From the NCBI GenBank assembly GCA_029907205.1, contig JARYMI010000004.1, positions 1-64,000 of the forward strand: a stretch of 64,000 nucleotides of DNA, written 5' to 3'. The notes beneath the pieces are model-generated. The model saw nothing but the letters and a program-made list of their open reading frames with translations, was not told where the DNA came from and did no database searches. Positions within the stretch are counted from its first letter, which is position 1. Each line of letters starts with the position of its first letter. A program made the translations under genes and the position numbers. The stretch comes from Clostridiales bacterium. Its GTDB lineage: Bacteria > Acidobacteriota > Aminicenantia > Aminicenantales > UBA8522. Positions 1 through 64,000 of this stretch are shown piece after piece.

Positions 1-170
1 GTTGGGCCTTGAGGAAAAATCATACCATACTCGGGCAAATGTTACAAACGTTTTCGAGATATGAATTCGCCAAAGCGCTGAAACCCACGTTCCGCACTTT
101 GAGAGGGTGCATTTTTCGAATTAATCCATCCGGAGATGGTCATAATGATACCATCAATAATAAAAATTAG

Positions 171-197
171 GCTTTGTCCCAAAGTTGCTTGGTGATG
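171..197. repeat. Left terminal inverted repeat of the insertion sequence
   Basis: This 27-bp arm is the exact reverse complement of 1589-1615. It ends at the base before the transposase stop codon. Confidence 0.9.
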
Positions 198-1517
198 CTA
201 AATCCAAACATATTCCACCGTCAATCGGGAGAGTATTAGTTGTTTGTTCATCCTGAGATAATCCGTCCACAGTTTCTCCCAAAGACTCGGGACAAAGATT
301 TTTCTCATGGCTATGGCCAGCCAATTCATAAGACCCTTCTCACTCCAGCGCCTGCCTATTCTTTTTATCCTGTTCACCACCCGGCTAAAAGCACTCTCAA
401 GCGCATTCGTTGTCAGTGGGAGCCAGCCTTTGCCCTCCAGCCAGAAATCAAACACCAGAAGCGCATTCCGATAGAAGTTTTCCATATAGGCTCTGGCCTT
501 AGGGTACTTGTCGGGCGAAAGAGCCCTGATCAATTTCTCAAACCCCTTCTTGATCTCCTCAACAAGCTCTACCACAAGCTCTTTTTCAGGTTCAAGCACC
601 TCCTCCAACAGCTCTTTGGTCAAAGAAAAAAGCAGGATGTCCTCCATAAGCTTGCGAAAAGGCTGTTGTTCTTCTTTTTTCCACCCATCTTGATAGAGAA
701 GAATCGGGAGGTCTCTCTTCCCATGCCAGATGCAACGCTGCTGTCTCATCCCTTCAGAAAGCAGATTCTCCTCAATACCAGGCTCACCATCAGAGAGAAG
801 CACTTCCAGCTTCCTGTAGTCCAATCTCTTCTCCAGGTCCTGGCGGATAGACGCCCAATCCTTATTCACCCAAAAACCGACTGGTTCAAACCGTTTCCCC
901 ACATCCTCAGAGGCAAAAGCCCAGCGCAACGGCCTCTGTCCTACAGAGAGACCTCTGCCTTCCTGAAGCTCTACCTTCGTCCCATCAGCCATCAGGAATT
1001 TAAATGGACGATGCTGGAAGGACGGCCACTGCCCATATTTCTCTGTCAGTTCCTGCACTCTTCTATACACGGTGCTTTTGGCAGGAGCCGAGCCTTTGAT
1101 CCTGCGAACTTCCTTACTGGCCAATCGATAAGAGAGATGAATTACCTGTCCGACTGCAGCTTCCAGAGACTCTTCCTGATACTGTTTATAGCGTGTAACC
1201 CCAAGCTTCCTCACCAAGGGACAAAATACTGTTTTCTTCTTCTTGTCATATATCTGGCCCAACCGATAACGCACCGTCCCAAAGGAAGTTCGAAACACCC
1301 TCCCTATCTTTCGCCGGCCATAACGGATATATCTGCCCGGCTCACTGATTATCTGTTCCTCTACTGTTTTCTCCTCCAGGGCATGAAGAATGGCTTTCAC
1401 CATAGATCGCATCAGAATATCTTTATCCTGTTCAAGGCCTCTCAAAATTCCATTGAGTGTGAGACCGATTTCTGGTACCTTATAAGCAAGGACGATCTTG
1501 ATTTCGAGTTCGTCCAT
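198..1517 (-). CDS. DDE transposase, mutator-like (IS256/ISLre2/ISH6-type)
   Basis: This 439-residue protein is the transposase of the element at 171-1615. The sequence shows a candidate DDE triad. The first Asp is in a MADGTKVEL stretch near residue 177, the second is in LLSDGEPGIEENL near 244, and the Glu is in a C-terminal NALESAF stretch near 371, followed by a basic helix with an RRWSEKG motif. That spacing and the alpha-helical insert before the Glu are typical of mutator-superfamily transposases. The N-terminal 120 residues are basic and probably bind the inverted repeats. The frame is intact, so the enzyme may be active. I cannot fix the exact IS family without a database comparison. 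Confidence 0.85.
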   Translation of the reverse strand: MDELEIKIVLAYKVPEIGLTLNGILRGLEQDKDILMRSMVKAILHALEEKTVEEQIISEPGRYIRYGRRKIGRVFRTSFGTVRYRLGQIYDKKKKTVFCPLVRKLGVTRYKQYQEESLEAAVGQVIHLSYRLASKEVRRIKGSAPAKSTVYRRVQELTEKYGQWPSFQHRPFKFLMADGTKVELQEGRGLSVGQRPLRWAFASEDVGKRFEPVGFWVNKDWASIRQDLEKRLDYRKLEVLLSDGEPGIEENLLSEGMRQQRCIWHGKRDLPILLYQDGWKKEEQQPFRKLMEDILLFSLTKELLEEVLEPEKELVVELVEEIKKGFEKLIRALSPDKYPKARAYMENFYRNALLVFDFWLEGKGWLPLTTNALESAFSRVVNRIKRIGRRWSEKGLMNWLAIAMRKIFVPSLWEKLWTDYLRMNKQLILSRLTVEYVWI

Positions 1518-1588
1518 GGGGCTACACCTCCTTTGATTTGGATATCATCATTTGAAGGTTGTAGCCCTTCTTTTGTATTCATGTCAAC

Positions 1589-1615
1589 CATCACCAAGCA
1601 ACTTTGGGACAAAGC
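1589..1615. repeat. Right terminal inverted repeat of the insertion sequence
   Basis: This 27-bp arm is the exact reverse complement of 171-197. The start codon of the downstream plus-strand gene lies only 16 bp beyond it. Confidence 0.9.
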
Positions 1616-1631
1616 GAAAAATAAAAAGAAA

Positions 1632-2084
1632 ATGGCGAAGATAAAGCGGCTTGTCGAAATAACTTTCCTGGGCGTCGCCTCAGCGGCAATTCTCGCGCAG
1701 GCCACGGTCATCTTTTTAGACTGGCGGGAAAGCCGGCTGATTAAGAAGGAAATCTGGCAAGACTCTCACGCAGCCGTGACCAGGATCAACCCTTACTTCC
1801 CGCCGAGGTTGCTCGTTGAATTCAGGAATGAAGGAAAGTGGGCTGTGCCGAAAATTCGCCTGGAAGCTGTCTTTGAAAGGGACGGCCGGGAAATCGCCAG
1901 GGCGGAGAGGGATTACGGAGAAGTCAAGCCGGGCGAAAAAAGGGCGATCATGCTCCAGTCCATCTCGCTTCTACCGCGCGATGAAGCACTGGAACTTCCG
2001 GCCAGGGTCAAATATAGGCTCCTCGTCTTTCCCGGTTCGAGAAAACCCCTGCCCGAAATCACAGGCGAGTTAGACCTCAAGTAA
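1632..2084 (+). CDS. Small membrane-anchored protein with an FxLYD-like domain, directly behind the IS
   Basis: This predicted 150-residue protein has an N-terminal hydrophobic segment (about residues 6-24) followed by a short linker and a beta-rich domain. That domain (about 50-150) has the look of an FxLYD or similar extracytoplasmic fold: an NEGKWAVPKIRLEAVF stretch, then a GEVKPGEKR turn. I chose the first ATG after the insertion sequence because the frame upstream is only antisense transposase. There is no clear Shine-Dalgarno sequence before it. The IS ends 16 bp upstream, so the original promoter and perhaps the original N-terminus have been displaced. The function is unknown. It converges with the M20 hydrolase gene. 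Confidence 0.6.
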   Translation: MAKIKRLVEITFLGVASAAILAQATVIFLDWRESRLIKKEIWQDSHAAVTRINPYFPPRLLVEFRNEGKWAVPKIRLEAVFERDGREIARAERDYGEVKPGEKRAIMLQSISLLPRDEALELPARVKYRLLVFPGSRKPLPEITGELDLK

Positions 2085-2091
2085 CAGGGGC

Positions 2092-3390
2092 TCAGCGCTT
2101 CTGCCGCTCCGCTTCTAAATAATCGAGGATGACGGCCGACATGACCTTGATTCCGATGGGAATGCTCTTCTCGTCGGCGATGAACGTCGGCGAATGAACC
2201 GACGTCTTTTCCACATTCTCGGGGACGACGCCGAGCCAGAGCATCACCGATGGTATCTCCCGGGCAAAGTAACTGAAATCCTCGCCTCCCATGATCGGCG
2301 GCTCAAGCTGGACGTATTGATTTCCGCCCAGCACGCGCTCGATCGTCGGGAGAATTCTCTGGACGAGCCTGGGGTCATTGCGGAGAGCTGGCGTGCCGAT
2401 CGTGTAATTAAGCTTATAGGGCGCACCGGCCGCCTGACAGACGTGTTCTACCAGCCTTTCCACTTTCTCTTTGATCAGCCGGCGCTGGTCTCCTCCGTGA
2501 CTCCGGATAGTAGCCTTTAGCTCTGCCCTCTCGGGAATGACGTTTGCCGCGGCGCCGGCATGGAACGACCCCACGGTGATGACCGTATCGTTGTGGACGT
2601 TGATCTCCCGGGTCACCATAACCTGGAGAGCTGTGACTATCTGGGCGCCGACGACGATCGGGTCAATGCATTCATGCGGGGCAGAGCCATGGCATCCCGC
2701 GGATTCAATGACCAACGTGAACCCATCGACGTTGGCCCCGGCGTACTCGGCCGCGTACTTAATGACGCCGGCCTTGGCTGTGTCCTCAACGTGGAAAGCA
2801 AACATCGCCTCAGGCCGGATATCCCGGAAAACGCCGGCTTTGAGCATTTCGGCGGCGCCGTCGCCGAACTCCTCGGCCGGCTGCGCGACAAAAAGCACCG
2901 TGCCCGAAAGCTCGGACCTCAGCTCCGAGAGGACGTGAGCGACTCCCAGGAGCAGAGTGGTGTGGATATCATGGCCGCATGCGTGCATTATCCCGACCTC
3001 CCGGCCGTTGAGCATGGCTTTCTCTTTTGACCGGAAAGGGAGGTCTGTCTCCTCGGTGATGGGAAGAGCATCCATGTCCCCGCGCATCCCGACGACCGGC
3101 CCCTTTTTCCCGCCGCGAAGAATGCCCAAAACGCCGGTCCCGGCGATCCCGGTCCTTACCTCGAGCCCGAGCTTCTGGAAATAATCGGCGACGATCCCTG
3201 CTGTCCGTTTCTCCTGGAAAGCGAGCTCAGGGTGGGCGTGAATATCCCGCCGGATTTCGATAAGGGCCGGGGTGATTCTTTCAACAATGGCTCCGACTCG
3301 CCTATAAAAGGATTTTTCAGCCGTTCGGACGTCAGCAAGCAGTAATGAGGCCGAAAGAGCATAAAACAGGAAACTTTGCTTTAGTCTCAT
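2092..3390 (-). CDS. Exported M20-family amidohydrolase/metallopeptidase
   Basis: This 432-residue hydrolase has an N-terminal signal peptide (about residues 1-22). It then shows the M20D amidohydrolase signatures: GDMDALP near 104-110, the HACGHD metal-binding motif at 136-141, a PAEE stretch near 169-172 holding the catalytic acid pair, and a GGEDFSYF motif near the C-terminus. Members cleave N-acyl amino acids, hippurate-like amides or short peptides using two divalent metals. The signal peptide places it in the periplasm or outside, whereas most family members are cytoplasmic. Its substrate cannot be read from sequence. It fits the run of exported peptidases in this window. Confidence 0.88.
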   Translation of the reverse strand: MRLKQSFLFYALSASLLLADVRTAEKSFYRRVGAIVERITPALIEIRRDIHAHPELAFQEKRTAGIVADYFQKLGLEVRTGIAGTGVLGILRGGKKGPVVGMRGDMDALPITEETDLPFRSKEKAMLNGREVGIMHACGHDIHTTLLLGVAHVLSELRSELSGTVLFVAQPAEEFGDGAAEMLKAGVFRDIRPEAMFAFHVEDTAKAGVIKYAAEYAGANVDGFTLVIESAGCHGSAPHECIDPIVVGAQIVTALQVMVTREINVHNDTVITVGSFHAGAAANVIPERAELKATIRSHGGDQRRLIKEKVERLVEHVCQAAGAPYKLNYTIGTPALRNDPRLVQRILPTIERVLGGNQYVQLEPPIMGGEDFSYFAREIPSVMLWLGVVPENVEKTSVHSPTFIADEKSIPIGIKVMSAVILDYLEAERQKR

Positions 3391-3454
3391 TCTCTGACTC
3401 CTTTAGCGTTCCTGAATAGATTACACGGCAAGAGGGGGAAAAGCCCATACTCGG

Positions 3455-4348
3455 TCATTTTCTCTTGATCTTGATCAAGCAGGATGTGTCCTCGAAAGAC
3501 ATGTCAATTTCCAGTCCGCAGTGTTCAGCCCGGTGTTTCATGATCGCTTTAATAAGAGCTATGAACTCTTCGTAGGAAAATTTTGGTATCGCATATCCTC
3601 TCTTCAATACCTCCAGAGCGGCAAGCTTAAGACAGCGCACCTCGGCTTCCCTGTCGTCGGCCTTGGTTACCTCGCAGAGAGAACCGTAGAAATTGGATTC
3701 CATGATAACAAAAAAGAGGGCAAACTGCGCTGGTCCTTCGAGAAAAGGAAGCCAGGCCTCCATGGCCACTTTATAGCCCGGCCCATCAAGGAAGAAATTC
3801 TCAGCACGTTCTTCGCCACACTGTTCTTTTAGATAAAAAAAGACCCGGGTCATGAAGTTTAGCTCAGTTTCCGCGGTCATGAATTTTCTCTGATCTTCGG
3901 GGATCTCATAGATATTTCTGTAGGGAAGATCCGGGACGGAATAAAAAGGAAAACGGATGCCCTCTAAGTGAGAGATTTTCCAAACGCCTTCTTCCTTTTT
4001 GAGAGTAAAAATAAAAAGGTTCCGGGCTGGATTGAGATAGACTTCGACTTTGGCCAGGCCGCTTTTTAGGATCTTCAGATGACCGATTTCCATGGGAAGG
4101 GAAGCTTTATGCTGGCTATAAATACTGGCCAGAGATTCATAAAAGCTTTTAAAAAGAGGATAGAAATCTCCGGTCGTGATCTGCCGCCCTATCTCCAGAT
4201 TGCCCTGTTCGATACCTGTTTTAAATCCATTCAGAGTCTTTAGCACGTGCTCTTCCTCTTTTGACGGCGCCTCGACCTGTGCATGAAGAAAAAAAACGGT
4301 GCCAAAGAAATAGGCAATTAGGATGGGATATGCTCTTAGTTTTCTCAT
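3455..4348 (-). CDS. Secreted protein of unknown function
   Basis: This 297-residue protein has a signal peptide (about residues 1-24, ending in LHAQ) and no motif I recognise. Residues 30-125 look like a small alpha+beta domain: an EEHVLKTLNGFKTGIEQG helix followed by strands with an LFIFTLKKEEG hairpin, reminiscent of NTF2-like folds. The rest is mostly helical with scattered cysteines, including one in KEQCGEER and one in EHCGLE. It is divergent from the M14 peptidase gene across a 314-bp intergenic region. I cannot assign a function. Confidence 0.7.
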   Translation of the reverse strand: MRKLRAYPILIAYFFGTVFFLHAQVEAPSKEEEHVLKTLNGFKTGIEQGNLEIGRQITTGDFYPLFKSFYESLASIYSQHKASLPMEIGHLKILKSGLAKVEVYLNPARNLFIFTLKKEEGVWKISHLEGIRFPFYSVPDLPYRNIYEIPEDQRKFMTAETELNFMTRVFFYLKEQCGEERAENFFLDGPGYKVAMEAWLPFLEGPAQFALFFVIMESNFYGSLCEVTKADDREAEVRCLKLAALEVLKRGYAIPKFSYEEFIALIKAIMKHRAEHCGLEIDMSFEDTSCLIKIKRK

Positions 4349-4593
4349 TCTTTTGAGTTAAGCCTCGCGCTGTTGATCATTTCCCGACCTGCCATCCCGC
4401 TCCAGATAACTCTTGCTAATATTCAGGTCTGTCACGGGAATCGTTATCGATGCGGCTTCCTCCGATAATCTGGGTCTTCCTCAAGCTCAAGTGTTTTTTA
4501 GCTATTTACTTTTTCTATAAAACCTATAAAAAAACTTTCAACATATTGGTCTGCTGAAGTTCAAGGGTGAAGGAGAACGAGATCGTGTCTGGC

Positions 4594-4623
4594 TTGACAG
4601 AGCTTCCGGCGCTGTTTTAGTAT
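4594..4623 (+). promoter_or_regulatory. Predicted sigma-70 promoter for the M14 peptidase gene
   Basis: TTGACA at 4594-4599 and TAGTAT at 4618-4623 are separated by 18 bp. The predicted transcript starts about 30 nt before the ATG, whose Shine-Dalgarno sequence is AAGGAGAG. The remainder of the intergenic stretch 4349-4662 is AT-rich and shows nothing else I can name. Confidence 0.5.
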
Positions 4624-4662
4624 CACCTCGATTTCCTTAAACTGCCGTCAAGGAGAGTCCTG

Positions 4663-7281
4663 ATGAGACAAACCCTAAACGTCCTTCGCCTTCATCCCAA
4701 TCATTTTATCTCTCTTTTATTCTTTTCCCTGGCGCTTGTCAACTCAGGGTTCGCAGCGCCGCTCGACAACGGGCAGAACAAAATAACATCGCCCGAAGGA
4801 TTTTTCGGGTTCCAGCTCGGGAGTGACCATCAAATCGCCCGCTGGGATAAAATCGTTGACTACTTCAATCTTCTGGAAAAAGAAAGCGGCAAGCTCAAAA
4901 TCATCAACATGGGCCCTTCAACCGAAGGTCATCCTTTTCTCCTGGTCATCATTTCTTCCCCTGAAAACCTGGACAACCTCGAACGGCTGCGCCAAGTGAA
5001 CGTCAGGCTCAGCGACCCGCGCGGCCTGGCCGAGGAGGAGATAAAAAAATTGGTGGCCGAGGGAAAAGCCGTCGTCTGCCAGTCCATGAGCCTCCATGCC
5101 ACGGAGATCGGCGGGACTCAGATGGCGCCTGAGCTGGCCTATGACCTGGCCAGCGGCGCCGACGAGGAAACGCAGCGGATCCTGGACAACGTCATCTTCC
5201 TCATGATCCCCTGCTTCAACCCGGACGGCCAGATCATGGTCACCGACTGGTACCGGAAAACCGTCGGCACGGAGTACGAGGGCACAAGCCCTCCCTGGCT
5301 CTACCATAAGTATGTCGGCCACGATAACAACAGGGACGCCGACCATCTCAACATGATCGAATCGATTTACGCGGCCAAAATCCTGTACAGAGACTGGATT
5401 CCCCAGGCTTATATCGACCATCACCACATGGGCACTTACGGCGCCCGCTTATACATCCCCCCCTACTGTGAGCCCATCCGCCCCTACGCCGACCCTCTTA
5501 TCTGGCGGGAACACAGCTGGTACGGCGCCCACATCGCCTACAAACTTGAGGAAGCGGGAAAAACCGGTATTCTCAATGCCGCCCAGTTCCCCGGCTGGGG
5601 ACATTTCGGCTTCCACTGGATCACACCCTTTCACAACATCGCGGGAATGCTGACGGAGTCGGCTTCGGCCAAGCTGGCAACTCCTGCCTTCGTCCATCCG
5701 GAGCAGCTCCGCGGCAGCGCGCTCCAGTTCCCGGACTACGAGGCGCAGACGACTCTCCCCCATCCGTGGCCAGGGGGCTGGTGGAGGCTCCGGGACATCG
5801 TCGAACAGAAGAAAATTGCGGCCTGGGCCCTCCTTGACATCGCCGCTCGTCACAGAGAAACCGTCCTCTGGAATGCCTACCTCAAAGCTAAACGGCAGAC
5901 AGAGCGCGGCGCCAAAGGGAAGCCGGCCGCCTATGTCATCTCGGCCGCCCAGCACGATTTCCTCACCGCCGTTAAGATGATCAACAAGCTGCTCCTCTCC
6001 GGAGTCGAGATAAGGCAGGCCAAGAAAGAATTCGTTGCCGGAAGCGTCATCTATCCTGGAGGTTCGTTTGTCATCTCTCTGGCCCAGCCCAAAATGGGGC
6101 TTATCAGGAACTTACTCGGCCGGACATTCTACCCAGACAACTCGTGGACCAGGGACAGGAACGGCTCGCCGCGCCGGCCGTATGACATGGCCACGCACAC
6201 GATGAACGAGTTCATGGCCGTCGGAGTGGACCCGGTCGATGAAGCGGTCGCTGGGGAATTTGAGGTTCTAAACGGCGAGATCGCGGTGGCCGGGCACGTC
6301 GAGTCGGGCGGCCAGGCCTTCGTCTTCGACGGCCGGCTGAACGACAGCTTCAAGGCAGTAAACTTGCTTTTAGACAAGCGAATCCCGGTAAAGCGGGTGG
6401 ACAAGGCTGTTTCCGGGCTTAAGCCCGGGGATTTCATCGTCGCTGCAACGCCGGACGCCTTGTCTCTCCTGAAGGAAATCGCTGCCCAAACGGCGGTCGA
6501 TTTCAAGGCTCTAAAGGATATCCCCGGCCAGGGAATCCACGACATCAAGCGCCTGCGCGCCGCCATGTACCAGCGCTACTGGGGAGGCAACATGGATGAG
6601 GGCTGGACGCGTTTCCTCTTAGAGCAATTCGCCTTTCCGTACACATCTCTCTTCGACGCCGAAATTAAAAAAGGAAACCTCCGGGCAAAATACGATGTTA
6701 TCATCCTCCCTCATGACTCAGCCGGCATGATCACGGGAGAAAGGCTCGAATCCTGGGAAGGCCGGATGCCGGCTTATCCTCCAGAGTACCGGAGCGGGAT
6801 AGGCCAGGAAGGCGTCGAGGCGCTCAAGGCCTTTGTGGAGAAAGGAGGAATCCTGGTCACCCTGGGAGAGGCTTCAAACTTCGCCATCGAGAAATTCGGG
6901 TTGAGCGTCCGCAACGTCGTCGAGAAGACCGACTCGAAAGAGTTCTTCTGTCCGGGGTCGACGCTCAGAGTGATATGTGACAACACCCATCCCCTGGCTT
7001 ACGGCATGCCGCAAGAATCTCTCGCCCTTTTCTGGTCAAACCCAGCCTTCGAGATAACGCCCAGCCAGCACAACGAGCGCTACGAGACAATCGTCCGGTA
7101 TGTCGAGCGCGACATTATCCAGAGCGGCTGGCTCATCGGCGAAAAATATCTCTCCAACAAGGCCGCCATGGTCTCTGCCAGGTTGGGCCAGGGACGGGTG
7201 ATCCTCATCGGGTTCCGGACCCAGCACCGCGCTCAGACTCACGGCACCTTCAAGCTGCTCTTCAACTGCTTGTTCCAATAA
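4663..7281 (+). CDS. Exported M14-family zinc carboxypeptidase-like protein
   Basis: This 872-residue protein begins with a signal peptide (about residues 1-31, ending SGFAAPL). The peptidase M14 domain follows at about 60-400. It has an STEGHPFLLVIIS strand, an HATEIGG motif near 147 that supplies the His and Glu zinc ligands, a DHHHMG motif near 250 for the third ligand, and a later LTES motif that could hold the catalytic Glu. The C-terminal 400 residues contain alpha/beta segments with a GQGRVILIGF stretch, resembling glutamine-amidotransferase-like domains attached to this subfamily. Such proteins are probably extracellular or periplasmic peptidases in protein-degrading bacteria. A promoter and a good ribosome binding site precede it. 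Confidence 0.85.
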   Translation: MRQTLNVLRLHPNHFISLLFFSLALVNSGFAAPLDNGQNKITSPEGFFGFQLGSDHQIARWDKIVDYFNLLEKESGKLKIINMGPSTEGHPFLLVIISSPENLDNLERLRQVNVRLSDPRGLAEEEIKKLVAEGKAVVCQSMSLHATEIGGTQMAPELAYDLASGADEETQRILDNVIFLMIPCFNPDGQIMVTDWYRKTVGTEYEGTSPPWLYHKYVGHDNNRDADHLNMIESIYAAKILYRDWIPQAYIDHHHMGTYGARLYIPPYCEPIRPYADPLIWREHSWYGAHIAYKLEEAGKTGILNAAQFPGWGHFGFHWITPFHNIAGMLTESASAKLATPAFVHPEQLRGSALQFPDYEAQTTLPHPWPGGWWRLRDIVEQKKIAAWALLDIAARHRETVLWNAYLKAKRQTERGAKGKPAAYVISAAQHDFLTAVKMINKLLLSGVEIRQAKKEFVAGSVIYPGGSFVISLAQPKMGLIRNLLGRTFYPDNSWTRDRNGSPRRPYDMATHTMNEFMAVGVDPVDEAVAGEFEVLNGEIAVAGHVESGGQAFVFDGRLNDSFKAVNLLLDKRIPVKRVDKAVSGLKPGDFIVAATPDALSLLKEIAAQTAVDFKALKDIPGQGIHDIKRLRAAMYQRYWGGNMDEGWTRFLLEQFAFPYTSLFDAEIKKGNLRAKYDVIILPHDSAGMITGERLESWEGRMPAYPPEYRSGIGQEGVEALKAFVEKGGILVTLGEASNFAIEKFGLSVRNVVEKTDSKEFFCPGSTLRVICDNTHPLAYGMPQESLALFWSNPAFEITPSQHNERYETIVRYVERDIIQSGWLIGEKYLSNKAAMVSARLGQGRVILIGFRTQHRAQTHGTFKLLFNCLFQ

Positions 7282-7553
7282 ACTCCTTTTGATCTTACTC
7301 TGCCAATAATATAATACGCCGGAAGGCCGCCTGAGATGATCGGCCGGCCGAGGACGCTCAGAATATTTGAAAATTTTCCTTTGGCCTGAGCGTTCAATGA
7401 AATGAACGTAGGACGTGGAGAAAAAACCTGACGATCGTTGGCTGTAACTAAATATTAGTTGCATTCTTTATTTTTTAGTGCTCTCCTCATGATGAGCCGG
7501 AGAGAAAAACTTCTGAATATTTTACTATTATCGCCGCTGATCTTCCCTTGAGA

Positions 7554-7949
7554 TCAAAGCCAGTCGATCTCGATGATGTCCTGGACTTTCCTGAATTCTG
7601 GATCTCCAGTGATCAAGGGCGCTCTTTCCCGATAAGAAGTGGCCACGGCAAAGCAATCCGCATAGGATAGAGAGTATTTTGCCTTAATGCGTGCTGCTTC
7701 GATTACATCATGAAGCGCATTGGCTAGGGGTGTAATCGGCATGCTCGGCATAATAGTGTCGGTGAAATAATCAGCCTGGTTGAGCCCTCTCTCTCTGGCA
7801 ATGATGTAATATGTCTCCCCTACGTTGATGTCGTTGATGAGGGCATGAACATCATTATCCGCCAATAACTTCTTGACCTTCTCGCTGCCGGCTTCTTTTT
7901 TCAAATAAGCCAGAAGAGCAAATGAATCAAGGACGATTTTTTTCTTCAC
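7554..7949 (-). CDS. VapC-type PIN-domain toxin
   Basis: This 131-residue PIN-domain protein is the likely toxin (an Mg-dependent RNase) of a type II toxin-antitoxin pair. The four acidic positions expected for the active site are present: Asp in the N-terminal VLDSFALLAYL strand, Glu in NVGETYY, Asp in the YADCFAVA motif and Asp in TGDPEF. The upstream antitoxin gene overlaps it by 23 bp, which is usual for coupled translation in such pairs. Family members typically cleave tRNA or rRNA; the target here is unknown. Confidence 0.85.
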   Translation of the reverse strand: MKKKIVLDSFALLAYLKKEAGSEKVKKLLADNDVHALINDINVGETYYIIARERGLNQADYFTDTIMPSMPITPLANALHDVIEAARIKAKYSLSYADCFAVATSYRERAPLITGDPEFRKVQDIIEIDWL

Positions 7950-8175
7950 GGGCGAGTTCCTTTTTCCTCTCCTTTAATAAGGCCTTGGTCAGCGAGGAAC
8001 CTTTTTTAAACACTCCGCAGTAGGATTCAACCGGATTGTCGGGCAGCGGCCTGATTTCGATATGATCCTTGACAGCCTTGGCAATGACTTTTGTCCCGGG
8101 CTTGATCCCCAGTTTATCCCTTTCTTTTTTGGGAATGACGACCTGCCCTTTAGCTGAGGTTGTAACTATTGCCAT
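7927..8175 (-). CDS. AbrB/SpoVT-type antitoxin
   Basis: This 82-residue protein has an N-terminal swapped-hairpin AbrB domain (residues 1-45) with the typical KGQVVIPKKERDKLGIKPG pattern. The C-terminal basic tail probably wraps the PIN toxin. It is transcribed first and overlaps the toxin gene. The region upstream carries a promoter (8215-8244) overlapped by a perfect 8-bp dyad (8196-8224), which fits autorepression by the antitoxin or the complex. Confidence 0.87.
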   Translation of the reverse strand: MAIVTTSAKGQVVIPKKERDKLGIKPGTKVIAKAVKDHIEIRPLPDNPVESYCGVFKKGSSLTKALLKERKKELAREEKNRP

Positions 8176-8195
8176 TTGTTTTACTCCTTACTATT

Positions 8196-8224
8196 AGTTT
8201 AACTTTTTATATCCATGTTAAACT
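8196..8224. promoter_or_regulatory. Operator dyad in front of the toxin-antitoxin operon
   Basis: AGTTTAAC at 8196-8203 and GTTAAACT at 8217-8224 form a perfect inverted repeat with a 13-bp spacer. It covers the predicted -10 box and the transcription start, a position suited to repression by the AbrB-type antitoxin. Confidence 0.6.
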
Positions 8225-8244
8225 CTTAAGCCGCGGTTTGTCAA
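8215..8244 (-). promoter_or_regulatory. Predicted sigma-70 promoter of the toxin-antitoxin operon
   Basis: On the minus strand TTGACA (8239-8244) and TAACAT (8215-8220) are 18 bp apart, about 40 bp upstream of the antitoxin start codon, which has an AAGGAG site. Confidence 0.55.
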
Positions 8245-8300
8245 TAGCCCATTGATATCAGCCTTTATCAATACCGGTCTATCATACGGAGAGATACCTT

Positions 8301-8525
8301 AATATTTGCAGGACATGGGGCGATTGGATCAAGAGCGAGAGGCTCGATTTGAAGCTTTCCAAGCGCCAACTTTCACTCAAGTTTCATGTTGACGACACCT
8401 CGATCTACTTGTGGGAGAAGAACCGGGTCAAGCCGTCTAAGGACTTTCTTTGGCGCCTCCTTTCTTGTCCTCTCTCTTTCCTCAGCCCTCGGTCTGGCGA
8501 ACCATTCTTCTATCCGTGTCCTTAA
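8301..8525 (+). pseudogene. Remnant of an HTH/Xre-type DNA-binding domain
   Basis: In one plus-strand frame this stretch reads as an isolated helix-turn-helix domain. It has a GDWIKSERLDLKLSKRQLS helix pair, then a VDDTSIYLWEKNRVKPS recognition-helix region, very like the small Xre-type domains with a GDHIRKRRL...WE.NR..P pattern. It has no plausible start codon or ribosome binding site. The frame closes at a TAA at 8523-8525 after unrelated residues. I read it as the core of a decayed regulator or accessory gene. A functional small protein starting from a rare codon is possible but unlikely. Confidence 0.55.
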
Positions 8526-8642
8526 CCCGAAAGTTAAGTCCGCACACACGCTAACATCAGGTCTCGGTCCCTTAATCTTATTAGGAACGCGGCCTCATCG
8601 GCCCGTTAAGAATTTGCCGAAGGCGACCGATCGTTTTCTTTC

Positions 8643-8810
8643 TCATCTCTTATACCGAATATAGGGACGATTCTCTTTCAATATCCGGTAGATAATGGTC
8701 AGCAACCGCCGGGCTGTCTCCACTCTCCCTGACTTCACCACCTCGCTTCTCTCATCCAGCCAGGTGATGTGAGAGTATTGACGATGATGGTCACGACCGA
8801 CATAATTCAT
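8643..8810 (-). pseudogene. Internally deleted IS110-family transposase
   Basis: The 55-codon frame starts with a typical IS110 N-terminus (MNYVGRDHHRQYSHITWLDE) and ends with a typical IS110 C-terminus (LTIIYRILKENRPY). The whole middle is missing, including most of the DEDD nuclease and the serine-containing transposase_20 domain. The reading frame and a strong AGGAGG ribosome binding site remain. The junction lies after VETARR. This is a deletion derivative of an IS110-type element and cannot be active. It supports the view that 7.5-10.6 kb is an accessory patch. Confidence 0.7.
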
Positions 8811-8813
8811 CTG

Positions 8814-8875
8814 TGCACCTCCTAAAATTAGAATTCTCAACCGGGAGTCTACCACACACTCCCGGAGGAGGTGCA
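8814..8875 (-). promoter_or_regulatory. Structured leader that can mask the IS110 remnant's ribosome binding site
   Basis: TGCACCTCCT (8814-8823, the complement of the Shine-Dalgarno region) and AGGAGGTGCA (8866-8875) are perfect inverted repeats. Nested inside is a second perfect repeat, CCGGGAGT (8841-8848) with ACTCCCGG (8858-8865). In the minus-strand RNA the Shine-Dalgarno sequence would be paired. IS110-type elements carry a structured noncoding RNA next to the transposase gene, so this may be a remnant of one. Confidence 0.45.
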
Positions 8876-9017
8876 TCACGTTATCATGATCTTATCCGTA
8901 CGCTTTTCAAAGCAATGACCTTTGCTATTTACCTCACCTGCCTCCCCTGGACAATCATAGGGCGGCCTAGAAAGGGCCCTTTGAATTATTCCGAATGCTC
9001 GGGTTGTAGCCCGGCCC

Positions 9018-9046
9018 TTGACAATATTACCATTTAGGATTATATT
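9018..9046 (+). promoter_or_regulatory. Sigma-70 promoter of the AAA ATPase gene
   Basis: TTGACA (9018-9023) and TATATT (9041-9046) are separated by exactly 17 bp. The gene starts about 38 bp beyond the -10 box. Confidence 0.65.
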
Positions 9047-9050
9047 CCTG

Positions 9051-9065
9051 ATTAGTATTACTAAT
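9051..9065. promoter_or_regulatory. Palindrome at the predicted transcription start of the AAA ATPase gene
   Basis: ATTAGTA and TACTAAT form a perfect 7-bp dyad around one central base. It lies just downstream of the -10 box and upstream of the GAGGAGG ribosome binding site, a good place for a repressor. Confidence 0.5.
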
Positions 9066-9083
9066 GAGGAGGATTTTCCTTAG

Positions 9084-10244
9084 ATGGAAAAGATTTCTCG
9101 AATATTGAGGATCAACCTTCCGGCACGGCAGTCGGCGTTCTTGTGGGGACCCAGGAAGACAGGCAAATCGACTTATCTCAGAGATATCTTTCGGCGCAGT
9201 CTATATTTTGATTTCCTTAAAACGGATTTGGTATTGGAGTTTATCAAGAGGCCTTCCCTTTTGCGTGAACAGCTCTTGGCCAAGGATAAGCGCCTTCTTG
9301 AATATCCCATAATTCTTGACGAGGTCCAAAAGGTTCCTCAGGTTCTGGATGAAGTTCATTGGCTGATCGAGAACAAAGATTTGAGGTTCATCCTATGCGG
9401 CTCAAGCGCCCGCAAGTTAAGGAAGGGGAAGGCGAATCTGCTCGGAGGTAGGGCCTGGAGATACGAGATGTTTCCGCTGGTGACGCCGGAGCTGAAGGAT
9501 ATTCACCTGCTCAAGGCCTTGAATCGAGGCCTCATTCCCGACCACTATCTGAGCGACGATTACCGGAAGTCCCAGAAGAGTTATGTCCAGGATTATTTGA
9601 AGGAGGAGGTTTTTGCGGAAGGCCTGACGCGGAACCTGCCCGCCTTTGCCAGATTCTTCGATGCGGTTGGATATACTCATGGGGAGTTGACCAATTATTC
9701 GAGCATCGCCCGTGATGCCGGCGTCGATGCGAAGACAGTCAGAGAATATTACCAGATACTGGTTGATACATTGCTCGGCCGGATGGTGGAACCTTTTAAG
9801 AAAAGGCAATCGCGCCAAATCATCAGCAAAGCGCCGAAGTTTTATCTGTTTGATGTGGGCATAGCGGGGGCGATCATCAAGCGGAGTTTGTCGGAAGAGC
9901 GGGGAGAAGCCTTCGGCCGTGCTTTCGAACATTTTATCTTCATGGAGCTCGCCGCTCACGCTTCGTATAGCGAACTGAATTATACAATCCATTTCTGGAG
10001 AACAAAATCCGGGTTGGAAGTCGACTTCGTTCTGGGCGAAGGAGAGGTATCCATTGAAGTCAAAGGGCAAAGAGTGGTGGACAACAAAGACCTTCGAGGC
10101 CTGGCCGCCTTTATGGATGAATATCAGCCAAAGAAAGCGCTGGTTGTGAGTCTGGAGACGGAGGAGCGGGTGATCGGAAAGATCAGAATCCTGCCATGGC
10201 GAAGATTCCTAGAGGAACTTTGGACAGGCGGGATTGTCAAATAA
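9084..10244 (+). CDS. AAA ATPase with C-terminal DUF4143 domain
   Basis: This 386-residue protein has an N-terminal AAA_14 ATPase domain: Walker A GPRKTGKST at about 22-30, Walker B PIILDE near 75-80 and a CGSSAR sensor motif near 109. A C-terminal DUF4143 domain follows (about 200-340) with a nuclease-like EVDFVL...EVKG pattern. The family is widespread in archaea and anaerobic bacteria, often next to mobile or toxin-antitoxin genes; its role is unknown. It stands alone with its own promoter and a start-site palindrome. The Glu/Asp and Lys in the C-terminal pattern resemble a PD-(D/E)XK core, but activity is not established. Confidence 0.88.
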   Translation: MEKISRILRINLPARQSAFLWGPRKTGKSTYLRDIFRRSLYFDFLKTDLVLEFIKRPSLLREQLLAKDKRLLEYPIILDEVQKVPQVLDEVHWLIENKDLRFILCGSSARKLRKGKANLLGGRAWRYEMFPLVTPELKDIHLLKALNRGLIPDHYLSDDYRKSQKSYVQDYLKEEVFAEGLTRNLPAFARFFDAVGYTHGELTNYSSIARDAGVDAKTVREYYQILVDTLLGRMVEPFKKRQSRQIISKAPKFYLFDVGIAGAIIKRSLSEERGEAFGRAFEHFIFMELAAHASYSELNYTIHFWRTKSGLEVDFVLGEGEVSIEVKGQRVVDNKDLRGLAAFMDEYQPKKALVVSLETEERVIGKIRILPWRRFLEELWTGGIVK

Positions 10245-10307
10245 GGCAAAATCGGTGCCGTGAATCCTTATCTTGCCAACCCATCAAGAAACCAAATTCG
10301 CTTATTA

Positions 10308-10550
10308 TTAGCGACGTAATGTCTCCAGCATTTTTTTAGCGTTGGCGTTGTTCGGGTTCAGGCGCAGCGAACGTTCATAGCTTCGAACCGCATCCCTGGT
10401 CCGGCCAGCTTTCATGTAGGCTTCGCCGAGGCTGTCGTGCGCATACCAGGAATCGGGATGTCGCCACGCGTTCGCTTCGAATATGAAGAGGGCCTGATCG
10501 ATCTGGCCTTTTCCCAGCAGCCAATACCCCCAGCATGTACACAGGTTGTC
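10308..10550 (-). pseudogene. C-terminal fragment of a TPR-repeat protein
   Basis: The minus strand encodes about 80 residues ending in a typical TPR unit (SWYAHDSLGEAYMKAGRTRD, then SYERSLRLNPNNANAKKML) and a stop at 10308-10310. An in-frame TGA at 10551-10553 closes the frame upstream, and there is no start codon or ribosome binding site. Such TPR tails often follow secreted beta-lactamase-like or alpha/beta hydrolase domains in related bacteria; the catalytic part is gone. The bases from 10554 to 10678 show nothing else. Confidence 0.7.
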
Positions 10551-10678
10551 TCATTTTCCTTAGTAAAGTCAACTGCTGTTGACTCTCTGAAGTAAAGAGG
10601 CTGTCTCCTCCTGGGCTTCCTCCAGGCTTAGATACATAGAGAGCTCTCTTTTTTTGCGTTCGGCCTAGATACAAATCG

Positions 10679-12193
10679 TCAATAATACCTATCCATCATG
10701 CGGTACTGGATGGCTTCGGAGACATGGACAGTGCTGATGGCCTCTTCCCCTGCTAAATCCGCGATCGTACGGGCGACCTTGAGGATGCGGTCGTAGGCGC
10801 GGGCGCTCAAGCCCAGCCGGGTCACCGCCGTCTCTAAGAGCTTCTGCGCCTCTGGCCCGACCGTGCAATATGCCTTGATCTCCCGCGGCCCCATCTGGGC
10901 GTTGGCGTAGATTTTCTTGCCCTTGAACCGCTCCATCTGCTTCTCCCGCGCCCGGCTGACCCTCTCTCTGATATCGCTCGAGCTCTCCCCTGCCTCCCGC
11001 GAGACGATCTCCCGGAATTTCACAGCCGGCACGTCCACCTGGATGTCGATGCGGTCGAGGAGCGGTCCGGAGATCTTGGAATAATAGCGGCTCCTCTGCG
11101 CCTCGCTGCAATCTGTCTCCGCCCGCCCTAACCCGCGAAAGACGTCTTCGCAGGGGTTCATGGCCGCGACGAGCATGAAGGCGCAGGGGAAGCTAACGCT
11201 TATAGAGCAGCGCGAGACGGTCACTTTGCCGTCCTCGACCGGTTGCCTCAAATCCTCCAGGACGCGCCGCCTGAATTCGGGAAGCTCATCCAGGAAAAGC
11301 ACACCGTTATGGGCCAGGCTCACCTCTCCCGGCCGGGGAACGATGCCGCCGCCGATCAGGCCGGCGTCGGAGATCGTGTGATGGGGAGACCGGAAGGGCC
11401 GCACGCTCACCGCTCCCCTATCGCTGAGCAGGCCTGCTGCGCTGTAGACCTGCGTAACCTCGATAATCTCATCGAAAGACATGGGCGGAAGAATGGTTGG
11501 GAGCCGTTTGGCCAGCATTGTTTTGCCGGCGCCGGGCGGGCCGATCATCAGGATGTTATGAAACCCGGCCGCGGCCACCTCCAAAGCTCGCTTAACATGC
11601 ATCTGGCCCTTGACATCCTTGAAATCCCCGTCATAGTTAGCTGCAGAAATAATCTCCTCCTTCGGCCACGGGGAAATACTCCCGGGTTCGCTGAGAAGGC
11701 GGATGACCTGGATGAGGTTCTCCGGACCATAGACATCCAGGCCTCGCACCAGAGCCGCCTCTTTTCCGTTATCCCTGGGGACGACGATACCCTGATAACC
11801 TCTTCTTTGAGCCAGAAGTGCTGCCGGCAGCGCTCCCCGCACGGGTTTCAGACGGCCGTCCATAGCCAGCTCGCCCAAGAAAAGATACCCGCGCAGGCTT
11901 TCCTCGGGAATAACGTTGAGATAGGCCAGGAGGCCGAGGCAGATGGGAAGGTCGAAGGAAGAGCCTTCTTTTCTCCGGTCCGCTGGAGCCAGGTTGATCG
12001 TGAGCTTGCGGGAAGGAAACTCGAACCCGCAGTTCTTGAGGGCAGCCCGGATTCGCTCTTTGCTCTCCCGGACCGCGGCGTCAGGCAGGCCGACAGTGAC
12101 ATGACCGGGAAGGCCTAAAGATACATCGACTTCGATCTCGACGACATAAGCCTCGATCCCTAACAGAGCGGCGCTGTGTATCTTGACGAGCAT
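10679..12193 (-). CDS. comM: ComM/YifB-family Mg-chelatase-like AAA+ ATPase
   Basis: This 504-residue protein has the full YifB/ComM architecture. The N-terminal Lon-like ChlI domain (about 1-170) has VEIEVDVSLGLPGHVTVGLP. The central AAA+ domain has Walker A GPPGAGKTML near 217-226 and a Walker B LFLDELPEF. A C-terminal helical domain (about 400-500) follows. ComM homologues are hexameric helicases that promote branch migration of recombining single-stranded DNA during natural transformation. A pilMNOP locus occurs in the same window, which fits competence but does not prove it. The gene is intact. Confidence 0.93.
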   Translation of the reverse strand: MLVKIHSAALLGIEAYVVEIEVDVSLGLPGHVTVGLPDAAVRESKERIRAALKNCGFEFPSRKLTINLAPADRRKEGSSFDLPICLGLLAYLNVIPEESLRGYLFLGELAMDGRLKPVRGALPAALLAQRRGYQGIVVPRDNGKEAALVRGLDVYGPENLIQVIRLLSEPGSISPWPKEEIISAANYDGDFKDVKGQMHVKRALEVAAAGFHNILMIGPPGAGKTMLAKRLPTILPPMSFDEIIEVTQVYSAAGLLSDRGAVSVRPFRSPHHTISDAGLIGGGIVPRPGEVSLAHNGVLFLDELPEFRRRVLEDLRQPVEDGKVTVSRCSISVSFPCAFMLVAAMNPCEDVFRGLGRAETDCSEAQRSRYYSKISGPLLDRIDIQVDVPAVKFREIVSREAGESSSDIRERVSRAREKQMERFKGKKIYANAQMGPREIKAYCTVGPEAQKLLETAVTRLGLSARAYDRILKVARTIADLAGEEAISTVHVSEAIQYRMMDRYY

Positions 12194-12265
12194 GATACTT
12201 CCTATAAGAAGACGAAGGAAAGGCGCGGGTTTTTTCAGTTAGAAGGGTGCGAGAACGCCGACCGC

Positions 12266-13084
12266 TCAGGAAGGCTGGGGCTTTTTATGTTTTTCCAGGA
12301 ATTCCTGGGAAAGCCGTTCGAGCTCTTTGTCGATTTCCTCGAGAGTCCGGAGTTTGTACTTTCTTACTTGAGCGTCAGTCCTTTGGGCCGATGGGATGAA
12401 TTCCACCTCGACGTCTTTCTTATCGCCTGCCGCGCCCGCGACTTCCTGCCCCTTGACTTCTTCCTGTGTCAGTTCTTCTGTCTTCGGCTCCATGCCCAAA
12501 ACCGTCGCTTTAACCAGAGGGACCGTCAGCTTGGCCACCTCCTTGAGAGTTTCGAACACACCCACACCATTGATGGCCGAAGCCTCAACATAAGGGAGGT
12601 TTCGAGGGTTGAGCAACCGATTAAAAGTCTCGACCGGGATGAGATCATCCAGGTCGCGCTTGTTATACTGAAAAACAAGAGGGATGTCGTATATATCCCT
12701 GTCGAGCTCGAGGAGGTTCCGCCTCAGGTTATCGAAGCTCTCCAGGTTCGCGTCAAAAAGCGGAATCTGGGAATCGGCGACAAAGACGATGCCGTCGGCG
12801 CCGCGAAGAACGTTCTTGCGCGAGGCCTCATAAAAAATCTGACCGGGAACGGTCATCAACTGAAAATGGACCTTAAAATCGCCGATCAATCCAGCCCTGA
12901 TCGGCAGGAGGTCGAAAAAAAAGGTCCTCTCGGTTTCTGTTTCCAGGCAGACAAGCTCTCCCCTCGACGAGGAGTCAAGCTTGAAATACATGTAGCGGAG
13001 GTTGGTCGTCTTCCCGCTGAGCCCCGGGCCGTAATAGACGATCTTGATCGCCAGACTCTTGGTCACGTGATTGACAAGGGCCAT
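12266..13084 (-). CDS. MglA-like Ras-family GTPase
   Basis: This 272-residue protein contains a Ras-like GTPase domain (about 10-195). It has a P-loop GPGLSGKT at 19-26, a TVPGQ switch-II motif near 78-82 and an NKRD guanine-specificity motif at 141-144. The TVPGQ form, without the usual DxxG Asp, is characteristic of MglA-type polarity GTPases. The last 75 residues form a charged, probably helical extension rich in Glu and Lys that is absent from minimal MglA. MglA proteins localise type IV pili or motility machinery to a pole. The gene lies upstream of comM and just downstream of the glycosyltransferase operon on the same strand. Confidence 0.88.
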   Translation of the reverse strand: MALVNHVTKSLAIKIVYYGPGLSGKTTNLRYMYFKLDSSSRGELVCLETETERTFFFDLLPIRAGLIGDFKVHFQLMTVPGQIFYEASRKNVLRGADGIVFVADSQIPLFDANLESFDNLRRNLLELDRDIYDIPLVFQYNKRDLDDLIPVETFNRLLNPRNLPYVEASAINGVGVFETLKEVAKLTVPLVKATVLGMEPKTEELTQEEVKGQEVAGAAGDKKDVEVEFIPSAQRTDAQVRKYKLRTLEEIDKELERLSQEFLEKHKKPQPS

Positions 13085-13134
13085 TTTTTTGCCTTGGGCT
13101 CTCCTTAATCCTTAGCATACCCCCAGAGAAGAAG

Positions 13135-14307
13135 TCAAATAAATTGCCGGATGAGCTTCTCGTACTTGCCGATGACAATCGGCCAGGCATAGTTTTTCTT
13201 GACGTAGGCGAACCCGTTCTCGCCTAAAACGCCGCGCAGCCGCTTGTCCTTGAGCAGAAGACCGAGAGAAGCCTCGAATTCCTTATAGCTCGAATAGAAA
13301 AGACCGCACCGGCCGCGCAGACAATGATCTTTCAGGGGGTCGGCGGCTTCCTGCACTAAGATGGGCGTCCTGACGGCCAGGGATTCGAGCGCCGCCATGC
13401 AGAGGCTCTCTAAATGGCTCGGATGGACGGTGATCTCGGCCGCAGCCATGGCCGCGTTTTTCTCTTCGGCCGAAAGAAACCCGAGGTAGCGGAGCTGAGG
13501 ATGAAAGGGAAGCTCCATGAGAAGGTTTCCGATGAGCGCCAGGCTGAGCTCGGGGCGCAACTGGCTGAAACGCAGAAAGTAGTCAACGAGCTCGCGACAT
13601 CCTTTGCCGGGCTCTATCCGGCCGGCGTAGAGGATAAAAGGCGGGTTAAGGCCGTGCCTGCGGCAAAACGCCTGGGTGTCAAGGCTTGCCCTGTCCGGAA
13701 AATCGTAACCCACCCCCACGATCTCCTGGTATTTTCCTTCGAACGAGAAATGCCGGCCTAACATGCGCCGCTCCGATTCGGTGTTGAACATGAAAGCCTG
13801 CGGCGCGGCAAAGACCTCCCGCATGATTCCGAGGCAAAGGGCCGGCTCCTCATGGGCTGTAGGAACGAGCGTCTTCTTCCCTTTTACTTTTTTCAGGCCC
13901 CAGTACGTCGTGTAATAGAGGTAGGTGAAAAAAATGAAAACGTCCTCGCTGGCCTCCTCCCTCTCCAGTGCGGCAATGAGGTCAGGGGTCTGAGGCCCCT
14001 GCCTGTCCAGCCATTCCCGCTCATCGTTTTCGGTGTGGTCATGAAAAAAGATCCAGTCGGAGTACGCGTTGAAGGATTCGATATCCCTTTGTTTGGCCAC
14101 GGGGAATCTTTTGACCCTGACGCCGTTCAGCTCGGTCTCGCCCGCAGGATACTCATTCTTCCAGGTGATGTAGTCTTTGGCCGTCGTCGTATAGACGGTG
14201 ACCTTGTGGCCTGTTTGGGCCAGGCGCTCGGCGATGAGCCGGCAGTGGAGCTCGGACCCGCCCATCACTTCAAGGCCGTATCTTTGAACGACAAAGGCAA
14301 TTCTCAT
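13135..14307 (-). CDS. GT4-type glycosyltransferase, paralogue A'
   Basis: This 390-residue GT-B glycosyltransferase opens with [19 protein letters not shown], the N-terminal Rossmann half, and has a C-terminal donor-binding half with an [14 protein letters not shown] motif and an [15 protein letters not shown]-x7-E type region. It closely resembles the product of 16464-17645: same start, same DYITW and HDHTE stretches. Its start overlaps the stop of the preceding gene by 4 bp (ATGA). It probably adds a sugar to a surface polysaccharide or O-antigen; donor and acceptor are unknown. Confidence 0.85.
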
Positions 14308-15401
14308 GTCTTTTTGTTGCCCCGTCTGCCGCTTCTCTGGCTCAAGCGTTCGATGAGCCCCAGAAGAAAAGGCTCTCTTCCTTCTGCTTTGAACTTTTCG
14401 AGGCGGCGCCGCTGGCCGGCTATGATTTTGTCGCGCATCGCCTTGTCGCGTTTGATCAAGTCCACAAGCTCTGCCACATAATCCGGGCGTTTGTCTTTGA
14501 GCAGGATGCCGGCTCCGTCCAGCGTGTCGGGGACGGCCGTGGACTTGAAAGCAACGACGGGCAGGTCAAAAATCATGCTCTCGATGAGCGGCAGGCAGAA
14601 TCCTTCGTGCTCGCTCAGGGAGAGAAAGACATCTGAGGCTCGGTAGAGAGCAAACATCGACTCGTCGGAAACGTGACCCAGGAAGACGATCTCTTCAGGG
14701 TTAAGGAAAAAATCATCAGCCAGCTTGGCCACGCTGTGGTAGTACTTGGGAAGCGAGGATGTCTTGCCCACGATGATCAGCCGGACGAGCGGAGAAATGT
14801 ATTTTTTATAGTAGAAGACAACCTTGATCAAGTCCTCGATTTTCTTGTTGGGAACGACGCGACCGACGAAGAGGATGTTCGTCCTGTCGTCCCGATAAAG
14901 GCGGAAGGTAAACCTGTCGATCTGCTTTTCGTAGCGTGAAAAATCGATGAAAAGCGGAAAAACGTGCGTCTCTTTGCATCCAAGCGCAGCTAACTCTTCG
15001 GCGTTGAAGCGGGAATCAGCCAGGCCAACGTCCACAGCCGGAGCCAGCCAGGCGAGCTCCTCCCGTCCAAGCGAGGCAAGCCTTGCCATCTCACCGCTGA
15101 ATCCCCGGAAAAACTCCGCCGCCGTGACGTTGTGCGAGATGAGGATTTTCCAGCACCGGAGCCGGCTGAAAGCCTGGCTGAGAGGCGAAGCAAGAGCAAA
15201 ATGGAGGATGGCGATATCGGAACGGTTGGGTTCAGGGAAAAAAGCAAACTCGTTTGATTCCCGCTCGAGCTCCCTGTCACAGGTCAGGCGGTAAATCTCC
15301 GAGTCAAACCCCCGCGACCGGAAGAATTGCCGGAGATGGGCGGCCTCATCGCCGATCGCGTCTCCCCGGTGAAAAGCCGGCACTAACTGGTCAATTCTCA
15401 T
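14304..15401 (-). CDS. GT4-type glycosyltransferase, paralogue B'
   Basis: This 365-residue GT-B glycosyltransferase (from the internal ATG) has an N-terminal half starting [20 protein letters not shown]. The C-terminal half has [17 protein letters not shown] and a [12 protein letters not shown] motif, the E-x7-E nucleotide-sugar site. I chose the ATG at 15401 because the paralogue at 15391-16467 starts at the equivalent position; the longer frame would add 37 basic residues overlapping the upstream gene. The stretch shared with the upstream gene is then 11 bp. Its substrate is unknown. Confidence 0.85.
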
Positions 15402-16467
15402 GCCCGGCCACCTTCTCGACATGGCCCAAAAGAACCCGGCTCGTGTTCTCCCGGCTGTACTTTTGAAGGGCCCGCGTCTGACCTTCGATGACGGCGAGCC
15501 GTAGGTGCCCATCGCTGAGCAGGGCGTCGATGAGCGCAGCCGTGCGGAAAAAATCTTTCTCGGTGAGGAGGATTCCGCCGCCGTTCATCGTCTCTTCCAC
15601 GGCGCCGGCTCTGTAAGCGACGACAGGTTTTTTCTTATAGAACGCCTCGATGAGCGGAACGCCGAACCCCTCGTGCTCGCTCATGCTCAAGTAGACGTCG
15701 GCGGCTTCATAATAAGCCAGGAGTTCCTCGAACTCAACATGTCCGGTGAAGTGGACGTCGTCGAGCGAGAGTCTTCCAACCAGGCCCTCGAGGCCGTGCC
15801 AGTACCTCTCCCAGCCCCGGTAGTCTCCGGCCAGGACGAGCCTCGAGTCCCGGTTGAAGTGTTTCTTGTAGAAAAAAAACGTCTTGATGAGATCCTCGTA
15901 CTTTTTGTTCGGAATGAGCCGTCCGACAAAGAGGATGGTCTTTTTTCCGTCCGAGAGGAGCTCGCGCGTCACCGGATCGCCTGGGCGGTCAAACCTGGAA
16001 AAATCCACGAGGATGGGCAAGACGCCGGTCTGCTTGTAGCCGACAGCCTCGAGCTCCCGGCGGTTGAACTCGGAGTCGCCAAGGGCCAGGTCCACTTTGT
16101 CCACGAAAAGCTTGATCTCCAGCCGGCCCTTGTAGCAATCTCTTGCCAAGAGGCGGTGGCTGTCCACAAAAAACTCGTGCGGCGTGATGTTGTGATAAAT
16201 CATGATTTTTCTGTCGGGGATCCGGAAGAACATCCTGGACACGGGCGATCCGATGGAAAAATGAAAAATGACGACATTCCCGGCCGAGCTGTATTGACTG
16301 TACTCTCGGTAGTCCTTGACCTTGCCGGCGAGTCGCGAGTCACAGAAACGCGTGAAGATTTCCGAACGGAAGCCCGCCTGCCGGAGGATCTTCTGGATTT
16401 CGATCATTTCGTCAGAGATCGCATCTCCGTAGGCCAGGGAAGTAGCGAACTGGTGGACGTCCATCAA
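15391..16467 (-). CDS. GT4-type glycosyltransferase, paralogue B
   Basis: This 358-residue GT-B glycosyltransferase starts MMDVHQFATSLAYGDAISDE and carries an ILFVGRLIPNKKYEDLIKTF motif and a SEHEGFGVPLIE donor-site motif. It is a clear paralogue of the next gene downstream (14304-15401): both have the GDAISDE/GDAIGDE start, an HNIT/HNVT motif and the SEHEGF box. Its start codon overlaps the upstream stop by 4 bp. It is part of a four-glycosyltransferase operon for a surface glycan. Confidence 0.86.
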   Translation of the reverse strand: MMDVHQFATSLAYGDAISDEMIEIQKILRQAGFRSEIFTRFCDSRLAGKVKDYREYSQYSSAGNVVIFHFSIGSPVSRMFFRIPDRKIMIYHNITPHEFFVDSHRLLARDCYKGRLEIKLFVDKVDLALGDSEFNRRELEAVGYKQTGVLPILVDFSRFDRPGDPVTRELLSDGKKTILFVGRLIPNKKYEDLIKTFFFYKKHFNRDSRLVLAGDYRGWERYWHGLEGLVGRLSLDDVHFTGHVEFEELLAYYEAADVYLSMSEHEGFGVPLIEAFYKKKPVVAYRAGAVEETMNGGGILLTEKDFFRTAALIDALLSDGHLRLAVIEGQTRALQKYSRENTSRVLLGHVEKVAGHEN

Positions 16468-17645
16468 CTCCTCTTTGACTTCTCCAGTGTCTCGAAAAGA
16501 GACAGGTATTTTTTCTCGATAATGTCCCAGGTGTAATTAGCCCGGCAGTATTTCTTCCCGTTTTCTCCCAGGGCCTGACGGAGTCTATCGGATTGGAGAA
16601 GAAGGCTCAGAGCCTCCCGAAATTCCAGGTAATTCTCGTAAAAAAGCCCGCCCTGCGATCGCAGGCACTGGCCTTTCAGGACGTCGCAGCGGGCATTGGC
16701 CAGGACAGGCGTGCCGACCGCCCAAGCTTCCAGAGTGACAATGGATAGGCTTTCGTAAATGGAGGGCATGACGAGGAGCTCGGCTCCTTCAAGAGCGGAA
16801 AATTTATCCTCCTCTCCAATATATCCCAGGTATATGATGTCGGGATGGTGGGGGATTCTCATGACCGTCGACCCGGCCAGGACCAGCTTCAGGTCAGACC
16901 TCGTTTCTTTCTGGAAGCGGAGGAAGTGGGAAAAAAGCTCGGCGCAACCCTTGTTTTCGTCGACCCGGCCAAGGTAGAGAATGTAGGGCCCTTCCAGGCG
17001 ATATTTCTCCCGGAAAGCTTCGCCAGAGAAAGAAGGGGGAATCTCAATCCCGACCGCCCCCACATCGCTCGGAATGTGCTCGTTCCCGGAAATGGCGTTG
17101 ATCATCTCGCGTTCTTCGACCGAGTTGTACACAATGGCCCTTGGCAGGCGGAAAAGATCATGGAAGATGCGGAGGCCGATGACCGGATCGCGCTCGGCCG
17201 TGGGGACGAGGATGCTTTTGCCGGGGACAGTCCTGACCCCCCAGTAAGACGGGTAATAACGGAAGCTGAAGAAAATAAAGTAATCGTAGGCTTCCTCATT
17301 CAGCTTGATGTACTGGATAAGGTCAGGGACGAGCGGTCCCATCTCGTCCATCCACCTCAGCTCCTCTTCCTCCGTGTGGTCATGGCTGAGAAGGTAATCC
17401 TGGAGCCGGCCGAAACGTCCGGGATGGCGCGGCCTGACGACTGGGAACCTCCGCACTAAAACTCCGTTGATGACCTCCTCGTCATCAAGGTAATGATTTC
17501 TCCAGGTGATGTAATCAAAGGCTTTCGTCGTCAGGACTTCGGTGTCGAAATATTTCATCATCCGCTCGGCGGTCAGGCGGCACTCGAGCTCAGCCCCTCC
17601 GCTGATGTCGAGCCCGTACCGCTGGATGACAAAGGCGATTCTCAT
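16464..17645 (-). CDS. GT4-type glycosyltransferase, paralogue A
   Basis: This 393-residue GT-B glycosyltransferase starts MRIAFVIQRYGLDISGGAE and has an ILYLGRVDENKGCAELF motif and a MPSIYESLSIVTLE donor-site region. It is paralogous to the operon's last glycosyltransferase (13135-14307). It overlaps the upstream coiled-coil gene by 4 bp and the downstream gene by 4 bp, so translation is probably coupled. Donor and acceptor cannot be told from sequence. Confidence 0.86.
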   Translation of the reverse strand: MRIAFVIQRYGLDISGGAELECRLTAERMMKYFDTEVLTTKAFDYITWRNHYLDDEEVINGVLVRRFPVVRPRHPGRFGRLQDYLLSHDHTEEEELRWMDEMGPLVPDLIQYIKLNEEAYDYFIFFSFRYYPSYWGVRTVPGKSILVPTAERDPVIGLRIFHDLFRLPRAIVYNSVEEREMINAISGNEHIPSDVGAVGIEIPPSFSGEAFREKYRLEGPYILYLGRVDENKGCAELFSHFLRFQKETRSDLKLVLAGSTVMRIPHHPDIIYLGYIGEEDKFSALEGAELLVMPSIYESLSIVTLEAWAVGTPVLANARCDVLKGQCLRSQGGLFYENYLEFREALSLLLQSDRLRQALGENGKKYCRANYTWDIIEKKYLSLFETLEKSKRS

Positions 17646-18208
17646 TTGAAAATTTCTTTTTCCAGCGCCCTCTCTCTCTTCGTCAGAATCTCGAAATCTT
17701 TCTCCATGAGCCTCGTCTTTGTCTTGAGCGTCTCTTCTTCTATCTTCAGCTTGCTCATCTCGACAACAATGTTGTGAACAAGATGGTGAAGGAGCTTCGT
17801 GTATTCCCGGTTCCGGTTGTTCTTTTCGATTTCCTCATGGAGCATGGAAACAAGAGCATCCAGCCTCTTGTTCGTGTTATGGAGGCTAAGGAGGGTTTGA
17901 CGCTGCTCTTCGTAAACGGGAAGGATGACAAGCTTAATGAGAGGCGCAAAGGGGCTCATGATTCTGAGCAAGAGGCGCTTCATCCCGGTCCGCCGGCCGG
18001 CCTGTTCGGAAAGAGAATCCGTCTCGGCAGCCTGAGGAGTGCCAGAAGCGGTGCCGGGCGACTCCGTCAGAGTCTCGTCGGTTTCCCGGCCGACTTCTTG
18101 GGCGACTTTACTCTTGATCGCCTCCATGATCCGGCCCACGTCGATGTTGTCGTAATCGATCTCGATGGGAAGGTTATTTCCGGGAGCCGCGTCGTTGTTT
18201 GGGCTCAT
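17642..18208 (-). CDS. Coiled-coil protein of the glycosyltransferase operon, function unknown
   Basis: This predicted 188-residue protein starts at the ATG at 18208, preceded by GGAGGATGCC. An alternative ATG at 18244 would add 12 residues and overlap the upstream stop. It has a disordered, acidic N-terminal part (about 1-80), a short basic/hydrophobic segment (KRLLLRIMSPFAPLIKLVILPVY) that could lie on or in the membrane, and a C-terminal coiled coil of about 85 residues. It may scaffold the glycosyltransferases at the membrane; that is inference from position only. Confidence 0.65.
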   Translation of the reverse strand: MSPNNDAAPGNNLPIEIDYDNIDVGRIMEAIKSKVAQEVGRETDETLTESPGTASGTPQAAETDSLSEQAGRRTGMKRLLLRIMSPFAPLIKLVILPVYEEQRQTLLSLHNTNKRLDALVSMLHEEIEKNNRNREYTKLLHHLVHNIVVEMSKLKIEEETLKTKTRLMEKDFEILTKRERALEKEIFK

Positions 18209-18240
18209 GGCATCCTCCTTCGACGGCTCTTCCGCCACCC

Positions 18241-18468
18241 TCAACCCGGACCGACTTTTTCCGGCTTTCGGAAAAGATGGTTTTCGTAGACGTCCTGGAC
18301 ATCCTGAATGTCGGGCAGGGGCTTCAGCCTCATCTCCTCGATTTCCTTGATTTCCCGGGGAGTGAGGAGGCTAGCCTTTATTCTCTCGGCAATTCGCTTC
18401 TCCAGTTCCTGCGCTAGTTTCTTCCGTTCCTCCTCGGTCAGACTTTTGGCTTCAAAAAATTCGGCCAT
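18241..18468 (-). CDS. Small protein of unknown function, first gene of the glycosyltransferase operon
   Basis: This 75-residue protein is mostly helical and charged, with an EEERKKLAQELEKRIAERIK stretch followed by TPREIKEIEEMR and a short acidic tail. A clear AGGAGG ribosome binding site precedes the ATG. Its stop overlaps the longer start of the next gene by 4 bp. No family is recognised. Confidence 0.6.
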   Translation of the reverse strand: MAEFFEAKSLTEEERKKLAQELEKRIAERIKASLLTPREIKEIEEMRLKPLPDIQDVQDVYENHLFRKPEKVGPG

Positions 18469-18572
18469 GGAAAAGCCTCCTTTTTCAGGTCGAAGGATAT
18501 TTTAATCGAATTGCCGCGCACATTCAACCTGTATCTGAGAACGGGAAGCATCTTCGTTGACATCAATCAATT

Positions 18573-18694
18573 GGGTGCAGGAGGCTGCCCTCGGCCCCCC
18601 CGCCCCAGGGAACCAGTCCCGTCGGTTCCCCCCGTCGGAGAACCCGACGGGTCCCCCCTCCGCTACGGGGGCTTCAGGCCAGCCTCCTGCACCC
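18573..18694. repeat. 122-bp GC-rich nested palindrome in a divergent intergenic region
   Basis: The outer arms GGGTGCAGGAGGCTG (18573-18587) and CAGCCTCCTGCACCC (18680-18694) are a perfect 15-bp inverted repeat. Inside, CCCGTCGGTTC (18618-18628) pairs with GAACCCGACGGG (18640-18651), with one bulged base. The element sits in the 343-bp gap between the divergent genes at 18468 and 18812. It shares the 13-mer ACCCGACGGGTCC and GGGTGCAGG with the hairpin at 32394-32446, so it may belong to a dispersed repeat family. Confidence 0.6.
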
Positions 18695-18811
18695 CTCATA
18701 GAGATCACAAGCTTGGGATGCTTCGTTGCGACGGTTCTCCTTGAGCGTTGGTACACTGGATTGAAAAGAAGGGCGGGCTGTGTTAAATAGGGAGCACAAA
18801 GGAATAAAAAG

Positions 18812-19285
18812 ATGGACGAATGGAGGAAAAGAGTCCGGGTCGGAGTCATCGGCGGCAACAGGCCTGAGAAGCGGCATCTCGATATGGCCAGGAAGGTGGG
18901 CGAATGTGTGGCCAGGGCGGGAGCCATTCTCGTCTGCGGCGGGCTCGCGGGTGTGATGGAGGCGGCGGCTTCGGCCGCCAAGAAGGCTGGCGGACTGACA
19001 ATTGGCATTATCCCGGGCAGCGTTCCCGGAGAAGCTAATCCTTACATCGACATCCCCATCGCTACAGGAATGGGATACGCCCGGAATTGTCTCGTGGCCA
19101 TGAATTCTGATGTCCTCATCGCCATCGACGGCGAATACGGAACCCTGACCGAGATCTCTTACGGCAACATCTACGGAAAAAGAGTCATTGGCCTGGACAC
19201 CTGGGAGATCAAGGGCGTGGTCATGGCCTCATCGCCCGAGGAAGCGGTGGCGCTTGCGCTCCAGAAAGGCGCGCCGGGGGATTGA
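18812..19285 (+). CDS. LOG-like Rossmann protein (TIGR00725 type)
   Basis: This 157-residue protein has a compact Rossmann fold with VGVIGGNRPEKRH near the start, a CGGLAGVMEAAASAAKKAGG motif near 42-61, a GIIPGSVPGEANPY motif and a GEYGTLTEISYGN motif. These match the TIGR00725 group of the LOG/lysine decarboxylase-like superfamily. LOG enzymes hydrolyse nucleoside 5'-monophosphates with a PGGxGTxxE site. Here that position reads DGEYGTLTE, so activity is uncertain. A weak promoter, TTGAAA (18761-18766) and TTAAAT (18783-18788), lies upstream. Confidence 0.8.
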   Translation: MDEWRKRVRVGVIGGNRPEKRHLDMARKVGECVARAGAILVCGGLAGVMEAAASAAKKAGGLTIGIIPGSVPGEANPYIDIPIATGMGYARNCLVAMNSDVLIAIDGEYGTLTEISYGNIYGKRVIGLDTWEIKGVVMASSPEEAVALALQKGAPGD

Positions 19286-19313
19286 TTCGATATTAAAGCT
19301 TATCATTAATAAT

Positions 19314-19341
19314 TTGAGTTAAACTATAGAAACGATAGAAT
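19314..19341 (+). promoter_or_regulatory. Possible promoter of truA
   Basis: TTGAGT (19314-19319) and TAGAAT (19336-19341) are 16 bp apart in an AT-rich 80-bp gap just upstream of truA. Confidence 0.35.
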
Positions 19342-19365
19342 AAATAAGGCATAAATCAAGTCTTC

Positions 19366-20100
19366 ATGGCTGAGAAAAACTATAAGCTGACCGTAAGTTA
19401 CGATGGGACCGACTTTTCGGGCTGGCAGAGGCAGCCCGGGAAAAGGACGGTCCAGGGAACGATCGAGGAAGCGCTCGCCAACATCTGCGGAAAAAAGACT
19501 TCAGTTATTGGCGCAGGAAGGACCGATGCCGGCGTCCACGCCCGCGGTCAGGTGGCGAATTTCAAAGCCGATCTTCGCTTAGAAAAGGATGAGCTGTTGC
19601 GAGCCCTCAACGCCCTCCTCCCGGATGATGTCCGTATTCTCTCCATCCAGAAAGTCCCGGCCGGGTTCAACGCCCGGAAAATGGCCAGCGCTAAAGTTTA
19701 TCAATACCGGATTTGGAACTCGCGCCGGATCAGCCCTTTTGTTTTCCGTTACGTCCTCCATTGGCCCGGCCATCTGGACGTCGAGCAAATGGCCAAAGCG
19801 GCTAAGCTCTTCCTCCGCCGGGACGATTTCACCGCCTTCTCCTCAAACTGCCTTCTCCATCCTGTCCGGGAAGTCTATCGCTCGGAAATCAAAAAAAAGC
19901 AAAATGAAATCATCTACACGATCGAAGCGAACGGTTTCTTGCGATACATGGTGCGGACGATCGTCGGCACCCTGCTCGAAGTTGGAAGGGGCAAAATGAC
20001 ACCCCTCCAAGTCGAGGAGGCCTTCCGAAAAAAAGACCGCGCCCTGGCCGGCCCCACGGCTCCGGCCAAAGGCCTCTGCCTCATTAAAATCAACTATTAA
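19366..20100 (+). CDS. truA: tRNA pseudouridine(38-40) synthase TruA
   Basis: This 244-residue enzyme has the family's usual length and motifs: an N-terminal VSYDGTDFSGWQRQPG and the catalytic GAGRTDAGVHARGQ with Asp54 as the nucleophile. The C-terminal half has DFTAFSSN and an FLRYMVRTIVGTLLEVGRG stretch. It isomerises uridines 38, 39 and 40 in the anticodon stem-loop of tRNAs. It is intact and follows the LOG-like gene by 80 bp. Confidence 0.96.
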   Translation: MAEKNYKLTVSYDGTDFSGWQRQPGKRTVQGTIEEALANICGKKTSVIGAGRTDAGVHARGQVANFKADLRLEKDELLRALNALLPDDVRILSIQKVPAGFNARKMASAKVYQYRIWNSRRISPFVFRYVLHWPGHLDVEQMAKAAKLFLRRDDFTAFSSNCLLHPVREVYRSEIKKKQNEIIYTIEANGFLRYMVRTIVGTLLEVGRGKMTPLQVEEAFRKKDRALAGPTAPAKGLCLIKINY

Positions 20101-20238
20101 GCTCTTCGGCTAATTCTGCGATGATTTTAGCTTCTTCCTATTTTCTTAACGCCAAGAGATCAGAATCGCCCGTCCCAAGATAAAACGGAAGCGCTTCTGT
20201 GCCCCTACCCGGATTTCATGAAGAAATTGAAAAAGGGA

Positions 20239-21453
20239 TCAATTCGCGAAATAGCCCAGGCGGTGCTGGACGGTGTACGAGGGTTTTTTCACCGTCACTT
20301 TGATGTTCTTGAATTTGTTATCCTTCTGATAATTTTTCGGGGAATAATACAGGAGATAGTGGACTGAAGCGTTTTCCACGGCGCTCTTGAAGCTGGACGC
20401 AGGATTCTGAGAGGTATCAACGAAGCCGCCTGTGGCGTGAGTTATCTGTGAGAAGGCTTCGAAGATGTCCTCGGACTGCTCGCGCAAGACGACTCCAGAA
20501 ACATATTCCGGAACCTTGTTCATGAAGATAAAATTGAAATTGATGGAAGCGTCTGCGAAAGCTTTCTTCAGAAGTTCCACGTTGACTGAGAGGTCTCGCG
20601 TATATAATTGGAAGAGGTCCTGGAGGCCGCTCATAATGGCAGGGTTTTCCTGGTACAGGCTCCGAAGGTTGTTCAGCACAACCGGAGAAATCTCCGGCCT
20701 AAATTCCCTCTGGTAGATTAGAAAGACTTGCTTCTGCCCTTCAATTCTCTTCAGGGCGTGAGCGAAGCGGATGATTTTCCTCTCGTCCATGAGCCTCTGC
20801 TCCTCCATTTTTGTGACTGTCTCCCTGTACCGGTTAAGCGAGTTTTCGAGGCCCATCGAGCTTGCCGAGAAATCTCCTTCCATGTCGGCCATCAAACTCG
20901 TCCCTGAGAGGCTGGAAACGATTCTTTTTAAGTCCCTGAAAAGGCTGTTGTATTCGGTGCTCCCGGTCTTGATGTCTTTTTTTAACAGGCTGTTCATCTC
21001 CTCGGCCAGCGTCTTTTTGGTCTTGGAGGCCAAGGCCTGAGGAGAGAGAGAATAATTTTTCATCGGCGTCTGGATGGCCAGGGTATCGCCTGCAATCAGC
21101 ACCTGCTGGAAAAGATGGTCGATCATCTCAGCCAGCTTGGGATTATAATCAGTCATTTGAAAAAGCAGGTGGAAATTCCGGGTGGTTCGGGGCATGAAAT
21201 CCTGGTCCCCTTCTTTTCTCTCCACCATTCCGTTCCGCACAAGATAGAGGGCCTCGATTTTCTGAGGAACGCCATCCTCAAAAAGCTCGAATTCCTCGGC
21301 GGTCAGGTTGTCGATGAAATTCCTGTCTTCCAGGACTCTAACGGGGACGATGATGTTGGTCACCGTGACCTCCGCTTGATCCTGACCTGGCGATGGAGAG
21401 ACGAGCAAAGACAAGAAGCAAAAGATGAAGCATACAAGAGAGGATTTTTTCAT
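20239..21453 (-). CDS. Secreted VWFA-related acidobacterial protein, copy 2
   Basis: This 404-residue exported protein (signal peptide about 1-24) matches the VWFA-related acidobacterial domain family: an N-terminal VTNIIVPVRVLEDRNFIDNL strand pair, then LTAEEFELFEDGVPQKIEAL, and a C-terminal YLLYYSPKN motif. The MIDAS Asp/Ser residues of true VWA domains are not evident, as is common in this group. I chose the ATG at 21453 because AGAGG precedes it and it begins the signal peptide cleanly. It is a paralogue of the gene immediately upstream (21528-22778). Its function is unknown. Confidence 0.85.
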   Translation of the reverse strand: MKKSSLVCFIFCFLSLLVSPSPGQDQAEVTVTNIIVPVRVLEDRNFIDNLTAEEFELFEDGVPQKIEALYLVRNGMVERKEGDQDFMPRTTRNFHLLFQMTDYNPKLAEMIDHLFQQVLIAGDTLAIQTPMKNYSLSPQALASKTKKTLAEEMNSLLKKDIKTGSTEYNSLFRDLKRIVSSLSGTSLMADMEGDFSASSMGLENSLNRYRETVTKMEEQRLMDERKIIRFAHALKRIEGQKQVFLIYQREFRPEISPVVLNNLRSLYQENPAIMSGLQDLFQLYTRDLSVNVELLKKAFADASINFNFIFMNKVPEYVSGVVLREQSEDIFEAFSQITHATGGFVDTSQNPASSFKSAVENASVHYLLYYSPKNYQKDNKFKNIKVTVKKPSYTVQHRLGYFAN

Positions 21454-21527
21454 CTGTTTACCTCTTAGCATTTTCTCTTTTTCCCTTTTATATTAATACG
21501 ACGCAGCCGACAGAAGCGTTTCTCCAC

Positions 21528-22778
21528 CTAACGAAGAAAATAGCCTGTCCGGTGGAGAACGCGGAAGTCCCCCCTTTTTACTCGCACAACGATGTTGCGA
21601 AAATTCCTATCTGGGTCTCCGATAGTGGAGGGAGAGTAATAAAGAAGATAATAGTTCTCCGCCGCTTCCAGGGCGCTACGGAACATCGCTGCCGGATTAG
21701 AGGAGCTTTCAAAATAACCGCCAGTTGCCCGGACGATTTCACGAAAAGCGTTGAAAATGTCCTCTGACCGCTCTTCGAAATAGACCCCTGGAACGTCTGG
21801 CCTTGGCGTTGTGATGAAAAGGAAGTGGATGGCCGTCGAGGCGTCGGCATAAGCGCGCTTGACTCTCTCGACATCAACGTTCATCTCGCGTTCGCGCATC
21901 TTAGGCACGCCGGTGATAGCCTGATAGATATAGGGGTTTTCCTGGAAAAGCGCGGAATGCTGGAGGACGATCTCTGGCTCGACCTGGGGGATGTACTCCC
22001 TCTGATAAAAAAGAAAGACCACTTTCTGCCCGTCCTCTCGGGAAAGCTGGTTGGCGAAGTCAAGCATCTTCATCTGGCTGATGGCCCGCAACGTGTCGAG
22101 CTTTCCGAGGAGGGTTCCGTAGAAAACGAGTTTCTCCTCGAGTGACATTCCATAGAGAGTCGAGGGCGAAGTCCCGCTCAGCTCTAAGACTTCCACGGCG
22201 GTAGTCGAGCCGCCGCTCATCAGGCTTGCCGATAGGGACTTGGCCACCTCTGTCAAGTTGCTCACAATGTCCCTAAACTGAGCATTTCCGTCCTGGCAGT
22301 CCTTCCTCACTAACCCATTGAGCTCTTTGGCGATCTCGCCGCGGGTTTTTGCCTGAAGGGCCAGATCCTTGAGCCGATAGGTCTTCACGGGCGTAACGAC
22401 GACGAGATTGTCGCCCGGGATGAGGACATTTTGGCAGAAGTGCTCCACCGCCTCTTCAATCTTGGGGATGTAATCCGTGATTTCGAAAAAGAGGTAAAAA
22501 TGGCGGGAAGTCTCAGGCATGTATTTTTTCTTCTCCTCCCGTCTCTGGATCATCTTTTTGTTGACAAGATAACAGGCTTCGATTTTTTGGGGAATTCCAT
22601 CTTCCAAAATCTCGAAGTCGTCGATGGTCAAGTCGTCGATAAACGTCGCACCTTTGAAGACCCGGACTGGGACCTCCACATTGATAACCAGGGATTGCTC
22701 GATGAACGATTGCTGAGGAACGCCGGGCCAAACTCCTACCTGGAAAAAGAGGAGACAAATAACCCAAGCATTGCCCAT
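21528..22778 (-). CDS. Secreted VWFA-related acidobacterial protein, copy 1
   Basis: This 416-residue exported protein (signal peptide about 1-22) has the same layout as the next gene: VEVPVRVFKGATFIDDLTID, DFEILEDGIPQKIEACY, and a C-terminal YYLLYYSPS motif. The two are tandem paralogues. The start has an AAGGAG site 8 bp upstream. A consensus sigma-54 promoter lies about 100 bp upstream (22878-22893), suggesting activator-dependent expression of the pair. The family is expanded in Acidobacteriota-related genomes; its role is not established. Confidence 0.87.
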   Translation of the reverse strand: MGNAWVICLLFFQVGVWPGVPQQSFIEQSLVINVEVPVRVFKGATFIDDLTIDDFEILEDGIPQKIEACYLVNKKMIQRREEKKKYMPETSRHFYLFFEITDYIPKIEEAVEHFCQNVLIPGDNLVVVTPVKTYRLKDLALQAKTRGEIAKELNGLVRKDCQDGNAQFRDIVSNLTEVAKSLSASLMSGGSTTAVEVLELSGTSPSTLYGMSLEEKLVFYGTLLGKLDTLRAISQMKMLDFANQLSREDGQKVVFLFYQREYIPQVEPEIVLQHSALFQENPYIYQAITGVPKMREREMNVDVERVKRAYADASTAIHFLFITTPRPDVPGVYFEERSEDIFNAFREIVRATGGYFESSSNPAAMFRSALEAAENYYLLYYSPSTIGDPDRNFRNIVVRVKRGDFRVLHRTGYFLR

Positions 22779-22877
22779 GACGGAACTCCTTATCGTCTAT
22801 GCATGAAAAGAAGTCTCTCCCCAAACGGAGCAATTCTTCCGCTTTGCTATTTTATGATATCACTCTTTTTATTTAAC

Positions 22878-22893
22878 AGCAAGTTCCGTGCCA
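22878..22893 (-). promoter_or_regulatory. Sigma-54 (-24/-12) promoter upstream of the VWFA pair
   Basis: The minus strand reads TGGCACG, 4 nt, TTGCT (22893 down to 22878), a full match to the RpoN consensus. An overlapping sigma-70-like reading, TTGCTG with TATCAT 17 bp on, is also possible. The rest of 22779-23095 holds only the opposite-facing promoter at 23021-23050. Confidence 0.6.
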
Positions 22894-23020
22894 AAACTGC
22901 GGAATCATGAGAAGTAAAGACGATGACAGGAAGAGACGAAAGGACAGCAGGAATTGCTCGTGGCCGGCTAAATACAGCGATACAAAGGAAATCTCCTGGG
23001 ATAAGTCGAGCTTTTCGGCC

Positions 23021-23050
23021 TTGACATCTCTTTGAGGCACAAGTTATATT
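23021..23050 (+). promoter_or_regulatory. Sigma-70 promoter of the gene starting at 23096
   Basis: TTGACA (23021-23026) and TATATT (23045-23050) are 18 bp apart. The predicted transcript starts about 40 nt before the ATG at 23096, which has an AAGGAG site. This fixes the true translation start upstream of the in-frame TGA. Confidence 0.65.
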
Positions 23051-23095
23051 TGCTCGCGACGGTTGGGTTGGCAAATCGTATAAAGGAGTTTCCCC

Positions 23096-24976
23096 ATGTC
23101 AGCACGACGCGCGTTTAGCCTTTCCCGCCTTACGGCAATTCTTTTTTTGTGCCCGGTCTTGCTGTCTTTAGCCCCCAAAGATTGGGATGCGGAATACCAC
23201 AGACTCAACCTTTGAGTTGAACAAAACTACTCCGAGCCGCGAGGAGATCCAGGCCAATTAGAGCCTTATCTCCGCTGGATGGAAATTAAGGCTAAAGACA
23301 GAAACGAAGTTAGAGCTCTGCTCGAAGAAGCCAAGGCTCTCAGCCAAAAAAATCCCGATGACGAACTGCTCAAGGTGTGGGTCAATAAGTTTTCAGATTT
23401 GCTCAACATGGCTCAGGCTTCGGGCGAAAACACGGTCAACGGCGCGGTTCTGCGCTTCATGCGCATCAGGGACCCAAAATTCCCCAAAGCGACCAACTGG
23501 CAAGAGGTCATCTGGAAGCTCCAATACTACGGGCATGAAATTCTCCTCAAAGCCGAAGAGACAGGGTTTGTTACTCCTAATATCAGGCAAGCTGCCCAGT
23601 GCATGATCAACTTCAGTATCAGAGATGTGGAAGGGAACCCTCAGGGGTTTGGCGTCTATGAAGGACGGGAAGGAACATTTAATATTCCGCCGGCCCGCGA
23701 CTTTGACGTCGATTGTGAGCCGAGGAGTTCTTTTTCTTACGCATCAAAAGGAGAGCCTAGCAAGCCCACCGACCTCGGGCTCGACTGGATCAACCAGGTT
23801 CGGGTCGAAGCTCGCTGGTGGCAATTAGGTTCCGAAGAAAACGACGCGACTGAGCTCATGGAGGAATTCTACGAAGACTCGATGTGTAAGGTGCCCCCCA
23901 ACGATTGCGGCCAGGGGCATCGCCATTACCGCCAGCTGGCTGGACAATACAACCTCCCCCGGGCTATCAAGTATAACGAAGGCTTCTACGCGACGATCTA
24001 CGGCAAGGTCGAAATCGTTTCTTCCTCCGGGCGCAAGCCCGCCAAAGGAGCCCGGGTTACCGTGAAAAGCCCGCTCGATGGGGAGAGCTGGACGGGCGAT
24101 ACAGACGCCGAAGGAAGATACGAAATCAACGAGGTTTTATTGCATAAAGAATGCCAGCCCTATGAAATAAGGGCCCAGCATGGACAGGATGAAACCTGGG
24201 ATATGTTTGAGGGACCTCTCGAAAAGCCCGACCCGTCCTATCGCTACGAAAAAAACCTGGAAATCGGCAAAGGAGATGTTTTAGGCCGTGTCTCAGTTTC
24301 TTTTGACTGGGCCGGCGAAGATTCTTCTCGTCGAACGAGAGGCAGAGCATCTTTCGATATTGTCGGGACATGGAAGTATAAACCTGAAGAATCAACCGGT
24401 CATATTGAGTCTTACCGACCCGAGCCTCTAAAGGTTAATTATTCCTATTGGGAACGAGTTGAAGATGTTCACCCAGAACAGGATTGCCCGGCCTTGGAAT
24501 GGGAGCTAAAAGGGAGCGGCCGATTGTCGCTTCCTTTACACCCTCTGTATGACATTTTCCACCCTATGGGGAGGCTAATCGTTTATAGCGATATTCCAGT
24601 TCTTGGGTCGACCTACGAAGCGGGTTCCGTGGGCACGTGGGAAAAAAAGATAACAATCCAAGGGAAGGAGCGGACTGGTGATTATAACCCCGAATGCAAA
24701 GCTTATGTCCCTAAGACAAGGGAAATAACGGTGGGCATGTTTATCATCAGGGCTCCTTTAGGCCCTAAAGGAGAGATGAGCGGCACTGAATCATGGGCAC
24801 ATTGCGGATACGGCGGCGGATACGGATGGGACGATGTTGCGGTCACTATCAACCATTTCCCCGGACTTCTCGGCGAAAATAAGGATCCCTATGACCCCCC
24901 GATGATTAAAGAAGATTGCGGCACCGGGACAACAAACATCAAGGCCCAATGGAATTTTAAGAAAATAAAGAAATAG
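23096..24976 (+). pseudogene. Large secreted protein with a carboxypeptidase-regulatory-like domain, interrupted by an in-frame TGA
   Basis: Translation should start at 23096: there is a promoter, an AAGGAG site, and a signal peptide MSARRAFSLSRLTAILFLCP. After 39 codons a TGA (23213-23215) interrupts the frame, which then stays open without any shift to 24976; the full length would be 626 residues. The downstream part contains a Cys-bearing N-terminal region, a carboxypeptidase-regulatory-like beta-sandwich near residues 240-330 (ARVTVKSPLDGE...TDAEGRYEIN) and a beta-rich C-terminus of unknown function. A downstream ATG at 23279 exists but lacks a ribosome binding site and would lose the signal peptide. 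Options are a nonsense mutation, a sequence error or read-through. Confidence 0.75.
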
Positions 24977-24994
24977 AAAGTCGAATCTGTTCAT

Positions 24995-25023
24995 TTGACA
25001 GAGGCCGTGCGGCCTTGTATAAA
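24995..25023 (+). promoter_or_regulatory. Strong sigma-70 promoter of the C69 peptidase gene
   Basis: TTGACA (24995-25000) and TATAAA (25018-25023) are exactly 17 bp apart. The spacer contains a small dyad, AGGCC (25002-25006) with GGCCT (25011-25015), which could be an operator. Confidence 0.7.
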
Positions 25024-25055
25024 TAACACTCACAACCATAAAAAAGGAGGAACAA

Positions 25056-26816
25056 GTGAGAAGGAAGAAATTTTACTGGTTAGGATTGGTAATTTTTGTC
25101 GCTCTTACCCTTGCTGGAGTTGCTCGTGTCCCACTGGCGGAGAGTGAAGACTGCGCCGCTTGCTTGAGCCAGCCCCTTTCCGACGCCTGCACGGTCATCA
25201 TGGTCGGAAAGAACGCCTCCGTCGACGGCTCGGTCATGACCACTCACACCTGCGACTGCGGGCTGTGCGACTGGACGTTCCGCTACGTGCCGGCAGCCGA
25301 CCATGCGGCCGGTGCGACACGCAAAATCTACCACATCGACCAGTTCCGGACCTGGCCGCCCGATACCGGCCTGAAATGGGAACGGTACAAGGATGACTTT
25401 ACCGGTCTCGAGGTTCCCGAGGTCGCTCACACCTTCGGTTACATCCAGGGCGCCTTCGGGTACATGAACGACATGCAGGTGGCCATCGGCGAGTCCACCA
25501 TCGGCTGCTTGAAAAAAATGGAGAACCCAACGCCCTCAGCCAAGTTCGACATCACCATGCTCACCCTGATCGCCATGGAGAGAGCTAAAACGGCCAGGGA
25601 GGCCATCAAGGTCATGGGCGAGATGGGCGAAAAATACGGCTATGGGTTTACTGACACGGGAGAGATGCTGGCCGTGGCCGACCCCAACGAAGTCTGGGTT
25701 TTCGAGATCATGCCGGTCGGCCCGCTGTGGACGCCGGAGAGCGGCAAGCCCGGCGCTGTCTGGTGCGCCCAGCGCGTGCCCGATGACCATGTCAGCGTCT
25801 GCCCGAACGAATCCCGGATCGGCGAGATTGACCTCAAGAACAAAGATTATTTCATGGCTTCGGCAAACGTCATCCAGTTTGCCATCGACCAGAAGCTCTA
25901 CGACCCCAAGAGCGGCAAACCCTTCAACTGGAAAAGAGCTTACTCCCCGAACGAAGTCAGCGCTGTCTCTTCGAACGGCTCGCGAGTCCGGCTGTGGCGC
26001 TTCTTCGATCTTGTCGCCCCAAGCCAGAAATTCAGCCCCGAAACACCGAATATGGACCTTCCCTTCTCCATCAAGCCGGAAAAAAAGCTATCGGTTTATG
26101 ATGTGATGATGATGACGAGGGACAAGTGCGAGGGAACAATCTTTGACCCTGCTCGGGGGCTTCAAGGAGGGCCTTTCGCCAACCCGAATTTCCTCCCCTA
26201 CGGGTTTGAGCTTGAGGGGAAAAGATACAACACTTCGCGCGTCATCGGCGTCAACCGGGCCGAATACGTCACTGTAACACAATGCCGCGCCTGGCTCCCC
26301 AACCCAGTCGGCGGGATTGTCTGGCTCGCCTGGGGGGCCCAGGACACGTCCTGCTTCATGCCTTTCTACATCGGCGTCACAGAAATCCCCCGCTCCTTCG
26401 AAATCGGCGACCACTGGGTTTTCAGCCGGGATTCAGCCCGCTGGGCTTTCGATTACGTCGATTTCCATACCCAGGTTCTTTATTCCTATGCCATCCAGGA
26501 TGTTCGCGAGGCCCAGGCAAAATGGGAAAAATCAGCGGCCGACAAAACGCCGGCTATTGACGAGTGGGCGACAAAACTTCACCAGAAGGACCCTGCCGAA
26601 GCCCGGCAATTCTTGACTGAATATTGCCTCAATAACGCGACCAACGTGATCAACGCCTGGTGGAATCTTGGGGATCAACTCCTCGTCAAATACAACCACC
26701 TCTGGATATATGACACGAAAACAAGAAAAAGAAACCCGCTTAGATTCCCCGATTGGTACCTCAAGCTGTTGGTTGAAACCAACAAACTCACGCCCCAACC
26801 GCAAGAGAAAAAATAG
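25056..26816 (+). CDS. Exported C69-family dipeptidase
   Basis: This 586-residue protein starts at a GTG with a perfect AAGGAGG site. It has a hydrophobic signal segment (about 6-28), then the C69/U34 dipeptidase domain. Cys45, in SDACTVIMVGKNASVDGS, is the likely N-terminal nucleophile exposed after autoprocessing, as in PepD-type enzymes. The family motifs FGYIQGAFGYMNDMQVAIGEST and EVWVFEIMPVGPLW are present. The Cys-rich CDCGLCDW insert after the nucleophile is unusual and could bind a metal or form disulphides. It presumably hydrolyses dipeptides in the periplasm. Confidence 0.88.
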   Translation: MRRKKFYWLGLVIFVALTLAGVARVPLAESEDCAACLSQPLSDACTVIMVGKNASVDGSVMTTHTCDCGLCDWTFRYVPAADHAAGATRKIYHIDQFRTWPPDTGLKWERYKDDFTGLEVPEVAHTFGYIQGAFGYMNDMQVAIGESTIGCLKKMENPTPSAKFDITMLTLIAMERAKTAREAIKVMGEMGEKYGYGFTDTGEMLAVADPNEVWVFEIMPVGPLWTPESGKPGAVWCAQRVPDDHVSVCPNESRIGEIDLKNKDYFMASANVIQFAIDQKLYDPKSGKPFNWKRAYSPNEVSAVSSNGSRVRLWRFFDLVAPSQKFSPETPNMDLPFSIKPEKKLSVYDVMMMTRDKCEGTIFDPARGLQGGPFANPNFLPYGFELEGKRYNTSRVIGVNRAEYVTVTQCRAWLPNPVGGIVWLAWGAQDTSCFMPFYIGVTEIPRSFEIGDHWVFSRDSARWAFDYVDFHTQVLYSYAIQDVREAQAKWEKSAADKTPAIDEWATKLHQKDPAEARQFLTEYCLNNATNVINAWWNLGDQLLVKYNHLWIYDTKTRKRNPLRFPDWYLKLLVETNKLTPQPQEKK

Positions 26817-26838
26817 GCGGCGAGAACGATTATTCGTT

Positions 26839-28203
26839 TTACTTTTTAATAAAAGTGGCGATGTCGGCAATGACGTCGGCCGCCACGCTGCCGTGAACCT
26901 GAAGATATTCATTCGGCGTGGGTATACCCTGCCCTTCGAAGAAGAGATGGTTAAGTTTGGGGTAGAGCCTGAATTCGACGTCGGGACGGCCAGCCAGCAC
27001 TTTTTTCCAGTTCTCAAAATCCTCGGTCGTCACCTGGTAATCACGGCTTCCCTGGAGAATGAGCATCGGCTTTTTAATCTTGACGGCGACATCAGGAGGA
27101 TAATACCCACGGAGGTCAAGCCAGTAGGAAGGCGGGGCATGCAGCAGCCTTTCATTTGACCCACGGTCGGATTCCTGAAGAGCCTGGATTTTGGCAACAT
27201 TAGTCCTGATCTCATCGAGCTGCTTTTTATCTTCCTCGGAGAGCTGGCCGTCGAGGCTGAAAAGATAAGTCATCTGCTGGAGATACGTTTCCTCCCAGGT
27301 TCTGGTTAGGCCGGCCATAATGATGAACCCCGCGATGTTCAGGTCTTTGCCCTCGAGGGCAATCCGGGGAATGAGCATCCCGCCGAGGCTATGACCGAGG
27401 ACGAATATTTTCTTTCGGTCGATTCCCTGAGTTTCCTGGAGAAGCCGGACAGCCTCCAGGGCATCGTCGATAGTCTCTTCTTTGACGGTGAAAACGGCGC
27501 TCATCTTTGGGTCCGCGATAAGCCGGGCGCCGTAAACGCGCGTCCGTTTCTCATACCGGAGGACGGCGATTCCATTTGTCGCCAGTCCCCAGGCGAGGTC
27601 CTTGAACGGCTTGTTCGGCCCCAGCGTTTCATCCCGGTCGTTAGGCCCGGAGCCATGGACGAGGACGACAGCGGGAAACGGCCCCTCCCCTTTCGGAAGA
27701 GCCAGAGTGCCGGGAAGCTTCCATTCGCCGCTCCCCACCGTTACTTCCTCTTCCTCGAACGCTGCCTCGTCGGCGTAGCCTGGCGGCTCGTATTTCGCCG
27801 GCGGCAGGGACGGCACAAACTGGAGCCCGGCGATTTTCCCGGCCTTGTCGAATACGACGCGGGCGTCCAGCGTGACTTTTTCGAACTCGCAGGTGACAAG
27901 AACGATATCATAGGGACCGAGCTCGTCCCGCCGGGCAGCCGTCTGCCGCTTGAAAGCGCCAAATTGCCCCGGGACTTGATTCCAGAATTCAGCGAGTTTA
28001 TCCGGCCCGGAAACCTTCATCATCGTGGCATCAAAATCGGTGACAGCGGCCTCAAAATCATTCCGGTCTAAAGCTCTCAGGAAGGCCCGTGCCTTGATGA
28101 TGAGCTCGTCTTCAGCCTCGCGAGGAGGCGCTTGCCGCCCCGCCAGGAGGAACGAGGTTGCGATAATCAGCCCTAAACAAAACCAGAAAATTGCTTTCTT
28201 CAT
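26839..28203 (-). CDS. Exported alpha/beta hydrolase with N-terminal DUF3887 domain
   Basis: This 454-residue protein starts at the ATG at 28203 (AAGGAG site, then signal peptide MKKAIFWFCLGL). Residues about 30-130 form a DUF3887-like NTF2-fold domain (ALDRNDFEAAVTDFDATM). An alpha/beta hydrolase follows, with a VLVHGSGPNDRDE oxyanion region, nucleophile Ser in GHSLGG near 270, an Asp in GSRDYQVT and a His in LNHLF. This layout matches secreted acyl esterase/peptidase-like hydrolases common in anaerobes. It is the last gene of the minus-strand run that begins with the dehydrogenase at 32309. Confidence 0.87.
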   Translation of the reverse strand: MKKAIFWFCLGLIIATSFLLAGRQAPPREAEDELIIKARAFLRALDRNDFEAAVTDFDATMMKVSGPDKLAEFWNQVPGQFGAFKRQTAARRDELGPYDIVLVTCEFEKVTLDARVVFDKAGKIAGLQFVPSLPPAKYEPPGYADEAAFEEEEVTVGSGEWKLPGTLALPKGEGPFPAVVLVHGSGPNDRDETLGPNKPFKDLAWGLATNGIAVLRYEKRTRVYGARLIADPKMSAVFTVKEETIDDALEAVRLLQETQGIDRKKIFVLGHSLGGMLIPRIALEGKDLNIAGFIIMAGLTRTWEETYLQQMTYLFSLDGQLSEEDKKQLDEIRTNVAKIQALQESDRGSNERLLHAPPSYWLDLRGYYPPDVAVKIKKPMLILQGSRDYQVTTEDFENWKKVLAGRPDVEFRLYPKLNHLFFEGQGIPTPNEYLQVHGSVAADVIADIATFIKK

Positions 28204-28219
28204 TCCCGGCTCCTTCTGC

Positions 28220-28648
28220 CTAAAGATGAAGGCTAAGCACAAAGGCATCCTCGGGCGGGTTGGTGTAGTAGCCCTTTCTCACGCCCATCATCTTGAACCC
28301 GAGCTTCCGGTAGAGGCTGAGGGCGGCCGTATTTGACGGCCGGACTTCGAGAGTGACGAGCCTTGCCCCCCGCCATCTCACCAGCTCGATGACCTGCTTC
28401 AAGACCGCCTCGCCGATCCCCAAGCGCCTGAAATCCGGATGGATGGCGATGTTGTTGACCTGAACGTCCTCGCCGACCTGCCAGAAGATGATGTAGCCGA
28501 TGACCTTGTTGAGTCTCGAATGGACGACCGCGAGCGGAAAGGAAATCGGCCGGTGCTGGATTTCACCGCGGAACGTGCTTTCATGCCAGGGGTTAGGGAA
28601 GGATTGACTCTCTATGGCCAGGACGGACGGCAGGTCTTCAACTTCCAT
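28220..28648 (-). CDS. rimI: RimI-type GNAT protein N-acetyltransferase
   Basis: This 142-residue GNAT-fold enzyme has VLAIESQSFPNPWHESTF near the start, the acetyl-CoA motif RRLGIGEAVLKQVIE near 79-93, and an LEVRPSNTAALSLYRKLGF motif typical of RimI. RimI acetylates the N-terminal alanine of ribosomal protein S18. The start is awkward: AGGAGG directly abuts the ATG, and homologues usually have a few more residues, so translation may begin at a non-standard codon a little upstream. It follows tsaB, the usual partner. Confidence 0.9.
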   Translation of the reverse strand: MEVEDLPSVLAIESQSFPNPWHESTFRGEIQHRPISFPLAVVHSRLNKVIGYIIFWQVGEDVQVNNIAIHPDFRRLGIGEAVLKQVIELVRWRGARLVTLEVRPSNTAALSLYRKLGFKMMGVRKGYYTNPPEDAFVLSLHL

Positions 28649-28689
28649 CCTCCTCAGGAAATAAAACTTCTCCGGAAGCTTGGCTTCTT

Positions 28690-29370
28690 TTATCGCTTGT
28701 CCTCCGCCTGGGACCTCCTGAAATAAAGAGGCTGGACGTCCTCGCCTCTTTTGCCACGGCCGCCTTTCAGGATTTCGTACCCTAACAGCCCGACTTCATA
28801 GGCAATAAAGGGGGAACGAGACGGGAACCTGGCTTTATCTTTTAGGTAAGTAAAGATTTTTTCCTTGAATACTTCAGCGCCGTTCCCGATGAATGAGACA
28901 AGCCGGTGAGCCGGGAGTCCAGCCAAAAAATAGTCCGGTTTGTAAGCGGCCTGGGGAATGACTTCTTCAAGACTCTTGGCTCGAGATTCAAACAGGGCGG
29001 CGAAAATTTCGCCCTTCTTGGCGTCGAGGATCGGAGAGATCAGCCGGACCTGGGAGTCTTTGAGCTTAAAAGCCAGGGCTTTGAGCGTGGAAACAGGCGC
29101 CACGGGCTTGCCCGAAGCAAAGGCCAGGGCCTTGGCTGTGCTCAGCCCGATTCTGATTCCAGTGAAGGAGCCGGGGCCGGCTGCCACCGCAAAACCGTCA
29201 ATGTCTTTGATCGAGAGCGAGTTCAGCCGCAGGAGTTCGTCCACCGAGCGGAGATGCCTGGCCGAATGGGATGAACCTGACTCGGTATTCATCTCGGCCA
29301 GCAGCCTTGTTTTCTCGAGGAGGGCGACCGAGCCACTGGCCGTCGTTGTGTCCAGCGAAAGGATAAGCAT
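28690..29370 (-). CDS. tsaB: tRNA t6A37 biosynthesis protein TsaB
   Basis: This 226-residue protein has the N-terminal ASKHA ATPase-fold start LILSLDTTTASGSVALL and the AVAAGPGSFTGIRIGLSTAKALA motif typical of TsaB. TsaB pairs with TsaD and TsaE to transfer threonylcarbamoyl to A37 of ANN-decoding tRNAs; it is a degenerate paralogue of TsaD without the metal-binding histidines. The tsaB-rimI order is conserved in many bacteria. Confidence 0.94.
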   Translation of the reverse strand: MLILSLDTTTASGSVALLEKTRLLAEMNTESGSSHSARHLRSVDELLRLNSLSIKDIDGFAVAAGPGSFTGIRIGLSTAKALAFASGKPVAPVSTLKALAFKLKDSQVRLISPILDAKKGEIFAALFESRAKSLEEVIPQAAYKPDYFLAGLPAHRLVSFIGNGAEVFKEKIFTYLKDKARFPSRSPFIAYEVGLLGYEILKGGRGKRGEDVQPLYFRRSQAEDKR

Positions 29371-29371
29371 T

Positions 29372-29920
29372 TCAGTCCCTCCGGTCTAAGGAGCGGCCAA
29401 AGGCAAAGAGGTTTCCGGCCTCAAATATCTCCCTCTGGACGACGCCCATCGGTTCAACCTCAAAGGACACGCCCTTGCTTACGTTGAGCGCCCGGCCCGA
29501 CAAAAAATCAACGTCAACCTCATCCCCCGATTCCAGCTTGCTGCCGGCAACAAGATGCTCGATTCGAGCGCTCTTTAACACGGGCAGCCCCGAGTTGACG
29601 GCATTCCGGAAATAGATCGAGGCGAAAGAAGGAGTTAGGATGGCTCCAATCTTGAGGGCGATGAAACAATCGACGGCTTGCTGACGCGACGAACCGGCGC
29701 CAAAATTCCGGCCGGCAACAAGGATATCCCCCGGGGCGGCCTTGCCCGCGAAATCCTTCCAGCCCTCGAGGTTCCCCAGGGCATGCTTTCCCATTTCCGA
29801 AACCTCAGTGATGTGGAGGAAGGCGTTGTGATAAATCTGATCCGTATCGATGTCCTCGATTAATTTCCCGTTTCTGTCCAAGAGAACCCAGATGCGGCCG
29901 CGGTGCGTCCGTTTTTTCAT
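29372..29920 (-). CDS. Small subunit of an aconitase/isopropylmalate-isomerase-family dehydratase (set 1)
   Basis: This 182-residue swivelling-domain protein has DTDQIYHNAFL near the start and a GRNFGAGSSRQQAVDCF motif that binds substrate, followed by SIYFRNAVNSGLP. The ATG at 29920 lies just after the stop of the large-subunit gene; the longer frame would overlap that gene. With the large subunit it would interconvert a 2-hydroxy- and a 3-hydroxy-tricarboxylate or dicarboxylate. LeuD is the nearest named relative, but the paired dehydrogenase favours citrate/isocitrate or homocitrate rather than isopropylmalate. Confidence 0.85.
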   Translation of the reverse strand: MKKRTHRGRIWVLLDRNGKLIEDIDTDQIYHNAFLHITEVSEMGKHALGNLEGWKDFAGKAAPGDILVAGRNFGAGSSRQQAVDCFIALKIGAILTPSFASIYFRNAVNSGLPVLKSARIEHLVAGSKLESGDEVDVDFLSGRALNVSKGVSFEVEPMGVVQREIFEAGNLFAFGRSLDRRD

Positions 29921-29921
29921 T

Positions 29922-31172
29922 TTATAAATCCTCGGGACTGGCAATCTGTCCCGCCACACAGGAAGCGGCGACGACAGCCGGGCTGGCCAGGTATGTCTCG
30001 CCCTTCCCCTGTTTTCCGGCAAAGTTCCTGTTCCCGGTGCTGATCTGAACCTCGCCTTTTCCTGTCAACCCGACATGGCCTTCAGCGCAACCGCCGCAGC
30101 CGGGATTGACGATGATGGCTCCGCTTTCAAACAGATCCTGGAGTATGCCCTTGGCCAGGAGCTCCTGGTAAACGCGCCGGGTCGCCGGGACGACTTTGAG
30201 CATGACGCCTGCTTTGACCTTCCGGCCTTTGAGGATTCGCGCCGCCGCGGCCACATCCTCTGTCCGGCCGTTGGTGCAGGAGCCGATAAACCCCGAGTTG
30301 ATCCTGACTCCGCGGAGCTCGGCCACCGGCCTCACGTTGGTGGGCGAAGGCGGCACCGCCACCTGGGGCGGCAAACCTTGAATATTGAGTTCGATCGTCT
30401 CAGCGTACGATGCATCCTTATCCGCAGCGAAAGGCGAGAACGGAGCACCTGCAAAATTTTCTATCTCTTTCCCCGCCGCGTTATTATGTTCCGGAATGAA
30501 CCCGATGATTCCCGCCATTTCGGTGATCATGCTGCAGAGAGTGAGCCGGCCGGCCAAGGACAGCCCGGCTACGGCGTCGCCGTAGAATTCAGCTGCTTTC
30601 AAAGCCAGCCTCTTTGTCCCTAATTCCCTGACAAGAAAAAGCGTGAGGTCTTTGGCTGATACCGGCTTCTTGAGCGCTCCTTTGATGACAACGTTGACCG
30701 TCTCTGGCACCTCAAACCACGTCCTGCCTGTTCGGAAAGCAAAGGCGATATCGACATCGCCCATTCCCTGGCCAAAGCTGCCGACAGCTCCCAGGATATT
30801 CATGTGGCTGTCCGTGCCGACAACCGTGCTGTTTGGCTGGGCCAGCCCCTCTTCCATGAGGACATGCGTTCCGATGCCTTGATCGACGTCATAAACTTTT
30901 ATTCCATGCTTCAGGGCAAAATCGCGGCAGGCCTGCTGATTATCCGCGTAGCGGAGAAGGCAAGCCGGTGCACACAGGTCGAAAGTAAAAAAGATTTTGG
31001 TCCTGTCAGCGAGCGGCGAATCGCCGTATTCCCGTTCATAGTGTTTAACGACGTTGGGGCCGCCGAAATCGCGGGCGGAACGAATGTCAAGGTTCATCCA
31101 GACGATGCGGCCAGCCCGGGCTTCATCCCGGGTGTGCGCCTGAATGATTTTCTCGATAATGGTTTTCCCCAC
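29922..31172 (-). CDS. Large subunit of an aconitase/isopropylmalate-isomerase-family dehydratase (set 1)
   Basis: This 416-residue protein has the aconitase-fold [4Fe-4S] ligands: Cys in GSCTNGRTED near 299 and two in NPGCGGCAEGH near 360-363. It also has a VVGTDSHMNILGAVGSFGQGMG motif. Length and motifs match the two-subunit LeuC/archaeal homoaconitase type. The sequence is divergent from the second LeuC-like protein of this window (41998-43251), so the two probably have different substrates. The neighbouring dehydrogenase belongs to the isocitrate/homoisocitrate type, which suggests an aconitase role. Confidence 0.87.
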   Translation of the reverse strand: MGKTIIEKIIQAHTRDEARAGRIVWMNLDIRSARDFGGPNVVKHYEREYGDSPLADRTKIFFTFDLCAPACLLRYADNQQACRDFALKHGIKVYDVDQGIGTHVLMEEGLAQPNSTVVGTDSHMNILGAVGSFGQGMGDVDIAFAFRTGRTWFEVPETVNVVIKGALKKPVSAKDLTLFLVRELGTKRLALKAAEFYGDAVAGLSLAGRLTLCSMITEMAGIIGFIPEHNNAAGKEIENFAGAPFSPFAADKDASYAETIELNIQGLPPQVAVPPSPTNVRPVAELRGVRINSGFIGSCTNGRTEDVAAAARILKGRKVKAGVMLKVVPATRRVYQELLAKGILQDLFESGAIIVNPGCGGCAEGHVGLTGKGEVQISTGNRNFAGKQGKGETYLASPAVVAASCVAGQIASPEDL

Positions 31173-31187
31173 GCTTCAAGCCTTTCT

Positions 31188-32309
31188 TCAAAGCCTTTCG
31201 GCGACCGCCCGGGCAACGTCAAGGGATGAGGACGTCCCGCCCATGTCGTATGTCCTGACCTTTCCTCTCTCGATGACACCGGCAATGGCCGTCTCCAGAC
31301 ATCTTGCTCTCTCCGCTTCTCCGAGCCAATCTAACATCAGCTTGACGGCAAGGAACGTGGCGATCGGGTTGACCTTGTACTGTCCGGCGTACTTGGGTGC
31401 CGATCCGTGGGTCGGCTCGAAAACGGCGTAGGAATCGCCGATATTCCCGGCCGAGGCAAAGCCCAGGCCGCCGACGAGTTGGGCTCCGAGGTCGGAGATG
31501 ATGTCGCCGAACAGGTTTTCCGCCACCAGGACATCGTAATCGTGGGGATTCTTGACCAGCCACATGCACATGGCATCGACATTAGCTTCCTTGAAAGCAA
31601 TCTCCGGGTATTCTCTGGCGATCTCTCGGGCCACGCCGAGCATCAGCCCGCCTGTTTCTCGAAGCACATTGGGCTTCTCAACGATGGTCACCGAGCGGCG
31701 GCCGTGTTTGCGGGCGTATTCAAAGGCTGCCCGGACGATCCGCGAACAGCCCTTTTTCGTCATGATCCGGGTGGACAGGGCGATCTCTTCAAGCGGCGTG
31801 TCCTTAAAAGCCTTCATCTTGGGATGGACAAGCAGCGCCTCCCTGACGGACTGAGGAAGAGGAAAGAATTCCACGCCGGCGTACATGCCTTCGGTATTTT
31901 CCCTGAAAATGACGAGGTCGATGTTGTCGCGGTAGTTCAGGGGGTTGCCGGGATAAGCTTTGCAGGGTCTGAGGTTTGTATAAAGGTCGAACTCCTGGCG
32001 GAGCCGGACGATCGGGCTGAAGTAAGAAAGCCCCCGGCCTCGGAGAGCCGGGTCGAGCTCGGCCGCCGCCTCCTCCTTCGGCTTCGAGGTGATGGCGCCG
32101 AAAAGACAGGCGTCTGTTTCTTTGAGCAGCTTGATCGTGCGGTCCGGAAGGGCGTTTCCTTCCTTGCACCAGAACTCCCAGCCGATTTCCCCGTAAACGT
32201 ACTCGGCGTCGACAGCAAGCTTCTCAAGAACGATCATGGCCGCATCCATGACGTCCTTTCCAACTCCGTCTCCTGGCAGTACCGCGATTTTAAACTTCGC
32301 CATTTTCAT
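31188..32309 (-). CDS. Isocitrate/homoisocitrate-type NAD(P)-dependent dehydrogenase
   Basis: This 373-residue beta-decarboxylating dehydrogenase has an IAVLPGDGVGKDVMDAA start, a FRENTEGMYAGVE substrate-binding motif near 134-146, an ENLFGDIISDLGAQLVGGLG metal-site motif near 241-260 and a THGSAPKYAG cofactor loop. True isopropylmalate dehydrogenases normally have an RELT-type motif; ENTEG is typical of isocitrate, homoisocitrate and tartrate dehydrogenases. It is the first gene of an operon with a two-subunit aconitase-family enzyme, so an isocitrate dehydrogenase role is the best guess. Start: ATG with AAGGAG 12 bp upstream. Confidence 0.85.
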   Translation of the reverse strand: MKMAKFKIAVLPGDGVGKDVMDAAMIVLEKLAVDAEYVYGEIGWEFWCKEGNALPDRTIKLLKETDACLFGAITSKPKEEAAAELDPALRGRGLSYFSPIVRLRQEFDLYTNLRPCKAYPGNPLNYRDNIDLVIFRENTEGMYAGVEFFPLPQSVREALLVHPKMKAFKDTPLEEIALSTRIMTKKGCSRIVRAAFEYARKHGRRSVTIVEKPNVLRETGGLMLGVAREIAREYPEIAFKEANVDAMCMWLVKNPHDYDVLVAENLFGDIISDLGAQLVGGLGFASAGNIGDSYAVFEPTHGSAPKYAGQYKVNPIATFLAVKLMLDWLGEAERARCLETAIAGVIERGKVRTYDMGGTSSSLDVARAVAERL

Positions 32310-32393
32310 CTCTCGCTCCTTTCCTCGAGCGAGGATAATTTAGCATAATTGCCTGAAAAGAAAAAGGAAGACGCCCAGCATTGCCGATAGAAT

Positions 32394-32446
32394 CACCCGA
32401 CGGGTCCTGTCGAGGTTCACTCCCGAACCGCACCATCCGTCGGGTG
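32394..32446. repeat. Nested hairpin sharing motifs with the palindrome at 18573
   Basis: CACCCGACGG (32394-32403) and CCGTCGGGTG (32437-32446) are a perfect 10-bp inverted repeat. An inner stem GGTTC (32414-32418) pairs with GAACC (32425-32429). The 305-bp gap 32310-32614 otherwise holds a TATAAT box (32567-32572) without a convincing -35 box, 43 bp before the M3 peptidase start. Confidence 0.5.
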
Positions 32447-32614
32447 CAGGCGTTTTGAGCTGACTTCGGTTGAAAGCCAAGCACTCTCGGTTGATGCGCT
32501 GTTCCTATCATCAAATTTGGGGAGGAGAGTCCGAAAAGCGGAGATGAAATGGTGAGCCGAGTTGGATATAATAAACACTTCAGAAACAATTTATTCAGGA
32601 GGTTTTATAGCGCC

Positions 32615-34759
32615 ATGAAATATTTTGTCACTAAGGTCTTTTTCATTTGCCTGATTATCGCCTTAGGAAGCTTCCCTTTTCCGTCTCCTGCAGCCGTCGG
32701 GCAAGCAGCGTCGCCCCCGGCTCCGGCCGACAATCCCTTTTTCAAACCATACCAGACGCCTTTCAACGTTCCGCCCTTCCATCTCATCAAGAACGAGCAT
32801 TTTTTGCCGGCCATCGAGGAGGGAATCAAGCGCGAAGACGCAGAAGTCGAGGCCATTGTCAATAACCCAGAGCCGCCCACCTTTGAAAACACAATTGCCG
32901 CCCTCGACCACACCGGCATTTTCCTCCAGGAAGTGACCTCTGTTTTCTTCTCCCTGCAAAGCGCTCACACGAACAAAGAGCTTCAGACGCTGGCTCGAAA
33001 GACAGCGCCCATGCTGGCCGCCCACAGCGATAATATTTCGCTCAACGAGAAGCTTTTTCAGCGCGTCAAGGCAGTCTATGACCAGCGCCAGAGCTTAAAA
33101 CTCGACAGGGAACAGCTCTATCTTCTTGAAAATACCTACCGAGACTTCGTCCGCGCCGGCGCCCTGCTCAACGAAAAACAGAAGAACCGGTTGAGAGAAC
33201 TCAACCAGGAGCTCTCTCTTCTCACGGTCAAGTTCGGGGATAACGTCCTGGCCGAGACGAACGCCTTCAAGCTGGTCATCGAGAACCAGGCTGACCTGGC
33301 GGGGCTTCCTCCATCCGTCGTGGCCATGGCTGCGGAGTCGGCCAAGCGGGCCGGGCTCGAGGGAAAATGGCTCTTCACCATCCAGGTGCCGAGCATCATC
33401 CCCTTCCTTCAATACTCCGAGAAACGGGACCTGCGCGAAAAGCTCTTCAGAGCCTACATCATGAAGGGCGACAACGGAAACGAGTACGACAATAAGGAAA
33501 ATGTCCGCAAGATCATCGCGCTCCGCCAGGAGAGAGCCAGACTCTTGGGCTACGAAAGTCACGCCCACTTTATCCTCGAGAGAAACATGGCCAAAAACCC
33601 GAACACAGTGAATGGCTTCCTGAAAAAGCTGTGGGAGCCGACCCTGGCCAAGGCCAAGTCCGAAGCCGCTGCGCTTCAAGCACTGATCGACCGGGAAGGC
33701 GGCGGGTTCAAGCTGGCGCCCTGGGACTGGTGGTACTACACCGAAAAGCTACGGCAAGAAAAGTATGCCTTAGACGATTCCGCCCTGCGGCCCTACTTCA
33801 AGCTCGACAACGTGCGCCACGGCATCTTCACCCTGTGCAACAAGCTCTACGGTCTGAAGTTCGTCGAGCAGCGCGACCTGCCCCTCTACCATGCCGAGGC
33901 TCAGGTTTTTGAAGTGCAGGAGGCTGACGGCAGCCACCTGGGCCTCCTCTACATGGATTTCCATCCCCGAGAAAGCAAGCGGGGAGGCGCCTGGTCCGGC
34001 GGTTTCCGGCGGTCCTACTACGAGCAGGGGAAGCGCGTTCCTCCAGTGGCTACTATCGTTTGCAACTTCACTCGTCCGACGGCCGATACTCCTTCCCTTC
34101 TCAGCGCCGACGAGGTGACAACCTTCTTCCATGAGTTCGGCCATGCCCTGGCCACATTGTTCTCTCAGAGCCGCTACCGTAGCCGCTCCATAGCCCGGGA
34201 TTCGGTCGAGCTCCCTTCCCAGATCATGGAACACTGGGCCTTCGAGCCGGCGCTTCTGGCTGAATACGCCAAGCACTATAAGACCGGCGAGGTCATCCCG
34301 GCGGAGCTCGTCGAGAAGATAGAGAAGAGCAAGCTATTCAACCAGGGGTTCATCACCGGAGAATACCTGGCGGCCTCGATCTTGGACATGGCCTGGCACA
34401 CGCTTTTAGAGACGACGGATGTGGACGTGAACGCCTATGAGAAAAAGGTCTTGGACGGCATCGGGCTCATCCCGGAGATCGTTTCCCGTTACCGCAGCAC
34501 GTATTTCAACCACATCTTCAGCGGCGGCTACGCGGCCGGTTACTACGCTTACATCTGGTCTGAGGTGCTCGATTCGGACGCCTACGAGGCCTTCAAGGAA
34601 AAGGGGATCTTCGACCAAGCCACGGCTCTTTCGTTCCGCAAGAACGTGCTGGAGCCCTTTGGTACAGAAGACATCGAGGTCCAGTACCGGCGTTTCCGCG
34701 GCGCCGACCCGAAGATCGAGCCGCTGCTCCGCAACCGCGGCCTGGAGGTCAAGAACTAA
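32615..34759 (+). CDS. Exported M3-family peptidyl-dipeptidase (Dcp-like)
   Basis: This 714-residue metallopeptidase starts at the ATG at 32615 (AGGAGG 12 bp upstream) with a signal peptide of about 30 residues. The M3 catalytic motif HEFGH lies at about 506-510 with the third ligand Glu in the following helix. A NPFFKPYQTPFNVPPF start of the mature part is typical of Dcp-like exported enzymes. It would release dipeptides or cleave oligopeptides in the periplasm. Its 3' end is duplicated as a remnant at 35901-36002, beyond the ferredoxin-like gene. Confidence 0.92.
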   Translation: MKYFVTKVFFICLIIALGSFPFPSPAAVGQAASPPAPADNPFFKPYQTPFNVPPFHLIKNEHFLPAIEEGIKREDAEVEAIVNNPEPPTFENTIAALDHTGIFLQEVTSVFFSLQSAHTNKELQTLARKTAPMLAAHSDNISLNEKLFQRVKAVYDQRQSLKLDREQLYLLENTYRDFVRAGALLNEKQKNRLRELNQELSLLTVKFGDNVLAETNAFKLVIENQADLAGLPPSVVAMAAESAKRAGLEGKWLFTIQVPSIIPFLQYSEKRDLREKLFRAYIMKGDNGNEYDNKENVRKIIALRQERARLLGYESHAHFILERNMAKNPNTVNGFLKKLWEPTLAKAKSEAAALQALIDREGGGFKLAPWDWWYYTEKLRQEKYALDDSALRPYFKLDNVRHGIFTLCNKLYGLKFVEQRDLPLYHAEAQVFEVQEADGSHLGLLYMDFHPRESKRGGAWSGGFRRSYYEQGKRVPPVATIVCNFTRPTADTPSLLSADEVTTFFHEFGHALATLFSQSRYRSRSIARDSVELPSQIMEHWAFEPALLAEYAKHYKTGEVIPAELVEKIEKSKLFNQGFITGEYLAASILDMAWHTLLETTDVDVNAYEKKVLDGIGLIPEIVSRYRSTYFNHIFSGGYAAGYYAYIWSEVLDSDAYEAFKEKGIFDQATALSFRKNVLEPFGTEDIEVQYRRFRGADPKIEPLLRNRGLEVKN

Positions 34760-34822
34760 AGGCGATAACACCCTCATTTGTGGAAACTGCGGGACAAGAC
34801 CTCATCGGCCCGGGGACAAAGA

Positions 34823-35887
34823 ATGACAGAAAAGATCTATGAGGAGTTGGCCAAGCATCTGGACAACCTGCCAGGAGGCTTTCCTCCTACCAAAAGCGGA
34901 GTGGAGCTGCGTATCCTACGCCGGCTCTTTACTCCCGAAGAAGCAAAGCTGGCCCTGAACCTGACTCTGCTTCCCGAAGAAGCCGATGCGATTGCTCCCC
35001 GCGCTGACCTCAGTCCCCAAGAAACTGCCCGGCGCCTGGAAGAGATGGCCAGAAAAGGGCTTGTCTACCGGATTGAATCCGAAGGCCAACCTCCCAGGTA
35101 CATGGCCATTCAGTATGTGATAGGAATCTGGGAATTTCATGTCAATGACCTGGATGCAGAGCTCATTCGAGACATGGACGAGTATATGCCCACTCTCCTG
35201 AATTTCGAAACCTGGAAGAAGGCTCCCCAGCTCCGCACGATTCCCGTGGGGCAAAGCATACCCGTGCAGCTCGAAGTCATGCCTTATGAGAAAGCAGAAG
35301 AGCTGGTGAAAGCTCAAACCAAGATAGCCGTGGCACCCTGTATCTGCCGGCGGGAACGGAATATGGTGGGCGAAGGTTGTGACAAACCCCTCGAAACGTG
35401 TTTAATCCTGGGAAGGGGTGCAGATTACTATATACGGAACGGCCTTGGCCGGCTCATCGACCAGAAGAAGGCTCTGGAAATTCTCAGAGAGGCTGATAGG
35501 GCCGGCTTGGTTCTCCAGCCAGGAAACGCCCAGCAAGCCACAAATATCTGCTGCTGCTGTGGTTGTTGCTGCGGAGTGCTCAGGACAATCAAGCGGCATC
35601 CCAGGCCAGCCAGCATCGTTGCCTCGGCTTTTGTCGCCGCTGCCGACGCCTCAACCTGCGAAGGCTGTGGAACTTGCCTCGAACGCTGTCAAATGGAAGC
35701 TCTTGAGTTAGTGGACAACAAGGTGGTTCATGACATTGACCGCTGCATAGGCTGCGGGCTGTGTGTTTCTACCTGTCCCTCAGGTTCTCTTGGTCTTATC
35801 CGTAAACCTGAATCGGAGCAGCCTGACGTCCCCAGGAGTTGGCGGGAAACCTTGCTGAGGTTAGCAAAAGTGCGGGGCAAACTTTGA
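34823..35887 (+). CDS. Cysteine-rich ferredoxin-like iron-sulphur protein with N-terminal winged-helix-like domain
   Basis: This 354-residue protein (ATG at 34823 after GGGGAC) has a helical N-terminal region with a winged-helix look (about 25-95), a middle region with CICRRE near 176 and further Cys residues, then an extraordinary NICCCCGCCCG cluster. At the C-terminus are two ferredoxin-type motifs, CEGCGTCLERC and CIGCGLCVSTC, each fit for a [4Fe-4S] cluster. Related proteins occur in strict anaerobes next to redox enzymes, but I know no defined role. It is bracketed by a direct repeat of the M3 peptidase 3' end, suggesting it was inserted between two tandem M3 genes or captured during their recombination. 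Confidence 0.8.
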   Translation: MTEKIYEELAKHLDNLPGGFPPTKSGVELRILRRLFTPEEAKLALNLTLLPEEADAIAPRADLSPQETARRLEEMARKGLVYRIESEGQPPRYMAIQYVIGIWEFHVNDLDAELIRDMDEYMPTLLNFETWKKAPQLRTIPVGQSIPVQLEVMPYEKAEELVKAQTKIAVAPCICRRERNMVGEGCDKPLETCLILGRGADYYIRNGLGRLIDQKKALEILREADRAGLVLQPGNAQQATNICCCCGCCCGVLRTIKRHPRPASIVASAFVAAADASTCEGCGTCLERCQMEALELVDNKVVHDIDRCIGCGLCVSTCPSGSLGLIRKPESEQPDVPRSWRETLLRLAKVRGKL

Positions 35888-35900
35888 TAGGAATATTGCC

Positions 35901-36002
35901 AGTTGGCCAGAGGATATGGCGGTCCAATGCCCGCGCTTCCGGGGAGCCGACCCGAAGATCGAGCCTCTGCTCCGAAATTGAGGCCTTGGGGTCAAGAACT
36001 AA
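35901..36002 (+). pseudogene. 3'-end remnant of a second M3 peptidase gene
   Basis: Over 83 bp, 35921-36003 matches the end of the intact M3 gene (34678-34760) at 70 positions without gaps. The same frame encodes a decayed C-terminus: FRGADPKIEPLLRN, then an in-frame TGA, then GLGVKN and a TAA at the equivalent place. Weaker similarity extends back to about 35901. It has no start and no upstream body. Confidence 0.8.
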
Positions 36003-36031
36003 AGATAGCGCTGGTTGGAGATCCTTGGTGC

Positions 36032-37951
36032 TTAGTCGTGCTTATCAGTCATTCTGTCCAGCAGGCTGCACATCTCCACCAGGCGGATGAATTCCGCCCG
36101 GTAGCCGTACCTGTCCGAGCCTCTTCCCGCTCGGGCTAGCTCCAGGATATCCGCGAAGGAAGAATGGCCTTTGAATTCCGAATCGCGGAGAAGCATCCCG
36201 AATCCCGCCACGGCGGCTGAGAACTTGAAGTCTTCCGAAGCCTCAGCCCAGGCCGTGCCCTTGTCCTCAGCAGCAAGCTCGATCAACTGACTTTTCTCTC
36301 CGTCCGGTTTCTTGTATCTCAGCTTGACAGTGAGCATATCTTTGCTCTTGAAGGCCTCGGGCCTGATCTTCGTCTCCTGGTATTTGAGGAGGTCGACGCC
36401 GGGGATACTTTCCTTTGATCCGTAGGGAATGATCTCGTAGAGCGCCGTCACCGTGTGGCCGGCCCCCAGTTCGCCCGCATCCTTGGTGTCATCGGCAAAG
36501 TCCTCCTTCTTAAGCATCCTGTTCTCGTAGCCGATCAACCTGTACGCCTTGACTTTGGCCGGGTTGAATTCCACCTGAATTTTAACATCCTTGGCGATGG
36601 TGAAAAGCGTGCCCCGCATGTCGTCGACGAAGACTTTTTTGGCTTCTAAAAGGTTATCGACATAGAAGTAGTTGCCGTTGCCCTTATCGGCCAGTTGTTC
36701 CATCCGGCCGTCCTTATAGTTTCCCATTCCGAAGCCTAAAACGGTCAGGAAGATGCCTTTCTTTCTTTTTTCCTCGATTAGCCGCACGAGTTCGGAGGTG
36801 CTGGAAATCCCCACGTTGAAATCGCCGTCCGTGGCCAGGATCACGCGGTTATTCCCTTCACGGATGAAATTTTCTTCAGCGATTTTATAGGCTAATTGGA
36901 TCCCCTCTCCGCCTGCAGTCGAACCGCCGGCTTGAAGCTTATCGATCGCAGAGATGATTTCTTCTTTCCTGTGGGCGGCAGTCGAGGGCAGGGCAACTCC
37001 GGCTGCACCGGCGTATACAACTATCGCCACCCTGTCTTTATCGCTCAACTCCTCGACGAGAAGCCTGAATGCCTGCTTGAGAAGGGGAAGCTTGTTCTCT
37101 GGCCTCATCGACCCGGACACATCCAGCAAAAAGACCAGGTTGGAGGGAGGAGCGGTCTTGGCTTCGAGCTTTTTTCCCTGGAGGCCGATGTGGACCAACC
37201 TGTGGTCTATGTTCCAGGGACAGGTGGAGATTTCGACGCTGATAGAAAAAGGATAATTCCCTTCCGGGAGGGGATAATCGTAAGAAAAATAGTTGATCAT
37301 CTCCTCGATCCTGACAGCGTCTTTGGGAGGAAAACGGCCCTCGTTGATAAAACGCCTGACAATGGAATAGGAAGCTGTGTCCACATCAATGGAGAAGGTC
37401 GAAAGGGGGTTGCCCAGCGCATCCAGAAACGTGTTGTCATAAATCCGGTCGTACTCCTCGGTGTTGAATGACCGGAGATAAGCAGGTGGAGGCGGCGGAT
37501 AAGCAACCGGGCTATCGACGCGCCCGACGACACCACCCAAGACGCCGCCGACCACTCCTCCCAGAACTCCTTTTTCCGTTTGTCCGGGTTTTTCCGCAAG
37601 ATCGGTCCCGGCCTTGAGTTTGAACGTGAGGGAGAGCGAGTCTTTTTCACCGGTTAGGACATGGCTTTGAACGGAGGTCACGTAACCAGGCTTCTCCGCC
37701 CTGACCTGATAGCCTGTTAATGGAAGATTCAAAAAGACAAAAAACCCCGACCCGTCCGTTAAGGTCCTTCGTACGATTTTGCCGTCCAGAGAAGTCGCCG
37801 TTATCATTGCCCCTTGTAGAGGATTGCCGTTCATTGAATAGACATAGCCTCTGAGAATTCCGGATTTTTCGGCTGGCGAACCGCCGACCAAAGCGTAAAT
37901 CCCGATCCCAAGAAACATCGTGAACAGGAAATAGCTGATGATCTTTCTCAT
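36032..37951 (-). CDS. Exported VWA protein of the YfbK type with a carboxypeptidase-regulatory domain
   Basis: This 639-residue protein starts at the ATG at 37951 (GAGGAGG upstream) with a signal peptide. Residues about 28-115 are a carboxypeptidase-regulatory-like beta-sandwich (GNPLQGAMITATS...TDGSGFFVF). A glycine-rich stretch, GVLGGVVGGVLGGVVG, follows. Then comes a YfbK-like region (ALSTFSIDVDTASYS) and a VWA domain with an intact MIDAS (LLDVSGSM and LATDGDFNVG). The C-terminus is DUF3520-like. VWA domains bind ligands through a divalent metal; the partner is unknown. It is probably anchored or exported to the outer envelope. Confidence 0.87.
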   Translation of the reverse strand: MRKIISYFLFTMFLGIGIYALVGGSPAEKSGILRGYVYSMNGNPLQGAMITATSLDGKIVRRTLTDGSGFFVFLNLPLTGYQVRAEKPGYVTSVQSHVLTGEKDSLSLTFKLKAGTDLAEKPGQTEKGVLGGVVGGVLGGVVGRVDSPVAYPPPPPAYLRSFNTEEYDRIYDNTFLDALGNPLSTFSIDVDTASYSIVRRFINEGRFPPKDAVRIEEMINYFSYDYPLPEGNYPFSISVEISTCPWNIDHRLVHIGLQGKKLEAKTAPPSNLVFLLDVSGSMRPENKLPLLKQAFRLLVEELSDKDRVAIVVYAGAAGVALPSTAAHRKEEIISAIDKLQAGGSTAGGEGIQLAYKIAEENFIREGNNRVILATDGDFNVGISSTSELVRLIEEKRKKGIFLTVLGFGMGNYKDGRMEQLADKGNGNYFYVDNLLEAKKVFVDDMRGTLFTIAKDVKIQVEFNPAKVKAYRLIGYENRMLKKEDFADDTKDAGELGAGHTVTALYEIIPYGSKESIPGVDLLKYQETKIRPEAFKSKDMLTVKLRYKKPDGEKSQLIELAAEDKGTAWAEASEDFKFSAAVAGFGMLLRDSEFKGHSSFADILELARAGRGSDRYGYRAEFIRLVEMCSLLDRMTDKHD

Positions 37952-38158
37952 TTTTTCCTCCTCGATCATCTCGATTTCAACCCTGAGTTCATCATCCTAT
38001 CCATATCTAAATACAACGCGGCGGCAACAAAATTCCCGTTGAGCTCATCGAAAGTCGGTGAGAATTCAGGCAAAAATTAGATTTGGGGGCACTAATCGAT
38101 TTGGTTCCCTGGACTTTATTTCCCCATCAACCGAGCCAAAAAAGCCGGCTGGTTCGTC

Positions 38159-39289
38159 CTAAATTTTTCTCAGCTTGAAAAATTTGGAAGCGAGCGCAAA
38201 GAAGACAAGCGAAAAGACGAAAAGCACGGCGATGTTTGGAAGGACAGACTCCAGGTTGTAGCCAAAGAAAATCAATTTATTGAAGGCATCCATGGCCCAG
38301 CCCGTGGGGAAGGCGTAGCTGACGGTTTTCAGACCCGGAGGAAACAACTCGAGCGGCATCCAGCATCCTCCCAGCGCCGCCATGAGGTTGGCCAGGAGGA
38401 TGTTGAAGACAATCATCACTTCCTCTTTCCGGATCAAGCTTCCCATCAGAATGCTCATCCCGGCCACGGCGCCGCAGAAAAACAAAGAGACAAGGAAAAG
38501 AGCCGGGATGGAGCTACCTAAATACGTTTTGAAAAGCACTTTCCCCGCGAGAAAAAGCAGCGTCATCTGCAGCATCCCTAAAAGCAGCCGGCTCAGCCAC
38601 TTGCCCCCGATGATCGAAGCGTAGGAGGCGGGACTCAGATAAACCCTCTCCAAGAGGCCCTCCCTCCGTTCGACGAGGAGCGATATGCCGCCGTACATGA
38701 AGACCATGAAAAGAATGAACATCACCGCTGAAGCCGGAATCATCCGGTTGAATCCTCCCGGGATGCGGACGAGCTTCCCCGCCAGCTCTGACTTGAGAGT
38801 GATGAGCCGTTCCAGTCGGAGCTCGTTGAACTTCTGCTCGAGTTCTTTTCCTTCGGCGGCCGGGAGAGAGATGATCTTGGTTAATATCTTTATAATAGCT
38901 TTGAGAATGTTAGAGTAGGCTGCCTGGGAAGCTTCCTGGTTGCTCTCCTCTTTCTGCTCGAGGACAAGCTCGACCTTCTGTCCGCTCAAGATACTTCGGG
39001 CAAAGCCCTCCGGGATGACGAGGGTTCGCGCCGCTTTATCTTCCTCGTCGGTGATCAAACGGACATCGTACCGTTCCCCCTTGAGCTCCTCGGTCAAGGC
39101 CCGGGAGAGAAAAGACTGGTCTTTATCAATGACGCTTAGGCTGACCTGGCGCAGTTTTTCTCGTTCGCCCGGGAAAGCCATGCCGAAAATAAAAGCAAAA
39201 AGAAGAGGGAAAAAAAGCAGCCAGAAAAAGAACATCCTGTCTTTGGCGTCGATCTTCAAGTCATTCCGGGCAATTGTCCAGAAAGTCAT
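38159..39289 (-). CDS. ABC-2 type exporter membrane protein 2
   Basis: This 376-residue protein has one N-terminal membrane helix (about 20-40), a large extracytoplasmic domain of about 130 residues and five C-terminal membrane helices. That layout is typical of ABC-2 permeases of the YhgE/DrrB/LinL-like type (for example an ERREGLLERVYLSPASYASIIGGK loop before the helices). It forms an operon with a second permease (4-bp overlap) and an ATPase. Substrates of such exporters include drugs, lipids and polysaccharides; none can be chosen here. Confidence 0.85.
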   Translation of the reverse strand: MTFWTIARNDLKIDAKDRMFFFWLLFFPLLFAFIFGMAFPGEREKLRQVSLSVIDKDQSFLSRALTEELKGERYDVRLITDEEDKAARTLVIPEGFARSILSGQKVELVLEQKEESNQEASQAAYSNILKAIIKILTKIISLPAAEGKELEQKFNELRLERLITLKSELAGKLVRIPGGFNRMIPASAVMFILFMVFMYGGISLLVERREGLLERVYLSPASYASIIGGKWLSRLLLGMLQMTLLFLAGKVLFKTYLGSSIPALFLVSLFFCGAVAGMSILMGSLIRKEEVMIVFNILLANLMAALGGCWMPLELFPPGLKTVSYAFPTGWAMDAFNKLIFFGYNLESVLPNIAVLFVFSLVFFALASKFFKLRKI

Positions 39290-40539
39290 TTATAGAGGCC
39301 TCGCTGCAGGTTTCTTTTAAGGAATGAAGACCCGATCAGGGAAAACACGACTCCGGCCGCCGCCATGCCCCCAAGATGCAACCCCATTTCCCAGAAGCGT
39401 GTGCCGCCGATCGATTTCAGGAAAGCCTGGATTCCCCAGTAATTGAGCGTCAGCCGGGAAAAATTCTGGAGGACAGGTGGAAAATTGCTGACGGGAATCA
39501 TGCTCCCGCCAAGCAAAGCCATGACGATAAAAACCGAGGAAAGAACGGTTCCTGCCTGCCGCTCAGTCTTTAAGAAAGCGTAGAAAAAAGAAATAAACCC
39601 GGCACAGAGGATGTTAAGGCTGACAACGATGAGAAGCACCGTCGAAAAATCCCCCCAGGCGATCCTGAAAATCATCCATCCCAACCCGATGAGGATGAGG
39701 GTGCAGAGGATGCCGATGGCCATCGAGATGAGGATTTTGCCCCAGATGAACTCGGCGATTTCGAGCGGCGAGATGCTCAGCCTCAGCAGGGTTCCGGCCT
39801 CCTTTTCCCTGAGAACGTCTTCGAAAACGACGTTGCAGACAAAAAGCAGGAAAAAAACAGCCATGGCGGGAAGCATATAATCCTGAACAGAGAGAGTGAG
39901 TGTCTTCCGTTCAGTCTTGATCGTTTCCTGTTTCAGGGAGATGACGGGCGGAAAAACATACTTGGAGATACTTTGCATCCTGTTTCTGACCTTTACTGAA
40001 AATTGGGCGACATCCTGGTCAGAAAAGTCTTTCTTTTCCATGTATCCCCTGAGAAGTCCGACCTCCTCTCCAAAAACAGAAGAAAGAGCCGAGAAGAGAA
40101 GCGCGGCGGTGTCTGTTATTTCCTCGACCACCTGGGGAAGAAATTGTTCGGCTGGATTCTTGAGGAGGAGAAGCTCCATGGCTTTCCCGTCCCAGATGTT
40201 CTGGCCAAATTTCTCCGGGATGATGAGAAGGCCCGAGGCCTTCCCTTTTTCCATCTGCTTTCGGCCCAGCGTCTCTTCCACGACTTTGAGGTCGATGAGC
40301 TTCTTGAGCTCACCCTGGCTGAGCGACGTCAGAAAAAGCTGGGACAGAAGGCTCTTGTCGTTGTCAGCGGCCAGGACAGAAATGCGGGGCAGGATGTTCT
40401 CCTCCGATTTTCCGAAAAACAGCCCGAAGATGAAGGTGAAAAGGAGGGGCATCAGCATGAAGCCCACGATAACCACCGGATTCCGCCATTTGCGGAGGAA
40501 GTCCTTCCGGATGAGGAGAAAAACCCGCTTCACGCTCAC
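39286..40539 (-). CDS. ABC-2 type exporter membrane protein 1
   Basis: This 417-residue protein has one N-terminal helix (about 21-42), a long extracytoplasmic region and a C-terminal block of six hydrophobic helices, with the conserved REKEAGTLLRLSISPLEIAEFIWGK loop. It is similar in plan to the next gene and the two probably form a heterodimer. Its start overlaps the end of the ATPase gene by 4 bp, and its end overlaps the next start by 4 bp. Confidence 0.85.
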   Translation of the reverse strand: MSVKRVFLLIRKDFLRKWRNPVVIVGFMLMPLLFTFIFGLFFGKSEENILPRISVLAADNDKSLLSQLFLTSLSQGELKKLIDLKVVEETLGRKQMEKGKASGLLIIPEKFGQNIWDGKAMELLLLKNPAEQFLPQVVEEITDTAALLFSALSSVFGEEVGLLRGYMEKKDFSDQDVAQFSVKVRNRMQSISKYVFPPVISLKQETIKTERKTLTLSVQDYMLPAMAVFFLLFVCNVVFEDVLREKEAGTLLRLSISPLEIAEFIWGKILISMAIGILCTLILIGLGWMIFRIAWGDFSTVLLIVVSLNILCAGFISFFYAFLKTERQAGTVLSSVFIVMALLGGSMIPVSNFPPVLQNFSRLTLNYWGIQAFLKSIGGTRFWEMGLHLGGMAAAGVVFSLIGSSFLKRNLQRGLYK

Positions 40540-41461
40540 TCCCGCAGCTCCTTTCCGGTAAGACAGAGGAAGACGCTCTCGAGGTTTGGCTGTTTAATCG
40601 AGACATCTTCGACGTGGATATTTCTCTTGAAAAATTCTTCCAGGAGAAGCGGCATGCTCTTTGAAGCTTCAAGAGAGAGCATGACCTTCCGCTCTTCGAG
40701 AGACAGGATTTCGGCCTCCTGGAAAGAACCGAGGACTCCCCGGACCTCGTCAGCGCTGAACCTGCCGCTGACGAGGGCGATATCCTTCTCTCCGACAATT
40801 CTGATGAGCTCGCTAAGGGTTCCCAGAGCCAGGATCTTCCCTTGGTCCATGATGGCTATCCTGTGGCAGAGGTCTTCCGCCTCCTGAAGGTTGTGGGTGG
40901 TGTAAAGGATAGTTGTTCCTCTGGCCGAGGCTTCCTTGATGACTTCGTAGATATTCAACCGCGTCTGGACGTCGATGCCGATCGTCGGCTCGTCCAGGAG
41001 GAGGAGTTTGGGCTCGTGGATGAGGCCGATGATCAAGTTTATCCTCCGCTTCATGCCGCCTGAATATTTTTTCAGCGGCTCCTTTTCGCGGCCGCGGAGG
41101 CCCGTCTTGTCCAGATAATACTGAATTCTCTCTTCCAGGATTTTTCCGCTCAGGCCCTGAAGCTTTCCCCAGAAAAAGAGGTTTTCCCTGGCCGAAAGGT
41201 CCTCATAAAAGGCCATGTCCTGGGGAACAACACCCATGATTTTTTTATTTTTTTAAGGCCTGATTCCAGATTTAGGGAATCGATGAAAATCTCGCCGGCG
41301 TCGGGCTTGAGAAGCCCGGCAATCATGGAAATCGTGGTCGTTTTCCCGGCGCCGTTGGGGCCAAGAAAACCGAAGATTTCTCCTTTTTTGACCTCAAGAG
41401 AAATATCATCGACGGCCTTGAGGCCGTTGAAAGATTTTGACAGATGCGAGACCCTTATCAT
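40536..41461 (-). CDS. ABC transporter ATPase, split by a -1 frameshift at an A7 run
   Basis: The gene is read in two frames. The first (41461 to about 41245) has Walker A GPNGAGKTTT; the second (to 40536) has MGVVPQD, the YSGGMKRR signature, Walker B LLLLDEPT and the H-loop TTHN. Joined they give a normal 308-residue ATPase. The joint lies at the sequence A AAA AAA TCA (41239-41247 region), a perfect slippery heptamer for -1 shifting; adding one A to the run also restores the frame. The cause may be programmed or transcriptional slippage, a real mutation or a homopolymer sequencing error. The two permease genes downstream are intact. Confidence 0.8.
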
Positions 41462-41497
41462 TTCCCCTGACCTCCGTTGATTTCGTTTTCTCGAACC

Positions 41498-42001
41498 CTA
41501 TGATCCTGAAGTCAGCTTCTTTTTGGTGTATTCGATGAGGCCGCCGGCCTCGACGATGCCAAGGACCGACTCGGGAAGCGGGAAGAAGTTGAAGACGCGC
41601 GAGCCGGAGACAATCTTCCCGGCCGCAAGGTCGATTTCGATTTCATCGCCCGTCTTGAGAACCTCCACGGCTTCTGGGCACTGGAGCACGGCGAGCCCTA
41701 AGTTGATGGCGTTTCGGAAATAAATCCGGGCAAAGGATTTGGCCACGACAGCCTGAATGCCTGCGTGTTTCAAACAGGCGGCAGCCTGCTCCCGCGAACT
41801 TCCGCAGCCGAAATTCTTTCCCGCCACGATGACATCGCCGGGCTGGACGCTTTTCGCGAAGGCGGGGTCGAGGTCTTCCATGGCATGGCTGGCCATCTCG
41901 GCCGGCTCCATGAGCTTGTACGTGTACCGTCCGGGAAAAATGACGTCGGTGTTGATGTCATCCCCGTACTTCCAGACTTTGCCTTTCTTCTCTTTGCTCA
42001 T
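41498..42001 (-). CDS. Small subunit of an isopropylmalate-isomerase/aconitase-family dehydratase (set 2)
   Basis: This 167-residue swivelling domain has a DINTDVIFPGRYTY start and a GKNFGCGSSREQAAACLKHAG motif, with SFARIYFRNAINLGLAVLQCPEA after it. This is the archaeal/two-subunit LeuD-type length. It overlaps the large-subunit gene by 4 bp. Together they would isomerise a hydroxy-tricarboxylate or isopropylmalate. The neighbours (citryl-CoA lyase-like and synthetase genes) suggest citrate/isocitrate as substrate. Confidence 0.88.
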   Translation of the reverse strand: MSKEKKGKVWKYGDDINTDVIFPGRYTYKLMEPAEMASHAMEDLDPAFAKSVQPGDVIVAGKNFGCGSSREQAAACLKHAGIQAVVAKSFARIYFRNAINLGLAVLQCPEAVEVLKTGDEIEIDLAAGKIVSGSRVFNFFPLPESVLGIVEAGGLIEYTKKKLTSGS

Positions 42002-43251
42002 AGGTATTTCCTCGGGTCTGTGATCTTTCCTTCGAGGCTCGAGGCGGCGGCCGTGGCCGGGGAAGCCAAATAAATCTCGGAGTCGCGGTTTCCCATCCGG
42101 CCGCGGAAATTCCGGTTAGACGTACTGATGACCGCCTCCCCGGCTGCCAGAAGGCCCTGATGAGCGCCCAAGCAAGGGCCGCACCCGGGATTGAGGATGA
42201 CACAGCCAGCTTCAGAAAAAATTTCAAGCAAACCCTTGCGCGCGGCCTCAAGATAAACTTCGCGAGAAGCTGGAAGGATGAGCGTCCTGACGGCCGGGTG
42301 TATTCTTTTCCCTTTGAGGATCGAAGCGGCGGCTTCGAGGTCTTCGAGCCGGCCGTTTGTGCACGTCCCGATGAGCGCCTGGTGGATGGCCTTGCCCTCG
42401 ACCTCCCGGACAGGCTTGACGTTATCGACAGTATGAGGGCAGGCCGCCTGCGGCTCGAGCGCCGAAAGATCATAGCGGAGGACAGCTTCGTATTCGGCGT
42501 CCGGGTCAGACCTGAGGGCTTTGAAATCGGCCCGGACGCGTGGCCGCAGCCAGTCGATTGCTTTCTCGTCAGGCTCGAAATAGGCGTTCTTGGCTCCCAT
42601 CTCGGCCGCCATGTTGCACAGGGTCATGCGCGAGGCGATGCTGAAATCCATCGCAGCTGGTCCAGAAAACTCTATGGCTTCGTAGTTGGCCCTGTCAGCG
42701 CCGTGGTCGCCGATGATCTTGAGGATGACGTCTTTGGCGTAAACCCCAAGGGCCAGAGCACCCAAAAACTCGACGCGCAGCGTCTCCGGCACCCGCAGCC
42801 AGATTTCATCGGTGGCCCAGATGCTGGCCGCTTCGGTCCGTCCGATTCCCGCCGCAAACGCGCCGAAGGCGCCGTAGGTCGTCGTGTGGGAATCCGCGCC
42901 GACGATGAGCTTGCCGGGCAAAGCAAACCCGGCCTCGCTCAACACCTGATGGCAGACGCCGTGCTGGATGTCGAAGAAGTTCGGGATGCCCTGTTCTGCG
43001 ACGAACTCGCGGATGGTCTTGTGGTTCTGGGCATATTTCTCGTCGGCGGCCGGGACGATGTGGTCCAGGATGATGATGAGCTTTTCGGGCACTTTGACCC
43101 GGGCGACGCCGATTTTCCTGAATTCTCCGATAATCGCGGCGGAGTTATCGTGGCTGAGGCAGTAATCGGGCGACACGGTCACGACCTCGCCCGCCCGGAG
43201 CGCTCTTCCTACCTTTCTTCCCAGGATCTTTTCTGATAACGTCATACCCAT
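41998..43251 (-). CDS. Large subunit of an isopropylmalate-isomerase/aconitase-family dehydratase (set 2)
   Basis: This 417-residue protein carries the [4Fe-4S] ligands: Cys in GTCTNGRLED near 301 and two in NPGCGPCLGAHQG near 361-364. It also has a VGADSHTTTYGAFGAFAAGIG motif. It is of the LeuC/homoaconitase type and nearer to the common sequence than set 1. ATG at 43251 is used; an internal ATG two codons on is also possible. A very stable GC hairpin (43307-43327) lies 56 bp upstream, between this gene and the HD-domain gene. Confidence 0.88.
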   Translation of the reverse strand: MGMTLSEKILGRKVGRALRAGEVVTVSPDYCLSHDNSAAIIGEFRKIGVARVKVPEKLIIILDHIVPAADEKYAQNHKTIREFVAEQGIPNFFDIQHGVCHQVLSEAGFALPGKLIVGADSHTTTYGAFGAFAAGIGRTEAASIWATDEIWLRVPETLRVEFLGALALGVYAKDVILKIIGDHGADRANYEAIEFSGPAAMDFSIASRMTLCNMAAEMGAKNAYFEPDEKAIDWLRPRVRADFKALRSDPDAEYEAVLRYDLSALEPQAACPHTVDNVKPVREVEGKAIHQALIGTCTNGRLEDLEAAASILKGKRIHPAVRTLILPASREVYLEAARKGLLEIFSEAGCVILNPGCGPCLGAHQGLLAAGEAVISTSNRNFRGRMGNRDSEIYLASPATAAASSLEGKITDPRKYL

Positions 43252-43306
43252 CTCTTCACCATTTCCATCTCTATCATAGACGCGACAAACAATGTGACAT
43301 TCGATG

Positions 43307-43327
43307 GGCGGCGGCCAAGCCGCCGCC
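43307..43327. promoter_or_regulatory. Intercistronic GC hairpin between the HD-domain and LeuC-like genes
   Basis: GGCGGCGGC (43307-43315) and GCCGCCGCC (43319-43327) form a perfect 9-bp stem with a 3-nt loop. There is no T-run on the transcribed strand, so it is more likely an RNA-stability or attenuation element than an intrinsic terminator. Confidence 0.5.
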
Positions 43328-43364
43328 TATGTTTTCTCACATCACATCTTCCGCGCGTATTCGT

Positions 43365-43898
43365 CTACTCCTTAAAAACATCAAAATTGACGAAGTCGGC
43401 ATGATTGACGATGATCGCCTCGATCGTCCGCCGCGAGCCGTCGCCCTCCTTGGAGTGAGTGGCAATGATATGGATGACTTCCGAGGGCAGGCCGTGCTGG
43501 AAGGCGAAAGCGGCGCCCGAAATGGGATGGCGGAGGAGCTCCCCTTCCCCGCTCTTGACGAACTTCCCGGCCTTCCTTTCGTACTCAAAGAGCTTGCCGA
43601 CGTCGTGGAGAAGTGACCCAGAGAGAAGGTGGTCACGGTGGATGTGGATTTTGCCTCGGTATTCTCCCGCCAGCACCTCGGCGATCCGGAGCGCCGTGAG
43701 AGTCACGGCCCTGGTGTGCTCGACGAGGGTAACATCTGTTCCCGGGATGAGAAGAGTGAAAGGCACGGTGTTGAGGTCTTCGACTTCCCAGCCTCCTCTT
43801 TTCAGGGCTTCAACCCAGACCGTGCGAGTCTTCTCGCGGAGTCCGGCGTCCTGGATGACCTCGAGCTCGGGCAACACCTTGTCGATCTCGGTTTTCAT
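43365..43898 (-). CDS. HD-domain phosphohydrolase-like protein
   Basis: This 177-residue protein has an HD domain with the expected metal ligands: His in VEHTRAVT near 59, HD in LLHDVGKLFEYE near 98-99, and later His in RHPISGAAFA and ATHSKEG, ending with a conserved Asp in NHADF. HD enzymes hydrolyse nucleotides or other phosphate esters. Its position inside the citryl-CoA/isomerase cluster suggests a regulatory or metabolite-repair role for that pathway, which is inference. It starts 10 bp after the upstream stop. Confidence 0.82.
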   Translation of the reverse strand: MKTEIDKVLPELEVIQDAGLREKTRTVWVEALKRGGWEVEDLNTVPFTLLIPGTDVTLVEHTRAVTLTALRIAEVLAGEYRGKIHIHRDHLLSGSLLHDVGKLFEYERKAGKFVKSGEGELLRHPISGAAFAFQHGLPSEVIHIIATHSKEGDGSRRTIEAIIVNHADFVNFDVFKE

Positions 43899-43907
43899 CT
43901 CAAGCTC

Positions 43908-44687
43908 CTATATTTCCCTTTCCTTGGGGCCATCGTATTCGAAATCCGAAGGATGGATTTTGCGCATCGGCCGCATTCGCGTTTTTTCTTCATGGATGTG
44001 AGCAACCAACCCGGGCACGCGGGAGATGATGAAAAAAGCGTTGCCGATTTCGGCCGGGATTCCCAGGTCACAGAGGAGCGCCGCGATGGCGCCGTCAACG
44101 TTGATGGGGAGGGCCTTGCCGAGGCTCTCCTTCAAAATATTCTCGATGAGCCGCGAGATCCGGACATGCCGGCCACTCAGGTTCAACTCCTCGGCCAGCG
44201 CAAAGAGCCTGGTTGTCCTCGGGTCCTCGGTGTGGACGCGGTGGCCGAAACCGGAAGCCCGCTCTCCCCTCGCTTTCATCTCCGCCAGAATCTCCCTGGC
44301 CGCTTCGTCTTCTGTGATCTTCTTTTCGTCCGCCCTTTTTGCGACCGCGTGAAAGAGGTTCATCCCCTCCTCGATGGCGCCCCCATGAAGCCGGGATATG
44401 GCCAAGACTCCGGCCGCGATGGCGGCGTGGAGCTCAGCGCCGGTGGAGGCGACGGTGCGCGCTGTCAACACCGACGGCGGGCCCGCGCCGTGGTCGATGG
44501 AGGAGACAAAGATGGCATCCAAAAGCTTCCCTACCTCCGGCGAAGGCAGTTCGCCCTGGAGCACAAGGTAGATGGCTTGTGAGAAAGAAATTTTGCCCAT
44601 CAGCTTATCGATCAGATAGCCCCGCAGCCTGACTTTGTTCGGCTCGACACTCGTGATGGCTGTCTTCCAGCGAAGCTCTTCGCTCAT
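43908..44687 (-). CDS. Citryl-CoA lyase-like protein (short citrate-synthase fold)
   Basis: This 259-residue protein (ATG at 44687 with GGAGGG upstream) is a citrate-synthase-fold enzyme about 110 residues shorter than ordinary citrate synthases. The catalytic residues are kept: His101 in HGGAIE, His149 in GFGHRVH and Asp198 in NVDGA. The size and the TAITSVEPNKVRLRGY start match citryl-CoA lyase and the lyase domain of ATP-citrate lyase. It would split citryl-CoA into acetyl-CoA and oxaloacetate. Genes for a SucD- and a SucC-type subunit immediately upstream could supply citryl-CoA. A minimal citrate synthase acting in the other direction is the alternative. Confidence 0.82.
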   Translation of the reverse strand: MSEELRWKTAITSVEPNKVRLRGYLIDKLMGKISFSQAIYLVLQGELPSPEVGKLLDAIFVSSIDHGAGPPSVLTARTVASTGAELHAAIAAGVLAISRLHGGAIEEGMNLFHAVAKRADEKKITEDEAAREILAEMKARGERASGFGHRVHTEDPRTTRLFALAEELNLSGRHVRISRLIENILKESLGKALPINVDGAIAALLCDLGIPAEIGNAFFIISRVPGLVAHIHEEKTRMRPMRKIHPSDFEYDGPKEREI

Positions 44688-44721
44688 TTTGCTTCCCTCC
44701 ATAAACTAAAAAACCAGCTTT

Positions 44722-45615
44722 TCATCCTAAAAGCTCCGCCGCTTTCCTCGGAATCTCCGAGATGGACTCGACGACATGGGCTCCGGCTTCTCGCAACCTC
44801 CTGACTTTCGTCTCGTAGGAGCCGCGCGAGCCCTCAACGATCGCTCCCGCATGAGAAAACCGCGTCCCGCTCTTGGCCGCCTTGCCGCCGATGTAAGCGA
44901 TGAGCGGCTTGGTGAATTTTCCCGCCTCCATAAGGTCGGCCACTCGCTCTTCTTGAGTCGTTCCGATCTCGCCAAACATGACGGCGAGTTTGGTCTCAGG
45001 GTCCTGCTCGAAAAGCTCCATGACCTCGGGATGGGAAAGGCCGACGATGGCGTCTCCTCCGACATGGATGATCGTGCTCTGGCCGACGCCCGCGCAAGTG
45101 AGATAATAGGAAATGGCCGAGGTCATGCCGCCGCTCCGGGAGCTCACGCCGACAGGCCCCGGCTTGAACCATTCCCTGGCCCGCTCTGCGCGGCCGCCGA
45201 TCATGCCGAGGACCGCCTGGCCCGGGCTGACCAAGCCGAGGGTGTTGGGACCGACAAAGCGGGCTCCTCTCTCGCCTGCCCTGGCGGCAATCTCGAGGAC
45301 GTCATGAATGGGAACGCGGTCGGGAACGATAACGAGGAGTTTCACGCCGGCCTCGATGGCCTCGAGAGCAGCATTCTTGACTAAGGCCGCCGGAACGAAA
45401 ATTACGGCGGCGTCGATGGGCCCCGCCTTCTCCCATGCCTGAGCCACCGAATCGAAGACGGGAATGCCGTAGACATCCTGACCTCCCCGGCCGGGCGTCA
45501 CACCAGCAACGAGCACCGTCCCGTAGTCCTTCATCAACTGAGCCCGGACCATCCCCTCGCGGCCGGTAATGCCCTGGATGATCACCCGTGTCGTCTTATT
45601 CACCAGGATGGCCAT
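44722..45615 (-). CDS. SucD-like CoA-ligase alpha subunit (succinyl- or citryl-CoA synthetase)
   Basis: This 297-residue protein (ATG at 45615 with GGGAGAGG just upstream) has the SucD layout: an N-terminal CoA-binding Rossmann domain with a VIIQGITGREG start, then a ligase domain with the phospho-His loop FSHAGAIVEGSRGS near 246-259. It is a normal length for succinyl-CoA synthetase alpha. Its neighbour is the citryl-CoA lyase-like gene, so it may be the small subunit of a citryl-CoA synthetase rather than of the TCA-cycle enzyme. The 5' extension to 45651 is less likely. Confidence 0.88.
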   Translation of the reverse strand: MAILVNKTTRVIIQGITGREGMVRAQLMKDYGTVLVAGVTPGRGGQDVYGIPVFDSVAQAWEKAGPIDAAVIFVPAALVKNAALEAIEAGVKLLVIVPDRVPIHDVLEIAARAGERGARFVGPNTLGLVSPGQAVLGMIGGRAERAREWFKPGPVGVSSRSGGMTSAISYYLTCAGVGQSTIIHVGGDAIVGLSHPEVMELFEQDPETKLAVMFGEIGTTQEERVADLMEAGKFTKPLIAYIGGKAAKSGTRFSHAGAIVEGSRGSYETKVRRLREAGAHVVESISEIPRKAAELLG

Positions 45616-45768
45616 GTCCTCTCCCCTTTGAATTTGGGGGACGCCATACATAATACACTAAACCGCCTCCCATCCTTGATCCTGAGGACGACGTCTTTTC
45701 GGCACGGATTACAGAAAATTCCGGTTATTCTGAAACTTTTTGTCATCGCGCATCGTCTTAGTTTTTCT

Positions 45769-45806
45769 ATAATTCCTACAAATTCTATAGATATAATAGG
45801 AATTAT
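45769..45806. promoter_or_regulatory. AT-rich dyad between the SucC-type and SucD-type genes
   Basis: ATAATTCCT (45769-45777) and AGGAATTAT (45798-45806) are a perfect 9-bp inverted repeat with a 20-bp spacer in the 202-bp gap. It could be an operator for an internal promoter or a leader structure. Confidence 0.45.
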
Positions 45807-45817
45807 CCGCATCGCCC

Positions 45818-47383
45818 TCATCCGTCGCCTCCGCCAGCGATGATTTTTTCCCGGTATTCCTTAAGCCCGGGAATCGGAAGATGGATGACGATGGCGTCTT
45901 GTTCATGGAAGGTGCAGAAGATTTCGCAGGCCAGGCACTCGGTGCATTTCCCGCGCCTGACATCCTCAACCGGCATGGCCAACACAGGCTTTCCCTCCTC
46001 GAGCTTCAGGATCTTGGCGGCACAGGCTTCAATGCAACCTTTCGTCTTGCAGGCAGCGCATTTTCCGTGGTCGATGGACAACCGACCTGTCAACGTATCG
46101 AAAACATAAGCGATTGTGGGAATAGACGGCTCGATGACCGGATTCACCTCATGGCTCAAGGTCGGACTTTTGGCGACAAGCTCCTCCAGCCTGCTCGCGC
46201 AGAACTCCGGTGAGTCGTCGCGGCCGTAACCTTCGACAGCCCCGGGAATGCCCTTGAGATAAGCCTGAAGGATCTCGATCGCTTTCTCTTCGAAATTCCC
46301 GCCCAACCGGATAACCGCCGGGATGGATAAATTTTCCTCGTTGAAAGCCTTGACGAACCCTCGGGCTGAATGGTACTGCTCCTGGCTGGCGACGCCCGAG
46401 CCCGAGGCAAAATACCCCTTGATTCCCGGCTGGGAGAGGATGATTTTGGCGGCCCGGTAGACTTTGCTCGCCGGCGGGTTGCCGCTCGTGTCGCAGTAGT
46501 TGGCCAGCTTGAACCCGCGCCTGAGCACAGCGTCCATGGACATCATCGACCCTCCGCCACCGGCGCCGTGGAAGCCGATGTATTTCTCGGCCTCGGCCAC
46601 ATTCTCGACCATCTGGAAGAAATAGAAAGTGCCCCGGTAATCCTTCTCTTCAACCCGGTAGGCGATTTTTTCGAGCTCGGTCGGTGGCCGGTCGAATTCC
46701 CGGGCGACCTCGATACCTAACTCAGGATGCCTGAAGACAGCGTAATCATCGACGACGATGTGGCAGTCGGCCGCAAAGACGGCGCCGTCCTCTGTCAGGA
46801 CAAGAGGGTTAATCTCTGCCGAACGGGCATCGCTCGACCTGACAACCCTGTAAAGCCGGGTGAAGAGGTCAGCCAGCTTCACAAGAGTGTTCCCGCCAAT
46901 CCCAGCCTGGATGACCATGTTCCTGGCTTCATACTCGGAAAAGCCCCTGAGAACGTCGATCGGCTGCTGCGCAACTTTCTCAGGGTGGAGCCGGGCAATC
47001 TCCTCGATACCCGTCCCGCCGGCAGGACTGAAGACGAGGAGCGGCTGCTTCAGGCCGTCATCCAGCACAAGCCCGGCAAAATACTCGGCCTTGATGGTCA
47101 GCTTCTCCTCGACCAAGACTTTATCGACGACAAAATTGCCTACCTTCATTCCTAAGAGCTGGCTCGCTTTCTCCTCGGCTTCAGCCGGCGTGGCTGCAAA
47201 TTTAATCCCGCCCAGCTTTGCTCTCCCCGTCACCCACACCTGGATCTTGAGGACGACAGGGCGGCCGATTTTTTCGGCAATCCGGCGAGCTTCCTCAGAA
47301 GTCGAAGCGACCCCGCCCTCAGGGACAGGGATTCCGCCCTGCTTGAGAAGCGTCTTGCTCTGGTATTCAAAAAGCCTGGCCAT
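45818..47383 (-). CDS. SucC-like ATP-grasp CoA-ligase subunit fused to a two-cluster ferredoxin domain
   Basis: This 521-residue protein has an ATP-grasp domain (1-230) and a SucC-like ligase domain (about 260-410) with a GFHGAGGGGSMMSMDA loop. After these a ferredoxin-like domain is fused: Cys442, 445, 450 and 454 and Cys480, 483, 486 and 490 can hold two [4Fe-4S] clusters. Ordinary SucC ends at about 390-400 residues. The neighbours (SucD-like, citryl-CoA lyase-like, aconitase-like) suggest citryl-CoA synthetase; the clusters could link the ligase to electron transfer or sense redox state. This is the first gene of the cluster and has a promoter at 47412-47441. Confidence 0.85.
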   Translation of the reverse strand: MARLFEYQSKTLLKQGGIPVPEGGVASTSEEARRIAEKIGRPVVLKIQVWVTGRAKLGGIKFAATPAEAEEKASQLLGMKVGNFVVDKVLVEEKLTIKAEYFAGLVLDDGLKQPLLVFSPAGGTGIEEIARLHPEKVAQQPIDVLRGFSEYEARNMVIQAGIGGNTLVKLADLFTRLYRVVRSSDARSAEINPLVLTEDGAVFAADCHIVVDDYAVFRHPELGIEVAREFDRPPTELEKIAYRVEEKDYRGTFYFFQMVENVAEAEKYIGFHGAGGGGSMMSMDAVLRRGFKLANYCDTSGNPPASKVYRAAKIILSQPGIKGYFASGSGVASQEQYHSARGFVKAFNEENLSIPAVIRLGGNFEEKAIEILQAYLKGIPGAVEGYGRDDSPEFCASRLEELVAKSPTLSHEVNPVIEPSIPTIAYVFDTLTGRLSIDHGKCAACKTKGCIEACAAKILKLEEGKPVLAMPVEDVRRGKCTECLACEIFCTFHEQDAIVIHLPIPGLKEYREKIIAGGGDG

Positions 47384-47411
47384 TCTCGCTCGTTCCTTTG
47401 TGGGTTATATT

Positions 47412-47441
47412 ATATTATGGAAGAAGGGAAAACAAAGTCAA
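47412..47441 (-). promoter_or_regulatory. Predicted promoter of the citryl-CoA/isomerase cluster
   Basis: On the minus strand TTGACT (47436-47441) and TAATAT (47412-47417) are 18 bp apart, followed by further TATA-like repeats and the AAAGGAACG site before the ATG at 47383. Confidence 0.45.
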
Positions 47442-47543
47442 CGGGAACCGCGTCCAGAAAGAACCAAGATCAAGAGAGGACGATTTGTTCTCTCCCCTGC
47501 TTGATAATGAATCTCTTGGGTCTATCAGCCTGTCATAACCTGC

Positions 47544-47939
47544 CTACTCCAGCCAGATTTTGACCGTCTCGTCGTCCTCATAGACTTCGATGAGGGCCAT
47601 CGGACCCATCGCCTTGAGCTCCTTGAACACGGCCGCGATGTCGATGTCGCAGCCGCTCTCTTTCATCCGCAGGTGCTTGTTGTCGGCGCAACGCAGGAAA
47701 ATCTCGACGATGGCGATGGGCATGGTCACCTTAGCCTTGTCCTTGCCCGTTTTGTTATCGGTGACGAGAATTTTGAACCACTTGACATCCTTGCCAGCAG
47801 CTTCGAAGGCGGGGTTTTCCTTGACGGCCTTTTTGATGGCCTGAAGGTCATCCCGGCTGTCTGCCCGTAAAAAATAGGGCCCCAGCAAAAAGGCCACTGT
47901 CATAACGACCAAGATTGCTGTTGATGCTTTTTTCATCAT
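47544..47939 (-). CDS. Small exported protein with a LiaX/YvlB-like SHOCT-type domain
   Basis: This 131-residue protein (ATG at 47939 with GGAGG just upstream; ATG 47936 is also possible) has a signal peptide and then a single domain. That domain has a KILVTDN strand, an AKVTMPIAIVEIFLRC strand-helix, and a C-terminal LIEVYEDDETVKIWLE strand pair. The pattern resembles the SHOCT-like domain of LiaX/YvlB proteins. The upstream gene ends with the same domain, so they are related. It is the last gene of an ECF sigma operon. Confidence 0.65.
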   Translation of the reverse strand: MMKKASTAILVVMTVAFLLGPYFLRADSRDDLQAIKKAVKENPAFEAAGKDVKWFKILVTDNKTGKDKAKVTMPIAIVEIFLRCADNKHLRMKESGCDIDIAAVFKELKAMGPMALIEVYEDDETVKIWLE

Positions 47940-47962
47940 TGTCCTCCTCGCTATTGAAATTT

Positions 47963-48814
47963 TCATTCGCGGTCGATCCAGATTTTGATCGTCCTATCTT
48001 TTTCCCTGATTTCTATGATGCTTCCCCTTGTTTCGGTCAGCTCATCGATGATTTTGTCCAGGTCATATCCTTCGGACCTCAAGGCTGACCTGTCTTTCTC
48101 CGGGATGGCGCTCAGTGCCAGGTCGGCCAGGGCCCAGGGGATGTTGATAGAAAGCTCCGGCTCCTTCTGGCCTTCGACATAAACCCGTATTTTCAAAATC
48201 CTGACTCTTCTCTCTTCCTTCCCCCGCTCCACTTCCCTGAGCGCATCCGGGGAGATGCGGAGCAGGGCGATCTTGGCGCGGTCTTGGAGGTCAAGGTCTT
48301 TTTCCTGGGCGATAATCTCCTTGAGAACCGGGATCGCACGGGAGGCAGCCTGCTTGTCTTTCACCAGGCTCAGCTTGAAAGCGGCATAGTACCGGATGAC
48401 CCGGTTGGAGCTCTGCAGCCTCGTTTCTATTTTTTCCCTGTGTTGTTTTTTCTCTCCTTTGCTGTAAAGGTCATAAGCCAGGTCAATGATAGAGGTCTCG
48501 GCTTCCTCGACCAGGCTGGGGTTTCTGTCCTTACAGCCCAGATAATCTTCGTAGGCGGTCAGGGCTTCTATCTGCTTTGCTCTCCGTTTACCGAGGCACT
48601 TGGCGCGATAAAAAATCGCCTGGCAGGCCAGCGGGCTGGAAGGGTAATCCTGGAGGAATGCTTCCAGTTTCTTTTGGGCCTCTTCCCATTTCTCGTCAAA
48701 CAGGAGAATCTTGGCCTCCTGGAAAATCTTTTCCTCTGGTGAGGGCTGGGCCCCTCCCCAAACCCAGAGGAGGGCGGCCAACATTATCCCTAGAAATAAG
48801 GCAGTTTTTCTCAC
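47963..48814 (-). CDS. Exported TPR/HEAT-type protein with a C-terminal LiaX/YvlB-like domain
   Basis: This 283-residue protein has a signal peptide (about 1-22), a helical-repeat region of TPR type (about 25-190: KIFQEAKILLFDEKWEEAQKK, then further helices) and a C-terminal domain of about 75 residues. That last domain has ILKIRVYVEG, INIPWALADLALS and a final IIEIREKDRTIKIWIDRE, matching the layout of the next gene's domain. It follows the anti-sigma gene by 1 bp. A role in sensing or answering envelope stress is inferred from the operon. Confidence 0.72.
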   Translation of the reverse strand: MRKTALFLGIMLAALLWVWGGAQPSPEEKIFQEAKILLFDEKWEEAQKKLEAFLQDYPSSPLACQAIFYRAKCLGKRRAKQIEALTAYEDYLGCKDRNPSLVEEAETSIIDLAYDLYSKGEKKQHREKIETRLQSSNRVIRYYAAFKLSLVKDKQAASRAIPVLKEIIAQEKDLDLQDRAKIALLRISPDALREVERGKEERRVRILKIRVYVEGQKEPELSINIPWALADLALSAIPEKDRSALRSEGYDLDKIIDELTETRGSIIEIREKDRTIKIWIDRE

Positions 48815-48815
48815 C

Positions 48816-49613
48816 TCAGACCTCGCTTTTTTGGAGTTCTTTTTTAAGCAGTCTTATTTTTAAAAGAAGACTTCTGTCTTCAATCAGGTTCTGGATCTCC
48901 TGGCGTTCGGCTTCGGTCAGGCCTTCGCTCACGGCAGCCAGCTCGTAGAAAAGAAGCTCAATCTGGTCACAGATATCTTTGGCTTTGGCCATCTGGGCTT
49001 TCTCCAACTGAAGGTTGAGGAATTTCTTCTTGGAGAGAAGCTCTCTGGCTTTCGCCGCAACCGCTTCATTCAGCCGGAATTTTCCGTCCGCAGCAGATGA
49101 TTGGGCGAACTCAAGAAGTACGGCCTGGCTTTTTTCCAGGTAGTCGAGCGTCTCCCGCCTGGCAATCTCCAGGTCCACCCGGTCGAGAAACTCCTTGGAA
49201 GCAAAGAGGGACGCGACTCCCCCGTTTTCCGACGTGCGTCCTCTGAAAACGAACCAGGCAGCCACAGCCCCGACCAGGATTCCCAAAAGAAGTCCGGCCA
49301 CGACAGGCTTGAGCTTAGGCGAGAACAGCCAGAATTTCTCCCGTTCCGGGAGAGTTCGGGGCCGCTTCCTCTTGTCCCAGGCCGAAGCCACGATTTTCTC
49401 AGACATCTCGTCCCAATCAATAGAAGCCATGACCTTGTCGAACTCGGGTTTTAGAGCATCCGCGCTCTGGAGCGTCCGCTGGAAAAGTTCGAGTTCAGCG
49501 CGGCAGGCGGCACACTGCTCAATATGGCGTATGACCTGCTCTCTTTCGCGGCCCTCAAGCTCTCCGCTCTGAAAAGCCGCCATGTTTTTTCTCGCTTGTC
49601 GGCATTCTTTCAT
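48816..49613 (-). CDS. Anti-sigma factor with zinc-finger domain
   Basis: This 265-residue protein has an N-terminal zinc-binding anti-sigma domain: His in IRHIEQCAACRAE with an HxxxCxxC pattern near 30-37. A single membrane helix (about 105-125: VAGLLLGILVGAVAAWFVF) follows, then a long helical extracytoplasmic domain. It would hold the ECF sigma factor at the membrane until a signal arrives. Its start overlaps the sigma gene stop by 4 bp, a coupling usual for cognate pairs. Confidence 0.85.
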   Translation of the reverse strand: MKECRQARKNMAAFQSGELEGREREQVIRHIEQCAACRAELELFQRTLQSADALKPEFDKVMASIDWDEMSEKIVASAWDKRKRPRTLPEREKFWLFSPKLKPVVAGLLLGILVGAVAAWFVFRGRTSENGGVASLFASKEFLDRVDLEIARRETLDYLEKSQAVLLEFAQSSAADGKFRLNEAVAAKARELLSKKKFLNLQLEKAQMAKAKDICDQIELLFYELAAVSEGLTEAERQEIQNLIEDRSLLLKIRLLKKELQKSEV

Positions 49614-50191
49614 GGTTGCATCCCCAATTGCGGGCTCAGCAATTTTTTCATGTTCTGGACCGCCTTAAAATGGAGGGACTTCACCGTCCCTATGGATATA
49701 TCGAGAATTTCGGCGATCTCTTTATAATGAAGCCCGTTATAGTGTTTCATAACAAAAACAAGCCGTTGCCTTTCCCCAAGCTTATCAAGGCATCGAGAAA
49801 ACGCTTGGCGCAAATCAGAATTCAAACCGGGCGATGCTGCCGCCCCTGAAGCCGGGTCGAGCTCATCGACGCTCTTCTCAACCTCCATCTCCCGCCGCCG
49901 GCTGTAGTGCTTCCGGTAATAGTCGATGGACAGGTTTTTGGCGATTTGCAGCAACCAGACTTGGAAATTTCCTTCCGTGTCAACAGTGTCGAATTTCTGA
50001 TAGAGCCTCATGAAAGTTTCCTGAACGATATCGAGGGCGTCTTCGCGGTTCCGGAGAAAAGAATAGGCCATCTGAAAGACCTTTTGCTGGTAGAGGCGAA
50101 CAACGGTTTTGAAGGCGTCTCTGTCGCCGTCCTTGGCTTTTTCGAGAAGAATCCAGAGGTCATCATGCGTCGTCTCTTTTATCCTGTCCAT
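49610..50191 (-). CDS. ECF-type RNA polymerase sigma factor
   Basis: This 193-residue sigma factor has region 2 (about 25-92, with EDALDIVQETFMRLYQKF and an IAKNLSIDYYRKH stretch) and region 4 (about 130-185, with LHYKEIAEILDISIGTVKS as the helix-turn-helix). The downstream gene encodes its likely anti-sigma factor. The two exported proteins after that are probable members of its regulon. The 229-bp gap before the RRM gene, where a self-regulated promoter would be expected, shows no box I can assign with confidence. Confidence 0.92.
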   Translation of the reverse strand: MDRIKETTHDDLWILLEKAKDGDRDAFKTVVRLYQQKVFQMAYSFLRNREDALDIVQETFMRLYQKFDTVDTEGNFQVWLLQIAKNLSIDYYRKHYSRRREMEVEKSVDELDPASGAAASPGLNSDLRQAFSRCLDKLGERQRLVFVMKHYNGLHYKEIAEILDISIGTVKSLHFKAVQNMKKLLSPQLGMQP

Positions 50192-50420
50192 GCGATGGCG
50201 CTTTTCCCCAGCCGCTTAGAGAAACCCGACGTCTTACTCCTGCCAGGTTAATTTTTCCGTGCTCATTCAGAAGCCTCATGGTCTACTACGGGCGCTTTTC
50301 AGAAAAGGTTCACCCTGGCCGCAAAAAAGCCGCGGCGAAAAGGTTTTACGCAAAAAGCCCCCTTTCGTCTCAAGCCCTCGAGAACGGGCCTCAATGAATT
50401 CTTAAAAGACGGTATCTATT

Positions 50421-50705
50421 TTAAAACTTGCGGAAGTCTCTGCGCTCTCCTCCCCGGCTTTCTCGTCTTTCTGTTCGAGGCCTGGCATCGTTGACGATAA
50501 TCTTCCGGCCGTCAAACTCTGTGCCGTTGAGCTTGGCCTTGGCGTCCTGGGCCGATTCCGGGGTAGCCATCTCGACAAAGCCAAAACCGCGTCCCTGGAG
50601 GATGTTGACTGAATTCACTTCTCCGAACTGGGAAAAAAGGTCTTTCAGCTTCTCCTCTGTGGTCCTGTAGTTGAGGTTACCCACATACAATTTTGAAGCA
50701 GACAT
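50421..50705 (-). CDS. RRM-domain RNA-binding protein
   Basis: This 94-residue protein is a single RNA recognition motif: RNP2 LYVGNL near residues 6-11 and RNP1 GRGFGFVEM near 39-47, followed by an Arg-rich tail (RPRTERRESRGGERR). It has the standard length of bacterial RRM proteins of the Rbp type. These bind single-stranded RNA and are often cold- or stress-related; the ligand is unknown. The AGGAGG site lies 8 bp before the ATG. Confidence 0.92.
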   Translation of the reverse strand: MSASKLYVGNLNYRTTEEKLKDLFSQFGEVNSVNILQGRGFGFVEMATPESAQDAKAKLNGTEFDGRKIIVNDARPRTERRESRGGERRDFRKF

Positions 50706-50917
50706 ACAAAAAACCTCCTTGCACCTCCATCGCCATTCCAGTCTTTTTTCGGCTGGACAAAGCGATCAAAGTCACTCAATTCTTTCATATCCCAGAAAAG
50801 AAATCAAGGCCCTTTTCCGTTCTATGGAAGGCTATCCCAGGCCGGGCATTTCTGGTATATTCATATTCGCCCTTAAACTCCAGGGCGAGAATTCCGTAAC
50901 AGGACTGTGGAGGAGAA

Positions 50918-52633
50918 ATGAGAAAAGGCAATTATGTCCTCATCATTGTCCTCATCTTCATTTTTCTGATAACCGCCACGATCTTCGCTTTTCTTTATTA
51001 CGAATTCAGAAGACCGCCGGCCGTCAAGGCGAATTCTTATCTTGAGATCGACCTCACCGGGCCGGTCCATGAGTTTGCCGAACCAGAGTTCTGGACCAAT
51101 TATTTCCTGGGAATCAGGCCTCTCTCCATCCACGACCTCTGGCAGAACATCCGCAAGGCCAAGGCCCACAGCCGCGTCCGCTGCCTTCTCCTGCGAATCG
51201 GCTATCTCGAATGCGATTGGGCCAAGGCCAGTGAAATTCGCGAGGCTGTTCTTGATTTTAAAAAATCAGGGAAGAAAGCCTACGCCTACGTCGAGGAAGC
51301 GCCTGAGTTCGATAAAGAATATTATCTGGCCACGGCCTGCGACCGGATTGTTCTCCACCCCCTGGGCTGGCTGGGTGTCAACGGGATTGGCGGCTGGGTG
51401 CCGTTCGTTAAGAAAGGGCTTGGAAAGCTGGGGGTCGAGGTCGAAGTCGAACATGTCGAAGAATACAAAACGGCCTACAACATGTTCACAGAGGAAGAAT
51501 TCACCCCGGCCCACCGGACGATGATGGAATCCCTGTACGGCGACATCTTCGGCCAGTATGTCCGGGCGGTGGCCGAGGCGAGGAAGAAGACCGAGGAAGA
51601 GGTCAGACAACTCATCGACCAAGGCCTTTTCCAGGGCGAAAAAGCCCTCCAGGCGGGCCTCGTCGATGATCTCCTCTATCAAGACGAACTGGAGAAGCTC
51701 CTCCTTGAGAAAGAGAAAAAACTCGAGCGAATCAAGCTTAGCGAGTACGATAAGGTCAGTCTGTCTTCTGTCGGCTTGGGCAAGGGAAGAAAGGTGGCCC
51801 TTATCTATGCGATGGGACCGATCCACAGCGGAGAGGGCTACTATCAGACCATTGGCGGCAGGACGCTATCCCGCTGGATTCGCCGGGCCCGTGAAGACCG
51901 GAGCGTTGCTGCGATCGTTCTCCGCGTTGACAGCCCCGGAGGGTCGGCCGTCGCCTCTGATGTCATCTGGAGGGAGGTCGCCCTGGCCAAGAAGGAAAAG
52001 CCTGTCGTCGTCTCCATGTCCGACCTGGCGGGGTCAGGGGGTTACTGGATCTCCATGGCGGCCAACAAAATCGTCGCCCAGCCTCAGACATTGACCGGCT
52101 CCATCGGCGTCCTTTCGGGCAAAGTCAATATGTCCGCCTTCTACGAAAAAATGGGCATCACCGCCGAAAAGTTGACCTACGGAAAGAGGGCCGACCTCTT
52201 CACGACTTTTCGAGGGCTGACGCCTGAGGAAAAAGAATTCCTGAAAAAAGAAATCCTGTGGATCTACGACCGCTTCCTGTCCAAGGCTGCCGAGGGCCGC
52301 AACCTCTCCAAGGAAGATGTGGACAAAGTAAGCCGGGGAAGAGTATGGACGGGCAGTCAGGCCAAAGAGATAGGCCTCGTTGATGAGGTCGGCGGAATCA
52401 CCAAGGCCATCGAGCTGGCCAAGAAGCTGGCCGGAATTCCCCTCGATGAAGACGTCCGTTTGATCATCTGGCCGAAGAAAATCTCGTTTTTCGCCTCTCT
52501 ATTCGGCAGGAAAGAGGCCAAGATCAGCCATCCTCTCCTCAGCCCCGACATGGAAAAGCTCCTGCTTATTTTCCGCGTCCTTGAAAAAGAAAAACCCTGG
52601 GCTATTATGCCCCTCTGGCATCCAACTGATTAA
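50918..52633 (+). CDS. sppA: Signal peptide peptidase SppA, long (67-kDa) type
   Basis: This 571-residue membrane-anchored serine protease has an N-terminal helix (about 6-28) and two tandem S49 domains, as in the E. coli long form. The nucleophile is probably Ser373 in AGSGGYW, and Lys165 or Lys166 in VPFVKKGL is the likely general base from the first domain. It degrades cleaved signal peptides in the membrane. GGAGGAG precedes the ATG. Its stop codon shares the bases TTAA with the stop of the convergent helicase gene. Confidence 0.93.
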   Translation: MRKGNYVLIIVLIFIFLITATIFAFLYYEFRRPPAVKANSYLEIDLTGPVHEFAEPEFWTNYFLGIRPLSIHDLWQNIRKAKAHSRVRCLLLRIGYLECDWAKASEIREAVLDFKKSGKKAYAYVEEAPEFDKEYYLATACDRIVLHPLGWLGVNGIGGWVPFVKKGLGKLGVEVEVEHVEEYKTAYNMFTEEEFTPAHRTMMESLYGDIFGQYVRAVAEARKKTEEEVRQLIDQGLFQGEKALQAGLVDDLLYQDELEKLLLEKEKKLERIKLSEYDKVSLSSVGLGKGRKVALIYAMGPIHSGEGYYQTIGGRTLSRWIRRAREDRSVAAIVLRVDSPGGSAVASDVIWREVALAKKEKPVVVSMSDLAGSGGYWISMAANKIVAQPQTLTGSIGVLSGKVNMSAFYEKMGITAEKLTYGKRADLFTTFRGLTPEEKEFLKKEILWIYDRFLSKAAEGRNLSKEDVDKVSRGRVWTGSQAKEIGLVDEVGGITKAIELAKKLAGIPLDEDVRLIIWPKKISFFASLFGRKEAKISHPLLSPDMEKLLLIFRVLEKEKPWAIMPLWHPTD

Positions 52634-55548
52634 TACGCGTAGGTGAAGGGGCAAAAGGTTTTGAATTCGCAGTAGCTGCAATTGTGCCAATCCGGCCGGG
52701 CAGCGAAGTTCTGGGAGCGGATTCCTTCTTCGGCTTCCTTGATTTTTTCCCAGGCTTTGGCCGTCTCTCGCTCCCCTTTATTGGCCCGCCCAATGATATC
52801 TGACTCCAAAAAATATAGCTGTGTTTCAATAAGCGGGAAGGGCTGGGTTCTGACGAAGGAGAGCGCATACAGGTCCATCTGCAGGCTTTCCGCCGTCTTC
52901 CGGTCAGCCTCTTTCTGGTTTTTCACTTCAGCAGCTTTGAAATCAACGATCACCGCTCCTTCGTCCCGGATGTCAACCCTATCCCATCGGCCGATAAACT
53001 TGATCCTATCCTGCTGCCACTTGAAACTTTTTTCAAGATACGCAGGCACTTGGCCTGAAGCGACCTCCCGGCGGAAAAACCGCTGCAGGGCTTCGCGGCC
53101 CGCCTTCTTCCTCATCTCTTCATGCTCCCGGCTGAGATACCCCTCGTTGATCCAGAGGCGTTCGTATTCCTCAAGAAGCTCGCTTTCTTGAAGCGGCTGG
53201 CCAGCCATTCTTCTTCTCAAGAAAAAATGGACAGCGTTGTGTAGCACCCGTCCAAAGACAAGGTTATGATGGGGAAGGACGGGAATCCTTAACAGATGCC
53301 GATATTTATGCTTCAGAGGACAGGTGAGATAGTCCTCAACCTGGAAATAACTCAACGTGATGACTTCCTTGAGTTTAAGCCGGGGAACGATTCTCTCTTC
53401 AGCCTGCTCCAGGCCATAGCGTCTGATTTCCTCTAAGGCTGAAGACCTCAAGGTTTCATCGGGTATTCCCGGAATGTCCAGGGCTTCGAGGACGAAGGGG
53501 CTCACCTTTTTCAGCCTCTTTAAGCCGTAGTCCCTGGCCCAGGTAAGATACAAAAGTTTCTTGGCCCTCGTCATGCCGACATAAAAAAGGCGCCTCTCTT
53601 CCTGGAGGGAGCTTTCATCAGCCGGCAGGTCCTCCTTCAAAATCTCGTCTGGCACGGGGATTTTTTCCCTCCTCTCCCGGCCAGGAAACCTGTCCGCGAT
53701 CAGGCTGACCATGAAGACGACCTTGAATTCCAAGCCTTTTGCTTTGTGCACAGTGAGAACGTTGACGGCATCTTCCTCCAACTCGGCTTCAGCTGTGGCC
53801 GGGTTATCACCCACTTCCTGGAGAAGGTCGAGGTGGCGGGAGAAAGATTGGATGGAGTCGTCGGCGGCAAGCTCGGAGAAATTCCTGATCTTGTCAAAGA
53901 AAAGCCGAAGGTTCTTTATTTTGAGCTCGGCCTCAAGACTCCCCTCTTCAACGAGCTTCTTAATATAGCCTGTTCTTTCAAGGAATGAATAGACGACCTG
54001 GCCAGCGTTTCGGGTGCTCGAAAGATCGACGAAAAATTCCAAATCCTCGTAAATTCTTTTGACCGTGGCCGCGGATTCGGAGGAGATGGGCAGATTGAGT
54101 GTTCCCCGGGCGATGTCTCTAAAAACACGGTGGAGCGAGAGGTTCCTTTTTTCGGCATGGTTGGAGATGACGGTCAGGTCGTAGAGGTCAGCCTGGTAGA
54201 TTTCGGAGTGGGCAAGGAAGAAAAGGCTCCGGCTTTCTTCAAAATCGGTCAGAGCTTTGATAAACGCGATGACAACTTTGATCTCTTCCTGAGCATAAAG
54301 CCCCCGGCTGCCAGAAAACCGGAAGGGGATCTGTTTCAGGTTGAGGGCCCGGAGAAACGCGTCGGCATCGGCGTTCCGGCGCACAAGAATGGCCATGTCG
54401 CTGTGCGCGAAGCCCGAATTTATCAACTCCCGGATAATCCCCGCCACTCTGTCCGCTTCGTGGGAAAGAGTGTCAAACTGGAGGAGATGAATCGTTTTCC
54501 CCGACGTTTCGACTGTTGAGACAAGTTTCTTATCTATCTTGTACCTATATTCGAGCCGGTTCGGGTTGTTCTGCTGGATGAGTCTGTAAGCCGAGTCAAG
54601 GATGGGCTGGGCCGAACGGTAATTCTTGGCCAGGACGATCTTTTTTGCTCTGGGATAGAATTTCTGAAAATTGAGGATGTTGCTCAGGGAAGCGCCTCGG
54701 AAGCGAAAGATGCTCTGGTCATCGTCGCCCACAACGGTCAGGTTCTTATGCCGAGCCGCCAGAAGCTTGAGCAGTTCAAACTGGACATAGTTGGTGTCCT
54801 GGAATTCATCCACGAGAATATACCTGTATTGGTTCTGAAACTTAGCGAGCACAGAGGACCTTTCCCTGAAAAGCCGGACGACAAGGTTGACCTGATCCTC
54901 AAAATCGATCTTTCCTTCTTTTTTGATCAGCTCTTCGTATGCGGCATAGACCTCGGCCATCTCCCTGTGCTTCCATGCCATCTCTTTTTCGGCTTCATCC
55001 CCAACATTCTTCTCCAGCTCTCCTGCGTAAGCCAGGTATTCCTTCGGGCTGATGTCTTCTTGTTTGAGCCTCTTGATGGCTTCCTGCAATTCTTGGATAT
55101 GCTTAGTCGGGTAACTCAAAGGACGATAGTAACGGAGGGGCAACCGGAAAAGATTCTCCCGCAAATAGATGGCCTGCTCGACGTCATCGAGAAGCCTAAA
55201 ATCCAGGGGATAGCCAAGGTCCAGGGCATAATTCCGCAGGACTCTTTCCCCGAAGGAGTTGAACGTGCTGATCTGAACAAAAGAATAGCTGTACGGGATA
55301 AGCTCGTCGACTCTTTCCTCCATCTCGTTGGCTGCCTTTTCAGTGAACGTCACAGCCAGAATTTCTTCGGGCTTGGCCTTTTTAGAGGCGATGAGATAAG
55401 CGATGCGATGAGTGATGACTTTCGTCTTTCCGGTGCCGGCGCCGGCGATGATGAGGAGAGGCCCTTCCCCATGAAGGACGGCTTCTTTCTGAGCGCGGTT
55501 CAAGCCCCTGAGCAAGTCTTTGACGGGCTGACGAGGTTGTTGAGGCAT
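52630..55548 (-). CDS. UvrD/PcrA-type helicase with C-terminal Fe-S PD-(D/E)XK nuclease domain
   Basis: This 972-residue protein (ATG at 55548; a TTG 18 bp earlier is possible) has a complete superfamily 1 helicase core: Walker A IIAGAGTGKT, a VDEFQDTNYVQFELL motif II, GDDDQSIFRFRGA motif III and an LTVHKAKGLEFKVVFMV motif V. A C-terminal RecB-like nuclease domain follows (about 745-970) with an IVDFKAAE motif. Four Cys (one in YLTCPLKH and three in NCSYCEFKTFC) match the Fe-S site of AddB/Cas4-type nucleases. It probably processes DNA ends in recombination or repair, in place of AddAB or RecBCD. Confidence 0.9.
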   Translation of the reverse strand: MPQQPRQPVKDLLRGLNRAQKEAVLHGEGPLLIIAGAGTGKTKVITHRIAYLIASKKAKPEEILAVTFTEKAANEMEERVDELIPYSYSFVQISTFNSFGERVLRNYALDLGYPLDFRLLDDVEQAIYLRENLFRLPLRYYRPLSYPTKHIQELQEAIKRLKQEDISPKEYLAYAGELEKNVGDEAEKEMAWKHREMAEVYAAYEELIKKEGKIDFEDQVNLVVRLFRERSSVLAKFQNQYRYILVDEFQDTNYVQFELLKLLAARHKNLTVVGDDDQSIFRFRGASLSNILNFQKFYPRAKKIVLAKNYRSAQPILDSAYRLIQQNNPNRLEYRYKIDKKLVSTVETSGKTIHLLQFDTLSHEADRVAGIIRELINSGFAHSDMAILVRRNADADAFLRALNLKQIPFRFSGSRGLYAQEEIKVVIAFIKALTDFEESRSLFFLAHSEIYQADLYDLTVISNHAEKRNLSLHRVFRDIARGTLNLPISSESAATVKRIYEDLEFFVDLSSTRNAGQVVYSFLERTGYIKKLVEEGSLEAELKIKNLRLFFDKIRNFSELAADDSIQSFSRHLDLLQEVGDNPATAEAELEEDAVNVLTVHKAKGLEFKVVFMVSLIADRFPGRERREKIPVPDEILKEDLPADESSLQEERRLFYVGMTRAKKLLYLTWARDYGLKRLKKVSPFVLEALDIPGIPDETLRSSALEEIRRYGLEQAEERIVPRLKLKEVITLSYFQVEDYLTCPLKHKYRHLLRIPVLPHHNLVFGRVLHNAVHFFLRRRMAGQPLQESELLEEYERLWINEGYLSREHEEMRKKAGREALQRFFRREVASGQVPAYLEKSFKWQQDRIKFIGRWDRVDIRDEGAVIVDFKAAEVKNQKEADRKTAESLQMDLYALSFVRTQPFPLIETQLYFLESDIIGRANKGERETAKAWEKIKEAEEGIRSQNFAARPDWHNCSYCEFKTFCPFTYAY

Positions 55549-55571
55549 GGCCTGCGCGCGTGCCAAGGCGT

Positions 55572-55889
55572 TTATTTATTCTTTTCGTTTTTCCTGATGA
55601 CAACCTTTTCGTCGGGCTTCATCAGCCAGAGCTTTCCCCGGGCTTCTCCATCCATAGCCCAAGGGTTTTTTTCGAGTTCTTCAATCTCCCTCAGCAAGCG
55701 GCTCTTCTGTTTTTCCAGGCGCTCGATCTCCTGCTGGAGAGATTTATAATTTCTCCTGGCCTGGTAAATTTCGATCAGCCCTTTTTTTCCGAAAAGAGAA
55801 GAAATCAGTAAGACCAAGAAGAAAAACCCAACCCCTGCCAGGATAAGCTTACGGCGGAGGGAACTACTCTTCTGGTCGTTCCTGGCCAT
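55572..55889 (-). CDS. FtsB/DivIC-type cell-division protein
   Basis: This 105-residue protein has a short cytoplasmic N-terminus, a single membrane helix (about 13-33) and a periplasmic coiled coil (about 43-75), followed by the NPWAMDGEARGKLWLMKPDEKVV stretch typical of septum formation initiators. Such proteins form the FtsQLB complex at the division septum. Its ATG overlaps the stop of the upstream phosphohexomutase gene by 1 bp. Confidence 0.86.
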   Translation of the reverse strand: MARNDQKSSSLRRKLILAGVGFFFLVLLISSLFGKKGLIEIYQARRNYKSLQQEIERLEKQKSRLLREIEELEKNPWAMDGEARGKLWLMKPDEKVVIRKNEKNK

Positions 55890-57289
55890 CAGACCAGCTC
55901 CGCCAACCCGTGGGCCAATAGCCTTTCCAGCTCCTTTTTTGATTCAGCCTCAGCGTAGCAGCGGATGAGCGGCTCCGTGCCCGAGAAGCGCAAGAGAAGC
56001 CAGTCGTCGTCATCAAAATCGAACTTGATTCCATCGATTCTCTCGATGTTCACGACCTTTCTCCCAGCCAGGCGCTGGGGAGGGTTAAGGATGAGCCCGG
56101 TGAGCTTCCTCTCATTCTTGGGATTAAGGGGAATATTCCTTTGGCCGCCGTGCTTTTTCCCGTATGCGCGGTCGAAGTCAACCCGCAGCTCGGTCAGCGA
56201 TTTTCCGGTGACGGCCATCATTTCGGCGACCAAGAGGCCAGCAAAGATCCCGTCTTTTTCTGGAAGGTGGTCCTTGAAGGCGATCGAAGCGCTCTCTTCT
56301 CCGCCAAAAATGATGCGGCGCCGCAGGAAAAGGTCGGCCATGTATTTAAACCCAACGGGCGTCTTGAGAAGCGGCAAGCCAAAGCGCCGGGCAATCCTGT
56401 CGATCAAGTGGGTCGTCGCCACAGAACGAGCCACGCCGCCTCGCCAGCCCTTGACTCTGACCAGGTAATCGAGGAGCAAAGCAAGGACGACATTCTGGAT
56501 GATAAAACGGCCTTTCTCGTCGACGATCCCAAACCTGTCGCCGTCGGCATCAGTGGCAATCCCCAGGTGGCATCGCTTTTCCTTGACCAGCTCCTTTAGC
56601 TCTTTCAGGTTGCTTTCGCTGCAAGAAGGAATGACGCCGCCAAAATAGGGGTCAATGTAGCCGTGGATTTCTTCAACAGGAATGCCGTTCTCCTCCAGAA
56701 TCTCATCCAGATACTCCCGGCTGGTTCCATAAAGCAAGTCCACGCCGATTCTCAGGCGCGATTTCCGAATAGAAGCGAAGTCGATTTTTTTCTGGATGAA
56801 TTCCAGATAATCTTCCTGGAGGTCGATTTTCTTCACGTATTCAGCTCTTGGGTAATAGGGATAATGGACTGGATGTTTGGACAGCCGCCTGATTTCGTCT
56901 TCAACCCTGTCGGTGTCATCGGGAAGCGCCGGCGCGCCTGTTTCCATGTTGAGCTTTAATCCGTTGTACTCGGGAGGGTTGAAAGAAGCCGTGAAATTGA
57001 TGCCGGCCTGGGCCTTTTTTTTTATAATCTGGAGGGCCTGTGCCTGGGAGGGCGCATCCCTATCGGAAAGCAGGACATGGATCCGGTTATGAGACAGAAT
57101 TCTGGCTGCCTCTCCGGCAAACCTTTCCGAGAGAAACCGAGTGTCGTAATTGACGACAACCGAGATCGGACAGCCAGGAAACCGTGTCTTGAGGTAGTTG
57201 GCAATAGCCAAGACGACAACCCTGACATTGGAAAACGTGAACTCTTCCCCCATCACAGCGCGCCAGCCGGAAGTGCCGAACTTGATCAT
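55889..57289 (-). CDS. Phosphoglucomutase/phosphomannomutase-family phosphohexomutase
   Basis: This 466-residue enzyme of the alpha-D-phosphohexomutase superfamily starts at the ATG at 57289 (MIKFGTSGWRA), where homologues start; the longer frame adds an unlikely 47 residues. The active-site Ser loop is TASFNPPEYNG near 98-108; the usual His of TASHNP is replaced by Phe. The metal loop DADGDRFG near 234-241 and the sugar loop GGEESAS near 322-328 are intact. The phosphate-binding RFSGTEPLIR loop is near the C-terminus. It interconverts hexose 1- and 6-phosphates for glycan precursors. Confidence 0.92.
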   Translation of the reverse strand: MIKFGTSGWRAVMGEEFTFSNVRVVVLAIANYLKTRFPGCPISVVVNYDTRFLSERFAGEAARILSHNRIHVLLSDRDAPSQAQALQIIKKKAQAGINFTASFNPPEYNGLKLNMETGAPALPDDTDRVEDEIRRLSKHPVHYPYYPRAEYVKKIDLQEDYLEFIQKKIDFASIRKSRLRIGVDLLYGTSREYLDEILEENGIPVEEIHGYIDPYFGGVIPSCSESNLKELKELVKEKRCHLGIATDADGDRFGIVDEKGRFIIQNVVLALLLDYLVRVKGWRGGVARSVATTHLIDRIARRFGLPLLKTPVGFKYMADLFLRRRIIFGGEESASIAFKDHLPEKDGIFAGLLVAEMMAVTGKSLTELRVDFDRAYGKKHGGQRNIPLNPKNERKLTGLILNPPQRLAGRKVVNIERIDGIKFDFDDDDWLLLRFSGTEPLIRCYAEAESKKELERLLAHGLAELV

Positions 57290-57374
57290 TTTTCCAAAAT
57301 TAGCATAAGGGACGGGCAAAAGCAACTGGCGCGGCTTGACACTGCCAGCGCGATCACACAGACTTATAGGGATC

Positions 57375-59807
57375 GTGGAGAAACCAAGGCTGTCCCTGCT
57401 GGCTGGCATTTCCTTCATCTCCGCAGCCACGCTGTGCCTTCAGGTCTCCCTTACCCGTTATCTTTCTATTTCCCAGAATTATCATTTCGCTTTCCTGGTG
57501 ATCAGCCTGGCATTTCTTGGCTACGGAGCCAGCGGGACTTTTTTGACTCTGTTCCGGCGCCGGACAGAAAAGTTGAACGATCGCTTCCTCAGCCTCAGCT
57601 CTCTCCTTTTCTCGCTGGCCGTGCTGCTGAGTTTTTTCCTCTCAAATTCTCTCCCGTTCGATTTTTTCCAGCTCCCCTGGAATAAAAGACAGCTCATCTA
57701 TATTCTCCCATATTACTGCTTTCTTGGCTTGCCCTTCTTTTTTGCCGGCGCGACCATCTCCTTTGCTCTTACCAGATTAGCTAAGGCGGCTCACAAGCTT
57801 TATTTCTTCGACCTGTTGGGCGCAGGATCCGGTTCCTTTCTCGCTGTCGTCGTGTTTCTTCCGCGAGGTGAGCGCGGCGTCTTCGTGATCATCTCAGGGC
57901 TGGCTCTCCTTGGCTGCTTTTTTCTAAGCCTCCGCCGACGTCCTCTTTTTTTAGCCTTCCTTTTGGTTCTCTTCGCCGCCGAGGCGCTGCTTTTCTTCAC
58001 CTCACCGAACTGGCTGAGTTTCCGCATCTCACCCTTCAAAGCTCTTCCCCAAGCGCTTAAGTATCCCCAGGCTACACTCTGTCTCACCAGGTGGAACTCA
58101 GTATCGCGCCTCGACATCATTCGCTCGCCGGCTGTGCGGTTTGCTCCAGGGCTGAGCCTTGTCAGTGGGCAGCAGCCGCCGGTCCAACTTGGTCTATCTT
58201 TGGACGGAGGAGATCTCAACGCCGTGACGAAGGTCTCCAGCCTTGATGACCCGGGCTTGGATTTCCTCTCATCACTTCCTTCATCCCTGCCCTATTTTCT
58301 CCTTTCCCGGCCGAGGGTTCTCGTCTTAGAGCCGAGGGGCGGTTTGGATGTCCTCGAAGCTCTCGCTTTCCAGGCCCCAAAAGTTGCCGTCTTCGAAAGC
58401 AACCCGCTTCTGCCTTACCTTCTCCGGAATGAATTAGCCTCTTTTTGCGGGGACCTCTACAACCGCCCGGATGTCAAGGTTGTGTCAGCGCATCCCCGGG
58501 CCGCCATGAGAAAAGAAAATGACTCCTACGACCTTATCGTTTTCGGCCTGACCGACGTCTTCGGCGCGGCGGCGACCGGGCTCCATGGAATTGGCGAGAA
58601 CTATCTTTATACCGTCGAATCTTTTGTCCGTCTTCTGGACCTTCTCTCCCCTAACGGCATCATCAGCCTGACATTTTATTTGCTCCCGCCGCCGCGCCAG
58701 GAGGCCAAAATCCTGGCTACTTGGATCGAGGCTCTGGAAAGAAAGCAGCTTGACCCAGCTCCCAGGCTCGCTGCCATAAGAACCTGGGGCACGCTGAGTC
58801 TGTTTATTAAAAAAGAACCGTTCTCTGGCCAGGAGATCAGCCGGTTGAAAGACTTCTGCCGGGAACGGCTATTCGATACGGTCTATCATCCTGTAATAAA
58901 ACAAGAAGAGCTCAACATCTATAATCAGACGGACAGGCCTGTCTACGAGGAACTTTTTCTTCTTCTCCTCAATTCTTCTTCACGGAGAGCTTTGTCAAAA
59001 GACTATCTTTTTGAGGTCAAACCCGCAACGGATAACCGGCCTTTCTTCCACGACTACTACAAATGGAAAAAAGCCAAGGCGACCTATAGAGTTCTGGGGA
59101 AGAACCTGACTTTTCTTTTTGAAGGCAAGTTTGTCCTCGGCCTTCTTCTTTTTCAGGCCGGATTGGCCGCCTTTATCTTCATCCTACTCCCGCTCTCAGG
59201 CCTGAAGCAGGATTCTCCTTTGCCCCAGAGGAATTTCGTCCTCGTTTTTTTCTACTTCGGTCTTCTTGGCGCCGCCTTCATCTTCATCGAGATTACGCTT
59301 ATCCAAAAATTTATTCTTTTCTTAGGACACCCTCTCTTTTCAGTCTCAACCGTCATCTTTTCCCTGCTTTTTTCCTCTGGACTGGGAAGCCTCAGTTCAA
59401 AAAAGATGCTCGGAAAAAACCCGATGAAAAGAATGAGAGCATGCCTTTTCTTCTGCGCTATGCTGACCTTGCTTTATCTTTTTCTTCTTCCTTCTTTTTT
59501 TGAAAGGCATGTCGGCCTGAGCTTGGGACTGAAGATAGTATTTTCTCTAGGACTGATCTTCCCCTTGGGTTTCTTTATGGGATTTCCCTTCCCAACGGGG
59601 ATCCGCCTCCTCGAACAAACCAATTCAAAGCTCATCCCCTGGGCCTGGTCGGCTAACGCTTTCTCAACGGTCGTCCATTCTGTTTTGGCCCACTTGATCG
59701 CCCTGAGCGCGGGGTATAACGCCGTGCTGGTTCTCGCTGCCGGTGGCTATTTAGCCGCTCTTCCTTTTCTCCGCTTCGCCTATCATGGGAACAAACCGGA
59801 CCCCTGA
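57375..59807 (+). CDS. Polytopic membrane protein with a spermidine-synthase-like domain
   Basis: This protein of about 810 residues (GTG at 57375; a TTG at 57336 is also possible) has about seven N-terminal membrane helices, a central cytoplasmic Rossmann domain (about 300-480) and further helices at the C-terminus. The central domain resembles spermidine synthase ([17 protein letters not shown], then a [13 protein letters not shown] motif), but the Asp residues of true aminopropyltransferases are not clearly conserved. Similar membrane proteins of unknown function occur in Acidobacteriota. Its 3' end overlaps the convergent methyltransferase gene by 57 bp. Confidence 0.8.
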
Positions 59808-60491
59808 AATGTGCTTTACTCTCGGCTTCCCCTCAACCTTTGTGACGAGGGTCAGGGTTTGAAAATAAAGAGTGCTGCCAAGGGGAATGGCCAGCCGGCC
59901 GCCTTCCTTAAGCTGGTTGAGGAGCGGAGGGGGAATATGATTGGCGGCGCAAGTGACCATAATGGCGTCGAACGGCGCTTCCTCTTCCCAGCCAAAATAG
60001 CCGTCCGCCCATTTGACATGGACGTTCTCATACCCCAGGTTTTTCAGAGTCTGGGAAGACTTCGTCGCCAGATTTTCTCTTATTTCCACAGTAAAAACCT
60101 TGTCGGTAAGCTGGGCGAGGACAGCCGCCTGGTAGCCTGATCCCGTTCCGATCTCCAGGACTTTTTCTCCCGAGCGGAGACCGAGGCATTGGGTCATCAG
60201 GGCAACGATGTATGGTTGAGAAATTGTCTGGCCTTCGTCAATGGGCAAAGGATAGTCTTCATAAGCCTGGCTCCGGTAAGATGGACTGACAAAAAGATGC
60301 CGGGGGACTTTGGCCATCGCCTCGAGAACCTTGCGGTCATTGATATCGCGGCCCGCCAGTTGTTCGGAAACCATGTTCTTCCGCTTCTTTATATAGGGAT
60401 CGCTTTCCTGACCAGAAGACACGAGCCACACTGAAAAAAACAAAAAGGCAAGAAAGAAAAATGCAGGACGAGAACTTGCCCATATCTTCAT
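59751..60491 (-). CDS. pcm: Exported protein-L-isoaspartate O-methyltransferase
   Basis: This 246-residue protein carries a signal peptide (about 1-27, [18 protein letters not shown]) in front of a complete PCMT domain. The domain has a [15 protein letters not shown] motif, SAM-binding [18 protein letters not shown] and a VTCAANHIP motif. PCMTs methylate isoaspartyl residues so that damaged proteins can be repaired. The usual enzyme is cytoplasmic; here the signal peptide predicts export, which raises the question of SAM supply. Its 3' end overlaps the convergent gene by 57 bp. Confidence 0.9.
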
Positions 60492-60570
60492 GCCAATATC
60501 CTGGCCGGGCCCTCGAGATTATTGTCTTTCAAAAACATTGAGAAATCAACCCTACTTTTTGCGTCTTTAT

Positions 60571-60620
60571 AATCAGGCCTTGCCTCCAGAGCGGCCATCG
60601 CCGACGACGGCGGCCTGATT
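60571..60620. repeat. Inverted repeat in the pcm-coaD intergenic region
   Basis: AATCAGGCC (60571-60579) and GGCCTGATT (60612-60620) are a perfect 9-bp inverted repeat with a GC-rich 32-bp loop. It lies in the divergent 295-bp gap and could act as a leader structure or operator. Confidence 0.4.
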
Positions 60621-60717
60621 TCACCTCCAATCTCCCCTCAAAGGGTGATTGACTGAGGAGAACGGCCCGTGAAATTGTATATGAGTGCAACATCCCTGTT
60701 TACAGCGAGAAATTATG

Positions 60718-60744
60718 TTGACAAAGCACAGCTTTTCTGATAAT
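60718..60744 (+). promoter_or_regulatory. Predicted promoter of coaD-pilMNOP
   Basis: TTGACA (60718-60723) and GATAAT (60739-60744) are 15 bp apart. It lies inside a longer open frame that begins at 60685, so the true coaD start must lie further downstream. Confidence 0.45.
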
Positions 60745-60786
60745 GACTTATGTAACCTCTTGAGAGAAGAACGGTCTGTGCCTTGG

Positions 60787-61296
60787 ATGGAGAATCGCGC
60801 TGTCTACCCGGGTTTTTTCGACCCAATCACTAACGGCCACGTCGACATCATTTTGAGGGGGTTGAGGATATTCGACAAGATCATCATCGCCGTGCTCAAA
60901 AATCCCAAAAAAAGGGCTCTGTTTTCGACTAAAGATAGGGTTATGATCATTCAGCAGATTTTTGCCCAGGAGCCAAGGATCGAGGTCAAGGCATTCGACG
61001 GTCTGCTGGTCGATTTTGCCAGAAAAAATAAGGCGAATATCGTCATGCGGGGGTTAAGGGCCGTGTCTGATTTCGAGTACGAATTTCAGATGGCCCTCAT
61101 GAATCGAAAGCTCAATCCCGAGATTGAAACGCTCTACATGATGCCCAGCGTCAACTACTCCTTCTTGAGTTCGAGGCTGGTCAAAGAAGTTTTCATGCTG
61201 GGCGGCTGTGTCAAGGACTTGGTGCCAAAAATCGTGGAAAAGAAACTCAAGGAAAAACTCACCAAGCGAAGAAGTTTTTTCCCGATTAACGCTTAA
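60787..61296 (+). CDS. coaD: Phosphopantetheine adenylyltransferase
   Basis: This 169-residue enzyme has the family's usual length. It starts ENRAVYPGFFDPITNGHVDII, with the GxFDPxxxGH nucleotide-transferase motif, and ends with the YSFLSSRLVKEVFMLGG motif that binds substrate. It transfers AMP from ATP to 4'-phosphopantetheine to make dephospho-CoA. The ATG at 60787 matches homologues and lies after the promoter; a GTG at 60778 is possible. The next gene, pilM, starts 15 bp after its stop. Confidence 0.94.
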   Translation: MENRAVYPGFFDPITNGHVDIILRGLRIFDKIIIAVLKNPKKRALFSTKDRVMIIQQIFAQEPRIEVKAFDGLLVDFARKNKANIVMRGLRAVSDFEYEFQMALMNRKLNPEIETLYMMPSVNYSFLSSRLVKEVFMLGGCVKDLVPKIVEKKLKEKLTKRRSFFPINA

Positions 61297-61311
61297 AAGG
61301 CAGGAAGAAAA

Positions 61312-62391
61312 ATGTTTGGTTTAAGCCAAGACAAAGGGATCGTCGGATTGGACATCGGCTCTCATTCCGTCAAGGCCATCGAGGTGAAGGCCAAGACAAA
61401 GAAGGACCGCGATGTCTTTGAAGTGAGCCGGATCGGCTACGCGCTTCTCCCCCATGACGCCATCGTTGAGGGAACGATCATCGATTCCACAGCCGTTGTC
61501 GAAACGATCAAGATGATTTTTGACGAGTCCAAATTCAAGAACAGGAACGTGGTCATTTCCATCTCCGGTAACGCCGTGATCATCAAAAAAATTTCACTCC
61601 CTGCGATGGAGAAGGAGGAGCTGGCCGAGTCCATCGTCTGGGAAGCCAAGCACAACATCCCCTATCCTTATGAAGAGACGAACGTGGACTACGCCATCCT
61701 CAAGCCGCCTCGGGGCGCTCCAGAGAAAAACCTCGACATTCTCCTTGTCGCCGCCAAGAAGGACAAGATCGCCAACTACAGCAACGTCGTCAACCAGGCT
61801 CGCAAGAACTTGGTGGCTATCGATGTCGACGTTTTCGCCCTTCAGAATGCCTTGGAAGTCAACTATCCCGAAGAGTTCGAATCCAAGATCTTGGCCATCA
61901 TCAATATCGGGGCCAACATCACCAACATTGCCGTTGTCGAACGGGGAAATTCTCAGCTTTTCCGCGACCTTTCTATCGGTGGCTTCTTTTTTGTCGAGAA
62001 TATCCGCAAAGAGCTGAACATCAGTTTCGATGAAGCTGAAAAATTGCTCAAGGGCATCCCCAGCAAGTCTATTCCGGCGGAAAAAGCGGATGAGGTCATT
62101 CATTTCAACATCAAAGACCTGCTCGATGAGATCGACAAAACCTTCTCTTTTTATGAAGCGGGAGAAAAAAGGGAAAAGAAAATCGAACGTATATACCTGA
62201 GTGGCGGATTGGCCCACCTTAAAAACATGGCCGGGGCTTTTGAGCAGAAATTCAACATCAGGACAGAGATCCTCAACCCTTTCCGCAATGTCCATTACGA
62301 TGAGAAGAAGTTGGAGCCCCTCTACCAGGAAGAGATGGCCGCGCTTTTCGGTGTGGCTGTTGGATTAGCCACTCGGAAAATGGAAAAGTAA
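61312..62391 (+). CDS. pilM: Type IV pilus inner-membrane platform protein PilM
   Basis: This 359-residue actin-like ATPase-fold protein has the PilM signatures: VGLDIGSHSVKAIEV near the start, SISGNAVIIKKISLPAM near 83-99 and an IYLSGGLAHLKNM motif near 297-309. PilM is a cytoplasmic protein that binds the N-terminal tail of PilN and links the pilus alignment complex to the motor. It is followed by pilN, pilO and pilP without gaps. Confidence 0.95.
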   Translation: MFGLSQDKGIVGLDIGSHSVKAIEVKAKTKKDRDVFEVSRIGYALLPHDAIVEGTIIDSTAVVETIKMIFDESKFKNRNVVISISGNAVIIKKISLPAMEKEELAESIVWEAKHNIPYPYEETNVDYAILKPPRGAPEKNLDILLVAAKKDKIANYSNVVNQARKNLVAIDVDVFALQNALEVNYPEEFESKILAIINIGANITNIAVVERGNSQLFRDLSIGGFFFVENIRKELNISFDEAEKLLKGIPSKSIPAEKADEVIHFNIKDLLDEIDKTFSFYEAGEKREKKIERIYLSGGLAHLKNMAGAFEQKFNIRTEILNPFRNVHYDEKKLEPLYQEEMAALFGVAVGLATRKMEK

Positions 62392-62392
62392 A

Positions 62393-63013
62393 ATGATACG
62401 GATTAACTTACTCAAGCCGGAAGCAAAGGAAATCAAGGAAGGGCCTCCTCTTCCAGGGCCGGAGGTCAGGGAAAAAAAAGCCTTCCCCTTCACCACGCTC
62501 GTCGTCCTGTTGATCATCGGGGTTTTGGCTGCGGCCTTTGTCCTCCAAAAACGAATGATTAGCCAGGAACGAAACGGTCTGGAAGCCGCTCAAGCTGAAA
62601 AGAGCAAGCTCCAGTATGTCACGGCCAAGCTCGAAGAATTGGAGAAACAAAAGGCTCTTTTCGAGCGAAAGATCAACCTCATCAGCGAGCTCAAGGCGCA
62701 ACAGGACACGGCGGTCAAGATCATGGACGAGCTCAGCCGGAGGTTGCCTGAGTGGGTTTGGCTGACCGAAGTCTCTTTCCAGGGGCAACTCATCCAGATG
62801 CGGGGGAACGCGCTCTCCAACAACCTCATCGCCGACTACATCTTCAACCTCCAGAACTGCCCTCATTTCGCCAACGTGAACCTCATTTCATCAACTCAAA
62901 AGTCAAGCCGGAACACGCAATTCCTTGAGTTCTCCCTGACGCTGAACTACTTGTTCCCGCAGGCGGCCCAACCTCAAGAGAAGGCGGCGAAGCCGAAAGC
63001 AAAGAAAGGGTGA
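62393..63013 (+). CDS. pilN: Type IV pilus alignment protein PilN
   Basis: This 206-residue protein starts MIRINLLKPE, the conserved INL motif through which PilN binds PilM. A single membrane helix (about 36-56) is followed by a coiled coil and a periplasmic alpha/beta domain. It begins 1 bp after pilM and overlaps pilO by 4 bp. Confidence 0.93.
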   Translation: MIRINLLKPEAKEIKEGPPLPGPEVREKKAFPFTTLVVLLIIGVLAAAFVLQKRMISQERNGLEAAQAEKSKLQYVTAKLEELEKQKALFERKINLISELKAQQDTAVKIMDELSRRLPEWVWLTEVSFQGQLIQMRGNALSNNLIADYIFNLQNCPHFANVNLISSTQKSSRNTQFLEFSLTLNYLFPQAAQPQEKAAKPKAKKG

Positions 63014-63603
63014 TGAGCATGAAAAACTGGCCTTGGTATGGCTATGTCCTTTTGGCAGTGGTTATCTTCGGGCTCGCTTTCTTCCTTTACTTCAAGCCGC
63101 AGCAGGCCGAGCTCCAGAGGATCAAAGCCGAGAGGCTGAAAGTCGAGAGAGAAGCGGCCCAGCTTCAGGAAAAGAAGAGGGAGTTAGACAAGATTGAATC
63201 CCAACTGGTGACGCTGAACCAGACGCTCAAAGAGCTCGAGGTTATCATCCCTAAACAAAAAGAGATCGATGTCATTTTGAGGCGAATCCAGCAGCTGGCT
63301 TACGATTCCAGGCTGGACATCATCAGGTTCGCTCCGCGCGGAGAGATCAACATGGAGTTTTACTCCGAATGGCCGATTCCTATCGAAATTAGGGGCAACT
63401 ACCACAACTTGGCCACCTTTTTTGACCGGTTGAGTAAATTTGCTAGGTTGTTCAACATAGAGAACTTCACGATTAAGGCTATCGCCAACCAGACTGAGGA
63501 TGTGACCATCAGCTCAAATTTTACTGCCAAGACGTACATCTTTCTGGATGAAAGCGCTGTGTCTCAGGGGCCCGCTCCCAAGCCAAAGAGGAGGGCAACA
63601 TGA
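63010..63603 (+). CDS. pilO: Type IV pilus alignment protein PilO
   Basis: This 197-residue protein has one membrane helix (about 10-28), a coiled coil (about 30-80) and a periplasmic domain with an IPIEIRGNYHNLATFFDRLSK motif typical of PilO. It forms heterodimers with PilN. ATG at 63010 overlaps pilN; an ATG three codons further on is also possible. It overlaps pilP by 4 bp. Confidence 0.93.
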   Translation: MMSMKNWPWYGYVLLAVVIFGLAFFLYFKPQQAELQRIKAERLKVEREAAQLQEKKRELDKIESQLVTLNQTLKELEVIIPKQKEIDVILRRIQQLAYDSRLDIIRFAPRGEINMEFYSEWPIPIEIRGNYHNLATFFDRLSKFARLFNIENFTIKAIANQTEDVTISSNFTAKTYIFLDESAVSQGPAPKPKRRAT

Positions 63604-64000
63604 AAAAGACAACCGTCCTTCTGATTGCCTTGGGTCTTTTCTGCGGGGCGAGCTCCCTTCTCAGCCCGCAGGAGCAGACCCAGGTCGTCGACCCGGAGAA
63701 GGAGATTCTGAGCGACCTTCGATCCACTCTGCCCACCTACGACCCGGCGGGAAGGCGAGATCCTTTCAAGAACTTGCTGGCCGGGAAGGAGATTAAAGAG
63801 AAAATAGCGGGCGCAGACGCCCTTCAGCTTTCAATCGATGATATTAATCTTATCGGAATAGTCAAATACAAGAAAAAATTCACCGCTATCCTCAGCGTAC
63901 CTCAAGGGTTTCCCTATTATTTTGAGGTTGGCGATAAGCTGGCTGACGGCTTTATTCTGGCCATCAACGAGCGTCAGGTCATTTTCCGAAAAATCAACGA
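63600..64000 (+). CDS. pilP: Type IV pilus assembly lipoprotein-like PilP, partial
   Basis: The first 133 codons of a PilP-like protein are present; the frame runs off the end of the window. It has a signal peptide (MKKTTVLLIALGLFCGASS), a linker, a YDPAGRRDPFKNLL motif typical of the PilP N-terminal region that binds PilN/PilO, and the beginning of the beta-domain (INLIGIVKYKKKFTAILSV). A secretin gene (pilQ) would be expected next. Confidence 0.88.
   Translation, partial: MKKTTVLLIALGLFCGASSLLSPQEQTQVVDPEKEILSDLRSTLPTYDPAGRRDPFKNLLAGKEIKEKIAGADALQLSIDDINLIGIVKYKKKFTAILSVPQGFPYYFEVGDKLADGFILAINERQVIFRKIN

Follow-up and report, generated by a model that had tools for sequence, protein, structure and literature searches.

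A tight operon on the minus strand of the window (the whole 64,000-nucleotide stretch of DNA analysed, from an organism of the Ca. Aminicenantes lineage) raises the question of what two exported proteins, designated here C and D, contribute to a transcriptional unit that is headed by an ECF sigma factor and its anti-sigma factor. The genes are ordered sigma, anti-sigma, C and D (Table 1), with a 4 bp overlap between sigma and anti-sigma, a single base between anti-sigma and C and, as called, a 4 bp overlap between C and D. A sequence-only reading of the locus had recognised overlapping sigma and anti-sigma genes ahead of two genes for exported proteins, and this is borne out by the gene calls, Pfam and hydropathy. 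It had also placed the operon in the response to envelope stress, and an envelope-stress module beside Psp/Yvl is still the best-supported reading, the function being one that we infer from the features described below. A scan of positions 47380 to 47543 found no minus-strand terminator. As judged by eye, D might start at Met10/11, where most of its relatives begin.

Table 1. Coordinates of the operon, its predicted promoter and the domain common to C and D.
Feature	Coordinates	Strand	Evidence or remark
ECF-type promoter, TGAACC-N16-CGTA, 26 bp	50287..50312	-	predicted start of an autoregulated operon
ECF sigma factor, 193 aa	49610..50191	-	PF04542 (5.8e-18) and PF08281 (5.2e-16), both above cut-off; TIGR02937
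Anti-sigma factor, 265 aa	48816..49613	-	zf-HC2 PF13490 (1.1e-09; 38.6 bits over 22.2); hydrophobic segment near residue 104
Protein C, 283 aa, predicted exported; TPR-/HEAT-like repeats, then shared domain	47963..48814	-	
Shared domain of C, residues 205-283	47966..48202	-	hhalign with D, 97.4%; AlphaFold model strands
Protein D, 140 aa as called, predicted exported; mostly the shared domain alone	47544..47966	-	
Shared domain of D, residues 62-140	47547..47783	-	hhalign with C; AlphaFold model

Among relatives of the window organism, C was matched in 92/99 genomes (a few by its repeats only, e.g., G044 and G080), D in 77/99 at E 0.01, and the anti-sigma factor in 89/98. Gene order was followed in 41 loci, namely the window and 40 relatives' loci, which were picked where C had been matched and the contig was long enough to be usable; the presence of C in 41/41 is thus by construction. 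Sigma and anti-sigma genes accompany C in all 41 loci and D does so in 39 (a recheck of L094 and L095 found no D), so that the four-gene order, for which a search had been proposed, does recur. A third copy of the domain, E, is encoded in 18 of the 41 loci by a small extra gene directly before sigma, a figure that is not an unbiased rate, as some loci (e.g., G042, G056, G064, G095, and G098) were chosen after a third copy had shown there; no E turned up in the window. The product is exported and mostly a lipoprotein, with a Cys that is invariant in 17/17 aligned sequences (the eighteenth, at L076, was left out for an over-long ORF call) and a strict lipobox expression that is matched in 14/18. 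A divergent SppA-type peptidase gene lies within 3.5 kb upstream in 30/41 loci, and PF01343 is matched in the window.

Export was called with a hydropathy rule of our own and not with a signal-peptide predictor. By this rule, an N-terminal hydrophobic export segment is present in 41/41 C and 39/39 D proteins, and the anti-sigma factor has at least one hydrophobic segment in 41/41 loci, with HxxxCxxC present in 37 of the 41 anti-sigma ORFs. About 140 residues of the window's anti-sigma factor lie beyond its hydrophobic segment. Upstream of its domain, C carries repeats that a profile search places first as TPR-like (CpoB chain, 1.1e-05; BamD, 0.004) and then as HEAT-like (alpha-rep/HEAT chains), and Foldseek matches the AlphaFold model of C (mean pLDDT 85.7; 78.5 for D) to BamD at E 5.7e-04 and to other TPR chains. 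Such matches would suit a role of C and D in outer-membrane assembly or cell division, on a BamD/CpoB-like scaffold and with a secondary link to stress, a role that we regard as improbable. The similarity is of a generic TPR kind that designed and unrelated repeat proteins reach with like scores, the NCBIfam models are matched far under their cut-offs (YbgF, 28.2 of 90.1 bits; BamD, 20.8 of 81.4), and C, though TPR-like in its N-terminal half as BamD and CpoB are, differs from them in continuing into HEAT-like repeats and the shared domain. Neither these repeats nor the promoter upstream of the operon had featured in the sequence-only reading.

The feature that unites C and D is a domain of about 80 residues at their C-termini. 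As single sequences the two are only weakly similar (E 0.02, 26% identity), whereas profile-profile comparison with hhalign joins them at 97.4% (E 1e-11), in agreement with the earlier proposal of a common 75-residue type of domain and with the check on profile similarity that had been suggested for it. The same kind of comparison gave 98.7% for D with E and 84.1% for C with E, and sets cut to the domain gave 98.0% for D with C, 98.4% for D with E and 93.0% for C with E, against 0.1 to 0.5% for reversed controls (0.5% for D with C). By profiles, therefore, C and D can firmly be taken to end in one homologous domain. Its AlphaFold fold in both proteins is strand-strand-helix-(helix)-strand-strand, predicted with good confidence in D (pLDDT about 80-94) and moderate confidence in C (about 69-84), where the strands span residues 205-213, 221-226, 267-271, and 274-282. 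The elements picked out by eye in the sequence-only reading (a KI.V strand, a helix starting with P, and an IEV..D.T.KIW end) correspond in these models to a strand, the strand-helix portion and the last hairpin. Five columns are invariant in D (A47, P83, L117, W138, and E140) and form no obvious catalytic set, which makes it unlikely that C, D, and E act as enzymes.

The domain family appears to be unnamed, in that it matched no Pfam or NCBIfam model in these searches. Pfam matched the 39 D and 17 E proteins with nothing better than about 0.004; for the 39 D, nothing better than 0.0039 was found among 25 of the 27 NCBIfam families listed, and two tandem-domain proteins and two E proteins gave no match at 0.01. 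Weak Pfam matches to DUF4179 in 3/39 D proteins (best 0.0048) were set aside as noise, as were other single Pfam and NCBIfam matches, none better than about 0.004. In the PDB, a sequence search with D reached a best E of 0.13, and a fold search with the model of D gave a best VIA Z of 4.5, with no Foldseek match at or below 0.001.

The sequence-only reading had called this domain LiaX/YvlB-like, but it is not the one found in LiaX/YvlB. Pfam found neither the SHOCT-like hairpin (PF22746) nor Toastrack (DUF4097) in C and D of the window, in the 39 D or in the 17 E proteins; the NCBIfam LiaX model (NF038025) matched neither C nor D of the window at E 1, and for the 39 D proteins the 25 of 27 families listed do not include it. 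Comparison with LiaX was made through this model and through a YvlB-like protein of the window's own genome, in which SHOCT and DUF4097 are both matched and no copy of the shared domain is found (0.5 bits). Toastrack is reported for YvlB and for a Listeria protein named LiaX (PMC12791056), and SHOCT-like hairpins are described as N-terminal to Toastrack in a passage without mention of LiaX (PMC11237479). Judged by this published make-up (PMC11237479; PMC12791056), C and D are not members of the YvlB/LiaX type, and their membership was rejected on the missing SHOCT, Toastrack, and LiaX matches together with the domain-free YvlB-like protein. They share with LiaX/YvlB an envelope-stress setting, but differ in their N-terminal export segment and in the SHOCT hairpin and Toastrack that were not detected in them.

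What stands of the proposed resemblance is a more distant kinship. A profile of 168 exported domains matched 17 distinct SHOCT-like proteins C-terminal to the hairpin, at E 2e-9 to 4e-5, and one further SHOCT-like protein at 0.0045, while the best of 418 reversed decoys reached 0.72. When compared by hhalign with this post-SHOCT region, the tandem-domain proteins described below scored 96.8% (5.8% reversed), C 80.6%, E 42.8%, and D 37.8%; with a thinner alignment, A4, the values were 82.8% for D, 23.4% for C, and 9.5% for E. The values for C, D, and E vary between alignments, so that the pooled and tandem sets make the strongest case for the link. On these profiles the shared domain is homologous to the part of other small proteins that comes after their SHOCT-like hairpin, for which "post-SHOCT domain superfamily" is our own grouping. 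Small SHOCT-like proteins encoded beside DUF2089 regulators (PF22746, e.g., L105:1495-1911) are of this kind: their C-terminal part is a homologue of the exported domain, but, unlike C and D, they have a SHOCT-like hairpin of their own and no export signal by eye; the DUF2089 neighbour was confirmed by Pfam at L112 and recognised by eye at L114, L115, and L233. A membrane protein of about 92 aa, also encoded beside DUF2089, looked alike by eye and stands as a candidate relative of the domain, with hhalign values of 1.5 to 33% against the sets for D, C, the tandem proteins, and SHOCT; against E it reached 65%, but over 19 columns only, and four membrane ORFs of this type appeared at E 0.0045 to 0.044 in the search with the 168-domain profile.

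LiaX itself carries a SHOCT-like hairpin, and 8/9 SHOCT-like proteins match the LiaX model weakly, one match extending beyond the hairpin (residues 3-129, E 0.00069, 18.4 of 350 bits). These matches, the homology to the post-SHOCT region and the presence of the same promoter before pspC in two genera would all be expected if C and D were genuine members of the LiaX/YvlB family in which SHOCT and Toastrack parts can no longer be recognised. We consider this very improbable, given that D leaves the SHOCT, Toastrack, and LiaX models unmatched and that the YvlB-like protein of the same genome lacks the domain.

Evidence on the control of the operon comes from its upstream region. The pattern T[GA]AAC[CT][TA]-N(11-17)-CGT[AT], with the gap left free, was sought upstream of the first operon gene, and the consensus TRAACYW-N15-CGTW was found in 39/41 loci, always spanning 26 bp, compared with 0.225 of 41 in Markov-resampled controls and 1/41 on the reverse strand. 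At L076, one of the two exceptions, the site sits behind the over-long ORF call, making this a 40th locus; the other, L099, has CGTC in place of CGT[AT]. The site at 50287-50312 is the only match within the window, where 0.01 would be expected. As the motif precedes the operon in 39/41 loci at a constant 26 bp, autoregulation of the operon is very likely. A case that counts against a self-regulating switch is G028, where a site stands before the lipoprotein gene while anti-sigma and C were undetected, although this genome is a 90%-complete draft.

Both halves of the motif have counterparts in characterised ECF systems. ECF promoters carry AAC and CGT (PMC8103513), and the −35 consensus of sigma-W, TGAAACXTTT (PMC6713349), resembles TGAACCTTT of the window operon. 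The sigma-W/RsiW system of Bacillus subtilis likewise pairs an ECF sigma factor with a membrane anti-sigma factor, uses an AAC/CGT core and has Psp-type targets (PMC6713349; PMC8103513; PMC12563154; PMC12791056). The window system differs in belonging to another phylum and in having the genes for its exported domain proteins as part of the sigma operon, and its sigma factor reaches 118 of 209 bits against NCBIfam SigW, below the cut-off. The sequence-only reading had regarded an exported, duplicated form under ECF control as a new setting. This stands in part: Psp-type proteins under ECF control have been seen before, since the yvl operon of B. subtilis (yvlABCD) is partly under the ECF factor sigma-W (PMC12791056), while the exported domain family and its inclusion in the sigma operon appear new as far as the open-access literature searched goes, where no description of the operon or domain was found among the titles listed.

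In the genome of the window organism, TRAACCT-N15-CGTA occurs three times (backwards control, one), and the operon's site alone is placed as a promoter; no second promoter-placed match was found in this search, and the small membrane-protein and DUF3352 homologues of this genome have no site, strict or looser. Candidates for a wider regulon there were rejected, the site at L276 having no gene placed behind it and that at L278 lying within an 887-aa ORF. Across 59 genomes, including this one, a search for TRAACCTT-N14-CGTA gave 83 sites, whereas its backwards control gave 20. Genes that recur behind non-operon sites, identified with Pfam where tested, encode a hydrophobic protein of 63-69 aa, a DUF3352 lipoprotein, PspC, and PadR regulators, together with one DUF4342 gene; many other non-operon sites lead to unrelated genes or to none. 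Three of the PadR sites are in G034. Sites inside gyrase/topoisomerase-like ORFs (L279, L313, and L315) were judged by eye to be coding coincidences.

Three of these gene groups were followed in sets of 30 loci each, drawn from 72 (small membrane protein), 91 (DUF3352), and 62 (pspC) genomes with a match. The motif precedes 12/30 small membrane-protein genes (0.01 expected; the set includes one seed), 5/30 DUF3352 lipoprotein genes (0.015 expected; three seeds), and 4/30 pspC genes (0.02 expected; two seeds), the last in two genera, and the reverse-strand control gave 0 in all three sets. The two non-seed pspC cases, G079 and G092, represent one other genus. The same or a similar sigma factor presumably serves the small membrane protein, the DUF3352 lipoprotein and, in two genera, PspC in relatives. 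Against this, the wider regulon shows in relatives only, and there before a minority of the homologues, and a different ECF factor that shares the AAC/CGT core could be the one to use these sites. The sites before pspC suggest that an ECF factor is connected with the Psp response in Acidobacteriota.

Read from the sequence are a conserved tight cluster of sigma, anti-sigma, C, and D, the shared domain, the export segments and a constant sigma-W-like promoter motif upstream. The mechanism that we favour, and hold to be reasonably probable, is a self-contained switch for envelope stress, in which an ECF sigma factor positively regulates its own operon and C, D, and E serve as exported binding modules. 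The zinc-finger anti-sigma factor would hold sigma at the membrane, from which a disturbance of the envelope would free it; the released sigma would then transcribe its own operon from TGAACC-N16-CGTA, in positive feedback, and C, D and, in relatives, the lipoprotein E would thereby rise outside the inner membrane. There they would act as probably non-enzymatic binding modules whose working unit is the strand-strand-helix-strand-strand domain, free in D, lipid-anchored in E and carried on a TPR/HEAT-like scaffold in C. Their most likely targets as effectors would be the inner membrane, at its outer face, or damaged proteins of this membrane, although it is a guess that the domain binds membranes at all; they would probably also feed back on the anti-sigma factor.

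RseB offers a model for a different division of labour, in which C, D, and E would be mainly sensors or co-regulators that bind the outer part of the anti-sigma factor and set the trigger, and not effectors. With the only promoter-placed site of the window's genome at the operon itself, C, D, and E may serve mostly the circuit, and both the roughly 140 anti-sigma residues after the hydrophobic segment and the conserved clustering of C and D with sigma and anti-sigma would fit such a role. D is missing in 2/41 loci and E was undetected in 23/41, however, with the switch still there, and the domain's occurrence elsewhere in the phylum, set out in the last paragraph, also counts against this alternative, which we think unlikely, if worth weighing.

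A broader and tentative proposal, possible but short of probable, is that of an undescribed envelope-stress system of Acidobacteriota that parallels Psp/Lia. At its core would be an ECF circuit that drives PspC in some lineages and is marked by a new domain, exported alone, with a lipid anchor, on a TPR/HEAT scaffold or in tandem. This domain would share a superfamily with the partner domain that SHOCT-like proteins carry in the cytoplasm, and would have moved from the inner to the outer membrane face and become the output of its own sigma switch. For an uncultured, widespread lineage, the locus supplies a concrete candidate for an envelope-stress pathway, and its defined promoter opens the regulon to simple reporter assays. 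It also points to an exported Acidobacteriota domain family without a Pfam or NCBIfam match here, and corrects a likely mis-annotation as LiaX/YvlB.

Beyond the close relatives, the D profile was matched in 69/247 sampled Acidobacteriota genomes, and 40 phylum loci were drawn from the matches listed. Nine loci outside the class (L236, L237, L238, L240, L242, L245, L248, L250, and L251) combine C with the sigma and anti-sigma genes, and in some of them D or E is present as well; L275 has the same set of sigma, anti-sigma, and C, but lies within the class. The other phylum loci mostly encode proteins of about 180-234 aa with two copies of the domain in tandem. Among clusters with at least 150 bp upstream (shorter ones were dropped), [GA]AAC[CTA]-N16-CGT precedes 15/27 of those without a same-strand sigma/anti-sigma pair (0.27 expected; reverse strand, 0) and 5/10 of those with one (control, 0.07), other spacings giving 0 to 2 matches. 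Three of the 15 motif-bearing clusters (L247, L262, and L266) have a sigma gene nearby on the opposite strand, and the other 12 have no sigma gene in the stretch examined. ECF-type promoters are thus found before tandem-domain relatives that stand mostly outside sigma clusters, which argues against a mainly sensory role. By eye, the tandem-domain proteins have export-type N-termini, and a second related protein is often encoded after them.

The SppA-type peptidase gene upstream of the sigma/anti-sigma operon is a recurrent neighbour, being found in 30 of 41 operon loci (the window and 40 loci from relatives that hold the first of the two exported proteins). Nearer the promoter, coding sequence resembling the RRM gene extends, by eye, as far as the operon promoter in several relatives. 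On the downstream side, a gene that looks CoA-binding-like by eye lies between the ATP-grasp/citrate-binding and citrate-synthase genes of the window, and in several relatives the operon is followed by genes comparable in size to these.

Features flanking the operon or found in relatives (L, loci fetched from relatives' genomes; other coordinates, window)
Feature	Coordinates	Strand	Remarks
SppA-type peptidase gene	50918-52633	+	PF01343; divergent from operon
RRM RNA-binding protein gene	50421-50705	-	PF00076; immediately ahead of operon promoter, same strand
ATP-grasp/citrate-binding and citrate-synthase genes	43908-47383	-	downstream of operon
63-aa hydrophobic protein	L325:1208-1399 and homologues		very conserved
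PadR-like regulator genes (three)	L309:176-502, L310:1134-1499, L312:149-466		all genome G034
DUF4342 gene	L327:1243-1512		genome G022; promoter motif 24 bp ahead
~92-aa hydrophobic protein	L105:1186-1467, L112:1686-1967, L114:1606-1881, L233:1203-1484		flanked by DUF2089-type regulator and SHOCT-like protein

The ECF-type promoter motif also precedes other genes. The 63-aa hydrophobic protein family, which is present in 72 of 98 genomes and matched nothing in Pfam or NCBIfam, has the motif upstream of its gene in 12 of 30 loci. One genome carries a strict copy ahead of each of three PadR-like genes, and both of the two that were scanned gave a Pfam PadR match. The DUF4342 protein has a pattern of hairpin, IPL and hydrophobic helix that recalls, by eye only, the C-terminal domain shared by the two exported proteins.

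The ~92-aa hydrophobic protein, one copy of which had no match in a Pfam scan, has a layout like that of the shared domain with transmembrane segments in place of the helices, a likeness seen by eye that may not reflect homology.
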